Assembly: GCF_002846395.1 (NCBI RefSeq)
Contig: NZ_PJMU01000003.1
Location: 372,001 to 436,000, forward strand
Source: Pontibacter ramchanderi
GTDB lineage: Bacteria > Bacteroidota > Bacteroidia > Cytophagales > Hymenobacteraceae
Direction of reading: 5' to 3'
Length of the DNA: 64,000 nt
Of this stretch, positions 1 through 64,000 are shown in pieces. The stretch's first letter is position 1. Each line of letters begins with the position of its first letter. Below the pieces are notes generated by a model. The model had not been told where the DNA came from. It did not search any database and saw only the letters and a program-made list of their open reading frames with translations. Made by a program: the position numbers and the translations under genes.

Positions 1-34
1 TATGGTATTGTACCATCTAAACAAAATAAGAACT

Positions 35-328
35 ATGGACACACAAGATCTTAAAAGAGACGCACAAGATTTGAAAAACAAAGCTGACAGAATAAATCCA
101 CAGCATAAAGAAGGACCAGTTGCTGCAGCCATCGAAGACTATACTTCCCGCATCCCATCCGACGTATTTCTATGGGCTGCCTTGGGCTCCATGGCCGTAT
201 CTGCAACCCTGAAGATTATGAAGAAAGATGAAGAGGCTTTGTTCGTAGGACAGTGGGCTCCTTCTTTCCTATTGCTGGGTAACTACAATAAGATGATCAA
301 GCTGGTAGGTTACCAGAGCGATAAATAA
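35..328 (+). CDS. Small probable membrane protein, unknown function
   Basis: I do not recognise this 97-residue protein. The first 35 residues are charged and look helical. Two hydrophobic stretches follow at about residues 43-58 and 68-82, so it probably sits in or on the inner membrane. I chose the ATG at 35 because the ORF also runs open to the window edge (possible ATG at 2), but the extra residues look like leader sequence. A strong hairpin terminator lies 33 bases after the stop, so this is the last or only gene of its transcript. Confidence 0.7.
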   Translation: MDTQDLKRDAQDLKNKADRINPQHKEGPVAAAIEDYTSRIPSDVFLWAALGSMAVSATLKIMKKDEEALFVGQWAPSFLLLGNYNKMIKLVGYQSDK

Positions 329-360
329 GAAGCGTCTGATATAATCTCTTGATGAGAAAC

Positions 361-391
361 AAAAAGAGGGAGCCAAGGCTCCCTCTTTTTG
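361..391 (+). terminator. Intrinsic terminator
   Basis: The arms GAGGGAGCC (366-374) and GGCTCCCTC (377-385) are perfectly complementary. An A-run precedes the stem and a T-run follows it, so it could stop transcription in both directions. It ends the small membrane protein gene. Confidence 0.85.
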
Positions 392-530
392 TTATCATCT
401 GTCTATCCCCTGTTGTGCCTTCCGCAATAAATCAGCGGCACCGAAGCCAGATTTAATGACATTACGAGAAGAAAGTTCAAAAAAAATATTTTTTTTCACA
501 AACAGCACCGGTTATAGGTATAATTATCTC

Positions 531-538
531 TATATTTG
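531..538 (+). promoter_or_regulatory. Bacteroidota-type -7 promoter element
   Basis: TATATTTG matches TAnnTTTG exactly. No coding sequence starts downstream on this strand within the gap, so it probably drives the structured RNA that follows. I do not see a clear -33 TTTG. Confidence 0.5.
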
Positions 539-540
539 CA

Positions 541-620
541 CCGGCTAAAAGTTGAAGGTTGCCCCTCGGGTAATCCTTTGAAGAAGCAAGGCTCCTCACA
601 AAGGGGCCTTCGCTTTTTAT
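541..620 (+). ncRNA. Candidate small structured RNA, family unknown
   Basis: A roughly 80-base stretch in a 370-base gap between two genes. It follows an exact TAnnTTTG element. The outer stem pairs GAAGG (554-558) with CCTTC (607-611), and an inner stem pairs CCCCT (562-566) with AGGGG (602-606). A T-run ends it at 614-618, as in an intrinsic terminator. A competing pairing exists between CCTTTG (575-580) and CAAAGG (599-604). It lacks the GGAA-loop core of SRP RNA and is too short for tmRNA or 6S RNA. It could also be an orphan leader or terminator. Confidence 0.45.
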
Positions 621-699
621 AGGCCATACCTTTCCCGGGAAACGTCCAGCACCGGCCGCTTCATTTAGGAGTCAAAACACAGGTTTTGGAGCTTACCTG

Positions 700-1050
700 C
701 TAAACTGGCGCTTTTGAAGTTTCGGTAGTAATAACCTCGCCCGCGTGCAACACTTCACAGTACTTTTTGCGAAGGTTCTGCACGCCATTCCAATCAATCA
801 CATCCTCCTCACTGCTGAGAAGCGATAGATTTTCTTTCACAGAGGCATCTGATATAAACATTCTGTCCTGATAGAGTCCGTTGGCATAAAAACGGCAATA
901 GGTGCGGGTTTCGTCCGCTTCTGTCAATACAATCAGGTCGCAAGTTTGCAACTTGCTGGTAAAAAGAGAAAATTCATCCATAACAGGCAATCGGTATTCT
1001 GAAAGCACAGACCCCAAGTTGGGCAATATATCCCGCTTTGTCAAGATCAA
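700..1050 (-). CDS. Hypothetical protein, 116 residues
   Basis: I do not recognise this protein. It has no signal peptide or membrane segment and is probably cytoplasmic. The composition is normal for a soluble alpha/beta protein, with Cys at about 37, 52 and 97. It stands alone: the gene to its right reads the same way but is followed by its own terminator at 1395-1433, and the flanking gaps are about 370 and 400 bases. Confidence 0.55.
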   Translation of the reverse strand: MILTKRDILPNLGSVLSEYRLPVMDEFSLFTSKLQTCDLIVLTEADETRTYCRFYANGLYQDRMFISDASVKENLSLLSSEEDVIDWNGVQNLRKKYCEVLHAGEVITTETSKAPV

Positions 1051-1394
1051 TGGTGCTTGTTAATCTCACAAATTACGGTCATGTTATCAAAAGGTTACGA
1101 TAACCATTGCGATGATTAATTTTTTCTATTCTCCATGCGGGCAAATGCGGCAATTCTTATACCCGAAGTTGAAACTAACAACTCTTTCCGATCCAATCCA
1201 ACAACCCAACAAAATACTGATTAACAATTTGTTAGCAAACCTAAAGGTATAGTTAATGGTTGAGACAAGAACTTTTAAACCACCCGGCAAGAAGCCCTGC
1301 CTTATCATCCTTTTCCAAAAAATATCGGCACAAAATAAAAAGCTGAACTAGCTACTCTTTAGGGCGCCTTAACCTGTTGGGTTCTGAACAACAT
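1051..1394. other. Gap without a supported gene
   Basis: AT-rich spacer between the 116-residue hypothetical gene and the M3 peptidase terminator. A 60-codon open frame on the minus strand (1126-1308) has no recognisable features. One AGGTATA motif occurs near 1244. Confidence 0.5.
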
Positions 1395-1433
1395 AAAAAA
1401 GCGCTCTGCAAGTATATCCTGCAGAGCGCTTTG
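1395..1433 (-). terminator. Intrinsic terminator of the M3 peptidase gene
   Basis: GCGCTCTGC (1401-1409) pairs perfectly with GCAGAGCGC (1421-1429). Read on the minus strand, the stem is followed by a run of U from the A-run at 1395-1400. It lies just past the stop of the minus-strand peptidase gene. Confidence 0.85.
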
Positions 1434-1456
1434 GTGTGCATAAAATAGGCTAGGGA

Positions 1457-3655
1457 TTATTTCTTGCCTTGCTGGCCCGGTACCGGGAAGCCACGGTCAC
1501 GCATCAGTGCGTCGATCTTGGCGTCGCGGCCACGGAACTGACGGTAGGCGTCTGCCGGATCCATGGAATTGCGCGGCGCGAACAGGTATTTTACCAGTCT
1601 GGCTGCCACTTCTGCATCATAGAACCCGCCTGGTGCTTCCGCAAATGCCTCTGCGGCATCCGAGGTCAGCACATCGGCCCATAGGTAGCCGTAGTAACCG
1701 GTGGCATAGCCTTCGCCGGAGAACACGTGCCCGAAGTGCGGTGAGCGGTGACGCATCACGATCTCCTTCGGCATACCTAGTTTCGACAGAGTTTCTTTCT
1801 CAAACTTGTCCGGGTCCAGGTTGTTCGGATCGGCCAGGTGGAAGTGCATGTCCATCAGGGCAGAAGCCAGGAACTCAGTCGTAGCGAAGCCCTGGTTAAA
1901 GGTAGAAGCTTTCTCAATCTTGGCGATCAACTCTTTCGGCATCGGCTCACCTGTCTTATAGTGCTTCAGGAACTGGTTGATCACTTTGTCGGTAGATAAC
2001 CAGCGCTCCAGCAACTGCGACTGGAACTCAGTATAGTCACGCACGCCGCTGTTCAGGGTCGGGTATTTCACGTTCGATGCCAGGAAGTGCAGCGCGTGGC
2101 CGAACTCGTGGAAGAACGTTTCGGCATCGTCCCACGACACCAGCACGGGCTCACCCGGAGCAGGCTTTACGAAGTTGGAGTTGTTCGAAGACAGCACGGT
2201 TTTCTTGCCGTCGAAAGTGGTGTGGGCGCGGTAAGTCGTTGCCCAGGCACCGGAGCGCTTGCCCTGACGTGCGAACGGATCGAGGTACCAAAGACCAATG
2301 TGGTCGCCTGTTGTCCTGTCTGTCACTTCCCATACTTTCACGTCTTCGTGGAACACAGGTACAGAGCCTTCCGGCACTGGCGTAAATTTGAAATTAAACA
2401 GCTCCCCTGCCGTAAAGAAAATCGCCTGTGTCAGGTTGTTCAGTTCCAGGTACTGCTTCACCTCGTCAGAGTTCAGGTCGTACTTCTGCTGACGCACTTT
2501 CTCGGCGTAGTAGCGGTAATCCCAGGGCTCGATCGTGATCTTCGTTTTGCTCGTTTTGTTGGCCAGTTGCTGCATGTCAGCCACTTCTTCTTTGGCGCGT
2601 GCGATAGCCGATGGCCAAACGGCCATCATCAGGTCCATTGCAGCCTCAGGTGTTTTAGCCATGCGGTCCTGCAGTCTCCACTCGGCATAGTTGTCGTAGC
2701 CCATCAGCTGCACGCGCTCGCGGCGCAATTTCAGGATGTCCACAATGTTCTGCTTGTTGTCGTTTCCGTCGTTATTGTCGGCACGGGAGTAGTAGTTTTT
2801 CCATACCTTCTCACGCAGACCGCGCTCGTCCGAGTAAGTCAGGAACTGGTCCATGCTCGAGCGGGTGTTGGTTACGGCGTACTGGCCTTCCTTGCCACGG
2901 TCAGCGGCGGCTTTGGCAGCGGCCTTCACAAACGACTCCGGCAATCCGCTTAACTGGTCTTTGGTGAAATATACAACATACTTTTCCTCGTCGGCCAGAA
3001 TGTTGTTTGAAAATTTGGTGTACAGTGTCGAAAGCTCTTTGTTGATGTCGGCATAGCGCTTCTTCTTTTCAGGGCTCAGGTTAGCGCCTTCCATCTCGAA
3101 GCCTTTGTAAACGAGCTCCACCACGCGCTGCTGATCAGCTGGCAGCGGGTTTTTCTGGGCGTTGTCGTATACGGTTTTGATGCGCTGGAAGAGCTTCTCG
3201 TTCTGAGAGATCTTGGAGTTGAATTCGGAGATTTTCGGGGCCATTTCCTGCTGCACGGTACGGAACTCCGGTGTAGACACGTTGCTGCTCCAGATGCCGT
3301 AGTAGGTGAAGACACGGTTCAGCTCCTTGCCGGCACGCTCCATCTCTTCGATGGTGTTCTCAAAAGTGGCAGGCTGCGTGTTGTTGGCGATCTTCTCGAT
3401 CTCGGCCAGGTTCAGGGCCATGGCTTTCTCCATGGCCGGCTTCAGGTCGGCCAGGTTCATTTTGTCGAAGGCCGGCACGCCGCCGTACGGGCCTGTCCAC
3501 TCCTGCAGGAGCGGGTTGGTCTCAACGGCCTGCTGTTGCTGCGTGGTTGTCTGTGTGTCCTGCGTCTGGGGCGTCTGCGTTGAGGTGCAGCTCGCCAGCG
3601 CCAGCAGGACCGCCATGCCGGATGCCTTACCGGCTAATATGATTTGGTCTTTCAT
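1457..3655 (-). CDS. dcp: M3 family zinc metallopeptidase, Dcp-like lipoprotein
   Basis: A 732-residue peptidase of the M3 (thimet oligopeptidase) family, which cleaves short peptides; the Dcp group removes C-terminal dipeptides. The zinc motif HEFGH sits at residues 516-520, with the downstream part of the active site around the GYATGYYGY stretch. The N-terminus is a lipoprotein signal ending in the lipobox LASC with Cys23, followed by a T/Q-rich linker, so it is probably anchored in the cell envelope and trims peptides in the periplasm. Length is about that of E. coli Dcp plus the linker. It is monocistronic with its own terminator. Assignment to Dcp rather than oligopeptidase A is by overall resemblance only. 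Confidence 0.9.
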   Translation of the reverse strand: MKDQIILAGKASGMAVLLALASCTSTQTPQTQDTQTTTQQQQAVETNPLLQEWTGPYGGVPAFDKMNLADLKPAMEKAMALNLAEIEKIANNTQPATFENTIEEMERAGKELNRVFTYYGIWSSNVSTPEFRTVQQEMAPKISEFNSKISQNEKLFQRIKTVYDNAQKNPLPADQQRVVELVYKGFEMEGANLSPEKKKRYADINKELSTLYTKFSNNILADEEKYVVYFTKDQLSGLPESFVKAAAKAAADRGKEGQYAVTNTRSSMDQFLTYSDERGLREKVWKNYYSRADNNDGNDNKQNIVDILKLRRERVQLMGYDNYAEWRLQDRMAKTPEAAMDLMMAVWPSAIARAKEEVADMQQLANKTSKTKITIEPWDYRYYAEKVRQQKYDLNSDEVKQYLELNNLTQAIFFTAGELFNFKFTPVPEGSVPVFHEDVKVWEVTDRTTGDHIGLWYLDPFARQGKRSGAWATTYRAHTTFDGKKTVLSSNNSNFVKPAPGEPVLVSWDDAETFFHEFGHALHFLASNVKYPTLNSGVRDYTEFQSQLLERWLSTDKVINQFLKHYKTGEPMPKELIAKIEKASTFNQGFATTEFLASALMDMHFHLADPNNLDPDKFEKETLSKLGMPKEIVMRHRSPHFGHVFSGEGYATGYYGYLWADVLTSDAAEAFAEAPGGFYDAEVAARLVKYLFAPRNSMDPADAYRQFRGRDAKIDALMRDRGFPVPGQQGKK

Positions 3656-3840
3656 AGAAATTTAAAGAGAGTGATAAATTCAGCCCAAGATACAAAAAAT
3701 AGACCAAATGCCTCGCGTCGCAATTTTGGGCGCCCTGCTATACCTGAAACACCACCTGCATGCGTTTGTAAAGTATCCTTCCGGAGCGGTGGCAGAAACT
3801 GAGGCCAGCTCGTATAACAAGGACCGAATACCCTTTTACC

Positions 3841-4299
3841 ATGCAAGAATCCCCTGTTAAAGACAAACAAGCTTTAAGAAAGCTTTACGACACTATTTTG
3901 CCTGAACTGGCGCAGCACATCCACCAGCACCTGGCCGATGTAATCCCGCTTTTCCACGACTTTAAACTAGAGAAGCTGGTGGACACCTGGACGCGCGAGC
4001 CGGGCGCCGGCACCTCCACCGAGATCAGCCTCGACAAAGGCAATGTGAACCAAATGGGGTTGCGCCTGCGTCTGGAGGGTTTCCAGCGGGTGGGGGCCGA
4101 CAACTTCGACCTGACCAAAGACCTGCTCTTCCAACTGGACCGCACTTTCTATACCATCGGACCCAACCCCGACAATGTATGGCTGGAGAAAGACTACCTC
4201 CAAAAGTGGGACGAAGCCGACTACGAACTGGTAGCCGAAAAGTGGACAGAGCAACTGATAGACGACCTGACCGAGCGATTAGAGAAATACACGTTATGA
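3841..4299 (+). CDS. Hypothetical soluble protein, coupled to a methyltransferase lipoprotein
   Basis: A 152-residue protein I cannot assign. It has no signal peptide or membrane segment and is acidic, with helical ends. Its stop overlaps the ATG of the next gene by four bases (ATGA), so the two are translationally coupled. The gene lies divergent from the M3 peptidase with about 185 bases between them. Confidence 0.7.
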   Translation: MQESPVKDKQALRKLYDTILPELAQHIHQHLADVIPLFHDFKLEKLVDTWTREPGAGTSTEISLDKGNVNQMGLRLRLEGFQRVGADNFDLTKDLLFQLDRTFYTIGPNPDNVWLEKDYLQKWDEADYELVAEKWTEQLIDDLTERLEKYTL

Positions 4300-5048
4300 C
4301 CAAACGCCTCCGACTTACTGGCTCCTCCTTTTTGCTCGCCCTGCTGGCCAGCTTGTGCCTGAGCGGCTGCCACGCCTGCCAGGCACAGCAGCCCATTGCC
4401 AAAACGAAGGACGGCTATACCTACAAAAGACCCTCGTCTGGCGGTACGGGCAAGGTATACATGGGCCGGGAGATCGCCGCTATTATGACAGCCACCGGAG
4501 GCAACTGGCTCGACCGCGACACACGAGAGGAGGAAGAGAACTCTTCCCGCACGATAGAGAACATGGACCTGCAACCTACCAGCGTTGTGGCCGACATTGG
4601 GGCAGGCACAGGTTTCTATACCTTTCAGATAGCGCCAAAGGTACCAGAGGGCAAGGTATACGCGGTGGAGGTACAGGACCGGTTCATCAAAACGCTGAAG
4701 GAGCGCCGCAGCAAGGAAGAGGCTAATCATGTGATGGTTGTGAAAGGCGACAGCCTGGAGGTGAACCTGCCAGCTCATTCAATAGACATCGCCCTGATGG
4801 TGGATGTGTACCACGAACTGGCTTACCCGAAAGAGATACTCCAGTCTATTCACGAGGCTTTAAAGCCCGATGGCAAGCTCCTGCTGCTCGAATACAAAGC
4901 CGAGGATCCGGATGTACGGATCAGGGAGCTGCATAAAATGACCGCCGCGCAGATCCGAAAAGAGCTGGAGGCAAACGGTTTTCGCCTGCAGCGCCAAGAG
5001 GACTTCCTGCCAATCCAGCATTTCATGCTTTTCGAAAAAACACGATAA
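4296..5048 (+). CDS. Class I SAM-dependent methyltransferase with lipoprotein signal
   Basis: A 250-residue protein with a Rossmann-type methyltransferase core. Motif I reads DIGAGTGFYT, followed by an acidic residue after strand 2 (AVEVQD) and the motif around DIALMVDVYHEL. The first 25 residues form a lipoprotein signal with lipobox LSGC (Cys25). A lipid-anchored methyltransferase is unusual because SAM is cytoplasmic, although such predicted proteins are common in Bacteroidota. I chose ATG 4296 because it gives the signal peptide and the ATGA overlap with the upstream gene. An in-frame earlier start at 4179 lies inside that gene. The substrate cannot be read from sequence. Confidence 0.8.
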   Translation: MTKRLRLTGSSFLLALLASLCLSGCHACQAQQPIAKTKDGYTYKRPSSGGTGKVYMGREIAAIMTATGGNWLDRDTREEEENSSRTIENMDLQPTSVVADIGAGTGFYTFQIAPKVPEGKVYAVEVQDRFIKTLKERRSKEEANHVMVVKGDSLEVNLPAHSIDIALMVDVYHELAYPKEILQSIHEALKPDGKLLLLEYKAEDPDVRIRELHKMTAAQIRKELEANGFRLQRQEDFLPIQHFMLFEKTR

Positions 5049-5196
5049 GCCGGCATAGGCTCCCCTACTCTGTGCAAGTTAACAGAACGGCCAGATCCTG
5101 CAGCAAACCTGGTACTCTTTATAAAACTTTAAGATTCTGCACCTTAAATCATAACATGTTACGTAGTATAAGGTATAGCTGTAAAAATTGTAGTTT

Positions 5197-5436
5197 ATGC
5201 ATGCAACCACGTTTAAATTTGAGGAGGGCAGCCCCTATGTGGGTAGCCACCGCCCCATCGGGCAGGAGATCCATGAGCGACTGATGTGGCAGGCCAGGCG
5301 TTTGCACCGCGAAGACATGCTAAAAGCAGGCTGGGAACTGATCATTTACACCCCTATACCTGCTTACCTGGATAAACCCGCCACCATCGAGGTCTACTGG
5401 GATTACGATAACCCGAACGATCCCTGCTGCGATTGA
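5197..5436 (+). CDS. Small hypothetical protein, 79 residues
   Basis: I do not recognise it. It is a soluble, Trp- and Tyr-rich protein with a basic middle and an acidic end finishing in a Cys pair. It is the first of three small same-strand genes (5197, 5471, 5747) separated by 24-34 bases, probably one transcript. An AGGTATA motif lies about 25 bases upstream of the ATG. Confidence 0.6.
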   Translation: MHATTFKFEEGSPYVGSHRPIGQEIHERLMWQARRLHREDMLKAGWELIIYTPIPAYLDKPATIEVYWDYDNPNDPCCD

Positions 5437-5470
5437 CACAGCTTTTTCACCCGAATACCCTGATCACAGC

Positions 5471-5722
5471 ATGAGTCTTACTTTTTTTAACAAGCACACA
5501 CTGGCCGGCAGATGGGAGATGGTATGGGCGCACGGTACGCTGCTGGCAGAAAGGGGACGTCGGGGTTACCGCATCCAGCTCTACGACATGGGCGACTTCT
5601 TTGCTGAAGTGTGGAGCAACCCCGAAACGCAGATCATCGGGCTGATCAGGGGCCTGGCCAGCAAAAGGGCGCTCGAACCCTACACCAATAAAATCAACCT
5701 GATCGACATGATGTGCTGGTAA
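5471..5722 (+). CDS. Small hypothetical protein, 83 residues
   Basis: I do not recognise it. It has no signal peptide. The central stretch (Trp-, Tyr- and Phe-rich, with AEVWSN) suggests a small beta-rich fold. It is the second gene of the small orphan cluster, 34 bases after the first. Confidence 0.6.
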   Translation: MSLTFFNKHTLAGRWEMVWAHGTLLAERGRRGYRIQLYDMGDFFAEVWSNPETQIIGLIRGLASKRALEPYTNKINLIDMMCW

Positions 5723-5734
5723 AGATTAATGCGC

Positions 5735-5742
5735 TATTTTTG
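5735..5742 (+). promoter_or_regulatory. Possible -7 element just before a start codon
   Basis: TATTTTTG matches TAnnTTTG. It sits immediately upstream of the GTG at 5747, which argues for the later ATG at 5807 or a leaderless transcript. The short motif could occur by chance. Confidence 0.3.
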
Positions 5743-5746
5743 AGGC

Positions 5747-6049
5747 GTGAATTCTGTCAAGCTTAGCTCATACTGCCGCCTTTATGCTTTCTCCGACTAC
5801 CGCAGCATGAAATCGGCCCTCCCCTATATGCGCCAGGTCGTGTTGGCAAAAGCCCTGTCCGAAGTAGAGGAGTCCGATGCCAGGCGTGTGGTGATGCGCC
5901 TGCCCGGCGCCGGATACCAGAACTACCTACGGCCACTTGCCGGCCTGCAAACCAAAGCCAACGCTATTGCCTCCCTGATCACGGCCCTGCAGCTGCTCTA
6001 CAAACAAAACGGCTATGCGGCCAGGTACATCGTGGTGGAGCGTAGCTAG
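5747..6049 (+). CDS. Small hypothetical protein, 100 residues (start uncertain)
   Basis: I do not recognise it. It is basic and mostly helical, with a VVMRLPGAGY stretch in the middle. The longest frame starts with GTG at 5747, but an exact TAnnTTTG element (TATTTTTG, 5735-5742) lies only four bases upstream. If that is the promoter, transcription would begin at or after the GTG and the ATG at 5807 (80 residues) would be the true start. It is the third of three small orphan genes in a row. Confidence 0.55.
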   Translation: MNSVKLSSYCRLYAFSDYRSMKSALPYMRQVVLAKALSEVEESDARRVVMRLPGAGYQNYLRPLAGLQTKANAIASLITALQLLYKQNGYAARYIVVERS

Positions 6050-6236
6050 CCGCTGCCTTCATACCTGAAGGTGGCATAGCTCAATTCATAACAATTCGGT
6101 AACAGAAAGGTAGAAGGTATAAGCTATTTTAATCGTAATATTGCAATCATAAACCAGCTAAGCACCAGCCCGGAACACAATTGCCTGACAGCAACCCGGG
6201 CATGCAGCAACCTAACTAGATTATACCTGAACTGCC

Positions 6237-7013
6237 ATGATCCGGATAGCCCTATTTAGTGACATACATGCCAATCTGCCCGCTTTGGAAGCCTTTTTTG
6301 AAGATGTGGATGCCCGCCAGCCGGACTTCATTTACTGCCTTGGCGATCTGGTAGGGTATAATGTATGGCCCAACGAAGTAATTGATGAAATCCGAAAGCG
6401 CAACATCCCGACCATAGCAGGCAATTATGACTTTGGCATTGGCCGGGAGAGCAATGACTGTGGATGCGCCTACAAGTCGGAAGATGAGAAAGCCAATGGC
6501 GCTGTTTCCATCGCTTTTACCAATCGAATCATCAAGCAGGACCGCCGCCGCTACCTGCGCACTTTGCCGGCACACATCCGGGTGGAGTTTCAGCTCAACA
6601 ACGACAAACTGAACCTGTTGCTGGTGCACGGCAGTCCGCGCAAAATAAATGAGTACCTGTTCGAAGATCGCGACGAAAAAAGCTTGGCGCGCATTATGCA
6701 AGAGGCGGATGCCGACATCATGTGTTTCGGACACACGCACAAACCTTACCACCGCACTCTCAACACGGGCACCGGCGAGCAGCCGCACTTCCGCCATGCG
6801 ATCAACATCGGCTCAGTTGGAAAACCGAAAGACGCCGACAACCGGGGCGGGTATGTCCTGCTGACCATTGATGAGCACAGTTCGGTGCTCGACAAGGACA
6901 GCATAGAGGTGGCCTTCATCCGCTTCGCTTATGACTTTGAGAGAGCAGCCAGAGCAGTAGAAGCTTCCGAACTGCCAAATGCCTATGCCGACAACCTGCG
7001 CAAGGGCTGTTAA
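6237..7013 (+). CDS. Calcineurin-like metallophosphoesterase
   Basis: A 258-residue cytoplasmic phosphoesterase of the YfcE/MJ0936-like group. The metal-binding motifs are in order: D9-x-H11 in FSDIH, GD at residues 36-37 (LGDLVGYN), GNYD at 62-65 (usually GNHD in the superfamily, so the His is replaced by Tyr), HGSP around residue 130, and GHTH further on. Members hydrolyse phosphodiesters or phosphomonoesters with two metal ions; the substrate here is unknown. The gene is single, with about 190 bases upstream and a terminator downstream. Confidence 0.85.
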   Translation: MIRIALFSDIHANLPALEAFFEDVDARQPDFIYCLGDLVGYNVWPNEVIDEIRKRNIPTIAGNYDFGIGRESNDCGCAYKSEDEKANGAVSIAFTNRIIKQDRRRYLRTLPAHIRVEFQLNNDKLNLLLVHGSPRKINEYLFEDRDEKSLARIMQEADADIMCFGHTHKPYHRTLNTGTGEQPHFRHAINIGSVGKPKDADNRGGYVLLTIDEHSSVLDKDSIEVAFIRFAYDFERAARAVEASELPNAYADNLRKGC

Positions 7014-7065
7014 ACTTCAGGACCCGGCAAGTAAACAAGCACTGTATACCTACACCATGAACCGA

Positions 7066-7099
7066 CGAGCTGTCCCGAAAAGGACGGCTCGTTTTGTTT
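7066..7099 (+). terminator. Intrinsic terminator after the phosphoesterase gene
   Basis: CGAGCTGTCC (7066-7075) pairs with GGACGGCTCG (7082-7091) with one G-U pair, followed by TTTTGTTTT. Confidence 0.8.
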
Positions 7100-7268
7100 T
7101 CGGCTTCTTCAGTTGCAAAGAGGACTCACCTACTATCCTATGTTACTGCCAATCAACAGAATATATCATAAAAAATCTTAAAGGTATAGCCAAAATCTTC
7201 AAACAATCAAAAGTATTGCCGGTTGAGCTTAGTAGAATAATCTAACGCTCACTTAAAAAAACAAAAAC

Positions 7269-8285
7269 ATGAAGAAAACAGTAACTACCTCCGTTTTCGG
7301 CAGTAAGCTGGGTGCGCTGGCTTTTCTGCTGGCTATGCTTTTCTCCTTTTCTGCCTGCGACAAGCAAGACGACGTGCAACCGGAAGCTGACCTGCTCTCC
7401 GCTTCGGAAGACATGCTGACCGTACTGCAAAGAACCGACCTGATGAAAGGCAATGCACCCGCCCACGCCAAGGCCCATAAGAACCAGGATCGCAAACCCA
7501 CTTTCAACACGCTGCTGGTTGCCCTGGCCAAAACAGGACTCACCTCTACAGTGGCCAAAAACGACCTGACACTTTTTGCACCGTCCGACGAGGCCTTCGC
7601 CAAGCTGGGCCTCTACCCCAATAACATCGGGAGCGTACCCAACTTACGGGAGATCCTGCTTTACCACGCTGTAGCGGGCAAAGTATATTCTACTGACCTG
7701 ACGGCTGGCTACGTACCCACCCTGAATGGCGCGGCCCTGAATATCTCGTTAAATGGTGGTGTGCAGGTGAATGATGCCAATGTAATCCTGGCGGATGCCC
7801 GTGCACTGAACGGCGTGATCCATGTAGTTGACAAAGTGCTGATGCCACCAACACTTAACCTGGTGGAACTGGCCCTTAGCTTTGACCCGGAGTTTTCGAT
7901 CCTGGTAGCGGCCGTGCAAAGAGCCGGCTTGGGTGAGACGCTGGCCAGTGGTGGCCCCTATACTGTGTTTGCGCCAACAAACGATGCCTTTATCGCCGCG
8001 CTGGGTGAGTTAGGGTTTGCCAGCCTGGAGGATGTGCCCGTGGAGGCGCTAAGACAAATTCTGCTATACCATGTGGTGGAAGGCCGTGTGTACTCCTCTG
8101 ATCTGCGCTCAGGTGAAGTGAGCACCGCAAACGGCGACGCTTTCGTTGTAAATACCAGCAACCTCACCCTCACCGATACGCAGGGCAGAGTCGCCAACCT
8201 GGTACCATCCTTACTGAATGTGCAGGCTACAAACGGCGTCGTGCACGTCATCGACAAAGTGATTTTGCCTAACCTGGGCAGCTGA
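7269..8285 (+). CDS. Lipoprotein with two fasciclin (FAS1) domains
   Basis: A 338-residue exported protein. The lipoprotein signal ends at lipobox FSAC with Cys30. Two FAS1 domains follow at about residues 75-195 and 198-337. Each shows the typical pattern: a TLFAPS- or TVFAPT-like motif, then LLYHxV, and a VHVIDKV-type end. FAS1 domains mediate adhesion to matrix or sugars in many organisms. It is probably on the cell surface or in the periplasm. It is a single gene with a strong terminator 20 bases after the stop. Confidence 0.92.
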   Translation: MKKTVTTSVFGSKLGALAFLLAMLFSFSACDKQDDVQPEADLLSASEDMLTVLQRTDLMKGNAPAHAKAHKNQDRKPTFNTLLVALAKTGLTSTVAKNDLTLFAPSDEAFAKLGLYPNNIGSVPNLREILLYHAVAGKVYSTDLTAGYVPTLNGAALNISLNGGVQVNDANVILADARALNGVIHVVDKVLMPPTLNLVELALSFDPEFSILVAAVQRAGLGETLASGGPYTVFAPTNDAFIAALGELGFASLEDVPVEALRQILLYHVVEGRVYSSDLRSGEVSTANGDAFVVNTSNLTLTDTQGRVANLVPSLLNVQATNGVVHVIDKVILPNLGS

Positions 8286-8305
8286 TTGCGATTGCCACAA
8301 AACCT

Positions 8306-8348
8306 AAACAGCGGGACCTGAATTAAAATCAGGTCCCGCTGTTTTTTT
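8306..8348 (+). terminator. Intrinsic terminator after the FAS1 gene
   Basis: A long perfect stem: ACAGCGGGACCTGA (about 8308-8321) pairs with TCAGGTCCCGCTGT (8329-8342), followed by seven Ts. It lies between convergent genes and may also serve the minus-strand kinase. Confidence 0.9.
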
Positions 8349-8384
8349 AAGATCCTGCCGCTATAATTTACGGCACACGTTAGC

Positions 8385-9599
8385 TTAAAAAATGATTGTG
8401 AAGGTAGTGCCTTGGTGCAACACGCTGTCCACTTTTATTTCTCCGTGCACATTGTCTACCATTCTTTTCACAATATACAACCCGATGCCGCTGCCCTCCA
8501 CGTGGTCGTGCGCGCGCGTGAACATTGTGAACACACTGTCCTTTTTGTTGAGTGGTATACCCAGGCCATTGTCCTGAACCGACAGGTAAGTCTTCCCACT
8601 GTGTCTCTCCAGTTTGATGGTAATCTCTGGTTTTCTGGCAGGCGATCGGTACTTGATGGCGTTGCTGACCAGGTTGCTGAGGATGCTTTTGAAATTCTTC
8701 GGCGTGAAGCCCGTCACATGACTGTCTGGCGCGATCACCTCTATCCGTGCATCGTTCTCTACCACCAGGCTTTGCAGGTCTTGCCTCACTGACTCCATCA
8801 CCTGGTTAATATCAAGTACGGAGGCATCTTCGTCGGATCCCGTTTTATCTATCTCCACAATTGCGGTCAGGTCCCGGATCGTGGTGGAAAAGCGCCTGAG
8901 CGAGGTCTTCATCATGGCGGTGATCTGCTTGAGCTCTTCCCGGTCCAGGTGCTCGTTCGACACAGAAACAGAAAGTAACTCTATAAGCCCCGCAATATTG
9001 GCAACGGGAGATTTCAGGTCGTGCGAGGCGGTGTACACAAAGTTGTCGAGGTCGAAATTGGCGCTGGTGAGGCTCTTGTTCTCCTGCTGCAGTTCCGCCG
9101 TAAACTGATGGCTCCGCTCCAGCAAATCCAAGCTCTCCAGATGAAAGGCCAGCAGTTCGGCAAACATTTTAAACGTGTTGATCACCCTCGGGTTGTTTAC
9201 AAGGGCCGGCCTGGAGTCGATGGCGCAAAGAGTTCCGAAAAAGTCGCCGTTGCGGAGTAGGATCGGTATTGAGATATAACTCTGGAGCCCGTAAATACGA
9301 GGGGTATGGTGCTCTCTGTAAAGTGGGTCTTCGGCCACGTTGTCGATCACGATCGGGTTGCGGTGTGCCCTTATTTCATTACAAAGCGTGGTTTTGATTG
9401 GAAGTTCACCACCTGCCTCCAGGCCAAAGTTCACTTCGTCGCGCACACTGCAGGCTATCCATCTGTCTTCTGTTACACGTGCCACTGCCGCAAAGCCCAT
9501 CCCGGTGGTCTGGCAGATAACTTCGAGCATAGTCGGCACAACCGGAATCTGCCTGATGGCTTCCAGGTCTTTCAAAAGCTCGTCTTGGATTTCAATCAT
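8385..9599 (-). CDS. Cytoplasmic GAF-domain sensor histidine kinase
   Basis: A 404-residue kinase without membrane segments. The GAF domain is at about residues 20-160, followed by a short coiled linker and the HisKA helix with the phosphorylated His at 193 in TASHDLKSP. The HATPase domain (about 290-404) has an N-box region around LVSNAIKYRSP, the G1 box DNGLGIP and the G2 box GSGIGLYIVKRMV. It ends directly after the ATPase fold. No response regulator is adjacent, so it is an orphan kinase that probably senses an intracellular small molecule, light or redox through GAF. Confidence 0.92.
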   Translation of the reverse strand: MIEIQDELLKDLEAIRQIPVVPTMLEVICQTTGMGFAAVARVTEDRWIACSVRDEVNFGLEAGGELPIKTTLCNEIRAHRNPIVIDNVAEDPLYREHHTPRIYGLQSYISIPILLRNGDFFGTLCAIDSRPALVNNPRVINTFKMFAELLAFHLESLDLLERSHQFTAELQQENKSLTSANFDLDNFVYTASHDLKSPVANIAGLIELLSVSVSNEHLDREELKQITAMMKTSLRRFSTTIRDLTAIVEIDKTGSDEDASVLDINQVMESVRQDLQSLVVENDARIEVIAPDSHVTGFTPKNFKSILSNLVSNAIKYRSPARKPEITIKLERHSGKTYLSVQDNGLGIPLNKKDSVFTMFTRAHDHVEGSGIGLYIVKRMVDNVHGEIKVDSVLHQGTTFTIIF

Positions 9600-9786
9600 T
9601 TGAGAGGGTTGGATCTTAGAGTCGCATTACTGTGCGCTCCGTCACCTTGTTTTCATTTCATGTTTAAATTAATAGATAATGTGTTAAAATAAAAATCGAT
9701 GCTGCCAAACGTACCTTTTCTCCCTACAAACTGACATAGTTGCCCGGCTGCCAGTGAGCAGAACAGCCAGGCAACATGTCATAGCC

Positions 9787-10290
9787 CTAGCGGGTGATCT
9801 GGCCTCTCAGCTCGCCATCGGGGTACTGGCTGCTGTGAATGTTGATGTACCACTCGCCTGCCAGCAGCTCTGCTTCCTGCGCATCGGTGAGAGGGGAAGT
9901 GGATCTTGACATGGGACTCACGAAAGGATTAGTACTGGAGTAAGGGTCGTTGCTGGCGCCGGGGTTTATGGGCAAGACAATTGGTCCGTCAACCCCTACC
10001 GCGCCCTTATGAAAGTGCATGCCCGTGGGCGTTATACCCTGAAAGGTAACCGTGTAGCGCATCACTTTGGTGTCTCGGTTATAAGTACCCTTGAAGGTTC
10101 CGGTAGCCTGGGTGCTGACGGCCGGCACCTCGTCAGCACCAGTCAGGGTCACTTCATTAAAGGTTATGATCTCCGCGTCAGGTATAACGGTGGTGTCTTC
10201 GTCGTCGTCGCAGCTAGTCAGCATAAACGAAAGGCTCAGCAGTGCGCCAAGCAGTATTCCAAAATTGATTCGAAACGTTTTCATCTTCAT
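9787..10290 (-). CDS. CHRD-domain lipoprotein
   Basis: A 167-residue exported lipoprotein. The signal ends in lipobox LTSC (Cys27), followed by an acidic DDDED run. The rest is a CHRD domain, recognisable from the GADEVPAV start, the GMHFHKG motif and the end WYINIHSSQYPDGELRGQI. CHRD domains occur in chordin and in many bacterial surface proteins; their bacterial role is unclear. ATG at 10290 is used; a second ATG six bases on would serve equally. Confidence 0.9.
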   Translation of the reverse strand: MKMKTFRINFGILLGALLSLSFMLTSCDDDEDTTVIPDAEIITFNEVTLTGADEVPAVSTQATGTFKGTYNRDTKVMRYTVTFQGITPTGMHFHKGAVGVDGPIVLPINPGASNDPYSSTNPFVSPMSRSTSPLTDAQEAELLAGEWYINIHSSQYPDGELRGQITR

Positions 10291-10399
10291 TAAAAATTAA
10301 GGAGAAGTGAATGAATAATAAGAGCACTGTTATTCTTCCTGGCACAGCCGGGGCCGTGCCATAACGTGAGGTGTTATGAAACTGCAAATCTGGACCTTG

Positions 10400-11650
10400 T
10401 TATTTTAGGGTGAAGCCGGCTGAAAAAAACACGCCTGCACTGGTGAGTTTCACCCGCCCTTCGCCGATACTGGCCAGCGGTAGTTTGACAAAGGGCGCCG
10501 CTCCGATCGTGATGGCAGGAGACAACTGGTATGCATAGCCTACAGCCAGGTTCTGTATCCCGAACCAGTGCCTGTTCTTGTTCGAGAATTCGCGGGTGCT
10601 GCTGTAGGGTTCTCTTCCAGGGTAGTAGTAGGTATAAGTATATTCTTCGTTGAGCATCAGGTAGCTGGAAAGCCCCGCCTGCACGGTCAGTTGGCTCCTG
10701 CCCCAGTCCAGCACCCGGTACTGCAGGTCGACAGGTATATCGAGCACATTACACTGCGCAGCAATCACATCCGGTCGCCTTTTGCCATCCCAGTAGTCGG
10801 GCGAAGGGGCATAGTCTGCGGGGGTGGCGTTGTATAGTTTGTCTGCCCACACAGCACCCGACACCAAGCTCAGCCTGCTGGTAAGGGGCACGCTCAACAG
10901 CACGCCGGCATTGGTACTGACCGCATCCCGGTCTTTGAAGCGAACGGTGGTGATATCCGGTGCTGCCACCAGCGTGACCCCGATACTGCGCAGAAACACC
11001 CGCTTCCGCTCCTCTGGTATTTCTTCAGGCACTGCAGGTACAGCAGCAGGTATAGGAGGGGCCGCTACCTGCCGGGCTATACCTGGCACTTGCGGTGGCG
11101 CGGCTATCGGCAATGCTGTCTTCACTGTTTGCAAGGGTTCCGCTGCTTCCGCCACTTGGCTGGCAGGTATAGCACTGCGCAAAGGTATAGCCGGAGCCGA
11201 AGGTATAGCTTTGCGTTCAGGTATAGCAGTGCGCTCACGCACAGGTTCATTGGCGGCACTGATTCCCACCCCGGAGCCTGGCTGCACGGCAGGGTATGGC
11301 GCAGCGGGCGAAGGTGGCTCCGGCAAGGTAGTATGCGCTTCTTCCTTGGTCTGATCAGGTGCGGTAGCCACGCTACGAGCTGCCTCCTCCCCTTGCGCGG
11401 CAGGTATAGCAACGCTTTCCTGAGGCGGCGCCTCTTTTTCCAGCTGCCGCCAGACAATGCCTACCGACACCAGCATGGCTAGCAGCAGGATGGGGAACAA
11501 GCGTTTCATGCCGGTCCCTTTTCCCTGGGCTCCATCCAGCTTCCGCTCCATCGCCTTCCACGCCTCCTCATCGAAGGGCGGCTCGTACTGCCCGGCCGAT
11601 TTCCTGAACAGGCGGTCCAGTTCCTTGTCAGACATATTGTTTGCGCTCAT
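10400..11650 (-). CDS. Membrane-anchored protein with barrel-like C-terminus, partner of the ECF sigma factor
   Basis: A 416-residue protein whose start lies inside the end of the sigma factor gene (23-base overlap). The cytoplasmic N-terminus (1-48) has the DKELDRLFRKS and FDEEAWKAMERKL pattern often seen in Bacteroidota anti-sigma-like proteins. One membrane segment follows at about 49-66. A Pro/Ala-rich linker (about 70-220) contains a six-residue repeat beginning AIP. The C-terminal 190 residues have the alternating pattern and aromatic ends of a small outer-membrane-type beta barrel. It probably binds or regulates the sigma factor, but it has no classic zinc anti-sigma motif. Confidence 0.75.
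   Translation of the reverse strand: MSANNMSDKELDRLFRKSAGQYEPPFDEEAWKAMERKLDGAQGKGTGMKRLFPILLLAMLVSVGIVWRQLEKEAPPQESVAIPAAQGEEAARSVATAPDQTKEEAHTTLPEPPSPAAPYPAVQPGSGVGISAANEPVRERTAIPERKAIPSAPAIPLRSAIPASQVAEAAEPLQTVKTALPIAAPPQVPGIARQVAAPPIPAAVPAVPEEIPEERKRVFLRSIGVTLVAAPDITTVRFKDRDAVSTNAGVLLSVPLTSRLSLVSGAVWADKLYNATPADYAPSPDYWDGKRRPDVIAAQCNVLDIPVDLQYRVLDWGRSQLTVQAGLSSYLMLNEEYTYTYYYPGREPYSSTREFSNKNRHWFGIQNLAVGYAYQLSPAITIGAAPFVKLPLASIGEGRVKLTSAGVFFSAGFTLK
11165..11225 (+). repeat. Four AGGTATA motifs at an exact 18-base period inside a gene
   Basis: AGGTATA begins at 11165, 11183, 11201 and 11219. On the coding (minus) strand each copy is read as Ala-Ile-Pro, giving a six-residue repeat in the linker of the sigma-partner protein. 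Further copies lie at 11048, 11078 (reverse) and 11402. Confidence 0.9.
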
Positions 11651-12227
11651 CGATTCTGCTCCGTTGTAATGCTTCCCGCAAATTTGCCCGTGCCTTGGCC
11701 AGGTTCGACTTGGAGGTACCCACTGCTATACCTAGTGTCTCGGCTATCTCCTCGTGGGTATAGCCATCAATCGCATACAAGTTGAACACAGCCCGGTAGC
11801 CCGGCGACAGCTGCTGCACCAGTGAGATGAGGTACTCGTAGTTGAGTTGCTGCTCCACACCAAACGGTTCGGCTGCCGGTGCTGCTTTTTCAATGTCCTG
11901 CAAGTGATAGTTCTTGAGGTTATGCCGGTAGTTGTCCAAAGCCGTGTTGATCATGATCCGCCGCAGCCAATTTTTGAAGGGCTTGGGCGGGTGGTATTGG
12001 TCCAGCCTGGTGAACACCTTCATAAATCCGTCGTTCAGCACATCTTTCGCTTCCTCAGCGTCGTGTGAGTAGCGGACACAAACACTCATAGCGTAGCTGT
12101 AAAAGAGCCGGTACAGCTCTTTTTGCGCTCCGCGGTCCTGCTTCAGACACTGACGTAGCAGCACATCCAATACTTCGCCTTCTGTTTTGCTCACTGTTCC
12201 AGAATTTGCGCTCCCATCACGGACCAA
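11628..12227 (-). CDS. ECF-type RNA polymerase sigma factor
   Basis: A 199-residue sigma-70 family protein. Region 2 spans about residues 30-105 (the AEEAKDVLNDGFMKVF helix and FKNWLRRI). Region 4 spans about 130-190, with the helix-turn-helix YTHEEIAETLGIAVGTSKSNLAKAR. There is no region 1 or 3, as expected for an ECF sigma. It is the first gene of a two-gene operon with the membrane protein that overlaps its 3' end, the usual arrangement for a sigma factor and its membrane regulator. Confidence 0.93.
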   Translation of the reverse strand: MVRDGSANSGTVSKTEGEVLDVLLRQCLKQDRGAQKELYRLFYSYAMSVCVRYSHDAEEAKDVLNDGFMKVFTRLDQYHPPKPFKNWLRRIMINTALDNYRHNLKNYHLQDIEKAAPAAEPFGVEQQLNYEYLISLVQQLSPGYRAVFNLYAIDGYTHEEIAETLGIAVGTSKSNLAKARANLREALQRSRIDERKQYV

Positions 12228-12246
12228 ACGCCAAAAGGGTTGCCTC

Positions 12247-12254
12247 CAAAAATA
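12247..12254 (-). promoter_or_regulatory. Possible -7 element of the sigma factor operon
   Basis: On the minus strand this reads TATTTTTG, matching TAnnTTTG, about 20 bases before the sigma factor ATG. No matching -33 element is visible at the expected distance. Confidence 0.35.
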
Positions 12255-12374
12255 AAAAAATCTGTCTACCGCACTTCTTTTTACGATTTTAAACTACTGA
12301 TAACCAAAGCATAACAAGAGACATTAAAAAGTGCCGACAAAGCAGGAAGCCGGGATGGGTATTTGACTCCATGG

Positions 12375-12407
12375 CAAAAAAAAACCTGCAACCCAGAGGC
12401 TGCAGGC
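12375..12407 (-). terminator. Intrinsic terminator of the small membrane protein gene
   Basis: On the minus strand CCTGCA pairs with TGCAGG across a 10-base loop (12385-12390 with 12401-12406), followed by nine Us. Confidence 0.7.
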
Positions 12408-12461
12408 ACCCTAATCAGCGTGTGTTCTGACTAAGCTGTTCGTAAAATCACCGGTTTATAC

Positions 12462-12713
12462 CTACATGAAGTTCGCCTTGACCAGGGCGATGACCGCAAC
12501 AAGGAGGAAGATGGTGTTGAGCACGTAGCTGGCATGTGCTTTTTTAGACGAGGCATAGAAGATCATGAACAAGCACCCCAGGATGTTCATGCCCAGGTAC
12601 TCCACCGACTGCCCGTGTGTATAGCCCATGCTGTTCAGGCCAAAGGCCAGAAGCGAAAAGAAAGCGCCTGCCCACCCGATTGCCTCTCCCATGTATTTGC
12701 GTATTAAGATCAT
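12462..12713 (-). CDS. Small three-helix membrane protein, CBU_0592-like
   Basis: An 83-residue, very hydrophobic protein with three membrane helices (about 10-28, 40-54 and 63-79). The IGWAGA start and the regular helix spacing resemble the CBU_0592 family of small membrane proteins of unknown role. The frame stays open far upstream, but the ATG at 12713 gives the natural start. The gene is divergent from a LysR regulator with only 100 bases between them, so it is a likely target of that regulator. Confidence 0.7.
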   Translation of the reverse strand: MILIRKYMGEAIGWAGAFFSLLAFGLNSMGYTHGQSVEYLGMNILGCLFMIFYASSKKAHASYVLNTIFLLVAVIALVKANFM

Positions 12714-12813
12714 AGCTTTGCTGACTAATATAATATTTGCAAATAAAGCAGGTGAAAATGGGCTAAAAAATGCTTTTATTCGCTTAACTAATGCAATAAA
12801 CGAATCACAGCGA

Positions 12814-13707
12814 ATGGAGCTACAGCAAATAAAATACTTTCTGGCATTGGCGCAGGAGCTGCACTTCTGGAATACGGCCGAGCGCATGTTCATCACGCAG
12901 TCTGCCCTCAGCCGACAGATCAAAGCCCTGGAAATAGAACTTGGCGTGCAGCTTTTCGAGCGAACAAAGCGGAGCGTGAAGCTGACCGAGGCGGGTGCCT
13001 TTCTGCGCGACCAGTGGGCGCCGCTGCTCGACGAGATAAACCGGGTGCACTTGCAGGCCCGCAAAATACACGAGGGTGCGTACGGCACGATCCGGATCGG
13101 CTACCCCGGCTCCATCGCCTACGGTTTCATGCCGGACCTCATCAGCCGTATTTCCAAAGCTTTGCCAGAGTTGAAGGTAGACCTGGTGGAGCCGACCGAC
13201 ATCAGCTTTGAGCAGTTGTTGCTCAATTACCAGATGGACATGGCCTTTAGGCGGGACCCCGCTGAGAATCCGGCACTGCAGTCGGTATGCCTCTACTCGG
13301 AGCCTTATGCGCTGGTCGTGCCCCAAAGCCACCGCCTCACCGAGCAGAACTTTACCGGTATGCAGGATCTGCAGCACGACAAGTTTATCCTCTCCAACCT
13401 GACGCAAACTACTTATTATACCGCAGGCCTTCGCCAGATCTTCGATGATTACCGCATCACGCCCGACGTGCGCATCGAAACCGATTTCGGGGGCATGGTG
13501 CTGGGGCTGGTATCCAAAGGGCTGGGTGTGACTATTTTACCCTATTCCTATTCATTCAGCGCCTTGCCCAACGTGCGCTTCATTGCCCTGCCCTACAAGA
13601 CGAACCTGTATGTGACCTGGCGCAAAAACGACAACAGCCCGGTACTCAAAAACATCCTCAAACTGGTGTCTGAAGCCGCCGCGGGTTACGATGCAAAAGG
13701 AAGTTAG
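12814..13707 (+). CDS. LysR family transcriptional regulator
   Basis: A 297-residue regulator. The N-terminal winged helix-turn-helix covers residues 1-60 (ELQQIKYFLALAQELHF, then TQSALSRQIKALE). The C-terminal substrate-binding fold covers about 90-297 and begins with the typical IRIGYPGS strand. The inducer cannot be told from sequence. I chose ATG 12814 because it puts the HTH at the usual distance; an upstream in-frame ATG would run through the promoter region. Being divergent from the small membrane gene fits the usual LysR layout. It ends four bases from the convergent DUF808 gene. Confidence 0.93.
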   Translation: MELQQIKYFLALAQELHFWNTAERMFITQSALSRQIKALEIELGVQLFERTKRSVKLTEAGAFLRDQWAPLLDEINRVHLQARKIHEGAYGTIRIGYPGSIAYGFMPDLISRISKALPELKVDLVEPTDISFEQLLLNYQMDMAFRRDPAENPALQSVCLYSEPYALVVPQSHRLTEQNFTGMQDLQHDKFILSNLTQTTYYTAGLRQIFDDYRITPDVRIETDFGGMVLGLVSKGLGVTILPYSYSFSALPNVRFIALPYKTNLYVTWRKNDNSPVLKNILKLVSEAAAGYDAKGS

Positions 13708-13710
13708 AGC

Positions 13711-14652
13711 TTAGTGCGCAACCTTCTCAGCCGGACGCTTGAACAATTTTTTCCCAAGCGTGACCACCTGTGCAATGACAGCCCCTAGGAGCAGACCTCC
13801 CAACGCCAACACCAGCACCTTTACGAGCCACCCGAGCGCCGGAATGTCGGGGAACAGGTGATCGAGTGTTTCCATGGGGTGGTGCATAAACGGCAGACCG
13901 TGCGCGATGATCTCAGCTCCTACCCACAGCATGGCGGCAGTGCCCACATAGCCCAGTATTTTCAGGAAGGCTGGCATGGATTTCACGATGCCACGGCCGA
14001 TCTTTTGGGTGGTCGGGTGGAATTTGTCCTGGGCCATGTGCACACCAATATCGTCTGCTTTCACGATCAGGGCCACAAAGCCGTACACGGCAACAGTAAT
14101 AAAAATTGCCACCGCGAACAGCACCACGATCTGGTTCATCAGCGGGCTGTCGGCTACAGTAGCATAGGCAATGGCCATGATCTCGGCCGAAAGGATGAAG
14201 TCTGTGCGGATCGCGCCGCTCACTCTTTGTTTTTCCAGTTCTGCCGGGGTGATCACCTCCATCTCTTCGGTGAGCTCATCGGTTGGCTCGTGTGTTTTGC
14301 TGAACATGGAGTGCACCTTTTCATAACCTTCGAAACACAGGAAAGCGCCGCCCAGCATGAGCAGGTAAGGTATAACCGCTGGCGCAAAGTAACCCAGCAC
14401 CAAGGCGGCCGGCCCCAGAAAGATAGCTTTGTTGATGAGCGACCGCTTGGCGATCTGGTAAATGATGGAGAGCTCGCGTTTCGGGTCGAGGCCCACCACA
14501 TACTTGGGCGTTACAGCCGTGTCGTCGATCACGATACCCGATACCTTGCCCGTGGTTTTCGCTACCTGGGTGGGCACGTCATCCAAAGTTGCCGCACTTA
14601 CCTTAACCAGTGCCGCCACATCGTCTAAAAGCGCAAGAAGTCCTGTCGCCAT
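13711..14652 (-). CDS. DUF808 family inner membrane protein (YedI-like)
   Basis: A 313-residue membrane protein matching the DUF808/YedI family. The N-terminus MATGLLALLDDVAAL and the segment VSGIVIDDTAVTPKYV are characteristic. About six membrane helices can be seen from residue 85 onward. The function is unknown. The gene is convergent with the LysR gene, with three bases between stops and no room for a terminator between them. Confidence 0.9.
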   Translation of the reverse strand: MATGLLALLDDVAALVKVSAATLDDVPTQVAKTTGKVSGIVIDDTAVTPKYVVGLDPKRELSIIYQIAKRSLINKAIFLGPAALVLGYFAPAVIPYLLMLGGAFLCFEGYEKVHSMFSKTHEPTDELTEEMEVITPAELEKQRVSGAIRTDFILSAEIMAIAYATVADSPLMNQIVVLFAVAIFITVAVYGFVALIVKADDIGVHMAQDKFHPTTQKIGRGIVKSMPAFLKILGYVGTAAMLWVGAEIIAHGLPFMHHPMETLDHLFPDIPALGWLVKVLVLALGGLLLGAVIAQVVTLGKKLFKRPAEKVAH

Positions 14653-14787
14653 GTTCTAGTTTTATTATAAAGTGAGTTTAATTGGCATTGCCTGCTTTGT
14701 ACGGATGAAATTGCGAAGCTGGCTGATACAAGGTCGTAATTTAAGCGAAAGAAACGGGATTGTGATGGAGTGGATTTGGCAAGTGAT

Positions 14788-14835
14788 AAAAAAGCAGGAG
14801 ACCGCTCGTTGACATGTGGGCCTCCTGCTTTCTTG
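14788..14835 (-). terminator. Intrinsic terminator of the T9SS-type operon
   Basis: AAAGCAGGAG (14791-14800) pairs with CTCCTGCTTT (14822-14831) across a 21-base loop. On the minus strand a U-run follows. It lies 24 bases past the last gene of the operon. Confidence 0.75.
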
Positions 14836-14858
14836 TTTTGCTCTGTGATTATCCGGCG

Positions 14859-16100
14859 TTAAGGCACCAGGTATAGCTCCGTTTTGCGATGCGCTTTGCC
14901 CTTGCCCGGGAGTACTTCTCCCTCTATTTCTACCTGGAAATCCTTGGCTCCAAAGTAGCGCTGGATGTACTCCTTCACACTCTGGGCACGCTGCTCGCTC
15001 ACCCGCTGCTTTGCCGCAGGCTCCCCGTATCCGTCCGAATAGCCTTTGATGACAAAGCCTGTACCGTCTGGCTGCAGGCGCAGGAAGCGCGATAAGCCGG
15101 CAAGTTCGCTTAGGCTCAGGTGCACGCGGTTAAACTCGTTATAGAGTACCAGCGATGGGGTCGCCGCCCGCATAGGCTTAGCTTTCACCGACTCTTCAGC
15201 AACAACTTCTGACTCAGCCGGAGCAACCTCCTCCAGTGCGATCTGCTGTGGCACCACTTCTACCTGTGGTTCAGAAACAAGCTCCTCAACAGGCGCTGCG
15301 ACTGCAGCAGCAGGCAGGTCTCCCAACAGGTAAGCAACATAGCGCGGCTGCTCCTTGGCAGTGCCGGTCACCCATAAGGTATGGTCAGCGCTTTTCCTGA
15401 AGTAGGCATTGTAGCTTTCCTTTTCGTTCACCATACCAGTCAAGCGCACTGCCTCACCTGGATTACCGTTGTGTAGAGCGGCTCCGTAGATGTAGGCTGT
15501 TTCCCCCTCTTGGCGGGAGAAATACAGTGAGTCGTTGCGCACGAATGGGGCGAACTCTGCTTGATTGGAGTTGACCTGTTTGCCGAGGTTGCGTGGACGT
15601 GACCACGACTTGCCATTCCACTCACTCAGGTATAGATCGTCGTAGCCCTGTGAGCCTGCCAGTTCGGCGGCGATGAAAAGCCGGCGCTGGTCCTCGGTCA
15701 GGTATAGGCCCAGGTTGTAAGAGTGGTTGCGCAGACGTGGCACAGGAATTTCCTCGCCTTTTACGAACTCGCCGTTTGTCCAGCTATACTTTGTGATTCG
15801 CTCCTCTCTCCTGCCCGACTTATGGTAGACGAACACTTCGCCCGCCGCCAGGTTGCCGCCAACCACAGCATTGATGTGGCCGGCATTCAGGGCGATGGCC
15901 CGCTCCTTAGTCTCCGTCTCGCCGAGGCGGGCGGTGTAGAGGTATTGCCCGCCGTCCTCTTTTTTGGTCACGAGCAGCATGTCCTCTCCTACCAGCGCTA
16001 CGCCGGCCATTTCAGCGTTCGTTTCCTGCAGTTTTGTCTGGGCCTGCCCTGCGGTCAGGGTCCCTAAAATCAATCCGATGGTGTATACAATCTTCTTCAT
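14859..16100 (-). CDS. OmpA family outer-membrane protein with beta-propeller-like N-terminus
   Basis: A 413-residue exported protein. The signal peptide ends near residue 20 (GQA-Q). Residues 25-270 show repeated short strands ending in YLxEW- or LYFSRQ-like motifs, like PD40/beta-propeller repeats. A Val/Glu/Ala-rich linker follows (about 275-310). The C-terminal 100 residues form an OmpA-like peptidoglycan-binding domain (VIKGYSDGYGEPAAKQRVSEQRAQSV split over the usual strand-helix). It is the last gene of a three-gene operon with PorP/SprF and a giant surface protein, so it probably ties that T9SS-related assembly to peptidoglycan. Confidence 0.85.
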   Translation of the reverse strand: MKKIVYTIGLILGTLTAGQAQTKLQETNAEMAGVALVGEDMLLVTKKEDGGQYLYTARLGETETKERAIALNAGHINAVVGGNLAAGEVFVYHKSGRREERITKYSWTNGEFVKGEEIPVPRLRNHSYNLGLYLTEDQRRLFIAAELAGSQGYDDLYLSEWNGKSWSRPRNLGKQVNSNQAEFAPFVRNDSLYFSRQEGETAYIYGAALHNGNPGEAVRLTGMVNEKESYNAYFRKSADHTLWVTGTAKEQPRYVAYLLGDLPAAAVAAPVEELVSEPQVEVVPQQIALEEVAPAESEVVAEESVKAKPMRAATPSLVLYNEFNRVHLSLSELAGLSRFLRLQPDGTGFVIKGYSDGYGEPAAKQRVSEQRAQSVKEYIQRYFGAKDFQVEIEGEVLPGKGKAHRKTELYLVP

Positions 16101-16112
16101 GTTCGCTTCGCT

Positions 16113-17108
16113 TTACCAGATGGTTACTTGTCTGCCGTACTTCGGATATTTCACCGGGATCAGGTTGTAAGTGAGGGAGATCTCGTTCGTGCTCCGGCTC
16201 ACGTGGCGGGCGTTCTGAATCGGAATCTCGTAGGCATAGCCGATGCGGAACTGGTCCAAGCGCAACCCGGCCGTGGCGCTCCAGGCCAGGTCCTGGCGGT
16301 AGCTGCCTCCCAGCCAAACCATGTTCTGGTAAATGGCCTTGAGCTGCAACTCGGTACTCTCTTTCAGCTTGTTGTCATACTGGAACATGGCATTGGCCAC
16401 CAAGCCAAACTGATCAGAAAGAGCCGTGCGGTAGCCCGCCTGCACAAGGTGCTTGCGGGTATAGAGGTCCTGCAAAAACTCGTCTCCACCCGACACAATA
16501 CCGCCTTTGGTCACGTCCTGCATGGCATAGCCGATGTAGAAATTATCGGCGGTGAGCGTCCAGCCCAGGTTCAGGTCGAGCTTGCCCTGGCGCAGGCGCT
16601 GCCCCAGAACCCCCTGAAACTCCGGATCGCTCTCGTTATCCACTGTGAGTTTGTTGCCATCGAGGCGCTGGGCGTTGTACACGGCGGCACCACCCCAGCG
16701 CAGGCTCAGTTTCTCGGAGAGACGCACACGCGAGGCATAACTCAACTGCACCTGGCTTTCGGAAAAAGGCCCGAACTCGTCCTGCAATACCGCTACTCCA
16801 AAGGCGTGTTTGGCACCCATCTGTCGGCTGTAGTAATCATCCTGCCGGGTGCGGAGTAGATCGCTTTTCTTCCAGGCAGACACATCGGCCAGGTCCAGCT
16901 CAGCGGAGGCGAAGTAGGTGCGCGGTGCTCCCTCAAAGCCCGTCCACTGGTTGCGGTGGAAGCCCTTGAGCATGGAGCCCTCGTAGCCCGTCAGCGAGGG
17001 GTTGTAGTATTGCTGAAACAGCTGAAAGTTGGCGATGTGCTTTCTGTTCTGGGCATTCGCACCCAGAACAGAAGCAACTAATAGTATGGATAAGATTAAC
17101 TTTTTCAT
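16113..17108 (-). CDS. PorP/SprF family type IX secretion outer-membrane protein
   Basis: A 331-residue protein. The signal peptide ends at about residue 19 (ANA-Q). The start of the mature protein (NFQLFQQYYNPSLTGYEGSMLKG) is the hallmark of PorP/SprF proteins, and the rest has the alternating pattern of an outer-membrane barrel. SprF-type proteins are needed for surface localisation of a partner protein with a type B C-terminal signal. That partner is the gene directly upstream, four bases away, so this SprF homologue is probably dedicated to it. Confidence 0.93.
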   Translation of the reverse strand: MKKLILSILLVASVLGANAQNRKHIANFQLFQQYYNPSLTGYEGSMLKGFHRNQWTGFEGAPRTYFASAELDLADVSAWKKSDLLRTRQDDYYSRQMGAKHAFGVAVLQDEFGPFSESQVQLSYASRVRLSEKLSLRWGGAAVYNAQRLDGNKLTVDNESDPEFQGVLGQRLRQGKLDLNLGWTLTADNFYIGYAMQDVTKGGIVSGGDEFLQDLYTRKHLVQAGYRTALSDQFGLVANAMFQYDNKLKESTELQLKAIYQNMVWLGGSYRQDLAWSATAGLRLDQFRIGYAYEIPIQNARHVSRSTNEISLTYNLIPVKYPKYGRQVTIW

Positions 17109-17112
17109 TTGA

Positions 17113-20100
17113 TTACTTGCTAAGGATTGTCACCACACCTCTTTTCACCCAGTTGATGTCCTTCACCTCCACCGTGAAGAGGAAGGCACCTTTCAGGATC
17201 TGTCCGTTCGGGCCGCGGCCGTCCCAGCCTTTCTCCGGATCAGACGTCTCGAACACACGCACACCCGAGCGGTCGAACACCTGGATGTAGACCTGGTTGT
17301 AGAAGCGCAGCTCCGGGATGGTCCAGTTGTCGTTGATGCCGTCGCCGTTCGGAGAGAAGGCGTTGACGATCTTGAGCTGGTCCACGGTGCGGTCATAGGC
17401 CTGCTTGGTCAGCGTGAAGGTGCGCTCGATCGTGTTCAGGTATGGGTCGGTGCTGCGTACGCGGATGGTGAAGGAAGTCATACCTGACAGGCCGTTGTTC
17501 GACTTCAGGTATACCTGGTCACCACGGATCTCGAAGAGCGCATTGTGCGTGTCTCCCTCGCCGCTTACCAGGGCATAGACAAACTCAGTATCGTCCGGGT
17601 CAGTGGTAGTCAGCGTACCGATCACATCGGCTGCCGTCGCATCTGGTTTGAAGGTGGTGGCGCTGAAGGCAAGCGCGGTTGGCACTTTGTTCGGCTGCAC
17701 TTCCACGGTTACTTTGGCAGTCAGGTTATCCAGGTTGGTCGACATCTCGGCCAGCTCCAGTATGCCGGTCAGCACATAAGGTCCGGCTTTGGTGCCATCG
17801 TAGGCACCGGCTTCCCAGCGTACTTTCACTTGCGCTGTCTCGTCGGTAGAGTAGGTAACCGCGACAGTAGCCGGCAGCGGAACCTGCTCGAACTTCGTAC
17901 GGATCGGCACCTGGATCATGGCTGGCGTTGCCACAGAAGCGATGTTGCGGGTGATCTTCACCACCTGCGCCGTTACTTCTGCTCCTTTGTTTCCGGCCTT
18001 GTCCGTCAGGTATAGCTGCACGGTCAACGTGCCATCCTGGAGTTTCTCCAGGTTGAGGTTTCCGATGCGGAGGCTCTCTTCCGTCACCTCGCCCGTACCG
18101 GAAACTTCTGTGTTTTCCTGGGCGCTGGTGATGCGGTAGGTATAGGTAGTACCCGGTTCAGCACCTGTGAGCAGCAGCGCCATATCCTCCAGGTTCGATA
18201 CATCCACACGGTCAGCGCTCCAGGCGATGGCGTAGCTGGCAGGTGCCGTGACATCATAAGTCAGGGTCAGTTTATTAGAGGCTGTATTGCCGTTCGTGGC
18301 TGCGTCCGCTACTTTGTTTTCGGCAAGGACGATGCTTACTTCTCCGTCAGCAGCTGGTGTCACCAGGGCGCTGTACCTTGTTTCACTTATCTTCGTCAGG
18401 TCAGCCGCTGTACCGTTGGTGACGGTGATATCAGCCAACTCAAAGCCACTTACCGCTTCACTGAACGCAATCGTGACAGGTATAGCAGCATTGGTCAGGG
18501 CCGGAGCCGTGGTAGCCAGCGTGACTGCCGGACGGGTTTTGTCATACTGCAGGCGCAGTGTGTTAGAGGCCAGGTTACCGTTGCCGGCTCTGTCTTCTGC
18601 CACATCTGCAGCAACACTTACGGATACTTCTCCTTCAGCAGATGGCGTGATGGTAGCGGTGTATACCTTGCCGCCTGCGGCAGGTGCAAGGTTAGATACA
18701 GTTCCTCCAGTCACTGCTACGTCAGCCAGGGCAAGACCAGAAACCTGCTCGCTAAACGTAAATTCGACTTCGAAGGCAGCGTTAATTGGGCTAATAGCCT
18801 CTGTGCTCAGCACCAGGGTTGGCTTGGTAGCATCGTACATTCTGGTCAAAGCATCAGCCTTCAGGTTACCGTTTCCGGCAGCATCGCGGGCTACGTCAGC
18901 CGCCACCGCTATACCTACTTCGCCATCCGCCAAAGGTGTTACCAGGGCAGTGTATACCTGCGCTGACACCTGCGTAAAGGCAGAAGTAGCGCCATTTGTC
19001 ACAGCGATATCCTGCAACTCAAATCCTGTCACAGCTTTACTGAAGGTAAAGGTTACCTCGAATGGGCCATTCACCACATCCGCAGCAGTAGTCGACAGCA
19101 CCAGCGCTGGCTGGGTCACATCGTAGCTTACCTGCAGTTGGTTAGAAGCCAGGTTGCCGTTACCAAACGCATCCCGCGTCACATTCTCAGCCACGGAAAC
19201 TGTCACCACACCATTTGCACTTGGTGTCACCAGGGCTGTGTATACCGTAGCGCTTTCCTTGATCAGGTTCGAAACGCTTCCGTTCGCTACCGTGATGTTG
19301 TTCAGATCAAAGCTTTCCACAGACTCCGAGAAAGTAAAACGTGCGGTAAAGGCGGTATTGACAGGACTGGTTATGGCTGTTGCCACTGCCACTGCTGGCC
19401 TTGTCGTGTCGTAGAGTCGGATAAGCTGTTCGGAGGCCAGGTTCAGGTTACCCGCTGCATCCTGCGCCACGCCGGCAGCAATAGATAATCGCACTTCCCC
19501 GTTCGCTTGCGGCGTGATCTGCAAGGTATATTCCTTGTCACCTTTTGCCGCGAAGGCTGTCACCGTACCATTTACAACCGTTACATCAGCAGCAGTGAAT
19601 CCGGTTACCGTTTCGCTGAAGGTGACGGTTACCTCGAAAGCAGCGTTCAGCTTCTCAGGCGCACCGGAGGCCAGTTCGACGGTTGGTTGTGTCTTGTCAA
19701 TGGTCAGTTTCAGGGCTGTGGCTGCCGTATTGCCGTTGCCGGCCGCATCTTGGGCCATATTTTCTGCTACACGCACCATCACTTCGCCCTCCGCACTTGG
19801 TGTGATGCGGGCAGTGTATACCTGCGCAGAAACCTGCATGAAGGCAGCCGCCGCACCGTTGCTCACTGCAATGTCTCCTACTTCAAAGCCACTCACTTCT
19901 TTGCTGAAAGTGAAGTTCACCTCAAAAGCAGCGTTGGTTGGGTTGGTTGCAATAGTGGAGAGGGCAAGTGTAGGTCTGGTAGCATTGAAGGTTCTGGAGA
20001 GTACTGCAGAAGCCGTGTTGCCATTGACTGCCGCGTCCTGGGCTACATTAGCCGGCACCGAAACCGTTACCAGTCCATCTGCCAGCGGGCTTACCTCCAC

Positions 20101-23100
20101 GGTGTACTGCTGGTTATCCGTTGTGGTCAGGCCGGAGAGCGTAGCGTTTACCACTGTTATATCCTGCGCTGTAAATCCTGTTACAGGCTCGGAGAACCTA
20201 ACGCTTACCTGGAAAGACCTGTTGATCGGGTTCGGGGCAGTGCTTGCCAACACCACAGTTGGACGGTCGGCGTCGTATACCACGGCGAGCGTGTTGGAAG
20301 GCAAGTTACCGTTCGCAGCAGCATCAGCCGCTGCATTGGCAGGCACCTGCACTGTCACTTCACCGGCTGCCGCAGGCGTTACCAGCGCACTGTAGCGACG
20401 ACCGTCCACCTGGCTGAACTGAGAAAGCGTACCGTTGCTAACCGCTATACCTGTTGCAGCAAGACCTGACACGTTTTCGCTGAACTCCAGCGTAACAGTG
20501 AAGGCACTGTTAACAGGACTGGAAGCGCTTGTGCTGACAACCACAGCAGGTCGCGTAGTATCGTACAGCGTCGTGATGGTATTGGAGGCGGCATTCAGGT
20601 TGCCTGCTACATCAACTGCCACACCGGCTGCCACGCTTACTCTTATTTCTCCCTCAGAGGTAGGTGTTATGGTCGCCGTGTATACCTTATTGTCCGCGGT
20701 CACCAGGTTGGAAGCCGTGGCGTTCACCACTGTCAGGTCTGCTATCGTGAAACCGGTAGCGGCTTTGCTGAATGTGAGGGTTACATCGAATGGCTTGTTG
20801 GTAGCAGCCTGCACATCGCTGGTGAGTGTGAGCGTGAGCGGCACATTGTCCAGGATTATCTGCGCCTCCGCCGTACCGATGTTGCCGGCACCGTCGCGCA
20901 GTTGGGTGTATACCTGGCGGTTGCCGTTTACAGCAGGTAGTGTCCAGGCTTGACTTGCCGCGAAAGGCATCCAGGCGCTCCAGGTGGTGTTGTCGTTGGA
21001 GAAGCGCATGTCGGCCACGCCGGTCAGGGCGTCGGTTGCCGAATTACTCAGCGTAACTTCCGTAGCGGCCGTGTGGGTAGCCCCGCCGTTGATGGCGAGC
21101 GTTCCGGTCGGCGCTGTTTTGTCGAAGGTAACGCTGCTGCTGTTGGTGGTAGCGCTGACAGCGGTGCCCACGTTGCCGGCCAGGTCATTGAAGTTGATGG
21201 TGAAGGGAACCATTCCCTCCGCATCAGCTGCAGTCAGGGTATAGGTGGCGGTGTAAGTGGTGCCACTAACGGCCATTATTGGTGCCGTCTTTCCTGCGAT
21301 GACCACTGTTGGCTGTGCGATTAGCTCGGAGGCCTCCAGGCGAAGCGTGACTACATCTCCTACTTTTGCTTTTGTAGCGTCGCTGTTAGACGAGGCGATA
21401 GTGACTGTTTGCAAGGTTGGCGCAACAGCATCTACCAGAACACCGGCTGTTGAGGCCACCCCGTTCAGCGACAAGACAGCTGCATTGCCGATCGCGTCGG
21501 TTATTGTTCCGCCATTCAGGGTAATACCAACTGCCAGCGCAATACCATCCGTATCAATCTCGCCTGGCTGCACGGTATAGCGGAAGGTCAGCGCTGATGT
21601 GCCCGAGCCGCTCACGTAAACTGCCTGCCGGGAAGCAGCGCCTATGGTAAGGCCGAGCGTTGGGGTACCGTTTTCGGTAGCTACAGTCACGGCTTCACTG
21701 AAGTTAACCGTGAAATCCAACTGCTGACCTGCGCTGTAAGCACCGTTTGCAGGTACAGAAACGGAGGTGATAACCGGTCTGGTGGTGTCTATTGTATATG
21801 TCTGGCCAGCGGTATACCCTCCGCTGAGCCCATTCCCGACTTCATCTGTGATACCGGTTCCACTTGCCATTACATCCAGACGCAGGGTGCCGCTTCCAAT
21901 GATGTTAGAGACTGTTATCTCGTATCTAGTTCCCGCACCACTTACGCCTGAAACGGTGCCTGTTACCCCCCCTGTAGTTGCCAAAGAGAAATCGTCTGCA
22001 TCAACACTTGTAACTCCCTCGCTGAAGGAAACCAGAAAGGTAACCGAGGTCACGTTGGTGGTTGCTGTTGCTGGATTGTGGCGGGTGATGCCCGTTACGG
22101 CCGGAGCCGTTGCGTCTACCGTCCAGGTATAGGAGGCCGGCGTAGGATCCAGATTTCCGGCTGCATCCATGGCCCGAATCTGCACGGTGTGCGTGCCTCC
22201 GCTCAAGCCTGTCAACGTAATCGGCGAAGTAGCAATGGTAAACGGACTGCCATCCACGCTTGCCTGGAAGGTACTGACAGTTTCGTTACTTGTGAAGGTA
22301 AAGGTAGCGCTAGTGGCGTTTGTAGCAGCAGCAGGGCTAGCGGTTATGGTAGTGTTAGGAGCCGTTGTATCAATCACTACAGTTAAGGCGGCTGAAGCAG
22401 GGCTTTGACTTCCTGTCCCATCCACCGCTATTGCCGTCATACTGTGGGCTCCATCTGCCAGGCTACTGGTTGTTATTGTCCACTTACCAGAGTCATCAGC
22501 CCGAGCAATTCCAACCGCACTACCACCGGAATACAGGGTGACGGTATAACCAGGCGTCGCCGTTCCGGAAAAAGTTGGCGTGTTATCGTTCGTGATGTTA
22601 TCGCTGTTGCTTATACCAGTATCGCTGGAGCTGAGCAGGTCCGGCACCGATGGGGCGGCCAGCTCAACGATCGTTACATTGATAGTAGCTGTATTTGAGG
22701 TGGTTGTTCCATTGCTGACCCTGTAAGAGAAATTATCAGCACCAACCGCATTTGTATTTGGTGTATACGTGAAGGTTCCGTTGGCATTGAGTACGAGCGT
22801 GCCTATGGATGGCCCGGTAACCAGGCTATAGCTCAAAGGCTTACCCTCGGGGTCGCTACCAGTCAGTTTGCCAGCGTAGGCTACATTCTTTTTGGTGATG
22901 ATATCACCTGCCGTTGATCTGACTCTGGCAGTTGCCAGATCCATATTCCTGAGTGTGCCATGGTTTGCGTTTGCTGTTGCATCATACGCTGTAGTGCCCG
23001 ATGTCTCATCAAAGCGCCAGTAACCTGCTAGCCCCGCTTCGTTGCCGTTCAAGGTAGTGGCTCCAAGTGTTTTGATCTCTTCTGCAGTCAGCGCCTTTTT

Positions 23101-24510
23101 CCAAAGCGACACGTTGTCTATCTGCCCGTTGGCAAAGCTCTCATCTGCATTAATGACAGTACCAATGCGTATGGATGCATTGGATGCTGAAGATGTGTAG
23201 TTTACTCTATCTGAACCAATTAAAACGCCGTTGGCATAGATTTCCATTCTGCGCTCGCCACCAACATTGCGCCTTACAGTGGTTACCTGTACCCACTCTC
23301 CCAGTTTATAAGCTGTTCCGGTACTGAGCCAGGTCCAGCCAGTTCCATGCTTGTCGATTCCGTAGGTAAATGTACCGTTTTCTGCACTCAGCCAGAACTG
23401 CATATCGCCACCACCTGAAGGTCTGCTGAAAAGACCGGCTCTGCTCATACTGTTTGCCTTGAACCAAAGCGAAACAGTAAACTCTGTTTCAGAATCGAAC
23501 TGGTTGGAAGGTTGGGACGAAATCTCCACATAATCATTTACACCGTCGAACTGAAGCGCATTCACATACCCAGCCACAGGCGGAGGCGACACAATGGGTG
23601 CAGCCCGTGTTACGTTTACAGTATAAGCTTTAGAGGTGGTCCCGTTCTGAGCAGTGACAACAGTCGTAATTGTGTTTGCCCCTACATTCAGATTAACTGC
23701 TCTGGAGGTCACGCCACTGGCCAGCACGGTTCCGTTGATACTCACAGTCGCATTGGCATCTGCTTTGGTGGGGGTAACCGTAACCGATGCTACTGCATTG
23801 GCTACACTTGCTGTGTAGTTGACTGTATTAGCGCTGAATACCGGTGACAACGTAGTGCCTGAAAGGGTCAGGTTGGAGAGATTGGCATTGCTGGATAAGG
23901 CTGTTCCAACAGGACCTATTACCAGGTTGTCAAGGTATAAGGTATGAAGCCCCGAAAAGTTAAGTGTCACCGATCTAACCTCCACATTCTTCGAAAGTAC
24001 GAGACCTGCTTGGTTTGCCTCATTAAAAGCATCCTGCGGAAGGTTGCTTTCATGATAGGTCACTTTTAGATGAGGTGGTACATAGTAAGGTGGACTGCTA
24101 TAGCAGCCATAGCTCATCCAAAGCCCGTAAAACTTGAATTTCTGGCTGTCTTTACGTTTAATTGTTATATAGCTATCAGCCGCCGTACTGTAGTGAAGGC
24201 TCGCACTGTTACTGGCGCCCCCATTGCCTCTGTTTTCCCAACTGCCGTTACCGGTTTGTGTTAACTCATACTCCACTCCTCCAATGTTCACCGTGGCGGT
24301 AGTATTCCAGGGCCATGATGGCGTTTGGCCACTTAGGGCCGCAGCGGTGAAAAAATCATGTGTGAACTGGGTTTGGGCATGAGCAACTTGTGCTAAAGAG
24401 AGCCCTCCTAAAAAGAACAAAAGCCATGACAGCCTTTTCAAATAAGATTTGAAAACGTCATAGCCTGTCCCGCTCCTTTTCGAGCTGGAAAAAGCAGTGG
24501 TGGGTTTCAT
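17113..24510 (-). CDS. Giant T9SS-exported repeat adhesin (2465 residues)
   Basis: A secreted surface protein. The signal peptide ends near residue 46 (AHA-Q). The domains I read are: a unique region at about 48-200; a cadherin-like beta sandwich at 205-302; a LamG/concanavalin-like domain at 315-520; a series of Ig-like domains at about 540-1220 (including one starting TPTFSGTATPG, typical of bacterial Ig); nine tandem Ig-like repeats of about 96 residues at 1223-2083; linker domains; and a type B sorting domain from about 2380 (NAFSPNGDGINDNW to the end). It is the first gene of an operon with its likely SprF translocation partner and an OmpA protein. It is probably an adhesin or a gliding/attachment filament. 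Confidence 0.92.
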   Translation of the reverse strand: MKPTTAFSSSKRSGTGYDVFKSYLKRLSWLLFFLGGLSLAQVAHAQTQFTHDFFTAAALSGQTPSWPWNTTATVNIGGVEYELTQTGNGSWENRGNGGASNSASLHYSTAADSYITIKRKDSQKFKFYGLWMSYGCYSSPPYYVPPHLKVTYHESNLPQDAFNEANQAGLVLSKNVEVRSVTLNFSGLHTLYLDNLVIGPVGTALSSNANLSNLTLSGTTLSPVFSANTVNYTASVANAVASVTVTPTKADANATVSINGTVLASGVTSRAVNLNVGANTITTVVTAQNGTTSKAYTVNVTRAAPIVSPPPVAGYVNALQFDGVNDYVEISSQPSNQFDSETEFTVSLWFKANSMSRAGLFSRPSGGGDMQFWLSAENGTFTYGIDKHGTGWTWLSTGTAYKLGEWVQVTTVRRNVGGERRMEIYANGVLIGSDRVNYTSSASNASIRIGTVINADESFANGQIDNVSLWKKALTAEEIKTLGATTLNGNEAGLAGYWRFDETSGTTAYDATANANHGTLRNMDLATARVRSTAGDIITKKNVAYAGKLTGSDPEGKPLSYSLVTGPSIGTLVLNANGTFTYTPNTNAVGADNFSYRVSNGTTTSNTATINVTIVELAAPSVPDLLSSSDTGISNSDNITNDNTPTFSGTATPGYTVTLYSGGSAVGIARADDSGKWTITTSSLADGAHSMTAIAVDGTGSQSPASAALTVVIDTTAPNTTITASPAAATNATSATFTFTSNETVSTFQASVDGSPFTIATSPITLTGLSGGTHTVQIRAMDAAGNLDPTPASYTWTVDATAPAVTGITRHNPATATTNVTSVTFLVSFSEGVTSVDADDFSLATTGGVTGTVSGVSGAGTRYEITVSNIIGSGTLRLDVMASGTGITDEVGNGLSGGYTAGQTYTIDTTRPVITSVSVPANGAYSAGQQLDFTVNFSEAVTVATENGTPTLGLTIGAASRQAVYVSGSGTSALTFRYTVQPGEIDTDGIALAVGITLNGGTITDAIGNAAVLSLNGVASTAGVLVDAVAPTLQTVTIASSNSDATKAKVGDVVTLRLEASELIAQPTVVIAGKTAPIMAVSGTTYTATYTLTAADAEGMVPFTINFNDLAGNVGTAVSATTNSSSVTFDKTAPTGTLAINGGATHTAATEVTLSNSATDALTGVADMRFSNDNTTWSAWMPFAASQAWTLPAVNGNRQVYTQLRDGAGNIGTAEAQIILDNVPLTLTLTSDVQAATNKPFDVTLTFSKAATGFTIADLTVVNATASNLVTADNKVYTATITPTSEGEIRVSVAAGVAVDVAGNLNAASNTITTLYDTTRPAVVVSTSASSPVNSAFTVTLEFSENVSGLAATGIAVSNGTLSQFSQVDGRRYSALVTPAAAGEVTVQVPANAAADAAANGNLPSNTLAVVYDADRPTVVLASTAPNPINRSFQVSVRFSEPVTGFTAQDITVVNATLSGLTTTDNQQYTVEVSPLADGLVTVSVPANVAQDAAVNGNTASAVLSRTFNATRPTLALSTIATNPTNAAFEVNFTFSKEVSGFEVGDIAVSNGAAAAFMQVSAQVYTARITPSAEGEVMVRVAENMAQDAAGNGNTAATALKLTIDKTQPTVELASGAPEKLNAAFEVTVTFSETVTGFTAADVTVVNGTVTAFAAKGDKEYTLQITPQANGEVRLSIAAGVAQDAAGNLNLASEQLIRLYDTTRPAVAVATAITSPVNTAFTARFTFSESVESFDLNNITVANGSVSNLIKESATVYTALVTPSANGVVTVSVAENVTRDAFGNGNLASNQLQVSYDVTQPALVLSTTAADVVNGPFEVTFTFSKAVTGFELQDIAVTNGATSAFTQVSAQVYTALVTPLADGEVGIAVAADVARDAAGNGNLKADALTRMYDATKPTLVLSTEAISPINAAFEVEFTFSEQVSGLALADVAVTGGTVSNLAPAAGGKVYTATITPSAEGEVSVSVAADVAEDRAGNGNLASNTLRLQYDKTRPAVTLATTAPALTNAAIPVTIAFSEAVSGFELADITVTNGTAADLTKISETRYSALVTPAADGEVSIVLAENKVADAATNGNTASNKLTLTYDVTAPASYAIAWSADRVDVSNLEDMALLLTGAEPGTTYTYRITSAQENTEVSGTGEVTEESLRIGNLNLEKLQDGTLTVQLYLTDKAGNKGAEVTAQVVKITRNIASVATPAMIQVPIRTKFEQVPLPATVAVTYSTDETAQVKVRWEAGAYDGTKAGPYVLTGILELAEMSTNLDNLTAKVTVEVQPNKVPTALAFSATTFKPDATAADVIGTLTTTDPDDTEFVYALVSGEGDTHNALFEIRGDQVYLKSNNGLSGMTSFTIRVRSTDPYLNTIERTFTLTKQAYDRTVDQLKIVNAFSPNGDGINDNWTIPELRFYNQVYIQVFDRSGVRVFETSDPEKGWDGRGPNGQILKGAFLFTVEVKDINWVKRGVVTILSK
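18260..20840 (-). repeat. Nine tandem Ig-like coding repeats (about 288 bases each)
   Basis: Each unit encodes about 96 residues. It starts with a hydrophobic strand, then NxxFxVxxxFS, GFxxxDIxVxNG, a YxAxxTPxxxGEVxVxV strand and DAAGNGN, and ends in a D-x-T-x-P linker. The units are diverged at DNA level, which suggests old duplication rather than recent slippage. Confidence 0.85.
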
Positions 24511-24562
24511 AAATGAACTGGGTTGGTAGAACTTTTTGGATAAAATTCCTGTGTTATACCAG

Positions 24563-24570
24563 CAAATTTA
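24563..24570 (-). promoter_or_regulatory. -7 element of the adhesin operon
   Basis: On the minus strand this reads TAAATTTG, an exact TAnnTTTG, 53 bases before the adhesin ATG. The surrounding DNA is AT-rich. No clear -33 TTTG is seen. Confidence 0.45.
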
Positions 24571-24948
24571 TGAACTTGATATATAGCTTGTTATCTATAT
24601 TTTCTGAACATTAGAAAATTATAATATAACAAATCCATCACTTCTTCGCCACCATAAAGCATTAATCCATAAGTATTAATACTTATACATTACCCTCTTA
24701 AACTAAAAAACATACCACAATGATGTTTTAACACAAAAACGTCACCTTCAGCCTCTTTGTACGCTCCTGCCATTCTCCTAAAAATTGAGAATCAACCGCT
24801 TCGCTTTTCTTCTTCGAAAAATATAGAAACAAAAATCACCCCATACCATAGCCTATTGGCTATCATGTAGTACCACAATGGCCTGACCAGAAAGACGCTT
24901 CTTTGGGTCTGGATTGGTTCAACCGGTGACCGCGGGGAGTAATTAAAG
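24571..24948. other. AT-rich gap without a gene
   Basis: Non-coding spacer between the adhesin promoter and the kinase remnant. I see no repeat, RNA or terminator that I can support. Confidence 0.5.
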
Positions 24949-25206
24949 TTAAGCCGCAAAGTATACCTCGAACTCGGACCCTACACCCTCCTCGCTCCGC
25001 ACCTTAATGCTGCCTCAGGCATTGTCTATGATGCGCTTCACCATGAAGAGACCTATACCTGTCCCGTCTATATAGTTATGAAAACGCTGAAACATGATAA
25101 ACAACTTGCGCAACTGTGTTTTGCTCATGCCCAAGTCATTGTCTTTTACTCGCAGCACCACCGCTTTGCTCGCATCTTCCTGGAACCCCATCAGTGGCAT
25201 TCCCAT
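24949..25206 (-). pseudogene. 3' remnant of a sensor histidine kinase
   Basis: The minus-strand frame encodes the end of an HATPase domain: the G1-like box DNDLGM, the F box LFIMFQRFHN, the G2 box GTGIGLFMVKRIIDNA, and then after an in-frame TGA (where Gly is expected) the usual tail GSIKVRSEEGVGSEFEVYF and a TAA at 24949. The N-terminal part of the kinase is missing, because the frame is closed by a TAG just upstream of 25206. It is a truncated and interrupted gene. Confidence 0.8.
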
Positions 25207-25318
25207 TCGACAAGTTTTGGTCTAGCAGCCAACGTGCTACACGATAACAAAGGCAGTGCAGCAATTTTTAGGTAAATTTGAGCCAGATATTTCACGGACT
25301 TATCACGATACAAATATT

Positions 25319-27169
25319 ATGGAAGATAGAACAGTGCTGAATTATATTGAAGCTATATTAGAGAACATGCCGTCTGACTGGTTGAGACTAACCACGCATC
25401 GACTGGATATTTACAACGAACAATTAGCCAAAACCGAATTTCTGGAAAAGTTTGAGGCCTTGTTTGAGGTCCGTACTGCTGAGACCGCAGCTCTCAGTGC
25501 CTTACCCACTGCTTTCGATTATATTAGATTAGGTCACCCCTTGTCTACAGTGCTGGAATGGGCTATTGCCAGATTACACAATCTGAAACCGGAAAATGTG
25601 ATCAGCTTTTCTTCCAGAACAATGCCTGTTCTGGCTGTCCTGAGAAAGAACTTACTTACCAATAAGCACACCCGCATTGTTTATACCGGCGAGCTACCCG
25701 CTTTTTTTGATGCTGAGGTATTGAAGCAGGTATATGGCTATACCTTCGACCTGGAGCGGGTTGAGAAGCTGGAAGAGATTACAGCATTTGACGGCAGCAC
25801 TGTTTTCTACTCACAGGAAGATGAAGTGGGCCATGCCAACCTCAACCCTAATTTTGACTTCTATGTAAGCGTGCACGCACAGCTTGGCAGTATCATCCTG
25901 GTAAATGGTGCGCAGAATAGCGGGTACATCTCCGAGATACAGCATGTGAGGAGACGAGAGAGCATCGCCATGACGCCGGCCGATTGCCTCACTGCCCTAC
26001 AGCAGCTGATAAAGAAGCCCGCTTCTCATCAGGAGAAGACCAATGCCACGGCGAACAAAGCACAGGTGGTAGAGTTGATCAAGGGGATCACTGGTACAAA
26101 TACAGACGCGCTGATTGGCTCTTCCGGGCTATCAATACAGTATGCGATCATGATGGGGCTCGTGCATGATGCCCTGGAAAAACATCCGGGAAAGGCCATC
26201 CGATTTGTGGTGCCTCCAAATTGCTATGGCGGCACAAACGACCAGGCAAGGCGCATCGCTGCTTGTCTGGACAATGTGGAGGTAATGGATTTGCTCGTTG
26301 ACAGGGACAACAACATGGTGCAGAGCATTGACACCGTGCTAGAGCAGATTGCCAGCCAGGATGCTGTGCCTTACATCATCGCGGAAATCCCAACTAACCC
26401 AAGAGTTGAAGTTCCGGATCTGGATAAGCTGAAGGAGGTTCTGAGCAAAGAACGTAAGACGGCAACCGGGGAAGTCGCTGTTGACCCGGTATTTATCCTG
26501 GATCAAACCTTCTGCCCGAACTATCAATTTTTAAGTAAAGACGGCATTCTCTCCACGATCAGGAGTATCTCCTACGTGAGCGGATCGAAATTCCCGAGTG
26601 GCGGAAAAGCTACTGCCGGTTACTGTGTAGCCAATACAAAAGCCGAAGACTTGCTGAAAAAAATAGACAAGCACTTAAGACTCTGCGATAACCAGGCAAC
26701 CGAGCTTCAACTGGAAATACTGGCAGAGCAGCTACCTTCCATGAATCAGCGGATTGCTGATGCGTACCGAAACACGCGTGAGTTTGTTAACTTCATCAAG
26801 GAGACGCTACCGGAGGCGAAGATCAATTTTGTGTCAGAAGAACTGGCACAGCAAGGATTTACGCCGTCTGTGTTTTCACTGGATCTTCCTACCAAGGGGA
26901 ATACGGCGGAAGAAAGGGAAACTTACAAGCGGGCGCTGAATGATAAACTGATCACGATGATGATCGGGAAAATCCCGCATGAAAGTAAATACTGTGTGAG
27001 CTACGGGCAGTTAAAGGGAAGCTACTGGACCATACCTGCCACCTCCACGCAAGGAACGACCAAAGAAGCCGACAAAGATTACATTGCCCGGGTATCCCTC
27101 TCCCCAGACATGGATATGGAGTTACATAAAAAGGTCTTTAAGGATTTTGTAACGCAAATTTCATACTGA
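25319..27169 (+). CDS. Probable PLP-dependent enzyme, Cys/Met-metabolism-like, large
   Basis: A 616-residue soluble protein. A likely PLP lysine sits near residue 424 in SGSKFPSGGKATAGY, which resembles the lysine loop of fold type I Cys/Met metabolism enzymes. Upstream of it are DPVFILDQTFCPNY, resembling the Asp that holds the PLP ring nitrogen, and a TNPRVEVPDL stretch like the TNP motif of that family. The N-terminal 230 residues are extra compared with the usual 400-residue enzymes and unknown to me. The reaction cannot be assigned. Codon use looks more AT-rich than in the neighbours. I chose ATG 25319 over an upstream in-frame ATG at 25256. Confidence 0.65.
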   Translation: MEDRTVLNYIEAILENMPSDWLRLTTHRLDIYNEQLAKTEFLEKFEALFEVRTAETAALSALPTAFDYIRLGHPLSTVLEWAIARLHNLKPENVISFSSRTMPVLAVLRKNLLTNKHTRIVYTGELPAFFDAEVLKQVYGYTFDLERVEKLEEITAFDGSTVFYSQEDEVGHANLNPNFDFYVSVHAQLGSIILVNGAQNSGYISEIQHVRRRESIAMTPADCLTALQQLIKKPASHQEKTNATANKAQVVELIKGITGTNTDALIGSSGLSIQYAIMMGLVHDALEKHPGKAIRFVVPPNCYGGTNDQARRIAACLDNVEVMDLLVDRDNNMVQSIDTVLEQIASQDAVPYIIAEIPTNPRVEVPDLDKLKEVLSKERKTATGEVAVDPVFILDQTFCPNYQFLSKDGILSTIRSISYVSGSKFPSGGKATAGYCVANTKAEDLLKKIDKHLRLCDNQATELQLEILAEQLPSMNQRIADAYRNTREFVNFIKETLPEAKINFVSEELAQQGFTPSVFSLDLPTKGNTAEERETYKRALNDKLITMMIGKIPHESKYCVSYGQLKGSYWTIPATSTQGTTKEADKDYIARVSLSPDMDMELHKKVFKDFVTQISY

Positions 27170-27189
27170 TGGAGGTGGATAGAAGCAGA

Positions 27190-27227
27190 AAAGCCCTTGC
27201 AAGTTTTGGCTTGCAAGGGCTTTCTAT
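27190..27227. terminator. Bidirectional terminator between PLP gene and tRNA-Leu
   Basis: AGCCCTTGCAAG (27192-27203) pairs perfectly with CTTGCAAGGGCT (27210-27221) with a 6-base loop. A T-rich tail is present on each strand. It lies between convergent transcripts. Confidence 0.85.
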
Positions 27228-27230
27228 TTG

Positions 27231-27314
27231 TACCTTGGGCCGGAGTCGAACCGGCACGAGTGTAACCTCATTGGTGTTTGAGACCAACGCGTCTACCATT
27301 TCCGCCACCAAGGC
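27231..27314 (-). tRNA. tRNA-Leu, anticodon CAA
   Basis: On the minus strand an 84-base molecule folds as a class II tRNA. The acceptor stem is GCCTTGG with CCAAGGT. The anticodon stem TTGGT/ACCAA has loop CTCAAAC, giving anticodon CAA. A long variable arm follows, and the T arm carries GGTTCGACTCC. The discriminator base is A; CCA is not encoded. Confidence 0.95.
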
Positions 27315-27333
27315 ATTTATTCCTGATCTACTA

Positions 27334-27867
27334 TCAGGAACGGGTTGCAAACTTAGATAAAGTTTCCTGAATACGCAACAAATATTTTTTCTTCAAATAG
27401 TAGGTTTTTACCTCCTGCAGGGCCTCTTCTCTGGTAACTCCATGAAGCTCAGGGTATCGCTGCAAAACCGGCAGGATATCATTTTCCAGTTGAGCCATTG
27501 TGCCGGTGCTCTTCTCTCCTATCTCGTGCAGTTTGGCGGCGTCAAAATCGAACTCCAGCTCCATCAGTTCCTCGTTGATCTCCATCATCTCCATCAGGAA
27601 ATCACCCGGAATCTCGTTTTTGCCGCCCTCTTCCAACAGGCCATGCTGCTGCAGGATGTACTGCATGCGCAGGTCGGCATCGCTCAGGGTGCGGTAGGCA
27701 TTGGTGTTGAGCGTGGAGAGTTCCAGGATCTTCTGCTGCGTGCCCAGATCCTCGTTGGCATAAAAGTCAGGGTGGTACTCGCGGCTCAACTCGTAGTAGC
27801 GGGCTTTTATCGCTTTCTCGTCGGGCAGGAAACTCTCAGGTATATGGTAAAACTCGAAGTAATTCAT
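27334..27867 (-). CDS. hscB: Co-chaperone HscB (Fe-S cluster assembly)
   Basis: A 177-residue J-domain protein. The HPD motif lies at residues 32-34 in SREYHPDFY, and the C-terminal three-helix region that binds IscU covers about 85-175, including the LRMQYILQQHGLL segment typical of HscB. HscB delivers the IscU scaffold to HscA and stimulates its ATPase during Fe-S cluster transfer. No other isc or hsc gene is adjacent. The gene lies just upstream of tRNA-Leu on the same strand. Confidence 0.93.
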   Translation of the reverse strand: MNYFEFYHIPESFLPDEKAIKARYYELSREYHPDFYANEDLGTQQKILELSTLNTNAYRTLSDADLRMQYILQQHGLLEEGGKNEIPGDFLMEMMEINEELMELEFDFDAAKLHEIGEKSTGTMAQLENDILPVLQRYPELHGVTREEALQEVKTYYLKKKYLLRIQETLSKFATRS

Positions 27868-27886
27868 TTTATACAGTGATCAGTTA

Positions 27887-27994
27887 ACAGTTATCAGTAA
27901 ACACCATCAGGTATACGTTGCAAAAGTACAGGAATTGTTGATTGCTGATTGTTAATTATTGATCGGTTGCTGATAGTTGTTTATTGATAACTGT
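27887..27994. repeat. AT-rich inverted repeat in the hscB-monooxygenase gap
   Basis: A 17-base arm at 27887-27903 is complementary to 27978-27994 with one mismatch, around a 74-base centre made of repeated TTGATTG-like words. It lies between two minus-strand genes and abuts the stop of the monooxygenase gene. Confidence 0.75.
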
Positions 27995-28285
27995 CTAAAT
28001 GTTTACGGACACATTAGACCAGGCCTGCGGCTTGTCAGCAAACAGCGCCTTGGTGGCCTTCCATACCTGCCCGAACAGTTCGGAGTCGCGGTAGTTGTTG
28101 AGGTGCTCTTCGGAGTCCCAGAGGCTGTAGGTGCTGTACACGTTGGGGTGGTTGAGGTCCTGCAGCAACTCCACATGGTTACAGCCTTCAAAGGCCCTGA
28201 TCTTGTCTTTGGAATTGCGGAAAATCTCCAGAAAATCGGCGGTCTTCTCTGGCTGAAAGGTCATGCGGACGATGCGAATTAACAT
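27995..28285 (-). CDS. Antibiotic biosynthesis monooxygenase (ABM) fold protein
   Basis: A 96-residue ferredoxin-like dimeric alpha/beta-barrel protein. The start MLIRIVRMTF, the FLEIF helix, CNHVELLQDL, and YSTYSLWDSEEHLNNYRDSEL with the later W are all typical of ABM proteins such as quinol monooxygenases and heme-degrading relatives. It is cytoplasmic. The substrate is unknown. It lies between two gaps that each carry inverted repeats. Confidence 0.88.
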   Translation of the reverse strand: MLIRIVRMTFQPEKTADFLEIFRNSKDKIRAFEGCNHVELLQDLNHPNVYSTYSLWDSEEHLNNYRDSELFGQVWKATKALFADKPQAWSNVSVNI

Positions 28286-28286
28286 A

Positions 28287-28560
28287 TTGAGTGAATGAGT
28301 GAGTTAGTGATTGAGTGAGTTTTTTGATTTTTGAATGAGTGGTTGAGTGAATGAGTGAATCATTGTTTTCTCAATTATTCATTTCAAATATGAACACAAA
28401 GGTATGGCTTACGAGATAAAGTCCAGACCCAATTCTATGCAGAAGTGGTGGAGTGCACCCGCAATTCCCCCATTAATCAGCTATCAAATCAAAAAATTAC
28501 TCAATTAGAAATCACTCATTCACTCAACCATTCAATCACTCAATCAAAAATCACTCAATC
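28287..28560. repeat. Long imperfect inverted repeat of GAGTGAAT-like words
   Basis: The left arm (about 28287-28355) is built from repeated GAGTGAATGAGTG-like words. The right arm (about 28497-28560) is its imperfect reverse complement. The centre is about 140 bases of unique sequence. The transcript could fold into a long hairpin between the SAM hydrolase-like gene and the monooxygenase gene. Confidence 0.75.
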
Positions 28561-28563
28561 AAC

Positions 28564-29340
28564 TCATCCACCCGGATAAAACCGCACGTCTACCTGCGAG
28601 TCGAAGCCGAGGCCGAGCAGTTCGGCGGCGTTGCCTTTGTTGATGCCGATGCAGAGCTGGCCGAGGTGGTTGTAGAGGCAGCAGCAGTCGCCGTCCTCCA
28701 CCTGGGTATAATTCTGGTGAATGCGGCCCACCGTTTCGCGGCCGAAGTGCACGGTATAGGTGCGGCCGTGGGCAATGGTCTCCACACTGTCTTTGGTGAT
28801 GTTGGTGATCAGGTTGCCATAGCGGTCCACATGGATCACGTGCCCTGTTATGGAGTGGTCGTTGAGGCGCAACTGGCGATTGAGCAGCTGCTTGTACGAG
28901 GTGGTTCGCTCGCCCAGCACATCAATGTCGCCACCTTTTGCCAGGAAGAGCGCGGCAGGCGCCAACAGTTCTTTGGCCGGGAAAGGCAGCACTGTTTCGT
29001 CGGTCTGCAGCTCCACCACAATCTCGGCCTGCCCCTCGGTTATGAGCGAAAGCAAACCGTTGTCGGCGAGCAGAAAGTAGTGCCCTTTGTATTTTGCAGC
29101 ATGATATTTGCCCTGTTTACAGCCGTGCGTATCTACGGCGATCAGGTGCACGGTGCCCTCCGGAAATTCCCGGAACACCGAACCGATGACGTACTCGGCC
29201 TGCGGAATGTTGAACGGCTCGATGCCATGCGAAATGTCCACAATCTGGGCCTGAGGCTGCAGCGACAGCATAGCGGCCTTAACGGCAGCCACATAATGGT
29301 CGGTGTAACCAAAGTCGGAGGTGAATGTAATTACAGCCAT
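28564..29340 (-). CDS. SAM hydroxide adenosyltransferase family protein (DUF62)
   Basis: A 258-residue protein of the SAM hydrolase/fluorinase-chlorinase superfamily. The signature ITFTSDFGYTDHYVAAVKA at the start, VDISHGIEPFN, and VDTHGCKQGKYHAA with LLADNGLLSL match the family; the C-terminal domain carries HVDRYGNLITNI. Most bacterial members hydrolyse SAM to adenosine and methionine. I chose ATG 29340 because it starts directly before the conserved first strand; an in-frame ATG at 29385 adds 15 unlike residues. The gene is divergent from ybeZ/phoH. Confidence 0.92.
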   Translation of the reverse strand: MAVITFTSDFGYTDHYVAAVKAAMLSLQPQAQIVDISHGIEPFNIPQAEYVIGSVFREFPEGTVHLIAVDTHGCKQGKYHAAKYKGHYFLLADNGLLSLITEGQAEIVVELQTDETVLPFPAKELLAPAALFLAKGGDIDVLGERTTSYKQLLNRQLRLNDHSITGHVIHVDRYGNLITNITKDSVETIAHGRTYTVHFGRETVGRIHQNYTQVEDGDCCCLYNHLGQLCIGINKGNAAELLGLGFDSQVDVRFYPGG

Positions 29341-29360
29341 AGAGCGAACTATAATTTGTG

Positions 29361-29368
29361 TAGATTTG
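29361..29368 (+). promoter_or_regulatory. -7 element, probable ybeZ/phoH promoter
   Basis: TAGATTTG matches TAnnTTTG in the 97-base gap between divergent genes, 70 bases before the start of the PhoH gene. Confidence 0.45.
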
Positions 29369-29437
29369 TCATCATTGTGTAACAATTTTAGCTAATTTAC
29401 AGAATATATTACCAACGTACTATATAAGCATAAACAT

Positions 29438-30466
29438 TTGGTAGAGAAAACAATAACATTAGAGAACATCTCTCTTATCGATTTTCTGGGGACAGAGAAT
29501 CAGAATATCAAGCAGCTTGCCGCCGCATTTCCGAGCAGCAAGATCATATCCAGAGGTAACGAAATCAAAATTCAGGGGCAGACGCCTGAGATAACCAAAA
29601 TACACGAGATCCTTTCTTCGCTGATCGACCACTATCATAAGTTCGGAAAGATTACGCATAACAGCGTAAATAGATACCTTTCTCCTGATCCTTTTACGGA
29701 GGAGGATGTGATCGTGACATCGCCGGACGTGATCGTGTATGGTAGCAAGGGCGGCATCATCAAAGCCAAGACGCCGAACCAGAAAAAACTGGTGGACCTG
29801 GTGGAGAACCATGACCTGGTGTTTGCGCTGGGTCCTGCTGGTACCGGTAAGACCTATATTTCGGTGGCCATGGCGGTGCGCGCGCTCAAAAACAAGGAGG
29901 TCCGCAAGATCATCATTTCCCGCCCTGTGGTGGAAGCCGGTGAGAACCTGGGCTTTTTGCCGGGCGACATGAAGGAGAAGGTGGACCCGTATCTGCGCCC
30001 GATCTACGACGCCCTGGAGGACATGATCCCGATGGAAAAGCTGAAGTACTATCAGGAAAACAAGATCATCGAGATCGCTCCGCTGGCCTATATGCGTGGC
30101 CGTACCCTGAGCAACGCCTTTGTGTTGCTGGACGAAGCGCAGAACACCACGCCGGCGCAGATCAAGATGTTTTTGACCCGTATGGGCCCTACTTCCAAGG
30201 TGATGATCAACGGTGACCGCTCGCAGATTGACCTGCCGCGTCACCAGCGCTCTGGCCTCATGGACGCCCTCCATACCTTGCGCGACGTGAAAGGCATTGG
30301 TTTTATAGAGATGCAGCCTGAGGACGTGATGCGCCACCGTTTGGTGCGCGACATCGTTGACGCTTATTCCAAAGCCGACGACGAGCGCCTGGCTGCCCGA
30401 CTGGAAGCTGAAGCCGCCGAAGAAGGCAAGCCTGTAGCGGTAAACGGTCGCAAAAAGAAGGTATAG
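29438..30466 (+). CDS. ybeZ: PhoH family ATPase, YbeZ-like
   Basis: A 342-residue protein. It has a KH-like N-terminal region and a P-loop ATPase with Walker A GPAGTGKT at residues 132-139, LGFLPGDMKEKVDPYLRP split across the core, and a Walker B with VLLDEAQNTT. It is collinear with E. coli YbeZ, which acts with YbeY in rRNA processing and RNA helicase function. The only good start is TTG at 29438 (the reading begins TTG-GTA-GAG); no in-frame ATG is near. It begins a run of three genes (PhoH, GNAT, ComEC) with gaps of 21 and -1 bases. Confidence 0.92.
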   Translation: MVEKTITLENISLIDFLGTENQNIKQLAAAFPSSKIISRGNEIKIQGQTPEITKIHEILSSLIDHYHKFGKITHNSVNRYLSPDPFTEEDVIVTSPDVIVYGSKGGIIKAKTPNQKKLVDLVENHDLVFALGPAGTGKTYISVAMAVRALKNKEVRKIIISRPVVEAGENLGFLPGDMKEKVDPYLRPIYDALEDMIPMEKLKYYQENKIIEIAPLAYMRGRTLSNAFVLLDEAQNTTPAQIKMFLTRMGPTSKVMINGDRSQIDLPRHQRSGLMDALHTLRDVKGIGFIEMQPEDVMRHRLVRDIVDAYSKADDERLAARLEAEAAEEGKPVAVNGRKKKV

Positions 30467-30487
30467 CAGCTGATCGGATAACAGAAG

Positions 30488-30916
30488 ATGATTGACGTAA
30501 TACGTGTTGAGCGCGAGCAGGATCGATCTGCCGCGTTCAGCATACGTGAGCAGGTTTTTGTAGAGGAGCAGCAGGTACCCCGCGAGGCCGAGCGTGACGA
30601 GTTTGAATTGACGGCCCGCCACTACCTGGCTACTTGCGACGGTGTCCCTTGTGGCGCCGCCCGCTGGCGCCAGACCGAACAAGGTATAAAGCTGGAGCGC
30701 TTTGCCGTATTGGCCGACTACCGCAACCGCCAGGTAGGTGCCGCGCTGTTACAGGCTGTTCTGCAGGACGTGCAGGCCAACCATGCCAGCAGCAAGGTAT
30801 ACCTGAATGCGCAGTTACCGGCTGTTAACTTCTACAAGCGCCATGGCTTCGTGGCCGAAGGCGACATGTTCACCGAGTGCGACATACAGCACTACAAAAT
30901 GGTGTATAAGGGCTGA
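30488..30916 (+). CDS. GNAT family N-acetyltransferase
   Basis: A 142-residue single-domain acetyltransferase, similar in layout to ElaA/YitI proteins. The acetyl-CoA loop is seen as VLADYRNRQVGAALL (Q/RxxGxA type), and the C-terminal strand as NFYKRHGF. The substrate is unknown. Its TGA overlaps the ATG of comEC by one base (TGATG), so translation is coupled. Confidence 0.9.
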   Translation: MIDVIRVEREQDRSAAFSIREQVFVEEQQVPREAERDEFELTARHYLATCDGVPCGAARWRQTEQGIKLERFAVLADYRNRQVGAALLQAVLQDVQANHASSKVYLNAQLPAVNFYKRHGFVAEGDMFTECDIQHYKMVYKG

Positions 30917-33021
30917 TGAAACGGTGGGCACCCTACCCGTTTGTCCGTATTGTCCTAAGCTTTATAGCAGGTATAGCCGTGTACCTGTATACAGGCAAAG
31001 AGTTCAGGTATAGCCCAGAGCTCTTTGCCTTTTTTGTTGCCTTGTACCTGGTGCTATACCTTGTTTCGCGCCGCATGAAGTCTGTAGAGGCCAACACCCT
31101 GGCAGGTATAGCCGGGCTTTTGTGTTTTGCGGCTGGCGGCATGTGGGTAACGCATCAGCATACCGAATCGCACCAGGCCAATCACCTCGGTCGGCTTCCT
31201 TCCTCTCCTGCTTATTACATGGGTACTGTAAACGACTACGTGGTGCAGAAACCCGGCTACCAGAGCACGGTGCTGCAGGTAGAGCAGGTACAGGTAAATG
31301 GGCAGTGGCAATCAGCGACGGGAAAGGTGCAGCTCTCCGTCCCCCACGACTCGAACCGCGAATACGAACTAGGCTATGGTGACAGGTTGCTGGTGAAAGG
31401 TGCACCTCTGCCCGTTGCGCCTCCCTCCAACCCAAACCAGTTCGACTACAGGGCTTTTCTGGAGAACAAGCAGATCCACCACCGCCATTTCCTGCAGGCG
31501 CACCAGTACCAAAAATTGGACACTGACCCGTCTAATCCGGTGCTGTACTTCAGCATTTACCTGCGCCGTCAGCTCGATGCTTTACTGAAGGCTTCTGTCG
31601 ACGAACGACGGGAATACGGCATCTCTTCAGCTTTGATACTGGGTGTGAAAGACGAACTCGACAACTCCATCCGCGATGCTTATGCCCAGACCGGCACCAT
31701 GCACGTGCTCGCCGTGTCGGGTCTGCATGTCGGGTTGATCTACGGCATACTGGCCTTGCTCCTGGCCAGCTTCAAGAAAACTGCCAGACAGCGTACAGTG
31801 TATGCCACCGTTATACTGGGCGTACTCTGGCTTTATGCCTTTATCACGGGTCTTTCGCCATCCGTGCTTCGGGCCGCCTTTATGTTCAGCCTGATCACGG
31901 TGGCGGTAGTTTCCAGGCGGCAGCACAACATTTACAATACCCTTTCCATCGCTGCCTTCGCATTGCTGTGGTATAATCCTTACTTCCTGCTAGAGGTCAG
32001 TTTTCAGCTTTCTTTCCTGGCGCTGCTCGGCATCGTATACCTGCAGCCCCGCTTCTACCGCCTCCTCACATTCGACAACAGACTGCTCGACAAAGGCTGG
32101 GCACTTTTCACCGCTTCTCTGGCAGCGCAACTGGCTACTTTCCCGCTGGGTCTGTATTATTTCCACCAATTCCCGGTCTACTTTTGGCTGGCCAACTTGC
32201 TCGTGGTGCCTGCGGCTACGTTTGTGCTCTATTCGGGTGTGGCCGCCTTGTTTTTCTCCTGGGTACCGTTGCTCAACACCGTGCTGTTTAAAATTCATTT
32301 TGCTATTACCTGGTGCATGAACGAATTCAACCTGCTGGTAAACCAACTGCCCCAGGCTGTGATTAACGGCATTGATATCAGCGTTTCCCAAACCTGGTTG
32401 CTCTATACCTTGCTGCTACTGTTCATCCTGTTCTTCGCCTACAAAGAGCTGCGCTATTTCGCCGCGGCCACAGCTGTTGTAGCCGTGCTGGCGGTACAGG
32501 AGATCAGGGAGATGTCCGAGCAGCGCGTCCAACGCAGCCTGGTCGTTTACAACCTCCGCAACGCCACTGCTTTCAGTTTTCTGCAGGGTCGCCAGGCCAC
32601 TGTTGTGAGCAACCAGGCCCTGGCGCTACAAAATTACACCTTCAACATACAGCCCTATCTGTGGCACAAAGGCGTACCGCAAGCCAGTGTCTATACCCTG
32701 GTCGATACCCCGCCATCAGGTATCAGCCACGCCCTGTTGCCCGATAGTAACAGCTTGTATGTTTGGCAAGGCAAGCGCATGCTGGTAGTCTCTAAACCTA
32801 TTAAGATACAGCCGATGCCAGATTTTGAAGTGGATTACCTGCTGCTCACCCAGAATGTGCGCATAAAGCCCGCGGAGCTTCAGCCTTTCTGGTTTAAGCA
32901 TTTGGTGCTTGATGCATCCAATGCACCCTGGTACCTGCAGCGGTTGAAGCCACAACTAGCAGAGGCAGGTATAGGCTATTATGATATAACCGAGCAAGGG
33001 GCGTTGGTGGTGGAATTGTAG
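30916..33021 (+). CDS. comEC: ComEC/Rec2 DNA uptake channel protein
   Basis: A 701-residue inner membrane protein. The N-terminal membrane and OB-fold region covers about 1-195. The competence domain begins with the signature LILGVKDELD, then HVLAVSGLHVGL at about residue 265, followed by many membrane helices to about 525. The last 170 residues resemble the shortened beta-lactamase-like end seen in Bacteroidota ComEC proteins and lack clear HxHxDH metal ligands. ComEC carries single-stranded DNA across the inner membrane in natural transformation. Third gene of the run with ybeZ. Confidence 0.92.
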   Translation: MKRWAPYPFVRIVLSFIAGIAVYLYTGKEFRYSPELFAFFVALYLVLYLVSRRMKSVEANTLAGIAGLLCFAAGGMWVTHQHTESHQANHLGRLPSSPAYYMGTVNDYVVQKPGYQSTVLQVEQVQVNGQWQSATGKVQLSVPHDSNREYELGYGDRLLVKGAPLPVAPPSNPNQFDYRAFLENKQIHHRHFLQAHQYQKLDTDPSNPVLYFSIYLRRQLDALLKASVDERREYGISSALILGVKDELDNSIRDAYAQTGTMHVLAVSGLHVGLIYGILALLLASFKKTARQRTVYATVILGVLWLYAFITGLSPSVLRAAFMFSLITVAVVSRRQHNIYNTLSIAAFALLWYNPYFLLEVSFQLSFLALLGIVYLQPRFYRLLTFDNRLLDKGWALFTASLAAQLATFPLGLYYFHQFPVYFWLANLLVVPAATFVLYSGVAALFFSWVPLLNTVLFKIHFAITWCMNEFNLLVNQLPQAVINGIDISVSQTWLLYTLLLLFILFFAYKELRYFAAATAVVAVLAVQEIREMSEQRVQRSLVVYNLRNATAFSFLQGRQATVVSNQALALQNYTFNIQPYLWHKGVPQASVYTLVDTPPSGISHALLPDSNSLYVWQGKRMLVVSKPIKIQPMPDFEVDYLLLTQNVRIKPAELQPFWFKHLVLDASNAPWYLQRLKPQLAEAGIGYYDITEQGALVVEL

Positions 33022-33300
33022 CGCTTAGCTAAAGTTTGTACACATTGCCTGCTCATGTCTGTGCTCAGCTGATATCCTTGACTCTCACCAAGAAGCAAGT
33101 TGGGAAACAATTGACATCCTACTGTCTCCTTCCTTTTCGTGCCTTTACCCCAGGGAAACTTTGGCATCTACCTATCCTAAGGTATAACTGCGTGGGTTAA
33201 TCTCGTGCATGATTAACCTGCCCCTCCCGAGAGGGGAATCTCTGCTGCTGCCATATTTCAGGTATTGGCTATATAGTACTGTATACCTTTGCACAATTGA
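33022..33300. other. Gap with GC-rich and AGGTATA-containing sequence, no gene
   Basis: Spacer after comEC. It holds C-rich palindromic words such as CCCCTCCCGAGAGGGG near 33222 and two AGGTATA/TATACCT motifs, and leads into the dispersed repeat copy at 33301. Short open frames here lie in repeat sequence and are not supported as genes. Confidence 0.5.
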
Positions 33301-33693
33301 CATCCCCCTGCCCCCTTCAAAGGGGGACTTCTATTCCTACTATTCGAAATGTATAAGCATTGTGGCACGCACCACTGGCAAGTATATGCATTGTAGAATC
33401 TGCTACAGTTCACTGGCAGGTATAGCAAGGTAACTTGCCCCGCTGGCAATGAAACAGATCACCTCAGCCAGGTGTACTTTTCGGCGCTCCACTATTGGGG
33501 GTGAAGCCCCCCTGTCAAGAGCGTTCAGCGAGTGGGGGTAGGGGCCCTCGATTTGTGTCAAGGAAAAAAGTGAGTGCCCGCCGCACAGGCGAAGCTATAG
33601 AATAAGTCAGGTTGCAAACAGCAAAAGCTGTAGCTATACCTGGGTCAGAAGCCCTCACTCTACGAGACACGAGCGAATACGCCCGCGCCATGA
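33301..33693. repeat. Dispersed intergenic repeat, copy A
   Basis: A non-coding block of about 390 bases related to 39775-40200 and, in part, 63887-64000. Shared words in order: GGGGGACTT, TTCGAAA-GTATAAGCA, ACTGGCAGGTATAGCAAGG, GAGCGTTCAGCGAGTGGGGG, GGGGCCCTCGATTT, TGTCAAG-AAAAA, AAGCTATA, and CACGAGCGAA near the end. It contains several short inverted repeats, e.g. CCCCCTTCAAAGGGGG. It sits in the gap between comEC and the amidohydrolase gene. Confidence 0.85.
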
Positions 33694-33727
33694 AAACAAA
33701 AAACGCCGCCTCAAGCGGGCAGCGTTC
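33693..33727 (-). terminator. Intrinsic terminator of the amidohydrolase operon
   Basis: On the minus strand AACGCTGCC pairs with GGCGGCGTT (one G-U) across an 8-base loop, followed by a U-rich tail. Confidence 0.75.
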
Positions 33728-33754
33728 TTTCGTTTAAGGTGAGTATGTAGTATT

Positions 33755-35089
33755 CTAATTCTGTGCTTTAGGCCCTTCGGCCTGCTTCGGCTGCTCAGCC
33801 TGGTACTTGCCGTTGAACTTCTCGTAGAGGTACTTCTGCTTGTCGTTCAAATCGATCTGGCGGCCCTGGATGAAAGCATGGGTAACGTTGTTGGTGCGCA
33901 TGTCCAGGATGTCGCCGGCGGATACCACGATGGTGGCGTCCTTGCCTACCTCAACCGAACCAACCTCTTTGTCTACACCCAGGATCTTGGCCGTGTTGAG
34001 CGTGATGGCCGCCAGCGCCTGCTCCTTGTCCAGACCGTGGGCTACGGCTGTGCCGGCAATAAACGGCAGGTTACGGATACCGTGCGTGCTCAGGTCGTAG
34101 TCCAGCGCGAAAGGAATGCCGGCCTGCTGCAACAGGTAAGGCGTTTTGTAAGGCATGTCCACATCTTCGTCGGAACGAGACGGCAATGCGTGCACACCAG
34201 AGTAGATCACGGCAATGTTGTTCGCTTTCAGGAAATCGGCTACGGCTACCGCGTCGCGGGCGCCCACCACCACGATGTCCTTCACGCCATGCTGCTTCAC
34301 GAAGTTCACTCCTTCAATGATCTCCTTCCCATAGTTAGCGTGCAGGTATAGCTTTTTGGATCCGTCGAACAGACCGGTTAGTGAAGTCAGTTTCAGGTTC
34401 TCTTTCTCGTTCTTGGCCTGCTTGTACACTGCAGCGTCGCGCAGCAACTGACCAAGCTCTGTGATGGCCTGCTCACGATCCTGCCCCATGCTGGCCATGC
34501 GCGGATTAGCTGCCATACCGGTGTTAATGATCATGTTCGGCCAGCTCAGGTGAATCCCCACGTCGGCCTTCACGATGGCGTCTTCCCAGTTCCAGGCATC
34601 CAGCTGCACCACCGACGACGAGCCGGAAATGGTACCGCCCACTGGTGTGACCTGCGTCATCAAAACGCCATTGGCACGTATGGTCGGCGCAATATCAGAG
34701 TCGGTGTTATAGGCTACTACGGCACGCACGTTCGGGTTGAACTGCCCCACTTCACGCATATCCAGGGTGGCGCGTACACTTTCAATCTCGTTCAGACCCA
34801 ACTGAGAGTTCGGCTGTATGAGGCCCGGGTAAATGTGCTGGCCGGTCACGTCGATCACCTCGTGCCCGTTGCGGTTGGCACCGTTCACCGGACCCGCATA
34901 CGTGATCTTGCCATTATCGAACCCAACGGCGGCATTTTCTACCACTTTGCCATTCCCTACGTGCAGGGTGGCGCCTGTCAGCAACACAGGCTTGCTTTGC
35001 TTTGGAGCCGGCACGGGCACCTGCGCGAAGGCAGGCACGCTCAGCAGCAGCGCAGCGAAAGCTGAAATATATCTCTTGTGAATTTTCAT
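33755..35089 (-). CDS. Exported amidohydrolase-like protein lacking the metal HxH motif
   Basis: A 444-residue exported protein (signal peptide to about residue 22, AFA-Q). It has the amidohydrolase fold: an N-terminal beta sandwich, HIYPGLI at residues 86-91, and the typical C-terminal NTAKILGVDKEVGSVEVGKDATIVV. After YPGLI the metal-binding HxH is replaced by QPNS, and no later HxD-type metal site is obvious. It is therefore probably an inactive relative, perhaps structural or peptide-binding. It is in an operon with the 1008-residue amidohydrolase upstream, 99 bases away. Confidence 0.85.
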   Translation of the reverse strand: MKIHKRYISAFAALLLSVPAFAQVPVPAPKQSKPVLLTGATLHVGNGKVVENAAVGFDNGKITYAGPVNGANRNGHEVIDVTGQHIYPGLIQPNSQLGLNEIESVRATLDMREVGQFNPNVRAVVAYNTDSDIAPTIRANGVLMTQVTPVGGTISGSSSVVQLDAWNWEDAIVKADVGIHLSWPNMIINTGMAANPRMASMGQDREQAITELGQLLRDAAVYKQAKNEKENLKLTSLTGLFDGSKKLYLHANYGKEIIEGVNFVKQHGVKDIVVVGARDAVAVADFLKANNIAVIYSGVHALPSRSDEDVDMPYKTPYLLQQAGIPFALDYDLSTHGIRNLPFIAGTAVAHGLDKEQALAAITLNTAKILGVDKEVGSVEVGKDATIVVSAGDILDMRTNNVTHAFIQGRQIDLNDKQKYLYEKFNGKYQAEQPKQAEGPKAQN

Positions 35090-35115
35090 CTTTTACATTG
35101 TTGAATGATTTGATT

Positions 35116-35180
35116 GTTGATTGCTTATTGCTGATTGTTTTATTCTTTAGTAGATCAACAATTAACAATAATCAATTAAC
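35116..35180. repeat. AT-rich inverted repeat between the two amidohydrolase genes
   Basis: 24-base arms at 35116-35139 and 35157-35180 are complementary with about four mismatches and are built from TTGATTG-like words. They fill the 99-base gap inside a minus-strand operon, so the mRNA would carry a hairpin there. Confidence 0.7.
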
Positions 35181-35188
35181 TATTTTTT

Positions 35189-38100
35189 CTAGTAAGCCAG
35201 ATACTCCTCTTCCTCGTGGTGCTCCACGTCTTCGCAGTGCAGTACAGCAGCTCTGGTTCTTGGGGGGGCCTGTGTTCTGGCACCGGAAGTCTTGGCCTGC
35301 AGCATCTTCTGCACGAGGCGCATACGCTCTTTCTCCAGATCCTGACGCAACTGCTCGTCGCGCTGCAGGTCGTAGTAGGCGATGCCATCCACGAAGGTTT
35401 TCTCAGGACGGGCATAGATCGACAGCGGATGGTTGTTCCACAGCACCACATCGGCGTCTTTGCCCACTTTAATGCTACCCATGCGGTTGTCGAGGTGCAG
35501 GAGTTTGGCCGGGTTCAGGGTTACCATTTTCAGGGCTTCCTCTTCGCTCACACCGGCGTATTTCACACTCTTGGCTGCTTCCTGGTTCAAACGGCGGGCC
35601 ATCTCAGCGTCGTCGGAGTTGATAGCCGTGGTTACGCCCAGTTTGTGCATGATACCGGCATTCTGCGGGATGGCGTCTTTCACTTCCATTTTGTAAGCCC
35701 ACCAGTCAGCAAAGGTAGAGCCACCGGCTCCGTGGTCGCGCATCTTGTCGGCCACTTTATAGCCTTCCAGAATGTGGGTGAAGGTATTCACCTTAAAACC
35801 CATCTGATCGGCCACTTTCATCATCATGTTGATCTCGGACTGCACATAAGAGTGGCAGGTAATATGGCGCTTGCCATCCAGAATTTCTACCAGTGTCTCC
35901 AGCTCGATGTCACGGCGCGGTTCGCCAACGGCAGCTTTCTGCTTCTTGGATAGTTTATTGTAGTCGGCCCAGGCCTGCTTATACTCTTTTGCACGCTGGA
36001 AGGCATCCACGTATACCTGCTCCACACCCATACGGGTCTGCGGGAAACGCACGTTGTGCGAAGGGGCACGGTTGGAGTGCTTCACGTTCTCACCCAGGGC
36101 GAATTTGATAAAGCCGTCAGCGTTCTCAACAAACAGTTCCTCCGGGCTCTTACCCCAACGCAGCTTAATGATGGCCGACTGACCACCGATTGGGTTAGCC
36201 GAGCCGTGCAGTAATTGCGAAGTGGTCACGCCACCAGCCAGCTGACGGTAGATGTTCGGATCTTCGTGGTTTACCACATCCTTCATGCGCACCTCAGCGG
36301 TTACGGCCTGCGTACCTTCGTTCACACCTTGCAAGGCAATGTGCGAGTGTTCGTCAATGATGCCGGCTGTCAGGTGTTTGCCAGTGCCGTCAATCACACG
36401 GGCGCCTGACTCGCTCAGGTTCTTACCGATTTTAGCGATCTTGCCGTTTTTCAGCACGACGTCGGTGTTCTGCAGGATGCCTTCTTTTTCGTTTGTCCAA
36501 ACAGTGGCATTCTTGATCAGTACAGTCTCCTGCTTTGGCAACTCTACCTGACCGAAAGCCTGGAACGGATAGATCATGTTACCCAATTCGATGGTTTGCT
36601 TCTCCTTGGCAGCATCTTTCTTTGCCTGCTGCGTCATGGCTTCGGAGAATTTCGCAGACCATTTCACCGGTGTTGCATCCGGCAACTGGCCTTCGCCCTG
36701 TAGGTTTTTGTCAGCGTACCAGCCGCTCAAACGGATGGCTTCTTTGCTTTTCTTGTCTTTATTGAACGACAGGGTTACCAAGTTGCCGTTGAAGGTGATC
36801 TTACCCGTCACCGTGTCCTGACCGATCACTTTCAGTTCCGGCTTCTCCGGCGTACCAGTGATCTGTAACTTGCGTTCCGGCTGCTGCCCGATCTTCAGGG
36901 TATACACGCCGCGGTAATCGGATGGCACTTCGGTGATTTTGTATTGGTTGCCCTGTACCCAGTTCTCCAGGATTACATTGTCTTCAGCGAACAGGTTGCC
37001 GCTGGTGATGATGAAGTTGGCCAGTTTGCCTTTGTCGAGACTGCCTACGTGCTTGTCAGCTTTCAGGAGCTGGGCCGGGGTGGCGGTTAAGGCTTTCAGG
37101 GCCTCCTCTTCTGACAGGCCGTACTCAATGGCTTTGCGCAGATTAGGCAGGAAGTCTTTTTTGTCTTTCAGGTCGGCTGTGGTGAAAACGAAGGGTATAC
37201 CTGCCTTCTGCAGCGCGGCCGGGTTGGCCGGGGCCATTTCCCAGTGCTTCATGGCGTCAAGCGGCACACGGCGGGCGTCGTAGGTGTCCTCCACGTTATA
37301 AGCCTCCGGGAAGTTCAACGGCACGATGATCGGAGCATTAGTTGCCTTGATCTCTTTGATCATCTGGTACTCGTCGCCACCCCCTTTGATGATATACTGT
37401 TTTCTGAACTCGTCACCCACTTTGTCAGCGCGCAGCACGTTCAGTTTGTTATTCGCTTCGAATATCTGCGGGTAGTTGTTGGCGCCGGTAAAGGCCGCCA
37501 ACGAGATATTCTGCTCACGGCCCGGGTTCATGTTGTTCCACTGCGCATCGAGGTAAGTCTGGCGTAGCAGGGCGATGGAGCCCATTAGCGAGTTCGGATA
37601 ATCCTGCGGCGAAGAACCTTTCTCGAAGGATAGCGCAGCGGCCGCCTTGTCCAGTAGGATCACTTCGTTTTCGCGCTTGTCAGCCAGTGTTACCAACGTG
37701 GCCGTGCCGCGGGCAATCCCGTCGCGGTGCACCGACAGCACCGTACCAAAACCCAGCTTGCGCATTTCTTCTGCCTGTTTCTTATCCACTTTGAAAAGCT
37801 CCACGGCATTGGTTTCCGGGCGAATGGCCTGGTTCCAGTTATAGGCTCCCTGCTTGGTCGACTCCTCCTGCGGCGGCGACATCCAGTTACGACGGTCTAC
37901 CTTTACCTCCGGCAGACCATAGCTGGTATACATGTCCACCAGGCCCGGGTAAATGTGCTTGCCTTTGGCATCGACAACCACGGCGCCGGCAGGCACCTGC
38001 ACTTTGGTGCCCACGGCCTCTACCTTCCCATTTCGGATCAGGAGGGTCGCGTTTTCGATTTTAGTTTTGTAATCGGTGTGGATGGTGGCGTTGGTGAGGG

Positions 38101-38215
38101 CCACCAGTCCGGTGCGCTCATCGTACACGCCATTGCGCGGAAAGGTCTCCTGCGCCATCGCACTGCCCGCTGCTCCCAAAGCGAGACAGGCTGCAATGGT
38201 TAAGATTTTTCTCAT
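35189..38215 (-). CDS. Exported double amidohydrolase (one active-looking, one degenerate half)
   Basis: A 1008-residue exported protein (signal peptide to about residue 21, SAMA-Q) made of two amidohydrolase-like halves. In the N-terminal half (about 25-440) the expected HxH after YPGLVD is replaced by MYT (residues 95-97). A beta domain follows (about 445-540). The C-terminal half (from about 545) keeps H623-S-H625 in IIDEHSHIAL, further His residues (HITCHSY) and the late Asp in NSDDAEM, so it is probably a metal-dependent hydrolase. The tail ends in an acidic HHEEEEY run. It is the first gene of a two-gene operon. Confidence 0.88.
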   Translation of the reverse strand: MRKILTIAACLALGAAGSAMAQETFPRNGVYDERTGLVALTNATIHTDYKTKIENATLLIRNGKVEAVGTKVQVPAGAVVVDAKGKHIYPGLVDMYTSYGLPEVKVDRRNWMSPPQEESTKQGAYNWNQAIRPETNAVELFKVDKKQAEEMRKLGFGTVLSVHRDGIARGTATLVTLADKRENEVILLDKAAAALSFEKGSSPQDYPNSLMGSIALLRQTYLDAQWNNMNPGREQNISLAAFTGANNYPQIFEANNKLNVLRADKVGDEFRKQYIIKGGGDEYQMIKEIKATNAPIIVPLNFPEAYNVEDTYDARRVPLDAMKHWEMAPANPAALQKAGIPFVFTTADLKDKKDFLPNLRKAIEYGLSEEEALKALTATPAQLLKADKHVGSLDKGKLANFIITSGNLFAEDNVILENWVQGNQYKITEVPSDYRGVYTLKIGQQPERKLQITGTPEKPELKVIGQDTVTGKITFNGNLVTLSFNKDKKSKEAIRLSGWYADKNLQGEGQLPDATPVKWSAKFSEAMTQQAKKDAAKEKQTIELGNMIYPFQAFGQVELPKQETVLIKNATVWTNEKEGILQNTDVVLKNGKIAKIGKNLSESGARVIDGTGKHLTAGIIDEHSHIALQGVNEGTQAVTAEVRMKDVVNHEDPNIYRQLAGGVTTSQLLHGSANPIGGQSAIIKLRWGKSPEELFVENADGFIKFALGENVKHSNRAPSHNVRFPQTRMGVEQVYVDAFQRAKEYKQAWADYNKLSKKQKAAVGEPRRDIELETLVEILDGKRHITCHSYVQSEINMMMKVADQMGFKVNTFTHILEGYKVADKMRDHGAGGSTFADWWAYKMEVKDAIPQNAGIMHKLGVTTAINSDDAEMARRLNQEAAKSVKYAGVSEEEALKMVTLNPAKLLHLDNRMGSIKVGKDADVVLWNNHPLSIYARPEKTFVDGIAYYDLQRDEQLRQDLEKERMRLVQKMLQAKTSGARTQAPPRTRAAVLHCEDVEHHEEEEYLAY

Positions 38216-38448
38216 TGTTCAGTGAAGGTGATGAAGAGGTTAGTTAAGGTTTAGAACACAATATAGCCATCTTCACTTTAATTTTCCATGCAAAACATCA
38301 TAAAATAATCTACTTCTGCTGTCATTGAATTTTTACGGATGTGGAAACACCAATCGGTTGTGGCGAAGTAGCCAGGTATAGACCAGAAATGCGGCTCTTA
38401 CGTATGTACTTCTGACATTTTGATAACTCTTGTAGAAACAACATTTGC

Positions 38449-39582
38449 ATGCGCTTAAACCTATACCTCACCTTCCTGCTACTTGTACTTCTGACCATAA
38501 AAACCTATCCTGTGCTGGCGCAGGAGCAAACCACAGAAAACCAGACCGTCGATCCGCCCAAGCCGAAAATGCGCAGTGTGAAAGGCCTTATACCTGCGCC
38601 CGTCCTCTACTATACCCCTGACACGAAACTGGGCTTTGGCGCCTCGTTGCTGGGTTACTTTCGCCTGCGCAGCTATACCGACACCACCTATACCCGCCTC
38701 TCACTGGCCCGACTGGTGGTGGACTATACCCTGAACAAGCAAACCGACCAGTGGCTGTACTGGAACATTTTCACCCGCGAGGAACGCCTGATGCTACGCG
38801 GCGAGCTGCGCCACCGCATCTACACCGACCGCTTTTACGGCCTGGGCAATGATTCCCGAGAGGAAGACCGCGAGCTGTATGACTATGACATGATCAGCGC
38901 CAAAATAGCCGTGCTCAAAAACGTGGGCTTCCGCAGCTTCCTGGGGCCGGACCTGCATTTTACGGAGTACTACAATGTAGAGCTCGAAGATGACAGCCAA
39001 TTGCGTTCGCTAGAGCTGCCGGGCTACAAAAAAGGCCGAAACGTGGGCCTGGGCGCCATCTTCCTCATCGACCACCGCAACAGCACCTCCTACCCTAGCA
39101 AAGGATTTTACCTGGAGCTTTCCGGTTACCATTTTGGCAAGGCCTTTGGCAGCGACTTCCGCTACAATAACCTCAACTTCGAATTTAACCGCTACTACGG
39201 CCTGGGTAATGACCGCGTACTGGCTACCAACACAATGCTTCGCCTCAACGAGGGCGATGTGCCGGTACAGCGCCTGCCCACCGCCGGAGGTGACAAGTTG
39301 TTGCGCGGCTACGCCCGCAATCGCTTCCACGACGACCATTTTGTAGGCTCTCAGGTGGAATACCGCTTCCCGCTGTTCTGGCGGCTGGGCATGGTGACCT
39401 TTGCAGGTATAGGCGATGTGTTCGACAAGCCCAAAGACGTCAGCTTCTCTACCCTCAAATACTCCATCGGCACCGGCCTCCGCTACGCCATCCGCCCCGA
39501 CCAGAAATTAAACACAAGGCTGGACGTAGGGTATGGGCGGGAAGGCTTTAATATTTATCTGATGATCGGGGAAGCTTTCTAG
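38449..39582 (+). CDS. Omp85-type outer-membrane barrel protein, paralogue 1
   Basis: A 377-residue protein with a signal peptide (to about residue 24, VLA-Q) and a single C-terminal 16-strand-like Omp85/BamA-type barrel domain, without POTRA domains. The conserved GGDKLLRGYARNRF loop, the YRFPLFW strand and the final strand ending in IGEAF are clear. It is probably in the outer membrane; the role is unknown. The gene just downstream is a close paralogue, separated by a dispersed repeat. Confidence 0.85.
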   Translation: MRLNLYLTFLLLVLLTIKTYPVLAQEQTTENQTVDPPKPKMRSVKGLIPAPVLYYTPDTKLGFGASLLGYFRLRSYTDTTYTRLSLARLVVDYTLNKQTDQWLYWNIFTREERLMLRGELRHRIYTDRFYGLGNDSREEDRELYDYDMISAKIAVLKNVGFRSFLGPDLHFTEYYNVELEDDSQLRSLELPGYKKGRNVGLGAIFLIDHRNSTSYPSKGFYLELSGYHFGKAFGSDFRYNNLNFEFNRYYGLGNDRVLATNTMLRLNEGDVPVQRLPTAGGDKLLRGYARNRFHDDHFVGSQVEYRFPLFWRLGMVTFAGIGDVFDKPKDVSFSTLKYSIGTGLRYAIRPDQKLNTRLDVGYGREGFNIYLMIGEAF

Positions 39583-39774
39583 AATTTTCGCCCCCATCCC
39601 TTTTGGTGAGGCGCCACTAACTGTAGAGGAAAGCGAGAACGCTTGGAATACCCTTCGTTTTTTAGGAAAGCCATTCCAACAAGGTAACTTTTGGCTAATG
39701 TTCTTTAAAGGGGTAAGATAGGTAGTTATAGCAGTTCCATTACTGTACCGGGTCAAACCACCCTCCTTGTCATT
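39583..39774. other. Short gap before repeat copy B
   Basis: Spacer after the first Omp85-type gene with no gene or terminator I can support. Confidence 0.4.
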
Positions 39775-40200
39775 TATCGAGGGGCCCTACCCCCAAGGGG
39801 GACTTTTCTACTACTACACTTCGAAAGGTATAAGCACAGTAGCACATGACCACTGGCAGGTATAGCAAGGTTAACTTGCCCCTTACGCTACGAAGCAAAT
39901 AGCGGTGCCAGGTGCACATGGATGATTACCCACTGTTTGAGCGTTCAGCGAGTGGGGGTAGGGGCCCTCGATTTGGGGAATCTTGACTTTTTTGCCTACT
40001 TTGGGGGTAGGGGCCCTCGATTTATGTCAAGACAAAAAGTAGGGCCCGCCCGGCCAGGGCAAGCTATAAAACAAAACAGTTTAAGGTATAGAAAAGCAGC
40101 AGCTACGCCAGGTATAGGTATAGGTATAGGTATGCTACCAGCTACACCTGGGCCAGAGGCCACACGACAGTAAACACGAGCGAAGACGCTCACGCCATGA
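39775..40200. repeat. Dispersed intergenic repeat, copy B, with internal duplication
   Basis: This copy shares with copy A the words GGGGGACTT, TTCGAAAGGTATAAGCAC, CACTGGCAGGTATAGCAAGG, GAGCGTTCAGCGAGTGGGGG, GGGGCCCTCGATTT, TGTCAAG and CACGAGCGAA. The unit GGGGGTAGGGGCCCTCGATT occurs twice (39954 and 40003). It lies between the two Omp85-type paralogues. Confidence 0.85.
40108..40132 (+). repeat. Tandem GGTATA hexamer array
   Basis: CAGGTATA is followed directly by two further GGTATA units and a GGTATG, inside repeat copy B. It is a local expansion of the genome-wide AGGTATA motif. Confidence 0.9.
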
Positions 40201-40373
40201 TCGCACCCCACGCTATACCTTGAACACCCTACACCACACCCCTAAAAAATCAAGCGAAAAAAACCTCAATCCGCTTGCAGAAATCCTCTCAAACTTCCTT
40301 ACATTTCTACTTGTAAAACCCTGATTTATACCTGCTATAACACAGAACCTCCACCTTATACCTGACCGGCCAT

Positions 40374-41528
40374 ATGAAACCACATCTACTCACCCCTTAC
40401 TTACTGGGCCTATGCTTGGTATTGTGCACGCTGCCCCTGGCAAAGGCGCAGGAGCAACCGCCGCAGGCCGATGCTATACCTGTAACAACGCCCCCCAAGG
40501 CTGAAAAAACCCGTGGCCTTATACCGATACCGGTACTCTATTACACCCCTGACACGAGGCTTGGTTTTGGTGCGGCCTTGCTCGGATTCTTTAAACTGAA
40601 AAATAGCGAAGGCGAAGGCTATACCCGCCTCTCGCAGGCGCGCTTGATCGTGGACTATACCCTGCGTAAGCAAACCGACCAACTCCTGGACTGGACCATC
40701 TTTACCCGTGACGAAAAGTACCTCCTGCGCGGCGAACTGCGCCACCGGGTATACACCGACCGCTTCTATGGCATCGGCAACAACACGCCCGTGTCGGATG
40801 AGGAGATTTACGAGTACGACTATGTGAACGCCCGGCTGGGAGCTCTGAAAAAAATAGGCACGCGCACCTTCCTGGGCCCGGATTTTCAGATTGCCAACTA
40901 CTACGACCTGAAGCTCAACCCTATCAGCGAAGAGCGGGAAAGCCAACTGCGCACGCAGCAAATTCCAGGCTATCAGGGTGGACTCAACAGTGGCCTGGGG
41001 CTTGTTTTCCTGCTCGACAGTCGCGATAACGTGGCCTTTGCCAGCAGCGGTACCTACCTCGAAATGTCGGGCTACCGCTTTGGCAGCACCTTGGGCGGCG
41101 ACTTTGGCTACAACAACTTCAACCTCGACTTCCGGAAGTATTTTCAGCTGAAGCCGTACCATGTGCTGGCTCACAATACAAGCTTTAACTTCAACAACGG
41201 CGAGATCCCTGTCATGCGCATGGCCATGGCCGGCGGCGACCGGATACTAAGAGGCTACGCCAAAAACAGGTTTCTGGAAGATAATTTCGCCGGCACGCAA
41301 ATGGAGTACCGCTTCCCGCTTTTCTGGCGCTTCGGCATGGCAACCTTTGCAGGTATAGGCGATGTGTTCGATAAACCAAAAGATGTAAGCTTTTCTACCC
41401 TGAAATATTCCATCGGCTCCGGCCTGCGCTATGCCTTAAACCCAGAGCAAAAGCTGAACATCCGGGCGGATATCGGCTACGGCAGGGAAGGCGTCAACTT
41501 TTATGTGATGATCGGGGAGGCCTTTTAG
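40374..41528 (+). CDS. Omp85-type outer-membrane barrel protein, paralogue 2
   Basis: A 384-residue paralogue of the preceding gene, similar along the whole length, with the same signal peptide pattern (AKA-Q), the opening IPVLYYTPDTRLGFG, the GGDRILRGYAKNRF loop and the ending VMIGEAF. It has an insertion near SEEREESQ-like residues in the middle. It is a single barrel domain without POTRA. The two genes appear to come from a tandem duplication. Confidence 0.85.
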   Translation: MKPHLLTPYLLGLCLVLCTLPLAKAQEQPPQADAIPVTTPPKAEKTRGLIPIPVLYYTPDTRLGFGAALLGFFKLKNSEGEGYTRLSQARLIVDYTLRKQTDQLLDWTIFTRDEKYLLRGELRHRVYTDRFYGIGNNTPVSDEEIYEYDYVNARLGALKKIGTRTFLGPDFQIANYYDLKLNPISEERESQLRTQQIPGYQGGLNSGLGLVFLLDSRDNVAFASSGTYLEMSGYRFGSTLGGDFGYNNFNLDFRKYFQLKPYHVLAHNTSFNFNNGEIPVMRMAMAGGDRILRGYAKNRFLEDNFAGTQMEYRFPLFWRFGMATFAGIGDVFDKPKDVSFSTLKYSIGSGLRYALNPEQKLNIRADIGYGREGVNFYVMIGEAF

Positions 41529-41654
41529 AACTGGCTATACCTGTAGGCAGTCCTTACACATTTGGTGATTAGCTAAAAGCGACAAAAGTCACACAGATAA
41601 ACTGGAAAGAAGTGTAGATTTGCCAGCAATAAGTCAATCCGCCTCCCGTAAAGC

Positions 41655-42605
41655 ATGCCCAAGCTGTTTCCGTTCCCTTCTCCCCTGCTGCAGAAAGCTA
41701 TTTTTAGTGCGCTTGTGCTTCTGATCCTGTTCACGCCGCTGCTTAACTCGGCAATGGCGCTGGCGGCGGGTCTGGTAGTCGGGCTTTTGCTAGGCAATCC
41801 GTTTCAGTCGCATACCGGCGAAATTTCCAAGTACCTGCTGCAGGCGGCCGTGGTGGGCCTGGGTTTTGGCATTGACCTTTACCAGGTTGCCGAAACCGGA
41901 CTGACAGGCATTGTCTATACCCTGGTGTCGTTGGGGGCTACCATGCTGGTGGGAGCGCTCTTAGGCAAGCTCTTCTATACGCCGCCCCGCCTCACACACC
42001 TTGTCTCTTCGGGTACCGCCATCTGCGGGGGCAGCGCCATTGCGGCGGTAGCGCCGGCTATCAGGGCAAGCGACCAGGAGATATCGGTGGCGCTGGGTAT
42101 TGTGTTTGTGCTTAATGCCGTGGCCCTTTTTATTTTCCCGCCTGTTGGTGCGGCGCTTGGCCTCACACAGGCGCAGTTCGGCACCTGGGCGGCCATTGCC
42201 ATACACGACACCAGTTCCGTTGTAGGTGCCGCCACGCAATACGGAGAAGAGGCGCTTCAGATCGCGACCACCCTAAAACTCACCCGGGCGCTCTGGATCG
42301 TGCCGCTGGTGCTGGTCTCCAGCCTGTTGTTCAAAAACGGCGAAAAGAAACTGAGCATCCCGACCTTCATCCTGCTCTTTTTGCTGGCTTCTGTGGTCAG
42401 CACTTTTATACCTACCCTGGCTATGGTGTCTTCTGGCATTGTCCTGCTCGCGAAGAAAGGCCTGTTGCTAAGTCTATTCCTGATCGGTGCCAATATCAGC
42501 CCCAGCGCTTTGAGGTCTATCAGCGCAAAGCCTTTTTGGCAAGGTGTGCTCCTCTGGCTTTTTATTTCTGCAACCTCATTGGCTGTTATCTACCAGTTGG
42601 GCTAA
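41655..42605 (+). CDS. yeiH: YeiH/UPF0324 family putative sulfate exporter
   Basis: A 316-residue membrane protein with about ten helices. The family signature is clear: VGLGFGIDL, VSSGTAICGGSAIAAVAPAI and IAIHDTSSVVGAATQYG. Relatives are annotated as putative sulfate exporters, without strong experimental proof. The gene is single. Confidence 0.93.
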   Translation: MPKLFPFPSPLLQKAIFSALVLLILFTPLLNSAMALAAGLVVGLLLGNPFQSHTGEISKYLLQAAVVGLGFGIDLYQVAETGLTGIVYTLVSLGATMLVGALLGKLFYTPPRLTHLVSSGTAICGGSAIAAVAPAIRASDQEISVALGIVFVLNAVALFIFPPVGAALGLTQAQFGTWAAIAIHDTSSVVGAATQYGEEALQIATTLKLTRALWIVPLVLVSSLLFKNGEKKLSIPTFILLFLLASVVSTFIPTLAMVSSGIVLLAKKGLLLSLFLIGANISPSALRSISAKPFWQGVLLWLFISATSLAVIYQLG

Positions 42606-42652
42606 ACTTGCATCATTATAAGTAAATCCTATTACACCATAAATTTAATTGA

Positions 42653-42684
42653 TTTGATCTATATAGCTTTGGGCTATACTTTTG
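42653..42684 (+). promoter_or_regulatory. Complete Bacteroidota-type promoter of katA
   Basis: TTTG at 42653-42656 and TACTTTTG (TAnnTTTG) at 42677-42684 are separated by 20 bases, the expected spacing. The expected transcript start is about 42691, giving a leader of about 30 bases. Confidence 0.7.
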
Positions 42685-42723
42685 AGGCATCTAATTCAAT
42701 AGAAACCCAAAACCCTTCGCTAT

Positions 42724-44232
42724 ATGCAAAACGAAAATCAATTTCAGCGACTGACAACTGCCTCCGGCAAACCATACTATGAGCACGAAAACAGCATGAC
42801 GGCTGGCCCGCGCGGTCCGATCCTGCTTGAAGACTTCATCCTGCACGAGAAACTGGCGCACTTCAACCGCGAGCGTATACCGGAGCGTGTCGTGCATGCC
42901 AAAGGTTCCGGCGCTTACGGCACTTTCACCGTTACCCACGACATTACCAAATACACCAAGGCCAAACTGTTCAGCGAGATCGGCAAAGAGACCCGCGTGT
43001 TCCTGCGCTTCTCTACGGTAGGCGGCGAAAAAGGAAGCGCCGATACCGAGCGCGACCCGCGTGGCTTTGCCGTGAAGTTCTATACCGAAGAGGGCAACTG
43101 GGACCTGGTGGGTAACAACACGCCGGTGTTCTTTATCAAAGACCCGAAAAAATTCCCTGACTTTATCCATACCCAAAAGCGTGACCCGCGCACCAACACC
43201 AAGAGCGCAACCATGATGTGGGACTTCTGGTCACTGAACCCGGAAAGCCTGCACCAGGTGATGATTCTGATGAGCGATCGCGGCACACCGGCCTCTTACC
43301 GCCACATGCACGGTTTCGGTAGCCACACCTTCTCATTCATCAACAAAGAGAACGAGCGCTTTTTCGTTAAATTCCACTTCAAAACGCTGCAGGGCATCCA
43401 GAACTTCACCGACTCCGAAGCGACCGTGATGAAAGGAATGGACCCGGACCAGGCGCAGCGTGACCTGGTAGAGGCCATTGACCGCGGCGACTTCCCGCGT
43501 TGGGCTCTGAAAGTACAGATCATGCCGGAGGCCGAAGCAGCTACCTATAAGTGGAACCCATTTGACCTGACCAAAGTGTGGTCACAGAAGGACTACCCAC
43601 TGATCGATGTGGGCGTGCTGGAACTGAACGAGAACCCGGACAACTACTTTGCCCACGTAGAGCAGGCCGCTTTCGCGCCGGCGCACCTTGTGGACGGCAT
43701 TGGCTTCTCGCCAGACCGCATGCTGCAGGGCCGTATTCTGTCGTACCCGGACGCACAGCGCTACCGCATCGGCGCCAATTACGAGCAGATTCCGGTGAAC
43801 CGGTGCCCGTTTGCGGTAAACAACTACCAGCGCGACGGCGCCATGCGTGTGGATGGCAATGGCGGCAGCGCACCGAACTACTTCCCGAACTCTTTCGATA
43901 ACATCAGGGCAGACGAAACCTACAAGGAGCCTGGCCAGAACCTCGGCACCAACGTGGTAGCCGACTGGTACGACCGCAACGCCGAAGGCGAGAACGACCA
44001 CTATACCCAGCCAGGCGACCTGTTCCGTTTGATGACGCCGGAGGACAAGAAAAACACCATTAGCAACATCGTGGGAGCCATGCAAGGTATAGACGGACCG
44101 AAGCGGGCAGAGATTATAAACCGTCAGCTGTGTCACTTCTTCCGCGCCGACATCGGTCTTGGACTAGGTATAGCGCAAGGATTGGGTGTGGACGTGAGCG
44201 CCTTTGCAGGCAGCACCGTGCATGCCAACTAA
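42724..44232 (+). CDS. katA: Small-subunit clade catalase
   Basis: A 502-residue haem catalase that breaks hydrogen peroxide into water and oxygen. The distal His58 is in [12 protein letters not shown], the catalytic Asn is in [11 protein letters not shown], and the proximal haem-binding Tyr341 is in [12 protein letters not shown]. The length fits the small-subunit clade, without the flavodoxin-like C-terminal domain. It has its own promoter and terminator and stands alone. Cytoplasmic. Confidence 0.97.
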
Positions 44233-44257
44233 TACGGACACGTTTTATTTTGTGCTA

Positions 44258-44293
44258 TGGAAAAGCCGGCCCTGTGCCGGCTTTTCCTGTTTT
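44258..44293 (+). terminator. Intrinsic terminator of katA
   Basis: GAAAAGCCGGC (44260-44270) pairs perfectly with GCCGGCTTTTC (44276-44286), followed by TGTTTT. Confidence 0.85.
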
Positions 44294-44424
44294 AGCTGTT
44301 GCCATACATGCTACCAGGCAGTTCCATTAGCCGCTTTCAGCCCCAGACAGGTATGGCTTGCTTCATAGCACAGGTATAGGCCCTGTTCTGGAACCTTAGG
44401 TGAATTAAAATTGTATTCCTTTTT

Positions 44425-44448
44425 ATACATGAATAAATGATCATGTAT
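44425..44448. promoter_or_regulatory. Palindrome, probable operator of the ArsR-type regulator
   Basis: ATACATGA (44425-44432) and TCATGTAT (44441-44448) form a perfect 8-base inverted repeat with an 8-base spacer, ending 26 bases before the regulator's ATG. The position and symmetry fit autoregulation. Confidence 0.55.
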
Positions 44449-44474
44449 TGCAATTACCTATTATTTATACCTGC

Positions 44475-44783
44475 ATGAGTGACCTGAAAGTAAGGGTAGA
44501 CAAAAAGAAACTGGAACGAACAGCCTATGTGCTTAAATGTGTGGCCCATCCGGTGCGCATCAGCATCATCGATTTGCTGGAGCAGGAAGCGCAACTGACC
44601 GTGAGCCAGTTACAGGAGGTACTGGAAATTGAACAGTCTCTCCTCTCCCATCACCTGACCAACATGCGCGACAAAGGCCTGGTGGAGACACGGCGGCAGG
44701 GTAAGAACGTGTTTTACTTCCTGGCAGACTCCGGCATCTCCAACATCATCGATTGCATTAAAGGCTGCAAACCGGTGCAGTAG
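44475..44783 (+). CDS. ArsR/SmtB-type winged-helix regulator with a possible Cys switch
   Basis: A 102-residue regulator. The winged helix-turn-helix spans about residues 15-85 (VAHPVRISIIDLL, then EQSLLSHHLTNMRDKGLV and the wing RRQGKNVFYFL). It lacks the ELCVCDL metal box. Cys22 and the C-terminal pair Cys94/Cys98 lie roughly where BigR/SqrR-type persulfide sensors carry their switch Cys, and a rhodanese lipoprotein is the next gene. Sensing of reactive sulfur is therefore plausible but unproven. I chose ATG 44475; a TTG at 44448 would overlap the palindrome. Confidence 0.85.
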   Translation: MSDLKVRVDKKKLERTAYVLKCVAHPVRISIIDLLEQEAQLTVSQLQEVLEIEQSLLSHHLTNMRDKGLVETRRQGKNVFYFLADSGISNIIDCIKGCKPVQ

Positions 44784-44804
44784 ACGACTCATCTGTATCG
44801 TTAA

Positions 44805-44820
44805 ATGAAATTATTTTCAT
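44805..44820. promoter_or_regulatory. Inverted repeat upstream of the rhodanese gene
   Basis: ATGAAA and TTTCAT arms are separated by four bases, about 90 bases before the rhodanese ATG. A TACTTTTC word (one mismatch to TAnnTTTG) follows at about 44827. Possible regulator site or promoter. Confidence 0.3.
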
Positions 44821-44912
44821 ATAATTACTTTTCGATCTGAATTCAGAGACCGTAGCGGCACCAAAAAATGCCTGCTTACGTTAGAAATAACATAGGTTAA
44901 CCTTTTCTCTCC

Positions 44913-45308
44913 ATGAAACTATTCCTTTTGACCCTAATGACAGCCAGCTTGATGAGTTGCAACAGTCCACAGCAGGGCGATGCCCAACCCAAAACCCTTT
45001 CTGCCACCGAATACAAGGCCCACCATGAAAAAATCGACAATAAAGACGTTATCCTGGTTGATGTGCGCACTCCTGCTGAGTTTGAAGCGGGACACCTCGA
45101 CAAAACGCAGCACGCCGACTTCCTGAGCGGTGAGTTTGAAAAAGAAATGCAAAACTGGGATAAGGACAAGACCTACTACTTATACTGCGCCAGCGGCAAC
45201 CGCAGTGGTAAAGCAGCCAAGCTGATGGAGCAAGCAGGTTTTAAGAACGTCTACAACATTGGCGGCTACCAGGACCTGAAGTCGGCCGGACTGCCTGTGA
45301 AAGAATAA
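44913..45308 (+). CDS. Rhodanese-like domain lipoprotein
   Basis: A 131-residue exported lipoprotein (lipobox LMSC, Cys16) with one rhodanese domain. The active-site Cys92 lies in YLYCASGNRSGKA, preceded by VILVDVRTPAEFEAGH. Single-domain rhodaneses move sulfane sulfur between donors. It follows an ArsR-type regulator by about 130 bases. Confidence 0.92.
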   Translation: MKLFLLTLMTASLMSCNSPQQGDAQPKTLSATEYKAHHEKIDNKDVILVDVRTPAEFEAGHLDKTQHADFLSGEFEKEMQNWDKDKTYYLYCASGNRSGKAAKLMEQAGFKNVYNIGGYQDLKSAGLPVKE

Positions 45309-45379
45309 TAGTGGCAATTACGTAGTCGGCAGCACCAACAAAGGTATTTATACGTACCTTTACATAATTAATTTACGGC

Positions 45380-45802
45380 ATGCTGCTAAAACCGAGTCCT
45401 TTTAAGCTCTACTACTCTTCCGACTTTTATACCATAAAAGTTGACAGGGGAAATAACCTTTTGCTGGCGGAGTGGCAGCGTCCGGTTAACAAAGATGAGA
45501 TGGTTGCAGGCGGTACCAAACTCTACGAGGCACTCCGCGACACGGGCATCACCCGGGCAGTGGCTAATGCCGAACGGCTCGTCATGCTGGATACTGTCAC
45601 CAAGGAGTGGATGTCCACCACTTTTTACGAGCTGCTTTCCCAGACCTCGCTTCAAAAATTGGCCAGAGTGTTGCCCAACAGCCTTTTCTCTAAACTGGCC
45701 CTGGAAGCTGTCGCCACCCGGGCCGAGGCGCAAAACATCAACCGCTTCGAGTTTAAGAACTTCTCCAGCCAAACAGAGGCCCTGCTCTGGATAAACCAGT
45801 AA
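45380..45802 (+). CDS. Small STAS/SpoIIAA-like cytoplasmic protein
   Basis: A 140-residue soluble protein. The strand-helix order and the VANAERLVMLDTVTKEWMST segment resemble SpoIIAA-like (STAS-type) proteins common in Bacteroidota. The role is unknown. A TACCTTTA word (one mismatch to TAnnTTTG) lies about 20 bases upstream. Confidence 0.65.
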   Translation: MLLKPSPFKLYYSSDFYTIKVDRGNNLLLAEWQRPVNKDEMVAGGTKLYEALRDTGITRAVANAERLVMLDTVTKEWMSTTFYELLSQTSLQKLARVLPNSLFSKLALEAVATRAEAQNINRFEFKNFSSQTEALLWINQ

Positions 45803-45934
45803 GGTATAGCCACAAGCACCTTTCCTGTATATAGCAGAACTGCTATACCTGATCCGGAAAAATTTATATCACAGACTTGCAGTATAGGTATACCTTAATG
45901 TAACTTGTGGTGCAAAGGAGAAAGGATTAGGGAT

Positions 45935-47164
45935 ATGCGCGTACTACACACTTCAGACTGGCACCTCGGCCAGCGACTCGTCAACCTCGAACGAACCGAA
46001 GAACACCAGCATTTCCTGGACTGGCTCCTGCAAACCATTGAGGCCGAACAGATAGAGGTGCTTCTGATGGCCGGCGATGTGTTTGACACCGGCGCCCCTT
46101 CCAACACCGCCCTCAAGCAATATTACAACTTCCTGACCAGGGTATGCGCCACCTGCTGCCGCCACATCATTATAACGGGTGGCAACCACGACTCCGTTGC
46201 CACGCTCAACGCGCCTAAGGAACTCCTCGACTGCTTTAACATAAAAGTGATAGGCGGCGCCACCTGCGATCTATTGGATGAACTGATCGAACTGCGAAAC
46301 GAGAAGGGCGAGCTGGAACTGGTGGTTTGTGCCGTGCCTTTCCTCCGCGACCGCGACATACGCCTTTCCATACCTGGCGAAAGCTACGACGAGCGCGAGC
46401 AGCGCATCAAACAAGGTATAGCCGCGCACTACGCCGCCTTTGTGCCGCATGTGCAGCCCTACAAAACACAAGGTATACCGGTGGTGGCCATGGGCCATTT
46501 GTTTGCCGCCGGCGGCTCGGCTTCCGACAGTGAAAAAGAAATACACGTGGGCAACCTGGGCCAGATCGGGGCCGACCAGTTCCCGAAAGAGTTCGACTAC
46601 GTGGCCCTCGGGCACCTGCACCGTCCGCAGCAGGTCAACAAAACTCACCACATCCGCTACTCTGGCTCCCCTATTCCGCTTAGCTTCAGCGAAGTGGCAG
46701 ATAAGAAAGTAGTCTATGTACTCGATTTTGAGGACGGAAAACTCACCGACCTGAAAGAGATCGCTATACCTGTCTGCCGCAAACTGGTGCGCTTTAAGGG
46801 CGGACTCGAAGAGGTAAAACAGAAAATAGTGGTTTATGATAACAGCAGCTATACCTTGCCGGCCTGGGCCGAGCTGCAGGTAGAACTCGATGCGCCTATT
46901 CCTGACCTGAACCAGCAACTGGAGGATGTGCTCAAATTAAAAAGCGACGAACTGCAACTCCTCATCCACCGTCCGCCCCTCATCAAGACGGCCCGGAAAA
47001 CGTTGGAGCAGGAGGTGCGCGAAGAAGTGGACCTGCATACCCTGAGCGAAAACGATGTGTTCCTGAAACGCTGCGAAAGCGCCTTCCCCGAAAGCGATCA
47101 CACCGAGCTGCGCCATACCTTTTCGGAGCTGCTGGAGCTGATGCGGCAGGAGGAAAATTTATAG
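45935..47164 (+). CDS. sbcD: Exonuclease subunit SbcD
   Basis: A 409-residue Mre11-type nuclease. The metal motifs are present in order: HTSDWHLG, LMAGDVFD, TGGNHDS, VVAMGH-type and GHLHRPQ. SbcD with SbcC cleaves hairpins and blocked DNA ends. I chose ATG 45935 (MRVLHTSD) because the nuclease domain starts there; AAGGAG lies about 18 bases upstream. sbcC follows after one small inserted gene. Confidence 0.95.
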   Translation: MRVLHTSDWHLGQRLVNLERTEEHQHFLDWLLQTIEAEQIEVLLMAGDVFDTGAPSNTALKQYYNFLTRVCATCCRHIIITGGNHDSVATLNAPKELLDCFNIKVIGGATCDLLDELIELRNEKGELELVVCAVPFLRDRDIRLSIPGESYDEREQRIKQGIAAHYAAFVPHVQPYKTQGIPVVAMGHLFAAGGSASDSEKEIHVGNLGQIGADQFPKEFDYVALGHLHRPQQVNKTHHIRYSGSPIPLSFSEVADKKVVYVLDFEDGKLTDLKEIAIPVCRKLVRFKGGLEEVKQKIVVYDNSSYTLPAWAELQVELDAPIPDLNQQLEDVLKLKSDELQLLIHRPPLIKTARKTLEQEVREEVDLHTLSENDVFLKRCESAFPESDHTELRHTFSELLELMRQEENL

Positions 47165-47217
47165 AGGTTTAATTAACATCTATACTTTATGGCGACTCAG
47201 CACTAAACCCCTTTAAA

Positions 47218-47688
47218 ATGATTCAAACCTATACCTACGCTTTATCACCTAATACCTACTTTAGGATTATAGCCGAAAACAGACTCCGTCGATTCTGGTG
47301 GCTATACCTATTCATGATTATCTTCTGTGTATCGTCACTCGACAGGTTTGGTAATGACAACTTTATTACCATTTACATCCTTGTATCGACCATCTATTTA
47401 CCTGGTCTATTTATTTACCTCTACTTCTGGTCGAAGTCACAGAAGAACCAAAACTTATTTCTGCCCCACGCCCTCACAATGGATGAGAAGATAATGACAT
47501 CCACGAGTGAGGCCAACTTCCAGAGTGAAATACCTTTGCAACTAATCATAAAAGCTGTTGAAAGGAAAGGGTATTGGCTGCTTTATATCGCGAAATCACA
47601 GTTCATATACATCCCAAAGACTGTATTTCAGACGCAGGAAGGTCTTGTTGCCTTCAAAAGGATTGTAACTCGCACAAAAAGCAATTAG
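47218..47688 (+). CDS. Small YcxB-like membrane protein between sbcD and sbcC
   Basis: A 156-residue protein with two membrane helices (about 27-42 and 51-71) and a C-terminal YcxB-like domain (LLYIAKSQFIYIPKTVF). The role is unknown. It is clearly more AT-rich than sbcD and sbcC on either side, and it splits an operon that is normally contiguous. The gap to sbcC is 25 bases, so it is probably cotranscribed. Confidence 0.7.
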   Translation: MIQTYTYALSPNTYFRIIAENRLRRFWWLYLFMIIFCVSSLDRFGNDNFITIYILVSTIYLPGLFIYLYFWSKSQKNQNLFLPHALTMDEKIMTSTSEANFQSEIPLQLIIKAVERKGYWLLYIAKSQFIYIPKTVFQTQEGLVAFKRIVTRTKSN

Positions 47689-47713
47689 TAATTACACCCT
47701 CGCATTATCCCCC

Positions 47714-50700
47714 ATGAAAATCCTCGCCGTCCGCTTTCTCAACCTCAACTCACTCAAGGGTGAACACGAGATCCGCTTCGACCAGAGTCCGCTGGCTGAT
47801 GCGGGGTTGTTTGCCATTACCGGACCAACCGGGGCGGGTAAGACCACGATTCTGGATGCGATCACGGTGGGGCTATACGGACAGGCGCACCGGCACAACA
47901 ACGACCGTCCGCTGGAGCTGATGACCCGCCATACGGCCGAGTGTTTTTCGGAAGTAGAGTTTGAGGCCAACGGCAAGGTATACCGCTCGAAGTGGCACCT
48001 CCGCCGCAGCCGGGGCAAGGCAGACGGCAAGATACAGCCGGTGCACATGGAGCTATACGACCTCGAAAAAGATGAACTGTTTGACCTGAAACCCAGCGAA
48101 GTGCCCGCCATGATAGCCGAGATCTGCGGACTTGACTACAGCCAGTTTTTGCGCTCGGTCATGCTGTCGCAGGGTGACTTTGCGCGCTTCCTGAAGGCAA
48201 GCCCGACCGAACGCAGCAGCCTGCTGGAAAAGATCACCGACACCGCCATCTACTCCGACATCTCGAAATTCGCGTTTGAGAAAGCCAAGCAGGAACGCCT
48301 GAAATACGAAGGGCTGGAGCAACAGCTTCGAGACTCCCAGCTCCTGCCCGAAGAGCAGCGCCTGGCCTACGAAACCAGCATTCAGGAATTGACCACGCAG
48401 GAAACCACGCTTCAGCAAGACCTGGCCACACTGCAAATCAAGGTGCAGTGGCTGCAGCAGGTAGCGCAACTGCAGGCCCGTCAGCAGCAGCACCAGCAGG
48501 CGCTAGCCGTGCAGGAGCAAAAACTGCAGCAGCTGCAACCCGAGTTTGCCAAACTTGAGCAGCACCAGCAAGCGCATCAGTTTGTGGGTGAGCTGGCCGA
48601 GATCCGGAGCGCTAACTCCAAAGTGCTCGAAGTGCAGGAGCAGTTGCAGACTTTGCAAAAACGAGTGCCCACCCTGGAGACCGAACTAGAGGGGGCCGGA
48701 AAGACCGCGCTGGACGCAACCACAGCCTTTCAGCAGCAGGAGGAAAAGGTGCGCCAGCTCGAGCCTATGCTGGTGCAGGTTGTCCGGCTCGACCACCAAC
48801 TGAATAGCATCCGTGCCTCCTATTCGAAAAACAAAGACGCCTACAAGAGCTTCGAGCAACAGCTGCAACAAGAGCAGGCACAGCTACAGGCCAGGCAAAC
48901 TGAGCTGGACAAACTCAGGCAGGAGGCCACAGGTATAAAAAACTGGCTCGAGCAAAACGCCCGCCTACAGGACCTCAAAGTGCATTTGCCGGAGTTCAAA
49001 GCCACACTGCGCGACCTGCAGGAGGTGGAGCAGCGCATCCGGCGCAACCAGCAGGAGCAACAGGAGCTGGCCCAGCAGCGCAGTCAGGAAGCGAAGCAGC
49101 TCATGGCGCTGCAAGAGCAGCAGGCCAACCAACATGCAAGCCATACTCAGCTGCAAGAGCAGAAAACTGAGAAGCTGACCGCCCTGCAAGGTATACTGGC
49201 CCATAAAAGCATGGACGAGCTGGAGCAGGAGGCGCAGTCGCAGCCTGCCTTGCTGGCCCGCTACGAGCGTATGCACGAAGTGGCACAGCTTCATGCCGCA
49301 CAGCAGCAAAAGCTACGACAAAGCAACGACCAACTGGCACAACTAAAGCACCAACTTGGAGAGACAGGCGGGGCCCTGCAGGATAACAAAAACAGGTATA
49401 GCCAAGCCAGAGAGCACTTGGAGGCGCTTCAAAAACTTGTGCAGCTGCAGCAGCAGATACAGCAATACGAGGAGGCCCGCCATACCCTGACGCAGGACGA
49501 ACCTTGCCCATTGTGCGGTTCCACCCATCACCCGTTCGCCGAAAACGGCTATACCTTCGACCTACCCGAGGAAGTACAGAAACGCGACAGTCAGCAGAAA
49601 CTCGTGCAGGAACTGGAGCAAAATATACAGCGGCTACAGCTACAGCACAGCACCCTGGAGCAGAAACTGCAACTGGAGACAGCAGCCCGCGCAGAGGCAG
49701 AAACCGGAGTGCAACAACTGCGCTATACCTTCGAGCAGGTGTCGGCTGGTTTGCCACAGGTAACAGGTATAGACCAGGTAGACCAACTGGCACAACTCCT
49801 GAAGCAACAGCAGGAAACCGCCTCCGCCCTGCAACAGCAGCTCTCCCAGGCCCGGGCACTAAGCCGTGAACTGGAAAGTATAGCCCAGCAAGGGCAGCAG
49901 CTCCGCGAAGCGCAGGTACAGGCACAGGCCACCTTCAACCAGCTGCAGGCCTCCGACAAAATGCTGCAAGAGCAACTTCAGCGACTGCAAACGAATCTGG
50001 CCGATGAGCAGGAACAACAGCAAGCACATACCGAAACGGCCGAATCTTTTGCGGCTACTTATGGATTGCCTTACAAAGCCGAAGAGCGCCAGCTCCTGCT
50101 GCAAACGCTGGAGCAACAAGCCACTGCATATACCCAGAAACAGCAGGCGCTGGAAGGAATGCGTGAACAATACATTGCACTGCAACAGCTGGTAAAGAAC
50201 CTGCAGGCAAACGAATCTGATAAGAAAAAAGAACTCGACCAGCGCAAGCTCAGCCTGACGGAAGAGCATGAACAACTCACAAACCTAAAGGCTGAGCGCT
50301 ATACCTTGTTCGGCGACAAAGACCCTGAACAGGAGCGCAGGCTAGCCCACGAAGAGCTAAGCGCCAGGGCCAGGCAGGCCGAGGAGGCTCGTCGAAGCCA
50401 ACTGCAGAAACAACAGGAGCTGCACGAGGCCCGCACGCGCCAGACCGAGTGCCAGCAAAAGCATCAGCAAAACACATCGGTGCTCGAAGAGCTGCGGCAA
50501 GGGCTGTTGCACGTGCTGCACCAGAAAGGCATCGAAACCATCGAAGCACTGAGCCTGATGCTGCTGCACCGCGACGATGCCGACCGCCTGGCTAACCAGA
50601 AGGCCCAGACCGAAAAGCACCTGACCGAACTCCGAAAAACCCTGAGCGATGTGCAGCAGGAACTAACGCAATTACAGCAGCAACAGCTAACCGACCAAGG

Positions 50701-51364
50701 TATAGCCACTTTGCAGGAGCAGCAACAGCAAAAAGCCACACTGCAGCGGGAACTGATTGCGCAGCGGGCACGCCACCAGCAATTGCTGGAGCAGGATGCC
50801 CGACAGCGCGAAAAGAACAGGGAGCTTGCCCAGCAACTGAAAACACAGCAGCAGGTATGCCACCGCTGGAGCCAACTCGCCGATTTGATCGGCTCGGCCG
50901 ACGGGTCGAAATTCAGCCGTTTTGCGCAGGGGCTCACCCTGGCCCGGCTGGTCGAGCTGGCAAACCGTCACCTATATAAATTAAACGACCGCTACCGCAT
51001 CCTCAAGTCGTCCGACGAAGACCTGGCCTTGCAGATTGTCGACACCTACCAGGCGGAGGCGGTGCGCCCCATGAACACCCTGTCGGGCGGCGAAAGTTTC
51101 TTGGTTAGCCTGGCCCTGGCGCTGGGCCTTTCTGACCTGGCCGGCCGCCGTACCCAGATTAACTCGCTGTTTATTGACGAGGGGTTTGGCACACTCGACG
51201 CCGACACGCTGGAGGCCGCCATCTCGACGCTCGACAACTTACACGCGGCCGGCAAAACAATCGGTATCATCTCGCATGTGGAGGCACTGAAAGAACGCAT
51301 CAGCACCCAGATCGTGGTGACTAAAAAGTCAGGCGGCGTAAGTTCCGTTCGCGTCGTAGCGTGA
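47714..51364 (+). CDS. sbcC: Exonuclease subunit SbcC (SMC-like ATPase)
   Basis: A 1216-residue Rad50-like ATPase. The Walker A GPTGAGKT is at residues 37-44, followed by long Gln-rich coiled coils (about 200-1050) broken by the zinc hook CPLC at 598-601. The C-terminal ABC signature LSGGESF and Walker B (NSLFIDEGFGTLD) follow, with a final SHVEALKERI. It is the ATPase partner of SbcD. The coiled coil carries many AGGTATA motifs. Confidence 0.96.
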   Translation: MKILAVRFLNLNSLKGEHEIRFDQSPLADAGLFAITGPTGAGKTTILDAITVGLYGQAHRHNNDRPLELMTRHTAECFSEVEFEANGKVYRSKWHLRRSRGKADGKIQPVHMELYDLEKDELFDLKPSEVPAMIAEICGLDYSQFLRSVMLSQGDFARFLKASPTERSSLLEKITDTAIYSDISKFAFEKAKQERLKYEGLEQQLRDSQLLPEEQRLAYETSIQELTTQETTLQQDLATLQIKVQWLQQVAQLQARQQQHQQALAVQEQKLQQLQPEFAKLEQHQQAHQFVGELAEIRSANSKVLEVQEQLQTLQKRVPTLETELEGAGKTALDATTAFQQQEEKVRQLEPMLVQVVRLDHQLNSIRASYSKNKDAYKSFEQQLQQEQAQLQARQTELDKLRQEATGIKNWLEQNARLQDLKVHLPEFKATLRDLQEVEQRIRRNQQEQQELAQQRSQEAKQLMALQEQQANQHASHTQLQEQKTEKLTALQGILAHKSMDELEQEAQSQPALLARYERMHEVAQLHAAQQQKLRQSNDQLAQLKHQLGETGGALQDNKNRYSQAREHLEALQKLVQLQQQIQQYEEARHTLTQDEPCPLCGSTHHPFAENGYTFDLPEEVQKRDSQQKLVQELEQNIQRLQLQHSTLEQKLQLETAARAEAETGVQQLRYTFEQVSAGLPQVTGIDQVDQLAQLLKQQQETASALQQQLSQARALSRELESIAQQGQQLREAQVQAQATFNQLQASDKMLQEQLQRLQTNLADEQEQQQAHTETAESFAATYGLPYKAEERQLLLQTLEQQATAYTQKQQALEGMREQYIALQQLVKNLQANESDKKKELDQRKLSLTEEHEQLTNLKAERYTLFGDKDPEQERRLAHEELSARARQAEEARRSQLQKQQELHEARTRQTECQQKHQQNTSVLEELRQGLLHVLHQKGIETIEALSLMLLHRDDADRLANQKAQTEKHLTELRKTLSDVQQELTQLQQQQLTDQGIATLQEQQQQKATLQRELIAQRARHQQLLEQDARQREKNRELAQQLKTQQQVCHRWSQLADLIGSADGSKFSRFAQGLTLARLVELANRHLYKLNDRYRILKSSDEDLALQIVDTYQAEAVRPMNTLSGGESFLVSLALALGLSDLAGRRTQINSLFIDEGFGTLDADTLEAAISTLDNLHAAGKTIGIISHVEALKERISTQIVVTKKSGGVSSVRVVA

Positions 51365-51393
51365 TATATACTTTTCTATTCATTTCGTAACAT

Positions 51394-51430
51394 AGCACTA
51401 CAATGGCCCGGTTTGAGGCATTGTAGTGCT
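51394..51430 (+). terminator. Hairpin after sbcC
   Basis: AGCACTACAATG (51394-51405) pairs perfectly with CATTGTAGTGCT (51419-51430). No strong T-run follows, so it may be a weak terminator or an RNA stability hairpin. Confidence 0.6.
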
Positions 51431-51588
51431 CCTATTCCAAGCAAAGGCCCTTCGTTTATTTACAAATTGCACTTTTCCAAAGCGACCTTATATTCTCGAT
51501 TTCGGATTGGTGTTTTTAAACATTAAATTCTTATATTGCTGCCTACTAATGAATCAATTACGGTCATTCAAATTGTAGAGAGGTACCT

Positions 51589-53622
51589 ATGCTTCTACTA
51601 TTCCTGGGTCGATTATTCTTCCTGATAACGCTTACACAACCACAGCAAAAAGTCCTTATTCAGGACTTGAGGACTGAATTGGACAGAACAGAAGATGTAA
51701 AAAGGAAGGTAGAGCTGTATTGTGAGTTAAGCAAGGCACACAACAGCATCAATCCAAAAACCACGATCTCGTACGGCAACAAGGCGGTTGCGCTCGCCAA
51801 GGAAGCGGGTGACGACAAACTGCTGGCGCAAGCCTATAACGAGACCGGCTCAGGCCACTACCTGCTCGGCGACATAGACAAAGCCGTGCAGTTCTACTAC
51901 AAGGCACTGCGCATCCGCGAGAAACTCGGCGATCCCTCCGACCTGAGTGCCAGCTACAACAACATCGGCAATGTATACGCCGACCAGAACAACCACAAAG
52001 AGGCACTGCCGCTTTACAAAAAGTCGCTTTCGCTGGCCACTACCGCCCAGGACACTCTACGCATTGGCAGCGCGCTAAGCAACATTGGCGGCGTATACCT
52101 CGACCAGGGCAAGTACGACCTGGCGCTTGTCTATTACCGGGAGGCGCTGCCAATTCAGGAAAAACTGGATGACAAACAGGGTATCCTGATCTCGCTGATC
52201 AACATTGGGGATGCCTACAACGGCAAAAACGATTACCAGACCGCCCTCTCCTACTTTAACAAAGCCCATCAGATCGCCAATGATCTGGGCAGTTCGCATG
52301 ACGAGGTGTATGTGCTGCGTGGCAAAGCTGAATCGTACCTAAAGGCCGGCAAATACGAAAAAGCGCTGGATAATGCGCTCGCCAGCATGGAGCTAGCCAA
52401 GGCGTACGAAGGCAAATACGTGCTTAAGGAAAATGCCGCCATTCTGGACCGCATCTATACAGCCATGGGCAATTATGAATTGGCGCACTACTACCTCACG
52501 CTGCACACTTCCTATAGCGACAGCCTGCACAACGAACGTGCAGCAGATCGCATTGCCCAGGAGCGCGTAAAGTACGAAACGGCCCAAAAGGACAAGGAAA
52601 ACCTGCTGCTCCGCGCCGAACAGGAGCTGAACCTGCGCAAACTGGAGCAGCGCAGCATTGTGCAGTATTTTACGGTTGCCTTGTTGCTGTTGGTATGCGC
52701 CGTGGCCTACGTCTTCTTCCGCGGACGACAGCACCAGAGCCGCATCAATAAGCTGCTCACGCAGAAGAACGAGTTGATCATGCACAAGAACGAGGCGCTG
52801 AACCAGCATCAGAAAGCCCTGACAGAGCAAGCCGAGCAGCTTAACATCCAGAAAGAAAAACTTACCCAGCTCAACACGATCAAGGATAAACTTTTCTCAG
52901 TGATCGCCCACGACTTGCGCGGTCCGCTGGTGGCGCTCAAGGGCTTGCTGCATGTGATGGCCATGGGCAAGGTACCCGCCGATAAACAGGAAGGACTTTT
53001 CAATAGCTTGGTAAAAGGGCAGCAGAACGTGCTTTGGATGCTCGACAACCTCTTTGACTGGGCCAGAGCACAGATGGAGGGATTTGAGGTCGACCCCAAA
53101 CCGTTGCCGCTCCGCGAGCTGGCCGACGAAAACATTCGCCTGCTGCAGCCGGTGGCCGGCAGTAAGGAAGTAGCGTTGAACAATACCATCGATCCGAGCC
53201 TAGTGGGTAGCGCCGACAAGGAAATGATCCGTTTGGTACTCCGCAACCTGATCTCCAACGGCATCAAGTTCTGCAAAGCCGGCGACACCGTAACGCTGTC
53301 GGCCAGAATACACGAGAACCAGGTGCTGGTATCGGTAAAAGACACCGGCATAGGTATGACGGCCGAAGTGCAGCAAAAGCTCTTTGGGGGCGGCAGTTAC
53401 TCCAGCCGGGGCACGGCCAACGAAAAAGGCAGTGGTTTGGGCCTGGCCCTTTGCAAAGATTTCGTAGAGCACAACGGCGGCTCGATCTGGGTCGAAAGTG
53501 CACCAGGTATGGGAAGTACGTTTATGTTCACGCTCCCCTGCCCAGCCAAGCCAGACGAAGAAGATAACACGACGCCGCAGCATCTCTCACAAAAGGAAAC
53601 AGCCCAGTTGGAATTGGCTTAG
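51589..53622 (+). CDS. TPR-domain sensor histidine kinase
   Basis: A 677-residue membrane kinase. A possible N-terminal signal (1-15) is followed by several tetratricopeptide repeats (about 40-330). A membrane helix is at about 361-378, then a coiled segment. The HisKA helix has the phosphorylated His441 in SVIAHDLRGPL, followed by the HATPase domain (about 540-655) with DTGIGM and GSGLGLALCKDFV. TPRs would lie in the periplasm, a layout common in Bacteroidota. No response regulator is adjacent. Confidence 0.92.
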   Translation: MLLLFLGRLFFLITLTQPQQKVLIQDLRTELDRTEDVKRKVELYCELSKAHNSINPKTTISYGNKAVALAKEAGDDKLLAQAYNETGSGHYLLGDIDKAVQFYYKALRIREKLGDPSDLSASYNNIGNVYADQNNHKEALPLYKKSLSLATTAQDTLRIGSALSNIGGVYLDQGKYDLALVYYREALPIQEKLDDKQGILISLINIGDAYNGKNDYQTALSYFNKAHQIANDLGSSHDEVYVLRGKAESYLKAGKYEKALDNALASMELAKAYEGKYVLKENAAILDRIYTAMGNYELAHYYLTLHTSYSDSLHNERAADRIAQERVKYETAQKDKENLLLRAEQELNLRKLEQRSIVQYFTVALLLLVCAVAYVFFRGRQHQSRINKLLTQKNELIMHKNEALNQHQKALTEQAEQLNIQKEKLTQLNTIKDKLFSVIAHDLRGPLVALKGLLHVMAMGKVPADKQEGLFNSLVKGQQNVLWMLDNLFDWARAQMEGFEVDPKPLPLRELADENIRLLQPVAGSKEVALNNTIDPSLVGSADKEMIRLVLRNLISNGIKFCKAGDTVTLSARIHENQVLVSVKDTGIGMTAEVQQKLFGGGSYSSRGTANEKGSGLGLALCKDFVEHNGGSIWVESAPGMGSTFMFTLPCPAKPDEEDNTTPQHLSQKETAQLELA

Positions 53623-53647
53623 CGTTCTTTTTTATAAAAAAAATAAG

Positions 53648-53682
53648 ACTGGCTGCTTCCTGAATGAGGCAGCCATTTTTTG
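53648..53682 (+). terminator. Intrinsic terminator of the TPR kinase gene
   Basis: TGGCTGC (53650-53656) pairs with GCAGCCA (53669-53675), followed by six Ts. Confidence 0.75.
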
Positions 53683-53712
53683 TGGGCCCGATGAGAAAAA
53701 CAAATCCTTCAG

Positions 53713-53744
53713 TTTGCGGTAAAAGGAGAATAGCAGCACCTTTG
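53713..53744 (+). promoter_or_regulatory. Possible promoter abutting the SNase gene
   Basis: TTTG at 53713-53716 and CACCTTTG at 53737-53744 (one mismatch to TAnnTTTG) are 20 bases apart, the usual spacing. The ATG follows only four bases later, so the transcript would be almost leaderless. Confidence 0.35.
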
Positions 53745-53748
53745 CCAC

Positions 53749-54591
53749 ATGAGAAATTTTCATTTATACCTCCTCGCACTGATCAGCCTGCTGGCCACTC
53801 CAGCCTGTAAGCAGGACAACGAACAAGCGAGGGAGGAATTCCGTCGGCGCCGAGGGCCCGTTGAGCAGCAAATGCCAGGCGAAACGGCTACTACTGTTCC
53901 GCAGCAAGACCCCACCCAGCCGACTGTCGAGCCGCAGGACAACACACAGGCCGCACCTGAAACGGAAGCACCTACAGTACCTGGCGACCGCGTGGTCGGC
54001 GTGAAAGACGGCGATACCTTCGAGCTGCTGCGCAACGGGCAGACCATTACGGTGCGTCTTTTGGGAGTGGATACACCGGAGAAAAACCAGGCCTATGGGC
54101 AACGCGCCAAGCAGTTCGCCTCTGACCTGGCCTTCGGCAAAAACGTGCGCCTGATCGAAAACAGCAAAGACCGCTATGGCCGAACCGTAGGCACCATCAT
54201 ACTGCCCGATGGCCGCAGCCTGAACGAAGAATTGGTGCGCGAAGGTTATGCCTGGCACTACACCGCCTACTCCAAAGACAAAACCCTGGCTAACCTGGAA
54301 GCGGATGCGCGCCGCTTTAAACGCGGCCTCTGGCAAGATCCGAACCCGATCGCCCCCTGGGATTTCCGGAAGCAAAAGCCCGCCCCAGTTGACAATAGCA
54401 AAGCTCCTATTCCTGCAGGTGCCACCAAGCGCCAAGTATACCTCTGCGACAGTTCGGGCTCCTCTGTTTATCACTACAGCACCAATTGCTCGGTACTGAA
54501 GCGCTGCAAAGAGCAAGTGCTAACCGTAACAGAAGCCGACGCAATACGCCAGCACAACAGGCGGGCCGACAAAACTTGCAGCCCTCAGTAA
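53749..54591 (+). CDS. Thermonuclease (SNase-like) lipoprotein with C-terminal Cys/His module
   Basis: A 280-residue exported lipoprotein (lipobox TPAC, Cys20). A Glu/Pro/Thr linker (22-80) leads to an SNase domain at about 85-205 with VKDGDTFEL, VRLLGVDTPE and DRYGRTVG, which carry the usual catalytic Asp, Arg and Glu. The last 50 residues form a small module (from VYLCD to KTC) with fixed Cys and His that recurs in the next gene. It probably degrades DNA or RNA outside the cytoplasm. Confidence 0.88.
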   Translation: MRNFHLYLLALISLLATPACKQDNEQAREEFRRRRGPVEQQMPGETATTVPQQDPTQPTVEPQDNTQAAPETEAPTVPGDRVVGVKDGDTFELLRNGQTITVRLLGVDTPEKNQAYGQRAKQFASDLAFGKNVRLIENSKDRYGRTVGTIILPDGRSLNEELVREGYAWHYTAYSKDKTLANLEADARRFKRGLWQDPNPIAPWDFRKQKPAPVDNSKAPIPAGATKRQVYLCDSSGSSVYHYSTNCSVLKRCKEQVLTVTEADAIRQHNRRADKTCSPQ

Positions 54592-54635
54592 TTCCGGTTA
54601 ATTTAGGTTCAGCTTTCTACCATCACCCTATTTTT

Positions 54636-55028
54636 ATGTTGAAGAACACCCTGGCAGGTATGGTTTGCCTGCTCATCTCGCTGGCCGCCTGCCAGTCGCC
54701 TGACAACGCACAGACAGAACAAACGGGCACGCAAGAGGCAGGTACAGCTGCCGCCGATACCGTGCAGCGACAGCCTCGTCCCAAACCTGAGCATTATTCC
54801 TTTAAAGGAGTAGAGAAAACGCGCGTCTACATCTGCATGGACGAGACCGAGGACACCTTCCACCAAAAGCACGATTGTCCCGTGCTGGTTAGCTGCAAGA
54901 GCACCTTCCGCAACCTGACGCTACCACGCGCCGTGGAGGCCTTTGGCCGTTACAACTGCGAAACCTGCAGCGCCGACCTGGCCTATGTGTTCGACGAGGA
55001 TGCCGTTCAGTTTGAGACAGGCCTGTAG
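54636..55028 (+). CDS. Lipoprotein sharing the Cys/His module of the SNase protein
   Basis: A 130-residue lipoprotein (lipobox LAAC, Cys19) with a short acidic Thr/Gln-rich linker. The last part (from VYICM to ETC) aligns without gaps over 49 residues with the end of the SNase lipoprotein: VY-L/I-C, then His, CxVLxxCK, and C-S at the end. The pattern recalls Ada-type metal-binding modules. The frame is also open upstream from 54486, but ATG 54636 gives the signal peptide. It follows the SNase gene by 44 bases. Confidence 0.75.
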   Translation: MLKNTLAGMVCLLISLAACQSPDNAQTEQTGTQEAGTAAADTVQRQPRPKPEHYSFKGVEKTRVYICMDETEDTFHQKHDCPVLVSCKSTFRNLTLPRAVEAFGRYNCETCSADLAYVFDEDAVQFETGL

Positions 55029-55045
55029 CCCCAGCTTTATGCCAT

Positions 55046-55084
55046 AAAAAAAGCGGCGACCCCGAAAGAGGCCGCCGCTTTTAT
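55046..55084. terminator. Bidirectional terminator
   Basis: AAAAGCGGCG (55049-55058) pairs with CGCCGCTTTT (55073-55082) between convergent genes, with A/T runs on both sides. Confidence 0.85.
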
Positions 55085-55095
55085 GTGGCTATACC

Positions 55096-55944
55096 TTATT
55101 TTCTGCCTTTCAGCACAAGTAGCGGCACTTCGGCCTGGTAGGTCATTTTCTCAGCCAGGCTTTGAGAGAAAAGCTCTCGCAAAAAACCCTTTTCACGGCG
55201 CAGAATCGCGACCATGTCGGCACCCGATGCGTTGTAGTACTCCTTTATCCCGTCGGTGCGGTGCTTGCTCACTATTTCCTCAAAACGGATGGGAGCGCCT
55301 GGAAAAGCCTGCTCCATATCCTGCAGGAAGCGTGCCTTTCTGTCGCTGCCGGAGCGGCCCTCTTTGAGCACATGCACCACCTCTACGCTAGCCCCGAACA
55401 TACCTGCAAATTCCAGCACTTCTCGCAGCGTGGCTAAGTCGTCAGCGGCATAGTCCGAAGCGTAGATGATCTTGTTGATGCGCGGATGCACTGAGGTAGA
55501 AGGGATGGAGAGTACCGGGCATTTTACCTGCTCCATCACCGCCTCGGCATTGCTGCCGATCAGCAGTTCTTCGAGCGCATTGCCGCCACCGGTGGTTCCC
55601 ATCACAATCAGGTCGTAACCGCTGGTTTTGGTCAGGTGCTCGGCTATATCTGTCAGCAGTGCTTCTTTTAGTATGAAGTCGCAGGTGAAGGTGCCGCTTT
55701 GGTTTGCTCCGTGGCGCTCTTCTATTTCACGGCAGAGGTTTGTCAGCCGCACCTCCGCGTCTTTCATCTGCTCACCCAATAACTCACTGGCCACCAGGGC
55801 GGTTTCAGAGGTATCAACAATAGGCAAGTGCACAACGTGCAGCAGGGTGAGGTGGCCTCCGGACTGGCGGGCGATGAGTATAGCGTACTCTAAGGCCTTG
55901 GCGGCTGTTTTAGAGAAGTCAGTCGGGCAAAGGATTTTTTTCAT
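55096..55944 (-). CDS. Two-domain universal stress protein
   Basis: A 282-residue cytoplasmic UspA-type protein with two tandem Usp domains (about 1-140 and 150-282). The first keeps the ATP-binding GTTGGGNALEELLIGS pattern (GxxG-x9-GS type); in the second the corresponding loop lacks GxxG, so it may not bind ATP. It starts with KKILCPTDFS. It is probably a stress-response protein and lies alone before a convergent terminator. Confidence 0.9.
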   Translation of the reverse strand: MKKILCPTDFSKTAAKALEYAILIARQSGGHLTLLHVVHLPIVDTSETALVASELLGEQMKDAEVRLTNLCREIEERHGANQSGTFTCDFILKEALLTDIAEHLTKTSGYDLIVMGTTGGGNALEELLIGSNAEAVMEQVKCPVLSIPSTSVHPRINKIIYASDYAADDLATLREVLEFAGMFGASVEVVHVLKEGRSGSDRKARFLQDMEQAFPGAPIRFEEIVSKHRTDGIKEYYNASGADMVAILRREKGFLRELFSQSLAEKMTYQAEVPLLVLKGRK

Positions 55945-56097
55945 GGCGTTTGGTGGTTGCGCAAAGCGGTCTATATCAAGTAATCACTATGTATACGTAT
56001 CGAAGCAAAAATGTGCTTTAATCCCGAAAATAAAAATGACCTGCATCATCACGGGCAAATTATATGCGCCCGTTTGCGATTACTTCAGGTTCTCAGG

Positions 56098-57165
56098 CTA
56101 TCTGCCAATTCCCTTGTTTAATGCCTTTACCTCCTCCCAGGTCCAGTTGCGCTTCGGGGCTATACCTGTGTACTTCTCCCGGAAGTAGTCCACTACCACT
56201 TGCTTCAGCTGTCCGGCAGGTATAGACGAAGCGTAAATTTCGCGGGTGGTGGGATGGTCATAGCGCTCCATTCGCGACAGGTCTTTGCCCTCCAGGCGCA
56301 GCAGTGGCCCCGTTTCGGTAATGCCATCTGCGGTCCAGGTATAGCCGGAGGTCTCCAGGGCATTGAGCTGCCCGGCCAGTGGCTGCAGGTTGATGCGAGG
56401 AAGTGTGGGCCTGGAAGCGATGTCGACCCAGGTCGTGTACTTGTACTCCAGCTCGTAGCGGTTACCTTCGTAGCAGCTCAGCACAATATCGAAGCCGATG
56501 GTGCGGCTGAACAGGGCATAATAATGCACAGGGCGTTGCGTGTCAATGATGATCAGGCTCAGATCGGGGTGGCGCTGCAGTTTGGTGTCGGGTTTGAACA
56601 TGTCGCGGTAGCCGAGCAGCACGTCCGCCACCTCATCTTCCCAAACCGGCTTTTCCCAATCCGGATCCTGGAGCACGCGCCCAAACTCACGCAAAAAATA
56701 CCGAAACTTGTCCACGCAGCGCTTCGCCTCTTTCTCCTCCGATTCATCGGCAGCAAAGGGAGCATAGAACATATCACGCTCGCGGGTATTGAGCCAGCAG
56801 ACCAGTTTCAGCGCTTCGCCTGCCAGCGGGTGGTTCAGGTCCAGCTCCCGGAAGTCACCGATATGAGCCATCAAACGCAGTATCTCCTCGTTCTCCAGCG
56901 CCAGCTCCGGATTCAGCAAGCTCCATACGCCCACAAACCCGTCGATGTCGAAATGGTTGGCGGTGACGTAAGGCAGGTCCAGGCCGGGCAGGTTGAGGCG
57001 CAGGGCGTGCAGCACCATGGCCGCGCTTGTGTCGTCGCGCACCTCAGCCGGTGTGGGAGCTCCTCGCCAGTGCGAAAGCACCAGGCCGTTGGGGTGCATG
57101 CTGTCTACAATGATGGCTTTTTTCTCTTTTACTTCGCCAAAAGGTATAAACTGTCGCTTTATCAT
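56098..57165 (-). CDS. Conserved hypothetical protein, possibly DUF6687
   Basis: A 355-residue soluble protein with no signal peptide. Residues such as SHWRGAP, DTSAAMVLH, HFDIDGFVGVW and TLPRINLQPLA look like a conserved enzyme fold, but I cannot name the reaction; it may belong to family DUF6687. The gene is divergent from pncB with about 140 bases between starts. Confidence 0.75.
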   Translation of the reverse strand: MIKRQFIPFGEVKEKKAIIVDSMHPNGLVLSHWRGAPTPAEVRDDTSAAMVLHALRLNLPGLDLPYVTANHFDIDGFVGVWSLLNPELALENEEILRLMAHIGDFRELDLNHPLAGEALKLVCWLNTRERDMFYAPFAADESEEKEAKRCVDKFRYFLREFGRVLQDPDWEKPVWEDEVADVLLGYRDMFKPDTKLQRHPDLSLIIIDTQRPVHYYALFSRTIGFDIVLSCYEGNRYELEYKYTTWVDIASRPTLPRINLQPLAGQLNALETSGYTWTADGITETGPLLRLEGKDLSRMERYDHPTTREIYASSIPAGQLKQVVVDYFREKYTGIAPKRNWTWEEVKALNKGIGR

Positions 57166-57301
57166 GGGTTAAATATAGTTAAATCTAACGTCAACCCTTA
57201 AATTCGGGCGTCCATTGCAGCAAGGCAGTGGCCCCAGGCTTCTGATACATCCTATTGGCCTGGCATTCGTTTTAGCTACAAAACCATTCAAAGGCATCCC
57301 C

Positions 57302-58801
57302 ATGACAACGCTTCAGCAGCTATACCGCAGTTCCCTTTCCCTCCTCACCGATCTATACCAACTCACCATGGCCTATGGCTATTGGAAAGAAGGTATAGCA
57401 GAACGTGAGGCGGTGTTTCACCTCTATTTCCGGAAGGCGCCCTTTAAAGGAGGGTATACCGTGGCTGCCGGACTGGCGCATGCGGTGGAGTATCTGCAGC
57501 AACTGCATTTTACGGAAGAGGACCTGACCTACCTGAGCAGCCTGCGGGCGGGCAACAACGAGCCGCTGTTTGAGAAGGCTTTTCTGGACTACCTGCGCAA
57601 CCTGCGCTTCACCTGCGATGTGGATGCCATACCGGAGGGAAGCGTGGTGTTTCCAAGTGAGCCCCTTATCAGGGTACGCGGACCACTGCTGCAGGCCCAA
57701 CTTGTCGAAACGCCGCTGCTTACGATCATGAACTTTCAGACGCTGATCGCAACCAAGGCCGCCCGCATTAAAGAAGCGGCAAAAGATGATCTGGTGAGTG
57801 AATTTGGTATGCGCCGCGCGCAAGGTATAGACGGATCGCTGGCGGCGGCCAGGGCTGCCTATGTGGGCGGGGTGGATGCGACCTCCAACCTGCTGGCCGG
57901 CAAACTGTTCGACATACCTGTAAGCGGCACCCATGCCCATAGCTGGGTACAGGCTTTTGAAAGCGAGGCTGATGCCTTTGAAGCCTATGGCAAAGCTTTT
58001 CCGCACGACTCCATATTTCTGGTGGACACCTATAATACCCTGGAAGGCGTGCGACACGCCATTGAGGTAGCCAAAAAACTGAAGCCCACAGGCTTTAAGC
58101 TCAAAGGCATCCGGCTGGACTCCGGCGACCTGACCTACCTGAGCATAGAAGCCCGCAAGTTGCTCGATGAGGCAGGTATGGCCGACACCAATATTGTAGC
58201 CAGCAACGACCTGGACGAGAATATTGTGAGCAGCCTCAAACAGCAGGGCGCCAGAATCAACGTATGGGGAATCGGTACGCAACTGGTGACAGCCTACGAC
58301 CAGCCCGCGCTGGGCGGCGTGTATAAACTGGCGGCACTGAAGCAGGAAAACGGGGAGTGGAATTTTACGCTGAAACTATCGGAGCAGCTGGAGAAAACAT
58401 CCAACCCAGGTATACAACAGGTGCGCCGCTACTACGATGCGCACGGTTTTGTGGCAGACATGATCTACAACGAAGCAGCACCGCTCCCAGAAAAAGTGCT
58501 TATTGTGAGTCCGCTCGACAGTACGCGCCGCAAGTCTGTGCCAGTCGGCACGGCTTACAAGGACCTGCTGCAGCCTGTTCTGGCGAAAGGAAAACTGCTG
58601 CACGAGCTACCTGACCTGAAGGCCATCCGCAAGCACCGCGCAGAAGAGATCGGCAAGCTGCACGAAAGTATCCGCCGCCTGCTCAATCCGCATGCCTACC
58701 CGGCTGGTCTGGAGGCAAGCTTTCACCAGTTCAAAACCGACCTGGTACTGGCCCTTCGCGAAAAAGGAGAAGAAGCGCTCAAGGAGCAGCAGGCACAGTA
58801 G
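57302..58801 (+). CDS. pncB: Nicotinate phosphoribosyltransferase
   Basis: A 499-residue enzyme that makes nicotinate mononucleotide from nicotinate and PRPP in NAD salvage. Characteristic segments are LTDLYQLTMAYGYW near the N-terminus, FGMRRAQG, GTHAHSWVQAF and GIRLDSGDL. I chose ATG 57302 because the enzyme normally begins just before SLLTDLYQLTM; an upstream in-frame start at 57215 adds 29 unlike residues. Single gene. Confidence 0.95.
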   Translation: MTTLQQLYRSSLSLLTDLYQLTMAYGYWKEGIAEREAVFHLYFRKAPFKGGYTVAAGLAHAVEYLQQLHFTEEDLTYLSSLRAGNNEPLFEKAFLDYLRNLRFTCDVDAIPEGSVVFPSEPLIRVRGPLLQAQLVETPLLTIMNFQTLIATKAARIKEAAKDDLVSEFGMRRAQGIDGSLAAARAAYVGGVDATSNLLAGKLFDIPVSGTHAHSWVQAFESEADAFEAYGKAFPHDSIFLVDTYNTLEGVRHAIEVAKKLKPTGFKLKGIRLDSGDLTYLSIEARKLLDEAGMADTNIVASNDLDENIVSSLKQQGARINVWGIGTQLVTAYDQPALGGVYKLAALKQENGEWNFTLKLSEQLEKTSNPGIQQVRRYYDAHGFVADMIYNEAAPLPEKVLIVSPLDSTRRKSVPVGTAYKDLLQPVLAKGKLLHELPDLKAIRKHRAEEIGKLHESIRRLLNPHAYPAGLEASFHQFKTDLVLALREKGEEALKEQQAQ

Positions 58802-58819
58802 CCTGCACTATACCCTGGC

Positions 58820-59110
58820 CTAGCGCCGACGGCCACGCCGGTTGGAAATACGCTCGATGCGTTTGCCGCGCACCCATTTCAGGTACTTCTGCAGGTCCTC
58901 GGCCTGCTGCAGGGCAGGTATGGAGTTGTATAGGGTAGCCAGCTCGCGGTTGCTGAACGTAAGGTGCAGGGTGCTGTGGCAGGGTTGGCAAAGCTCGGCA
59001 GTAGCCCCATAGCGGCCTCCCTCCTCCCGGGGCACGAGGTGGTGGCGCGTAAGGTACTGCACCTCCCGACCGCACAGCTCACAAACCAGTTCCTCTTCCT
59101 TCTTTGCCAT
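58820..59110 (-). CDS. Small HNH-endonuclease-like protein
   Basis: A 96-residue protein. Cys10/Cys13 (CELCG), His23-His24 (RHHLVP) and Cys41/Cys44 with His45 (CQPCHSTLH) form the HNH core, followed by a basic Arg-rich tail (RKRIERISNRRGRRR split). The role may be DNA nicking or a stand-alone nuclease. It is convergent with pncB. Confidence 0.85.
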   Translation of the reverse strand: MAKKEEELVCELCGREVQYLTRHHLVPREEGGRYGATAELCQPCHSTLHLTFSNRELATLYNSIPALQQAEDLQKYLKWVRGKRIERISNRRGRRR

Positions 59111-59411
59111 AAGGTTAAACTTTTGTGCAGCCTAACTGTCGATTAAGGCCTGCAGCATTCTTTTACGCATAGCTCCTGCAAGCGTGCGGTATTAGCTACT
59201 AATATACTCCTCCGCGTGCTTCTCGCCAAACAAAGGCATATGCTCGTGTAACATGCCACTTGATCGCTTGTTCGCGTATACACAAGGTTCTTCGGTTGGC
59301 TGCGGCTGTCTCTATTGCAGGTATAGCCCGGAAACCAACATAATTTTACCGCCAGACGGTCATAAATTATTTGTACATTGGTGCCCTGTTTTACGTTTCA
59401 GTGTTTAAACT
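59111..59411. other. Gap without a gene
   Basis: A 300-base spacer between two divergent genes. It holds one AGGTATA motif (near 59320) and an AT-rich stretch before the MFS start, presumably a promoter, but I see no exact TAnnTTTG element. Confidence 0.4.
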
Positions 59412-60668
59412 ATGAATAAATTCCAGGAAAATTCTCCTGCTTCTATAGCGGCTCCCATTCAGGAGCCTTTGGTACCCAAAGTGCAGATCCGGGAAGGGCT
59501 GCTGATCTTTTTGCTGGCGGCAATCCAGTTCACGCACATGATGGACTTCGTGATCATGATGCCGCTGGGTCCGCAGCTGATGCGGGTTTTCAGTATTTCA
59601 CCGCGGGAGTTTGGCCTGCTGGTGTCGGCCTATACCTTCAGTGCGGCCATCGCCGGTTTTGTAAGTGCACTCTTCATCGACCGCTTCGACCGCAAACATG
59701 CTTTGCTGGCGCTCTACCTGGGTTTTATTGTGGGCACGCTGGGCTGTGCCATTGCACCTAATTATGGGTTGCTGCTCCTGGCCCGCGTTGTGGCGGGTGG
59801 CTTTGGCGGCGTACTGGGAGCACTGGTGTTGGCCATTATTGGTGATGCTATACCTGAGCAGCGCCGCGGGGCGGCCACCGGTCGTGTCATGGCCGCTTTC
59901 TCGGTGGCTTCTATCGCAGGTATACCTATCGGGCTATACCTGGCCAGCGAGATGAGCTGGCATGCACCCTTTTACCTGCTGGTGGGCCTGAGTGTGGTCA
60001 TTCTGCTGGTGGCGGTGCGCTTTCTGCCGGCCATGCGCGGACACCTGACCAATGCCCGACCCGGCAATCCGTTCCGGGCGCTCAAAGCAATGGTGGTGCA
60101 GCCGAACCTGCAGTGGGCCATGGCCCTCACCGTTACGCTCACTATGGCGGGCTTCCTGGTAGTGCCTTTTATCAGCCCCTACATGGTGGCCAATGTGGGC
60201 TTTACTGAGCGCGACCTCAGTTACATCTATCTCTTTGGCGGACTGGCTACCGTGTTCACTTCTCAGTGGGCGGGACGTCTGGCTGACAAGCATGGGAAGC
60301 ATTTTATCTTCCGCTGGGCCGCCATCCTTTCTATCATCCCGATCGTGCTGATCACTAATTTGCCGCCTGTGGGTATGGTATTGGCTCTAACGGTTTCCAC
60401 GATCTTCTTTATCTTTTTCGGGGCGCGCTTCGTGCCGGCCATGTCGCTGATCACCTCCAGTGTAGAGCCGGAGCTGCGCGGCAGCTTCATGAGCATCAAC
60501 TCCTCGGTGCAGCAAATGGGTGCAGGTATAGCGGCCTTTGTGAGCGGGCTTATTGTGCAGGAAGCAGCTGATGGCACATTGGCACATTTTAATTGGGTAG
60601 GCATTATGGCGAGTGTGGCCACGTTAGTAGCCGTGTGGGTGGTGAGCCGCATTCGGGCAGTTGGCTGA
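59412..60668 (+). CDS. MFS transporter, DHA1-like
   Basis: A 418-residue membrane transporter with 12 helices. The loop FIDRFDRKHAL after helix 2 is an MFS motif A variant, and RVVAGGFGGVLGALVLAII is the helix 4-5 region. It resembles DHA1-type sugar or drug efflux proteins such as arabinose or chloramphenicol exporters; the substrate is unknown. It ends at a strong bidirectional terminator shared with the signalling operon. Confidence 0.92.
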   Translation: MNKFQENSPASIAAPIQEPLVPKVQIREGLLIFLLAAIQFTHMMDFVIMMPLGPQLMRVFSISPREFGLLVSAYTFSAAIAGFVSALFIDRFDRKHALLALYLGFIVGTLGCAIAPNYGLLLLARVVAGGFGGVLGALVLAIIGDAIPEQRRGAATGRVMAAFSVASIAGIPIGLYLASEMSWHAPFYLLVGLSVVILLVAVRFLPAMRGHLTNARPGNPFRALKAMVVQPNLQWAMALTVTLTMAGFLVVPFISPYMVANVGFTERDLSYIYLFGGLATVFTSQWAGRLADKHGKHFIFRWAAILSIIPIVLITNLPPVGMVLALTVSTIFFIFFGARFVPAMSLITSSVEPELRGSFMSINSSVQQMGAGIAAFVSGLIVQEAADGTLAHFNWVGIMASVATLVAVWVVSRIRAVG

Positions 60669-60674
60669 CAGACA

Positions 60675-60708
60675 TTAAAAAAGCCGCTCGGAAGGGCGGC
60701 TTTTTTAA
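60675..60708. terminator. Bidirectional terminator
   Basis: AAAAAAGCCGC (60677-60687) pairs with GCGGCTTTTTT (60696-60706) between convergent genes. Confidence 0.9.
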
Positions 60709-60710
60709 TT

Positions 60711-61133
60711 TTATCGTAGTGTAAAAAAGTTCTGTGAGAAGACAGGGTAATGCGTTTTCCCGCTTCGGAGCAGTTGTAGCACTTCCCGAAGTTCCTCCGG
60801 GTCAGCGCTCTTGAGCAGGTAGCCATGCACGCCCTCTTCCAGTAGTTTCCGTACCAGCTCCTCTTCGCCGTACATCGACACAACCAGTATTTTTACTTTA
60901 GCATACTTGCTAAGCACGTAGCGGGCCACGGCAATGCCATCCATATCCGGCATTTCGAGGTCCAGCATGATGATGTCCGGCAGGTTGCCTTCTATTTTCT
61001 CAAGCAGTTCGGCCCCGTTAGCAGCGTCACTTGTCACGGTGATCTCCTCAAAATTCTTCAGAATCTCGATTACGCCCTTCCTGAAAAGGGTATGATCATC
61101 AGCGATCGCTAGTGTGAGTGGCTGCAGCTCCAT
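60711..61133 (-). CDS. Receiver-only response regulator
   Basis: A 140-residue CheY-like receiver, NarL-subfamily in sequence. The phosphorylated Asp58 is in IIMLDLEMPDMDG, with the acidic pair at 12-13 (ADDHTLFRKG) and the Lys in GYLLKSADPEEL. The family normally has a LuxR-type DNA-binding domain after the receiver; here the protein ends at about residue 140 with FSQNFFTLR and meets a terminator. It is the last gene of a four-gene operon, 10 bases after the kinase. Confidence 0.93.
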   Translation of the reverse strand: MELQPLTLAIADDHTLFRKGVIEILKNFEEITVTSDAANGAELLEKIEGNLPDIIMLDLEMPDMDGIAVARYVLSKYAKVKILVVSMYGEEELVRKLLEEGVHGYLLKSADPEELREVLQLLRSGKTHYPVFSQNFFTLR

Positions 61134-61143
61134 AAAGTAAAGC

Positions 61144-61974
61144 TTAGGTTAGCAAACCAAAGTTATAAATAATAACGATAATATATGCAACAGGAACCAC
61201 TATTTCAGCTTTTATACCTGCGCCCAGCCTCGAAAAGAAATTGATGGCCCCGTTCAACAGGTCTACGCGGCTCTGCAGGTTCTTCAGGCCCAGTCCGCCG
61301 CCTGTGCTACCTGCATCCAGGGTGGCATTGTAATTGAACCCCTTGCCGTTGTCGGTATAGCGCAGGATCAGTTTATCGTCTTCGCGGTGCAGGTCGATCG
61401 TAATCAGGCTAGCCTCGGCATACTTCAGAGTATTGTTCACCAGCTCCTGCAGGATGCGGAACAACAGCAGTTCCTGCCGTGCTTCCAGTCGGAAGTTTTC
61501 GAGGTTATGGGTAAACTTCACCTCCAGGCCGCTGTCAGGGGGCACAGAATGCACCAAGCTGTTGATGGCCTGCACCAGCCCCATTTTGTCGAGCACCACG
61601 GGAAGCAGGTCGTGGGAGATGCGGCGCACGCTCTGGATGGCCTCGTCGAGCAGTTCTTTGGAACGATGGGCTGTTTCGGCAGCTGCTTCATTTTCAGCGC
61701 ACTTGCGCTCCACCTGGCCTATGTTGAGCCGAATGAGGGCCAGCATACCGCCCACTTCGTCGTGCAGGTCGCGGGCCACGCGGCGGCGTTCTTCTTCCTG
61801 CGCCTCCAGGGCTGCCTCCAGCATTTGCCGCTGCCGCAATTCCTGCAACTCGCGTAGGTGTTCCTGGTGCTGCAGCATGCGCCGCTGGTAGGCAAACACA
61901 AACACAATGATGCCAATGGCAAGCACCAGCAAAACAGGTGTGATGATGAGTAGAGGCGTTAAGGTTTCTATCAT
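61144..61974 (-). CDS. Sensor histidine kinase, NarX/LiaS type
   Basis: A 276-residue kinase with one N-terminal membrane helix (about 7-29), a coiled coil and a HisKA_3 domain with His71 in ARDLHDEVGGML. The HATPase domain is at about 160-255 with DNGKGF and GGGLGLKNLQSRV. The last 15 residues after the usual end (VVP) are hydrophobic (VAYIIVIIYNF) and encoded by AT-rich DNA, as if the original stop was lost. Its start overlaps the upstream membrane gene by four bases. Confidence 0.92.
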   Translation of the reverse strand: MIETLTPLLIITPVLLVLAIGIIVFVFAYQRRMLQHQEHLRELQELRQRQMLEAALEAQEEERRRVARDLHDEVGGMLALIRLNIGQVERKCAENEAAAETAHRSKELLDEAIQSVRRISHDLLPVVLDKMGLVQAINSLVHSVPPDSGLEVKFTHNLENFRLEARQELLLFRILQELVNNTLKYAEASLITIDLHREDDKLILRYTDNGKGFNYNATLDAGSTGGGLGLKNLQSRVDLLNGAINFFSRLGAGIKAEIVVPVAYIIVIIYNFGLLT

Positions 61975-62627
61975 GCGGCCATCCTCCTCAAAATAAACAC
62001 GTGGCTTGCGTAAAACAGGATAAGAAGTATCATGTTGATGGCTACACAGATGCGTGCCGCATCATTTGAAATGGCCAGCGCCTCATTAAAAATAGCATAG
62101 GACATACTTGTTCCGGCATAATAAATCAGGATGGCGCAACTCAGTAAGAACATTGGGTCACGGTCCAGGTAAATGATTTTAGCATTGTTGGCGACCTTGT
62201 AAAAGTAAGTGATGGCCAGTATGATCAGCATGACACTGGCCGCAACCTGCGACACGGAATTCATCTTGGTTAAACCGTCCGTTATAAAGGCATCATAATA
62301 GTTGAGTACACAAAGCAAAACTATCCCGAAAATAATGGTGCGCTTGAGCATGATTTTGTCGAAACTGTAATAAAATATGCCAGCCAACACGCTAAAGCCA
62401 ATTAAGGTGTACACATGATTCATCCAGAGATTATTCATCCCAAGCTTTGCTGTTATGATTTGCGCCGCCTGCGCAATTACCCCTAGTATTATATAGAGGA
62501 GCATTAACCTGAATTTGGGATCTTTCTGATTGCGGATCAACCAAAGCCCCACTCCGAAAGGCAGGAGAGGACTCAACACGGCCACCCATTTCAAGGAAGG
62601 ATAGATATGTGCCAGGAAGAACTCCAT
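61971..62627 (-). CDS. Multi-pass membrane protein of the signalling cassette
   Basis: A 218-residue integral membrane protein with about seven helices (about 11-28, 38-58, 69-84, 93-110, 125-143, 155-170 and 190-212). It has no recognised sensor motif. It overlaps the kinase start by four bases and the upstream small protein by one base (TAATG), so all are coupled. It is a good candidate for the membrane sensor that feeds the kinase. Confidence 0.85.
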   Translation of the reverse strand: MEFFLAHIYPSLKWVAVLSPLLPFGVGLWLIRNQKDPKFRLMLLYIILGVIAQAAQIITAKLGMNNLWMNHVYTLIGFSVLAGIFYYSFDKIMLKRTIIFGIVLLCVLNYYDAFITDGLTKMNSVSQVAASVMLIILAITYFYKVANNAKIIYLDRDPMFLLSCAILIYYAGTSMSYAIFNEALAISNDAARICVAINMILLILFYASHVFILRRMAA

Positions 62628-62941
62628 TAGCCTGCTAACTCGCTTTTGTTAACCGAACAGTCAGGAGGACAGGGCGAGGCTAAGTCGAGGATCAGGCCTT
62701 CAGTCATGTCGTTGCCTTCAGCGTCTGTTCCGACCAGCAGCAGCTGCTGTTCGCCATTATCATCCAGGGCATAATAAATCCGCATACCGACGCATCCCTC
62801 CTGCTCGAGCAGATTTCTTACCGTCTCAGCCCCAAATAAGTGTGAGTTAGTTTTGCCCCGGCCACTGGTTCTGTACTTGGCCGTCCACCGTTTTGCTTGG
62901 TTGCGGTCTATTGGCCCGCCCTCTTTTCCTGTAACTTTCAT
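62627..62941 (-). CDS. Small conserved protein with C-terminal CPPxC motif
   Basis: A 104-residue cytoplasmic protein. Conserved-looking features are the GKTNSHLFGAETVRNLL helix, the CVGMRIYYALDDNGEQQLLLVG strand region with Cys50, and the C-terminal SPCPPDCS (two Cys around PPD). I recall similar proteins beside histidine kinases in Bacteroidota, but I know no assigned function. It is the first gene of the cassette, before the multi-pass protein. Confidence 0.8.
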   Translation of the reverse strand: MKVTGKEGGPIDRNQAKRWTAKYRTSGRGKTNSHLFGAETVRNLLEQEGCVGMRIYYALDDNGEQQLLLVGTDAEGNDMTEGLILDLASPCPPDCSVNKSELAG

Positions 62942-63053
62942 GTGGTTGTAATTTGTTCGTAGCGAAGATTAAATGTAAATATAGGAAATTTTAGATTAAG
63001 CAATTTATTGTATTTTTATCTTTTAACAATCTTCTACTCAACTGAAAGAAAAG

Positions 63054-63857
63054 ATGGAACAGGAATATTTCGAAGCAAACCGACAAGCCTGGAACCTGCG
63101 CACTGCCGTGCACAAGGATTCGGCCTTTTATGATGTTGCCGGTTTCAAAGCAGGGAAGTCCAGTCTCAATGCCATTGAGTTAGAAGAGCTCGGTGATGTT
63201 ACTGGCAAGAGTCTGCTGCACCTGCAGTGCCATTTCGGGCAGGACACACTCTCATGGGCCAGACTGGGAGCCGAAGCCACCGGGATAGACCTGTCGGACA
63301 AGGCCATCGAAGAAGCGGAAAAGCTGAATGAGGAGCTAGGCTTGAATGCCCGCTTTGTTTGCTCCAATGTATATGATCTGAAGGATAAGTTGCAAGGGCA
63401 GTTTGACATCGTGTTCACTTCCTATGGTGTCGTTGGTTGGCTGCCCGACCTGGACCGCTGGGCCGAAGTGATCGCCCATTTCCTGAAGCCAGGCGGCACT
63501 TTTTACATGGCCGAGTTCCATCCGGTGGTGTGGATGTTCGACAATGATTTCAAGCAGGTGAAATACCCTTACCACAACACTTCCGAGCCGATTGTGGAGG
63601 AAAGCACCGGTACCTACGCCGACCGCAATGCGCCAATTCAATACAGAGAATATTCCTGGAACCACAGCCTGAGCGAGGTCATTACAGCGCTGCTGAACCA
63701 GGAACTGCAGCTGGAGCTATTTCACGAGTTTCCCTACTCCCCTTACAACTGCTTCAACCACACCGTGCAGGGCCCCGACGGCTACTGGCGCATCAAACAT
63801 CTTCACGATTTGATCCCGATGGTGTATAGCTTGAAGTGCAGGAAGGTAGATAGGTAA
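63054..63857 (+). CDS. Class I SAM-dependent methyltransferase
   Basis: A 267-residue cytoplasmic methyltransferase. Motif I reads LLHLQCHFGQDTLSWARLG, followed by GIDLSDKAI and DIVFTSYGVVGWL. The substrate is unknown. It is divergent from the signalling operon with about 110 bases between starts. A TATTTTTA word (one mismatch to TAnnTTTG) lies about 40 bases upstream. Confidence 0.9.
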   Translation: MEQEYFEANRQAWNLRTAVHKDSAFYDVAGFKAGKSSLNAIELEELGDVTGKSLLHLQCHFGQDTLSWARLGAEATGIDLSDKAIEEAEKLNEELGLNARFVCSNVYDLKDKLQGQFDIVFTSYGVVGWLPDLDRWAEVIAHFLKPGGTFYMAEFHPVVWMFDNDFKQVKYPYHNTSEPIVEESTGTYADRNAPIQYREYSWNHSLSEVITALLNQELQLELFHEFPYSPYNCFNHTVQGPDGYWRIKHLHDLIPMVYSLKCRKVDR

Positions 63858-63886
63858 CTGCTACGCTGCGTCCTAACTTAAAAGGA

Positions 63887-64000
63887 AGTTTATTTTTTCA
63901 GAATAGGGGGGATTTTTCTACTACCACTAATCAACAGGTAAAAGCACTGTAGCCCACTTACCACTGGCAGGTATAGCAAGACTAACTTGCCCCTTACGCT
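63887..64000. repeat. Dispersed intergenic repeat, copy C (cut by window end)
   Basis: This copy shares with copies A and B the words GGGGGATTTTTCTACTAC (a variant), AAGCACTGTAGC, CACTGGCAGGTATAGCAAG and AACTTGCCCCTTACGCT. It runs out of the window after the last of these, so it is probably longer. Confidence 0.8.

Follow-up and report, generated by a model that had tools for sequence, protein, structure and literature searches.

We identified a compact cassette of four genes in a 64,000-nucleotide stretch of the Pontibacter ramchanderi genome (contig NZ_PJMU01000003.1, positions 372,001 to 436,000; hereafter the window). The genes encode a small protein (S), a seven-helix membrane protein (7TM), a kinase (HK) and a regulator (RR), and together they constitute a real and widespread variant of the two-component system that is undescribed as far as the open-access literature and the family databases show. 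S and 7TM belong to two families that are unnamed in Pfam, NCBIfam, PHROGs and PADLOC, and these families are constant partners of HisKA_3 kinases across Bacteroidota. To our knowledge, little has been established about the signals that such systems sense in this phylum. The initial annotation of this DNA mentioned similar small proteins and kinases in Bacteroidota but knew of no functional description; we found no account of the cassette in the open-access literature.

A four-gene cassette in P. ramchanderi

The four open reading frames (ORFs) lie on the minus strand and, by direct reading of the window, are transcribed in the order S, 7TM, HK, RR (Table 1). Their coordinates bear out the arrangement originally proposed for them, including both overlaps and the single gap. 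The cassette is flanked by a methyltransferase gene and an MFS transporter gene. The methyltransferase gene adjoins the upstream region in divergent orientation, and the conserved AT-rich block close 5' of the S start is promoter-like in sequence and is the probable promoter of the cassette. At the other end, a terminator-like hairpin sits between RR and the convergent MFS gene and is common to both. Elsewhere in the window, a small HNH-type endonuclease ORF (96 aa, positions 58820-59110) lies beside a nicotinate phosphoribosyltransferase gene. The nearest loci are those of P. indicus, P. amylolyticus, P. lucknowensis and P. virosus, in which S is 81-90% identical to that of the window. Chance ORFs are ruled out by the median dN/dS of S, which is 0.08 among ten Pontibacter copies, and by a gene order that recurs phylum-wide.

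Table 1. Features of the cassette in the window, in order of transcription.
Feature	Position	Strand	Description
Upstream region	62942..63053	-	Conserved AT-rich block ATAAATTGCTT-ATCTAAAATTT--TATATTTACATTT (alignment)
S	62627..62941	-	104 aa, ATG...TAA; C-terminal end ASPCPPDCSVNKSELAG
S 3' end (tail, residues 87-104)	62627..62682	-	Start of the block near-identical with P. amylolyticus (sliding identity, difference positions)
7TM	61971..62627	-	218 aa; 1-base overlap with S
HK	61144..61974	-	276 aa; 4-base overlap with 7TM
RR	60711..61133	-	140 aa; 10-base gap (61134-61143) after HK
Terminator-like GC-hairpin/T-run	60669..60710	.	AAAAAGCCGCTCGGAAGGGCGGCTTTTTT (direct reading)

The kinase and a truncated regulator

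HK had been described as NarX-type, and Pfam confirms it as a NarX/ComP-type HisKA_3 kinase, with matches above the curated cut-offs to both HisKA_3 (PF07730, 1.2e-13, residues 62-127) and HATPase_c (PF02518, 2.4e-12, residues 168-262). The protein has one N-terminal transmembrane (TM) helix and no periplasmic sensor domain. RR matches only Response_reg (PF00072, 2.5e-24) and carries neither a helix-turn-helix (HTH) nor any other DNA-binding domain, in agreement with its first description as a receiver-only regulator. The nearest NCBIfam models, namely MctS, UhpB and LiaS for the kinase and NarL for the receiver, all scored far below their cut-offs, and the whole P. ramchanderi genome holds only one further HisKA_3 match. 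Close Pontibacter kinases end in a hydrophobic tail past the ATPase domain (YIIVIIYNFGLLT; window positions 61144-61180), which is absent from the kinases of other genera. One Pontibacter genome (G002; L051:6061-6866) has its cassette kinase divided between a pair of overlapping ORFs, likely by a frameshift that is either natural or a sequencing error.

Full NarL-type regulators of about 210-239 aa accompany the cassette in nearly all lineages outside the family of Pontibacter, and also in some Pontibacter strains with divergent cassettes. The 41 receiver-only systems all fall on one side of a single branch of the HK tree (support 98/90; unrooted tree), and two members of the family that have full regulators group elsewhere in it. 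From these sequence comparisons, the receiver-only RR appears to have arisen within one lineage by reduction of a full NarL-type regulator. On the simplest reading, the DNA-binding domain would have been lost once, in the ancestor of the window's cassette lineage; because the HK tree is unrooted, this direction is taken from the wide distribution of the full form.

Two protein families without a name

S had been presented as a small protein of unidentified family, and it remains one after comparison with four databases, having no family above cut-off in Pfam or NCBIfam and none in PADLOC or PHROGs. An AlphaFold2 model built with 87 relatives (pLDDT 93.0, pTM 0.80) predicts a helix, a short strand, a second helix, two long strands and a tail, i.e. 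an alpha+beta domain of approximately residues 1-86 followed by a C-terminal tail (residues 87-104) that contains the motif CPPDC. Profile searches returned no credible relative of solved structure (best E 0.76), and the predicted fold had no match in the PDB at E<=0.001 (best VIA Z 3.7 over 68 residues) or among the viral models of BFVD. The most conserved positions are P92 (85 of 87 relatives), R54 and Y56 (84 of 87 each); the cysteines are retained less often (C91 in 77/87, C95 in 76/87 and C50 in 70/87). A CPxxC motif is present in 72 of the 87 tails and absent from 15, of which 12 retain Pro-Pro. CP is the conserved core of the tail, and Cys can evidently be lost, which makes a pure redox or metal switch less likely; the suggestion in the initial annotation that S is a redox or metal sensor is thus less well supported, P92 being better conserved than either C91 or C95.

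The S of the window has no signal peptide and should therefore be cytoplasmic. A minority of its relatives, encoded in the same kind of operon, carry lipoprotein signals or membrane anchors. The family would thus occupy at least two predicted compartments, and the site of action may differ among its members. The early proposal that S could be the precursor of a secreted signal would be easier to reconcile with this minority than with the window protein. In some genomes of the family to which Pontibacter belongs, two-domain copies of the S domain also occur outside any kinase operon (L066:7686-8450, L069:7255-8004 and 8765-9496, and L076:7636-8857), and several of these stand-alone copies bear lipoprotein signals.

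7TM likewise has no family above cut-off in Pfam or NCBIfam and none in PADLOC or PHROGs. Its AlphaFold2 model (102 relatives, pLDDT 93.4, pTM 0.88) and its topology agree with the seven-helix membrane protein that had been annotated; the positive-inside rule, applied to loop charges, gives N-out/C-in for 102 of 102 relatives. Alignment to rhodopsins and G protein-coupled receptors (GPCRs) gave VIA-align Z values of 12-14 with an rmsd of about 4-5 Å over 192-216 residues, a similarity that may reflect only the common arrangement of a helical bundle, and Foldseek returned no match at E<=0.001 (best E 0.028). A retinal protein was rejected, since TM7 of the window protein contains no Lys and the relatives share no column in which Lys is conserved. 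Variability is concentrated in TM1-TM4, and the N-terminal half is hypervariable in Pontibacter; among close Pontibacter proteins, TM2 and TM4 vary most and TM6 varies least. Two loci that seemed to lack 7TM (L125 and L153) proved to be artefacts of ORF calling, the gene being present in both.

Conservation across Bacteroidota

Gene order was computed for 112 clusters obtained from gene maps and a stop-to-stop profile scan. In 92 of these, 7TM is the gene immediately after S; HK follows 7TM in 98 and RR follows HK in 94, and the commonest form, S-7TM-HK-RR, accounts for 68; because the loci were selected for carrying S or 7TM, these proportions are biased and are not rates for the phylum. The initial annotation had made its case depend on the co-occurrence of S with the kinase in other genomes, and this co-occurrence is indeed conserved in other Bacteroidota. 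At family level, a single-sequence search found S in 132 of 200 genomes. Profile searches recovered it from 70 of 291 genomes at order level and from 42 of 395 at phylum level, other classes included; the 7TM profile matched 65 of 296 genomes of the phylum. Loci picked by 7TM alone have HK downstream, and in most of them 7TM is also preceded by a divergent S-like gene, including at loci that the S profile misses. The absence of S from 7TM loci is, therefore, mostly apparent.

Within Pontibacter, S and 7TM are both present in 35 of the examined genomes and both absent from 7 (Fisher p 4e-8, a value that does not account for shared ancestry). In the 7 genomes without them, the best kinase matches are weak and lie mostly in long ORFs of other architecture. 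Three Pontibacter genomes with a weak S match or none have a very divergent S beside 7TM-HK-RR. At the Pontibacter loci L214, L215 and L216, a very divergent type of cassette replaces that of the window, with an S of 137-141 aa ending in a CCRCPPxxNCP tail and a full-length regulator. Evolutionary distances of S, 7TM, HK and RR are correlated with one another (Mantel r 0.77-0.90, n=54), also among 24 distant loci (Mantel r 0.38-0.85). The cassette is found both on chromosomes and on a plasmid: NZ_CP089539.1 of Spirosoma oryzicola carries a copy (LQ777_RS24950-24965) whose annotation lists two hypothetical proteins alongside a kinase and a regulator. Next to it on the plasmid, behind the cassette, come three genes in tandem with the annotation tail fiber protein (L194:6613-8285).

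S and 7TM multiply and recombine

S and 7TM are the parts of the cassette that multiply and recombine. Several genomes of other genera have tandem S-7TM-S-7TM-HK-RR arrays or several 7TM genes before one HK-RR pair, the multi-sensor forms among the 112 clusters being s7s7HR (6), s7s77HR (2) and s777HR (1). Among ten Pontibacter copies, the median dN of the N-terminal half of 7TM is 0.26, versus 0.04-0.06 for HK, RR and the flanking genes; synonymous sites are also more diverged in S and 7TM, and all of the genes are under purifying selection on average.

Comparison of the window with P. amylolyticus (L032) revealed a block that is much more similar than its surroundings, with a dS of 0.13 and 0.06 for the N- and C-terminal halves of 7TM, respectively, versus 0.65-1.37 for the other genes. 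The block has sharp edges and runs from about position 62683 (S residue 87) through 7TM to about 61964, so that it begins at the border between the predicted domain of S and its tail. The reverse case is seen between L032 and L036, in which HK, RR and the flanking genes are close (dS 0.31-0.55) and the S-7TM alleles are strongly diverged, with 7TM saturated. A shared block in diverged flanks, together with this reverse case, argues for recombination of alleles, rather than for fast evolution alone. L031 and L032, on the other hand, have S proteins that are 99% identical and 7TM N-terminal halves that are only 69% identical, and thus S does not always travel with its receptor. The sensor half of the cassette swaps between species, as if it were tracking a changing signal.

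A proposed split-sensor model and its alternatives

We propose that the cassette is a two-component system in which the sensor is split into separate proteins, and that S is a dedicated partner or ligand carrier of 7TM within it, a reading to which we give an even chance. Because HK has no sensor domain, 7TM, which by its topology would face the periplasm, is the likely receptor, and it would probably couple to the single-TM kinase through the conserved inner side of TM5-TM6. S, a predicted folded domain with a Pro/Cys tail, would be a ligand-carrying or ligand-like modulator of 7TM, and its action would set the kinase or phosphatase activity of HK. HK would then phosphorylate RR. In most Bacteroidota, the NarL-type regulator would act on DNA, whereas in the Pontibacter/Hymenobacteraceae lineage the RR without a DNA-binding domain presumably acts by protein contact. 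The contacts between S and 7TM and between 7TM and HK, the nature of the signal, the phosphotransfer and the output are what we infer here; gene order alone is no proof that S, 7TM and HK touch.

Several other roles for S can be weighed against this model. S might give rise to, or carry, a signal that passes between cells, in which case the ligand that 7TM reads outside the cell would be the S tail, either by itself or once processed. The comXPA-like anatomy of the cassette (a small gene, a polytopic receptor, a HisKA_3 kinase and a NarL-type regulator), the extent of the block exchanged with P. amylolyticus, from the domain/tail border of S to the 3' end of 7TM, and the lipoprotein or membrane-anchored relatives of S would all suit such a role. 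We nevertheless consider it unlikely, given that the window S and most of its relatives lack a signal peptide, that the cassette contains no protease, transporter or modifying enzyme, and that S varies less than the receptor does within Pontibacter. We are similarly doubtful that swapping of the S tail together with 7TM creates signal types, as in Bacillus ComX-ComP: L031 and L032 share S and its tail but differ in the N-terminal half of 7TM, and a single exchange event cannot show functional linkage. CP motifs bind heme in known sensors, and the frequent CPxxC and C50 of the family would fit a cytoplasmic sensor of metal, heme or redox state that uses C50, C91, C95 and the CP motif and signals to 7TM-HK. 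This seems quite improbable to us, however, since the tails without CPxxC mostly keep Pro-Pro, P92 is the best conserved residue of the tail, and the same motif occurs in lipoprotein relatives, which would reside in an oxidising compartment.

Roles outside sensing find even less room. S is encoded at the head of the operon, behind a conserved block, and could be an output or feedback protein that is controlled by HK or RR or inhibits one of them; its constant presence would suit a receiver-only RR, which requires a partner protein. But S is paired with the 7TM copies in tandem arrays that precede a single HK-RR, and S lipoproteins independent of any RR exist at L066 and L069, so that we regard this role as very unlikely. 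Finally, S might have an unrelated function and be a neighbour through operon inheritance only, as could be suggested by the few genomes (L066, L069, L076) in which two-domain S lipoproteins have no neighbouring HK; the finding that the examined Pontibacter genomes have S and 7TM either together or not at all, and the order conserved across different classes of the phylum, leave this barely credible. Two candidates were rejected separately: a defence system had no PADLOC support, and a RiPP-like precursor had no modification enzyme beside the window cassette.

The cassette is short, self-contained and present in culturable Pontibacter, and its natural allele swaps and the loss of the DNA-binding domain offer ready-made tests of the way in which a kinase is controlled by a split 7TM sensor. 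A bolder and rather unlikely extension is that these cassettes form a phylum-wide class of signalling system, in which a stand-alone rhodopsin/GPCR-like 7TM receptor, with a dedicated small protein of novel fold that is or carries its ligand, would act on a separate kinase, and in which the block of S tail and 7TM would be swapped between species to change specificity. If true, this would provide Bacteroidota with their own system of communication or recognition through protein ligands.

Comparison with known systems

The cassette is a member of the two-component kind, the window HK having HisKA_3 and HATPase_c domains and an adjoining receiver protein being present; it is neither a ComQXPA nor a 7TMR-DISM system. 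The DNA-binding output domain typical of the NarL family is absent from the window RR, but such a domain is not required of two-component systems generally. NarX/NarL, UhpB/UhpA and LiaS/LiaR share with the cassette the combination of a HisKA_3 kinase and a NarL-family receiver; the window HK differs in having one TM helix and no sensor domain, and the cassette in its truncated RR and its two additional proteins of unnamed families. In LiaFSR and UhpBC, a HisKA_3 kinase has a separate membrane regulator encoded alongside, as HK has 7TM beside it, although 7TM matches no described family of membrane partners in the scans used, and S is without a counterpart there. The 7TMR-DISM proteins (PF07695) are also bacterial seven-helix receptors tied to signalling domains. 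The window 7TM, however, consists of seven helices only, in 218 aa, with neither the extracytoplasmic DISMED domain nor a fused output domain; it does not match PF07695 at E<=1, and 3 of its 102 relatives do so weakly (best 1.8e-4).

The nearest known layout is that of ComQXPA of Bacillus (ComX, ComP, ComA), in which a small gene, a polytopic receptor part, a HisKA_3+HATPase_c kinase and a response regulator likewise stand in a row (PMC4008528). In ComP, the kinase part is conserved and the membrane receptor part is variable (PMC4008528). The cassette has no ComQ isoprenyl transferase, and the regulator of the window lineage lacks a DNA-binding domain. The S tail (DLASPCPPDCSVNKSELAG) contains no Trp, whereas a ComX-like precursor has one near its C terminus. 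S is predicted to be a folded domain of about 104 aa, with a conserved sequence instead of a hypervariable one, and the receptor is encoded by a separate 7TM gene, whereas the helices of ComP are fused to its kinase.
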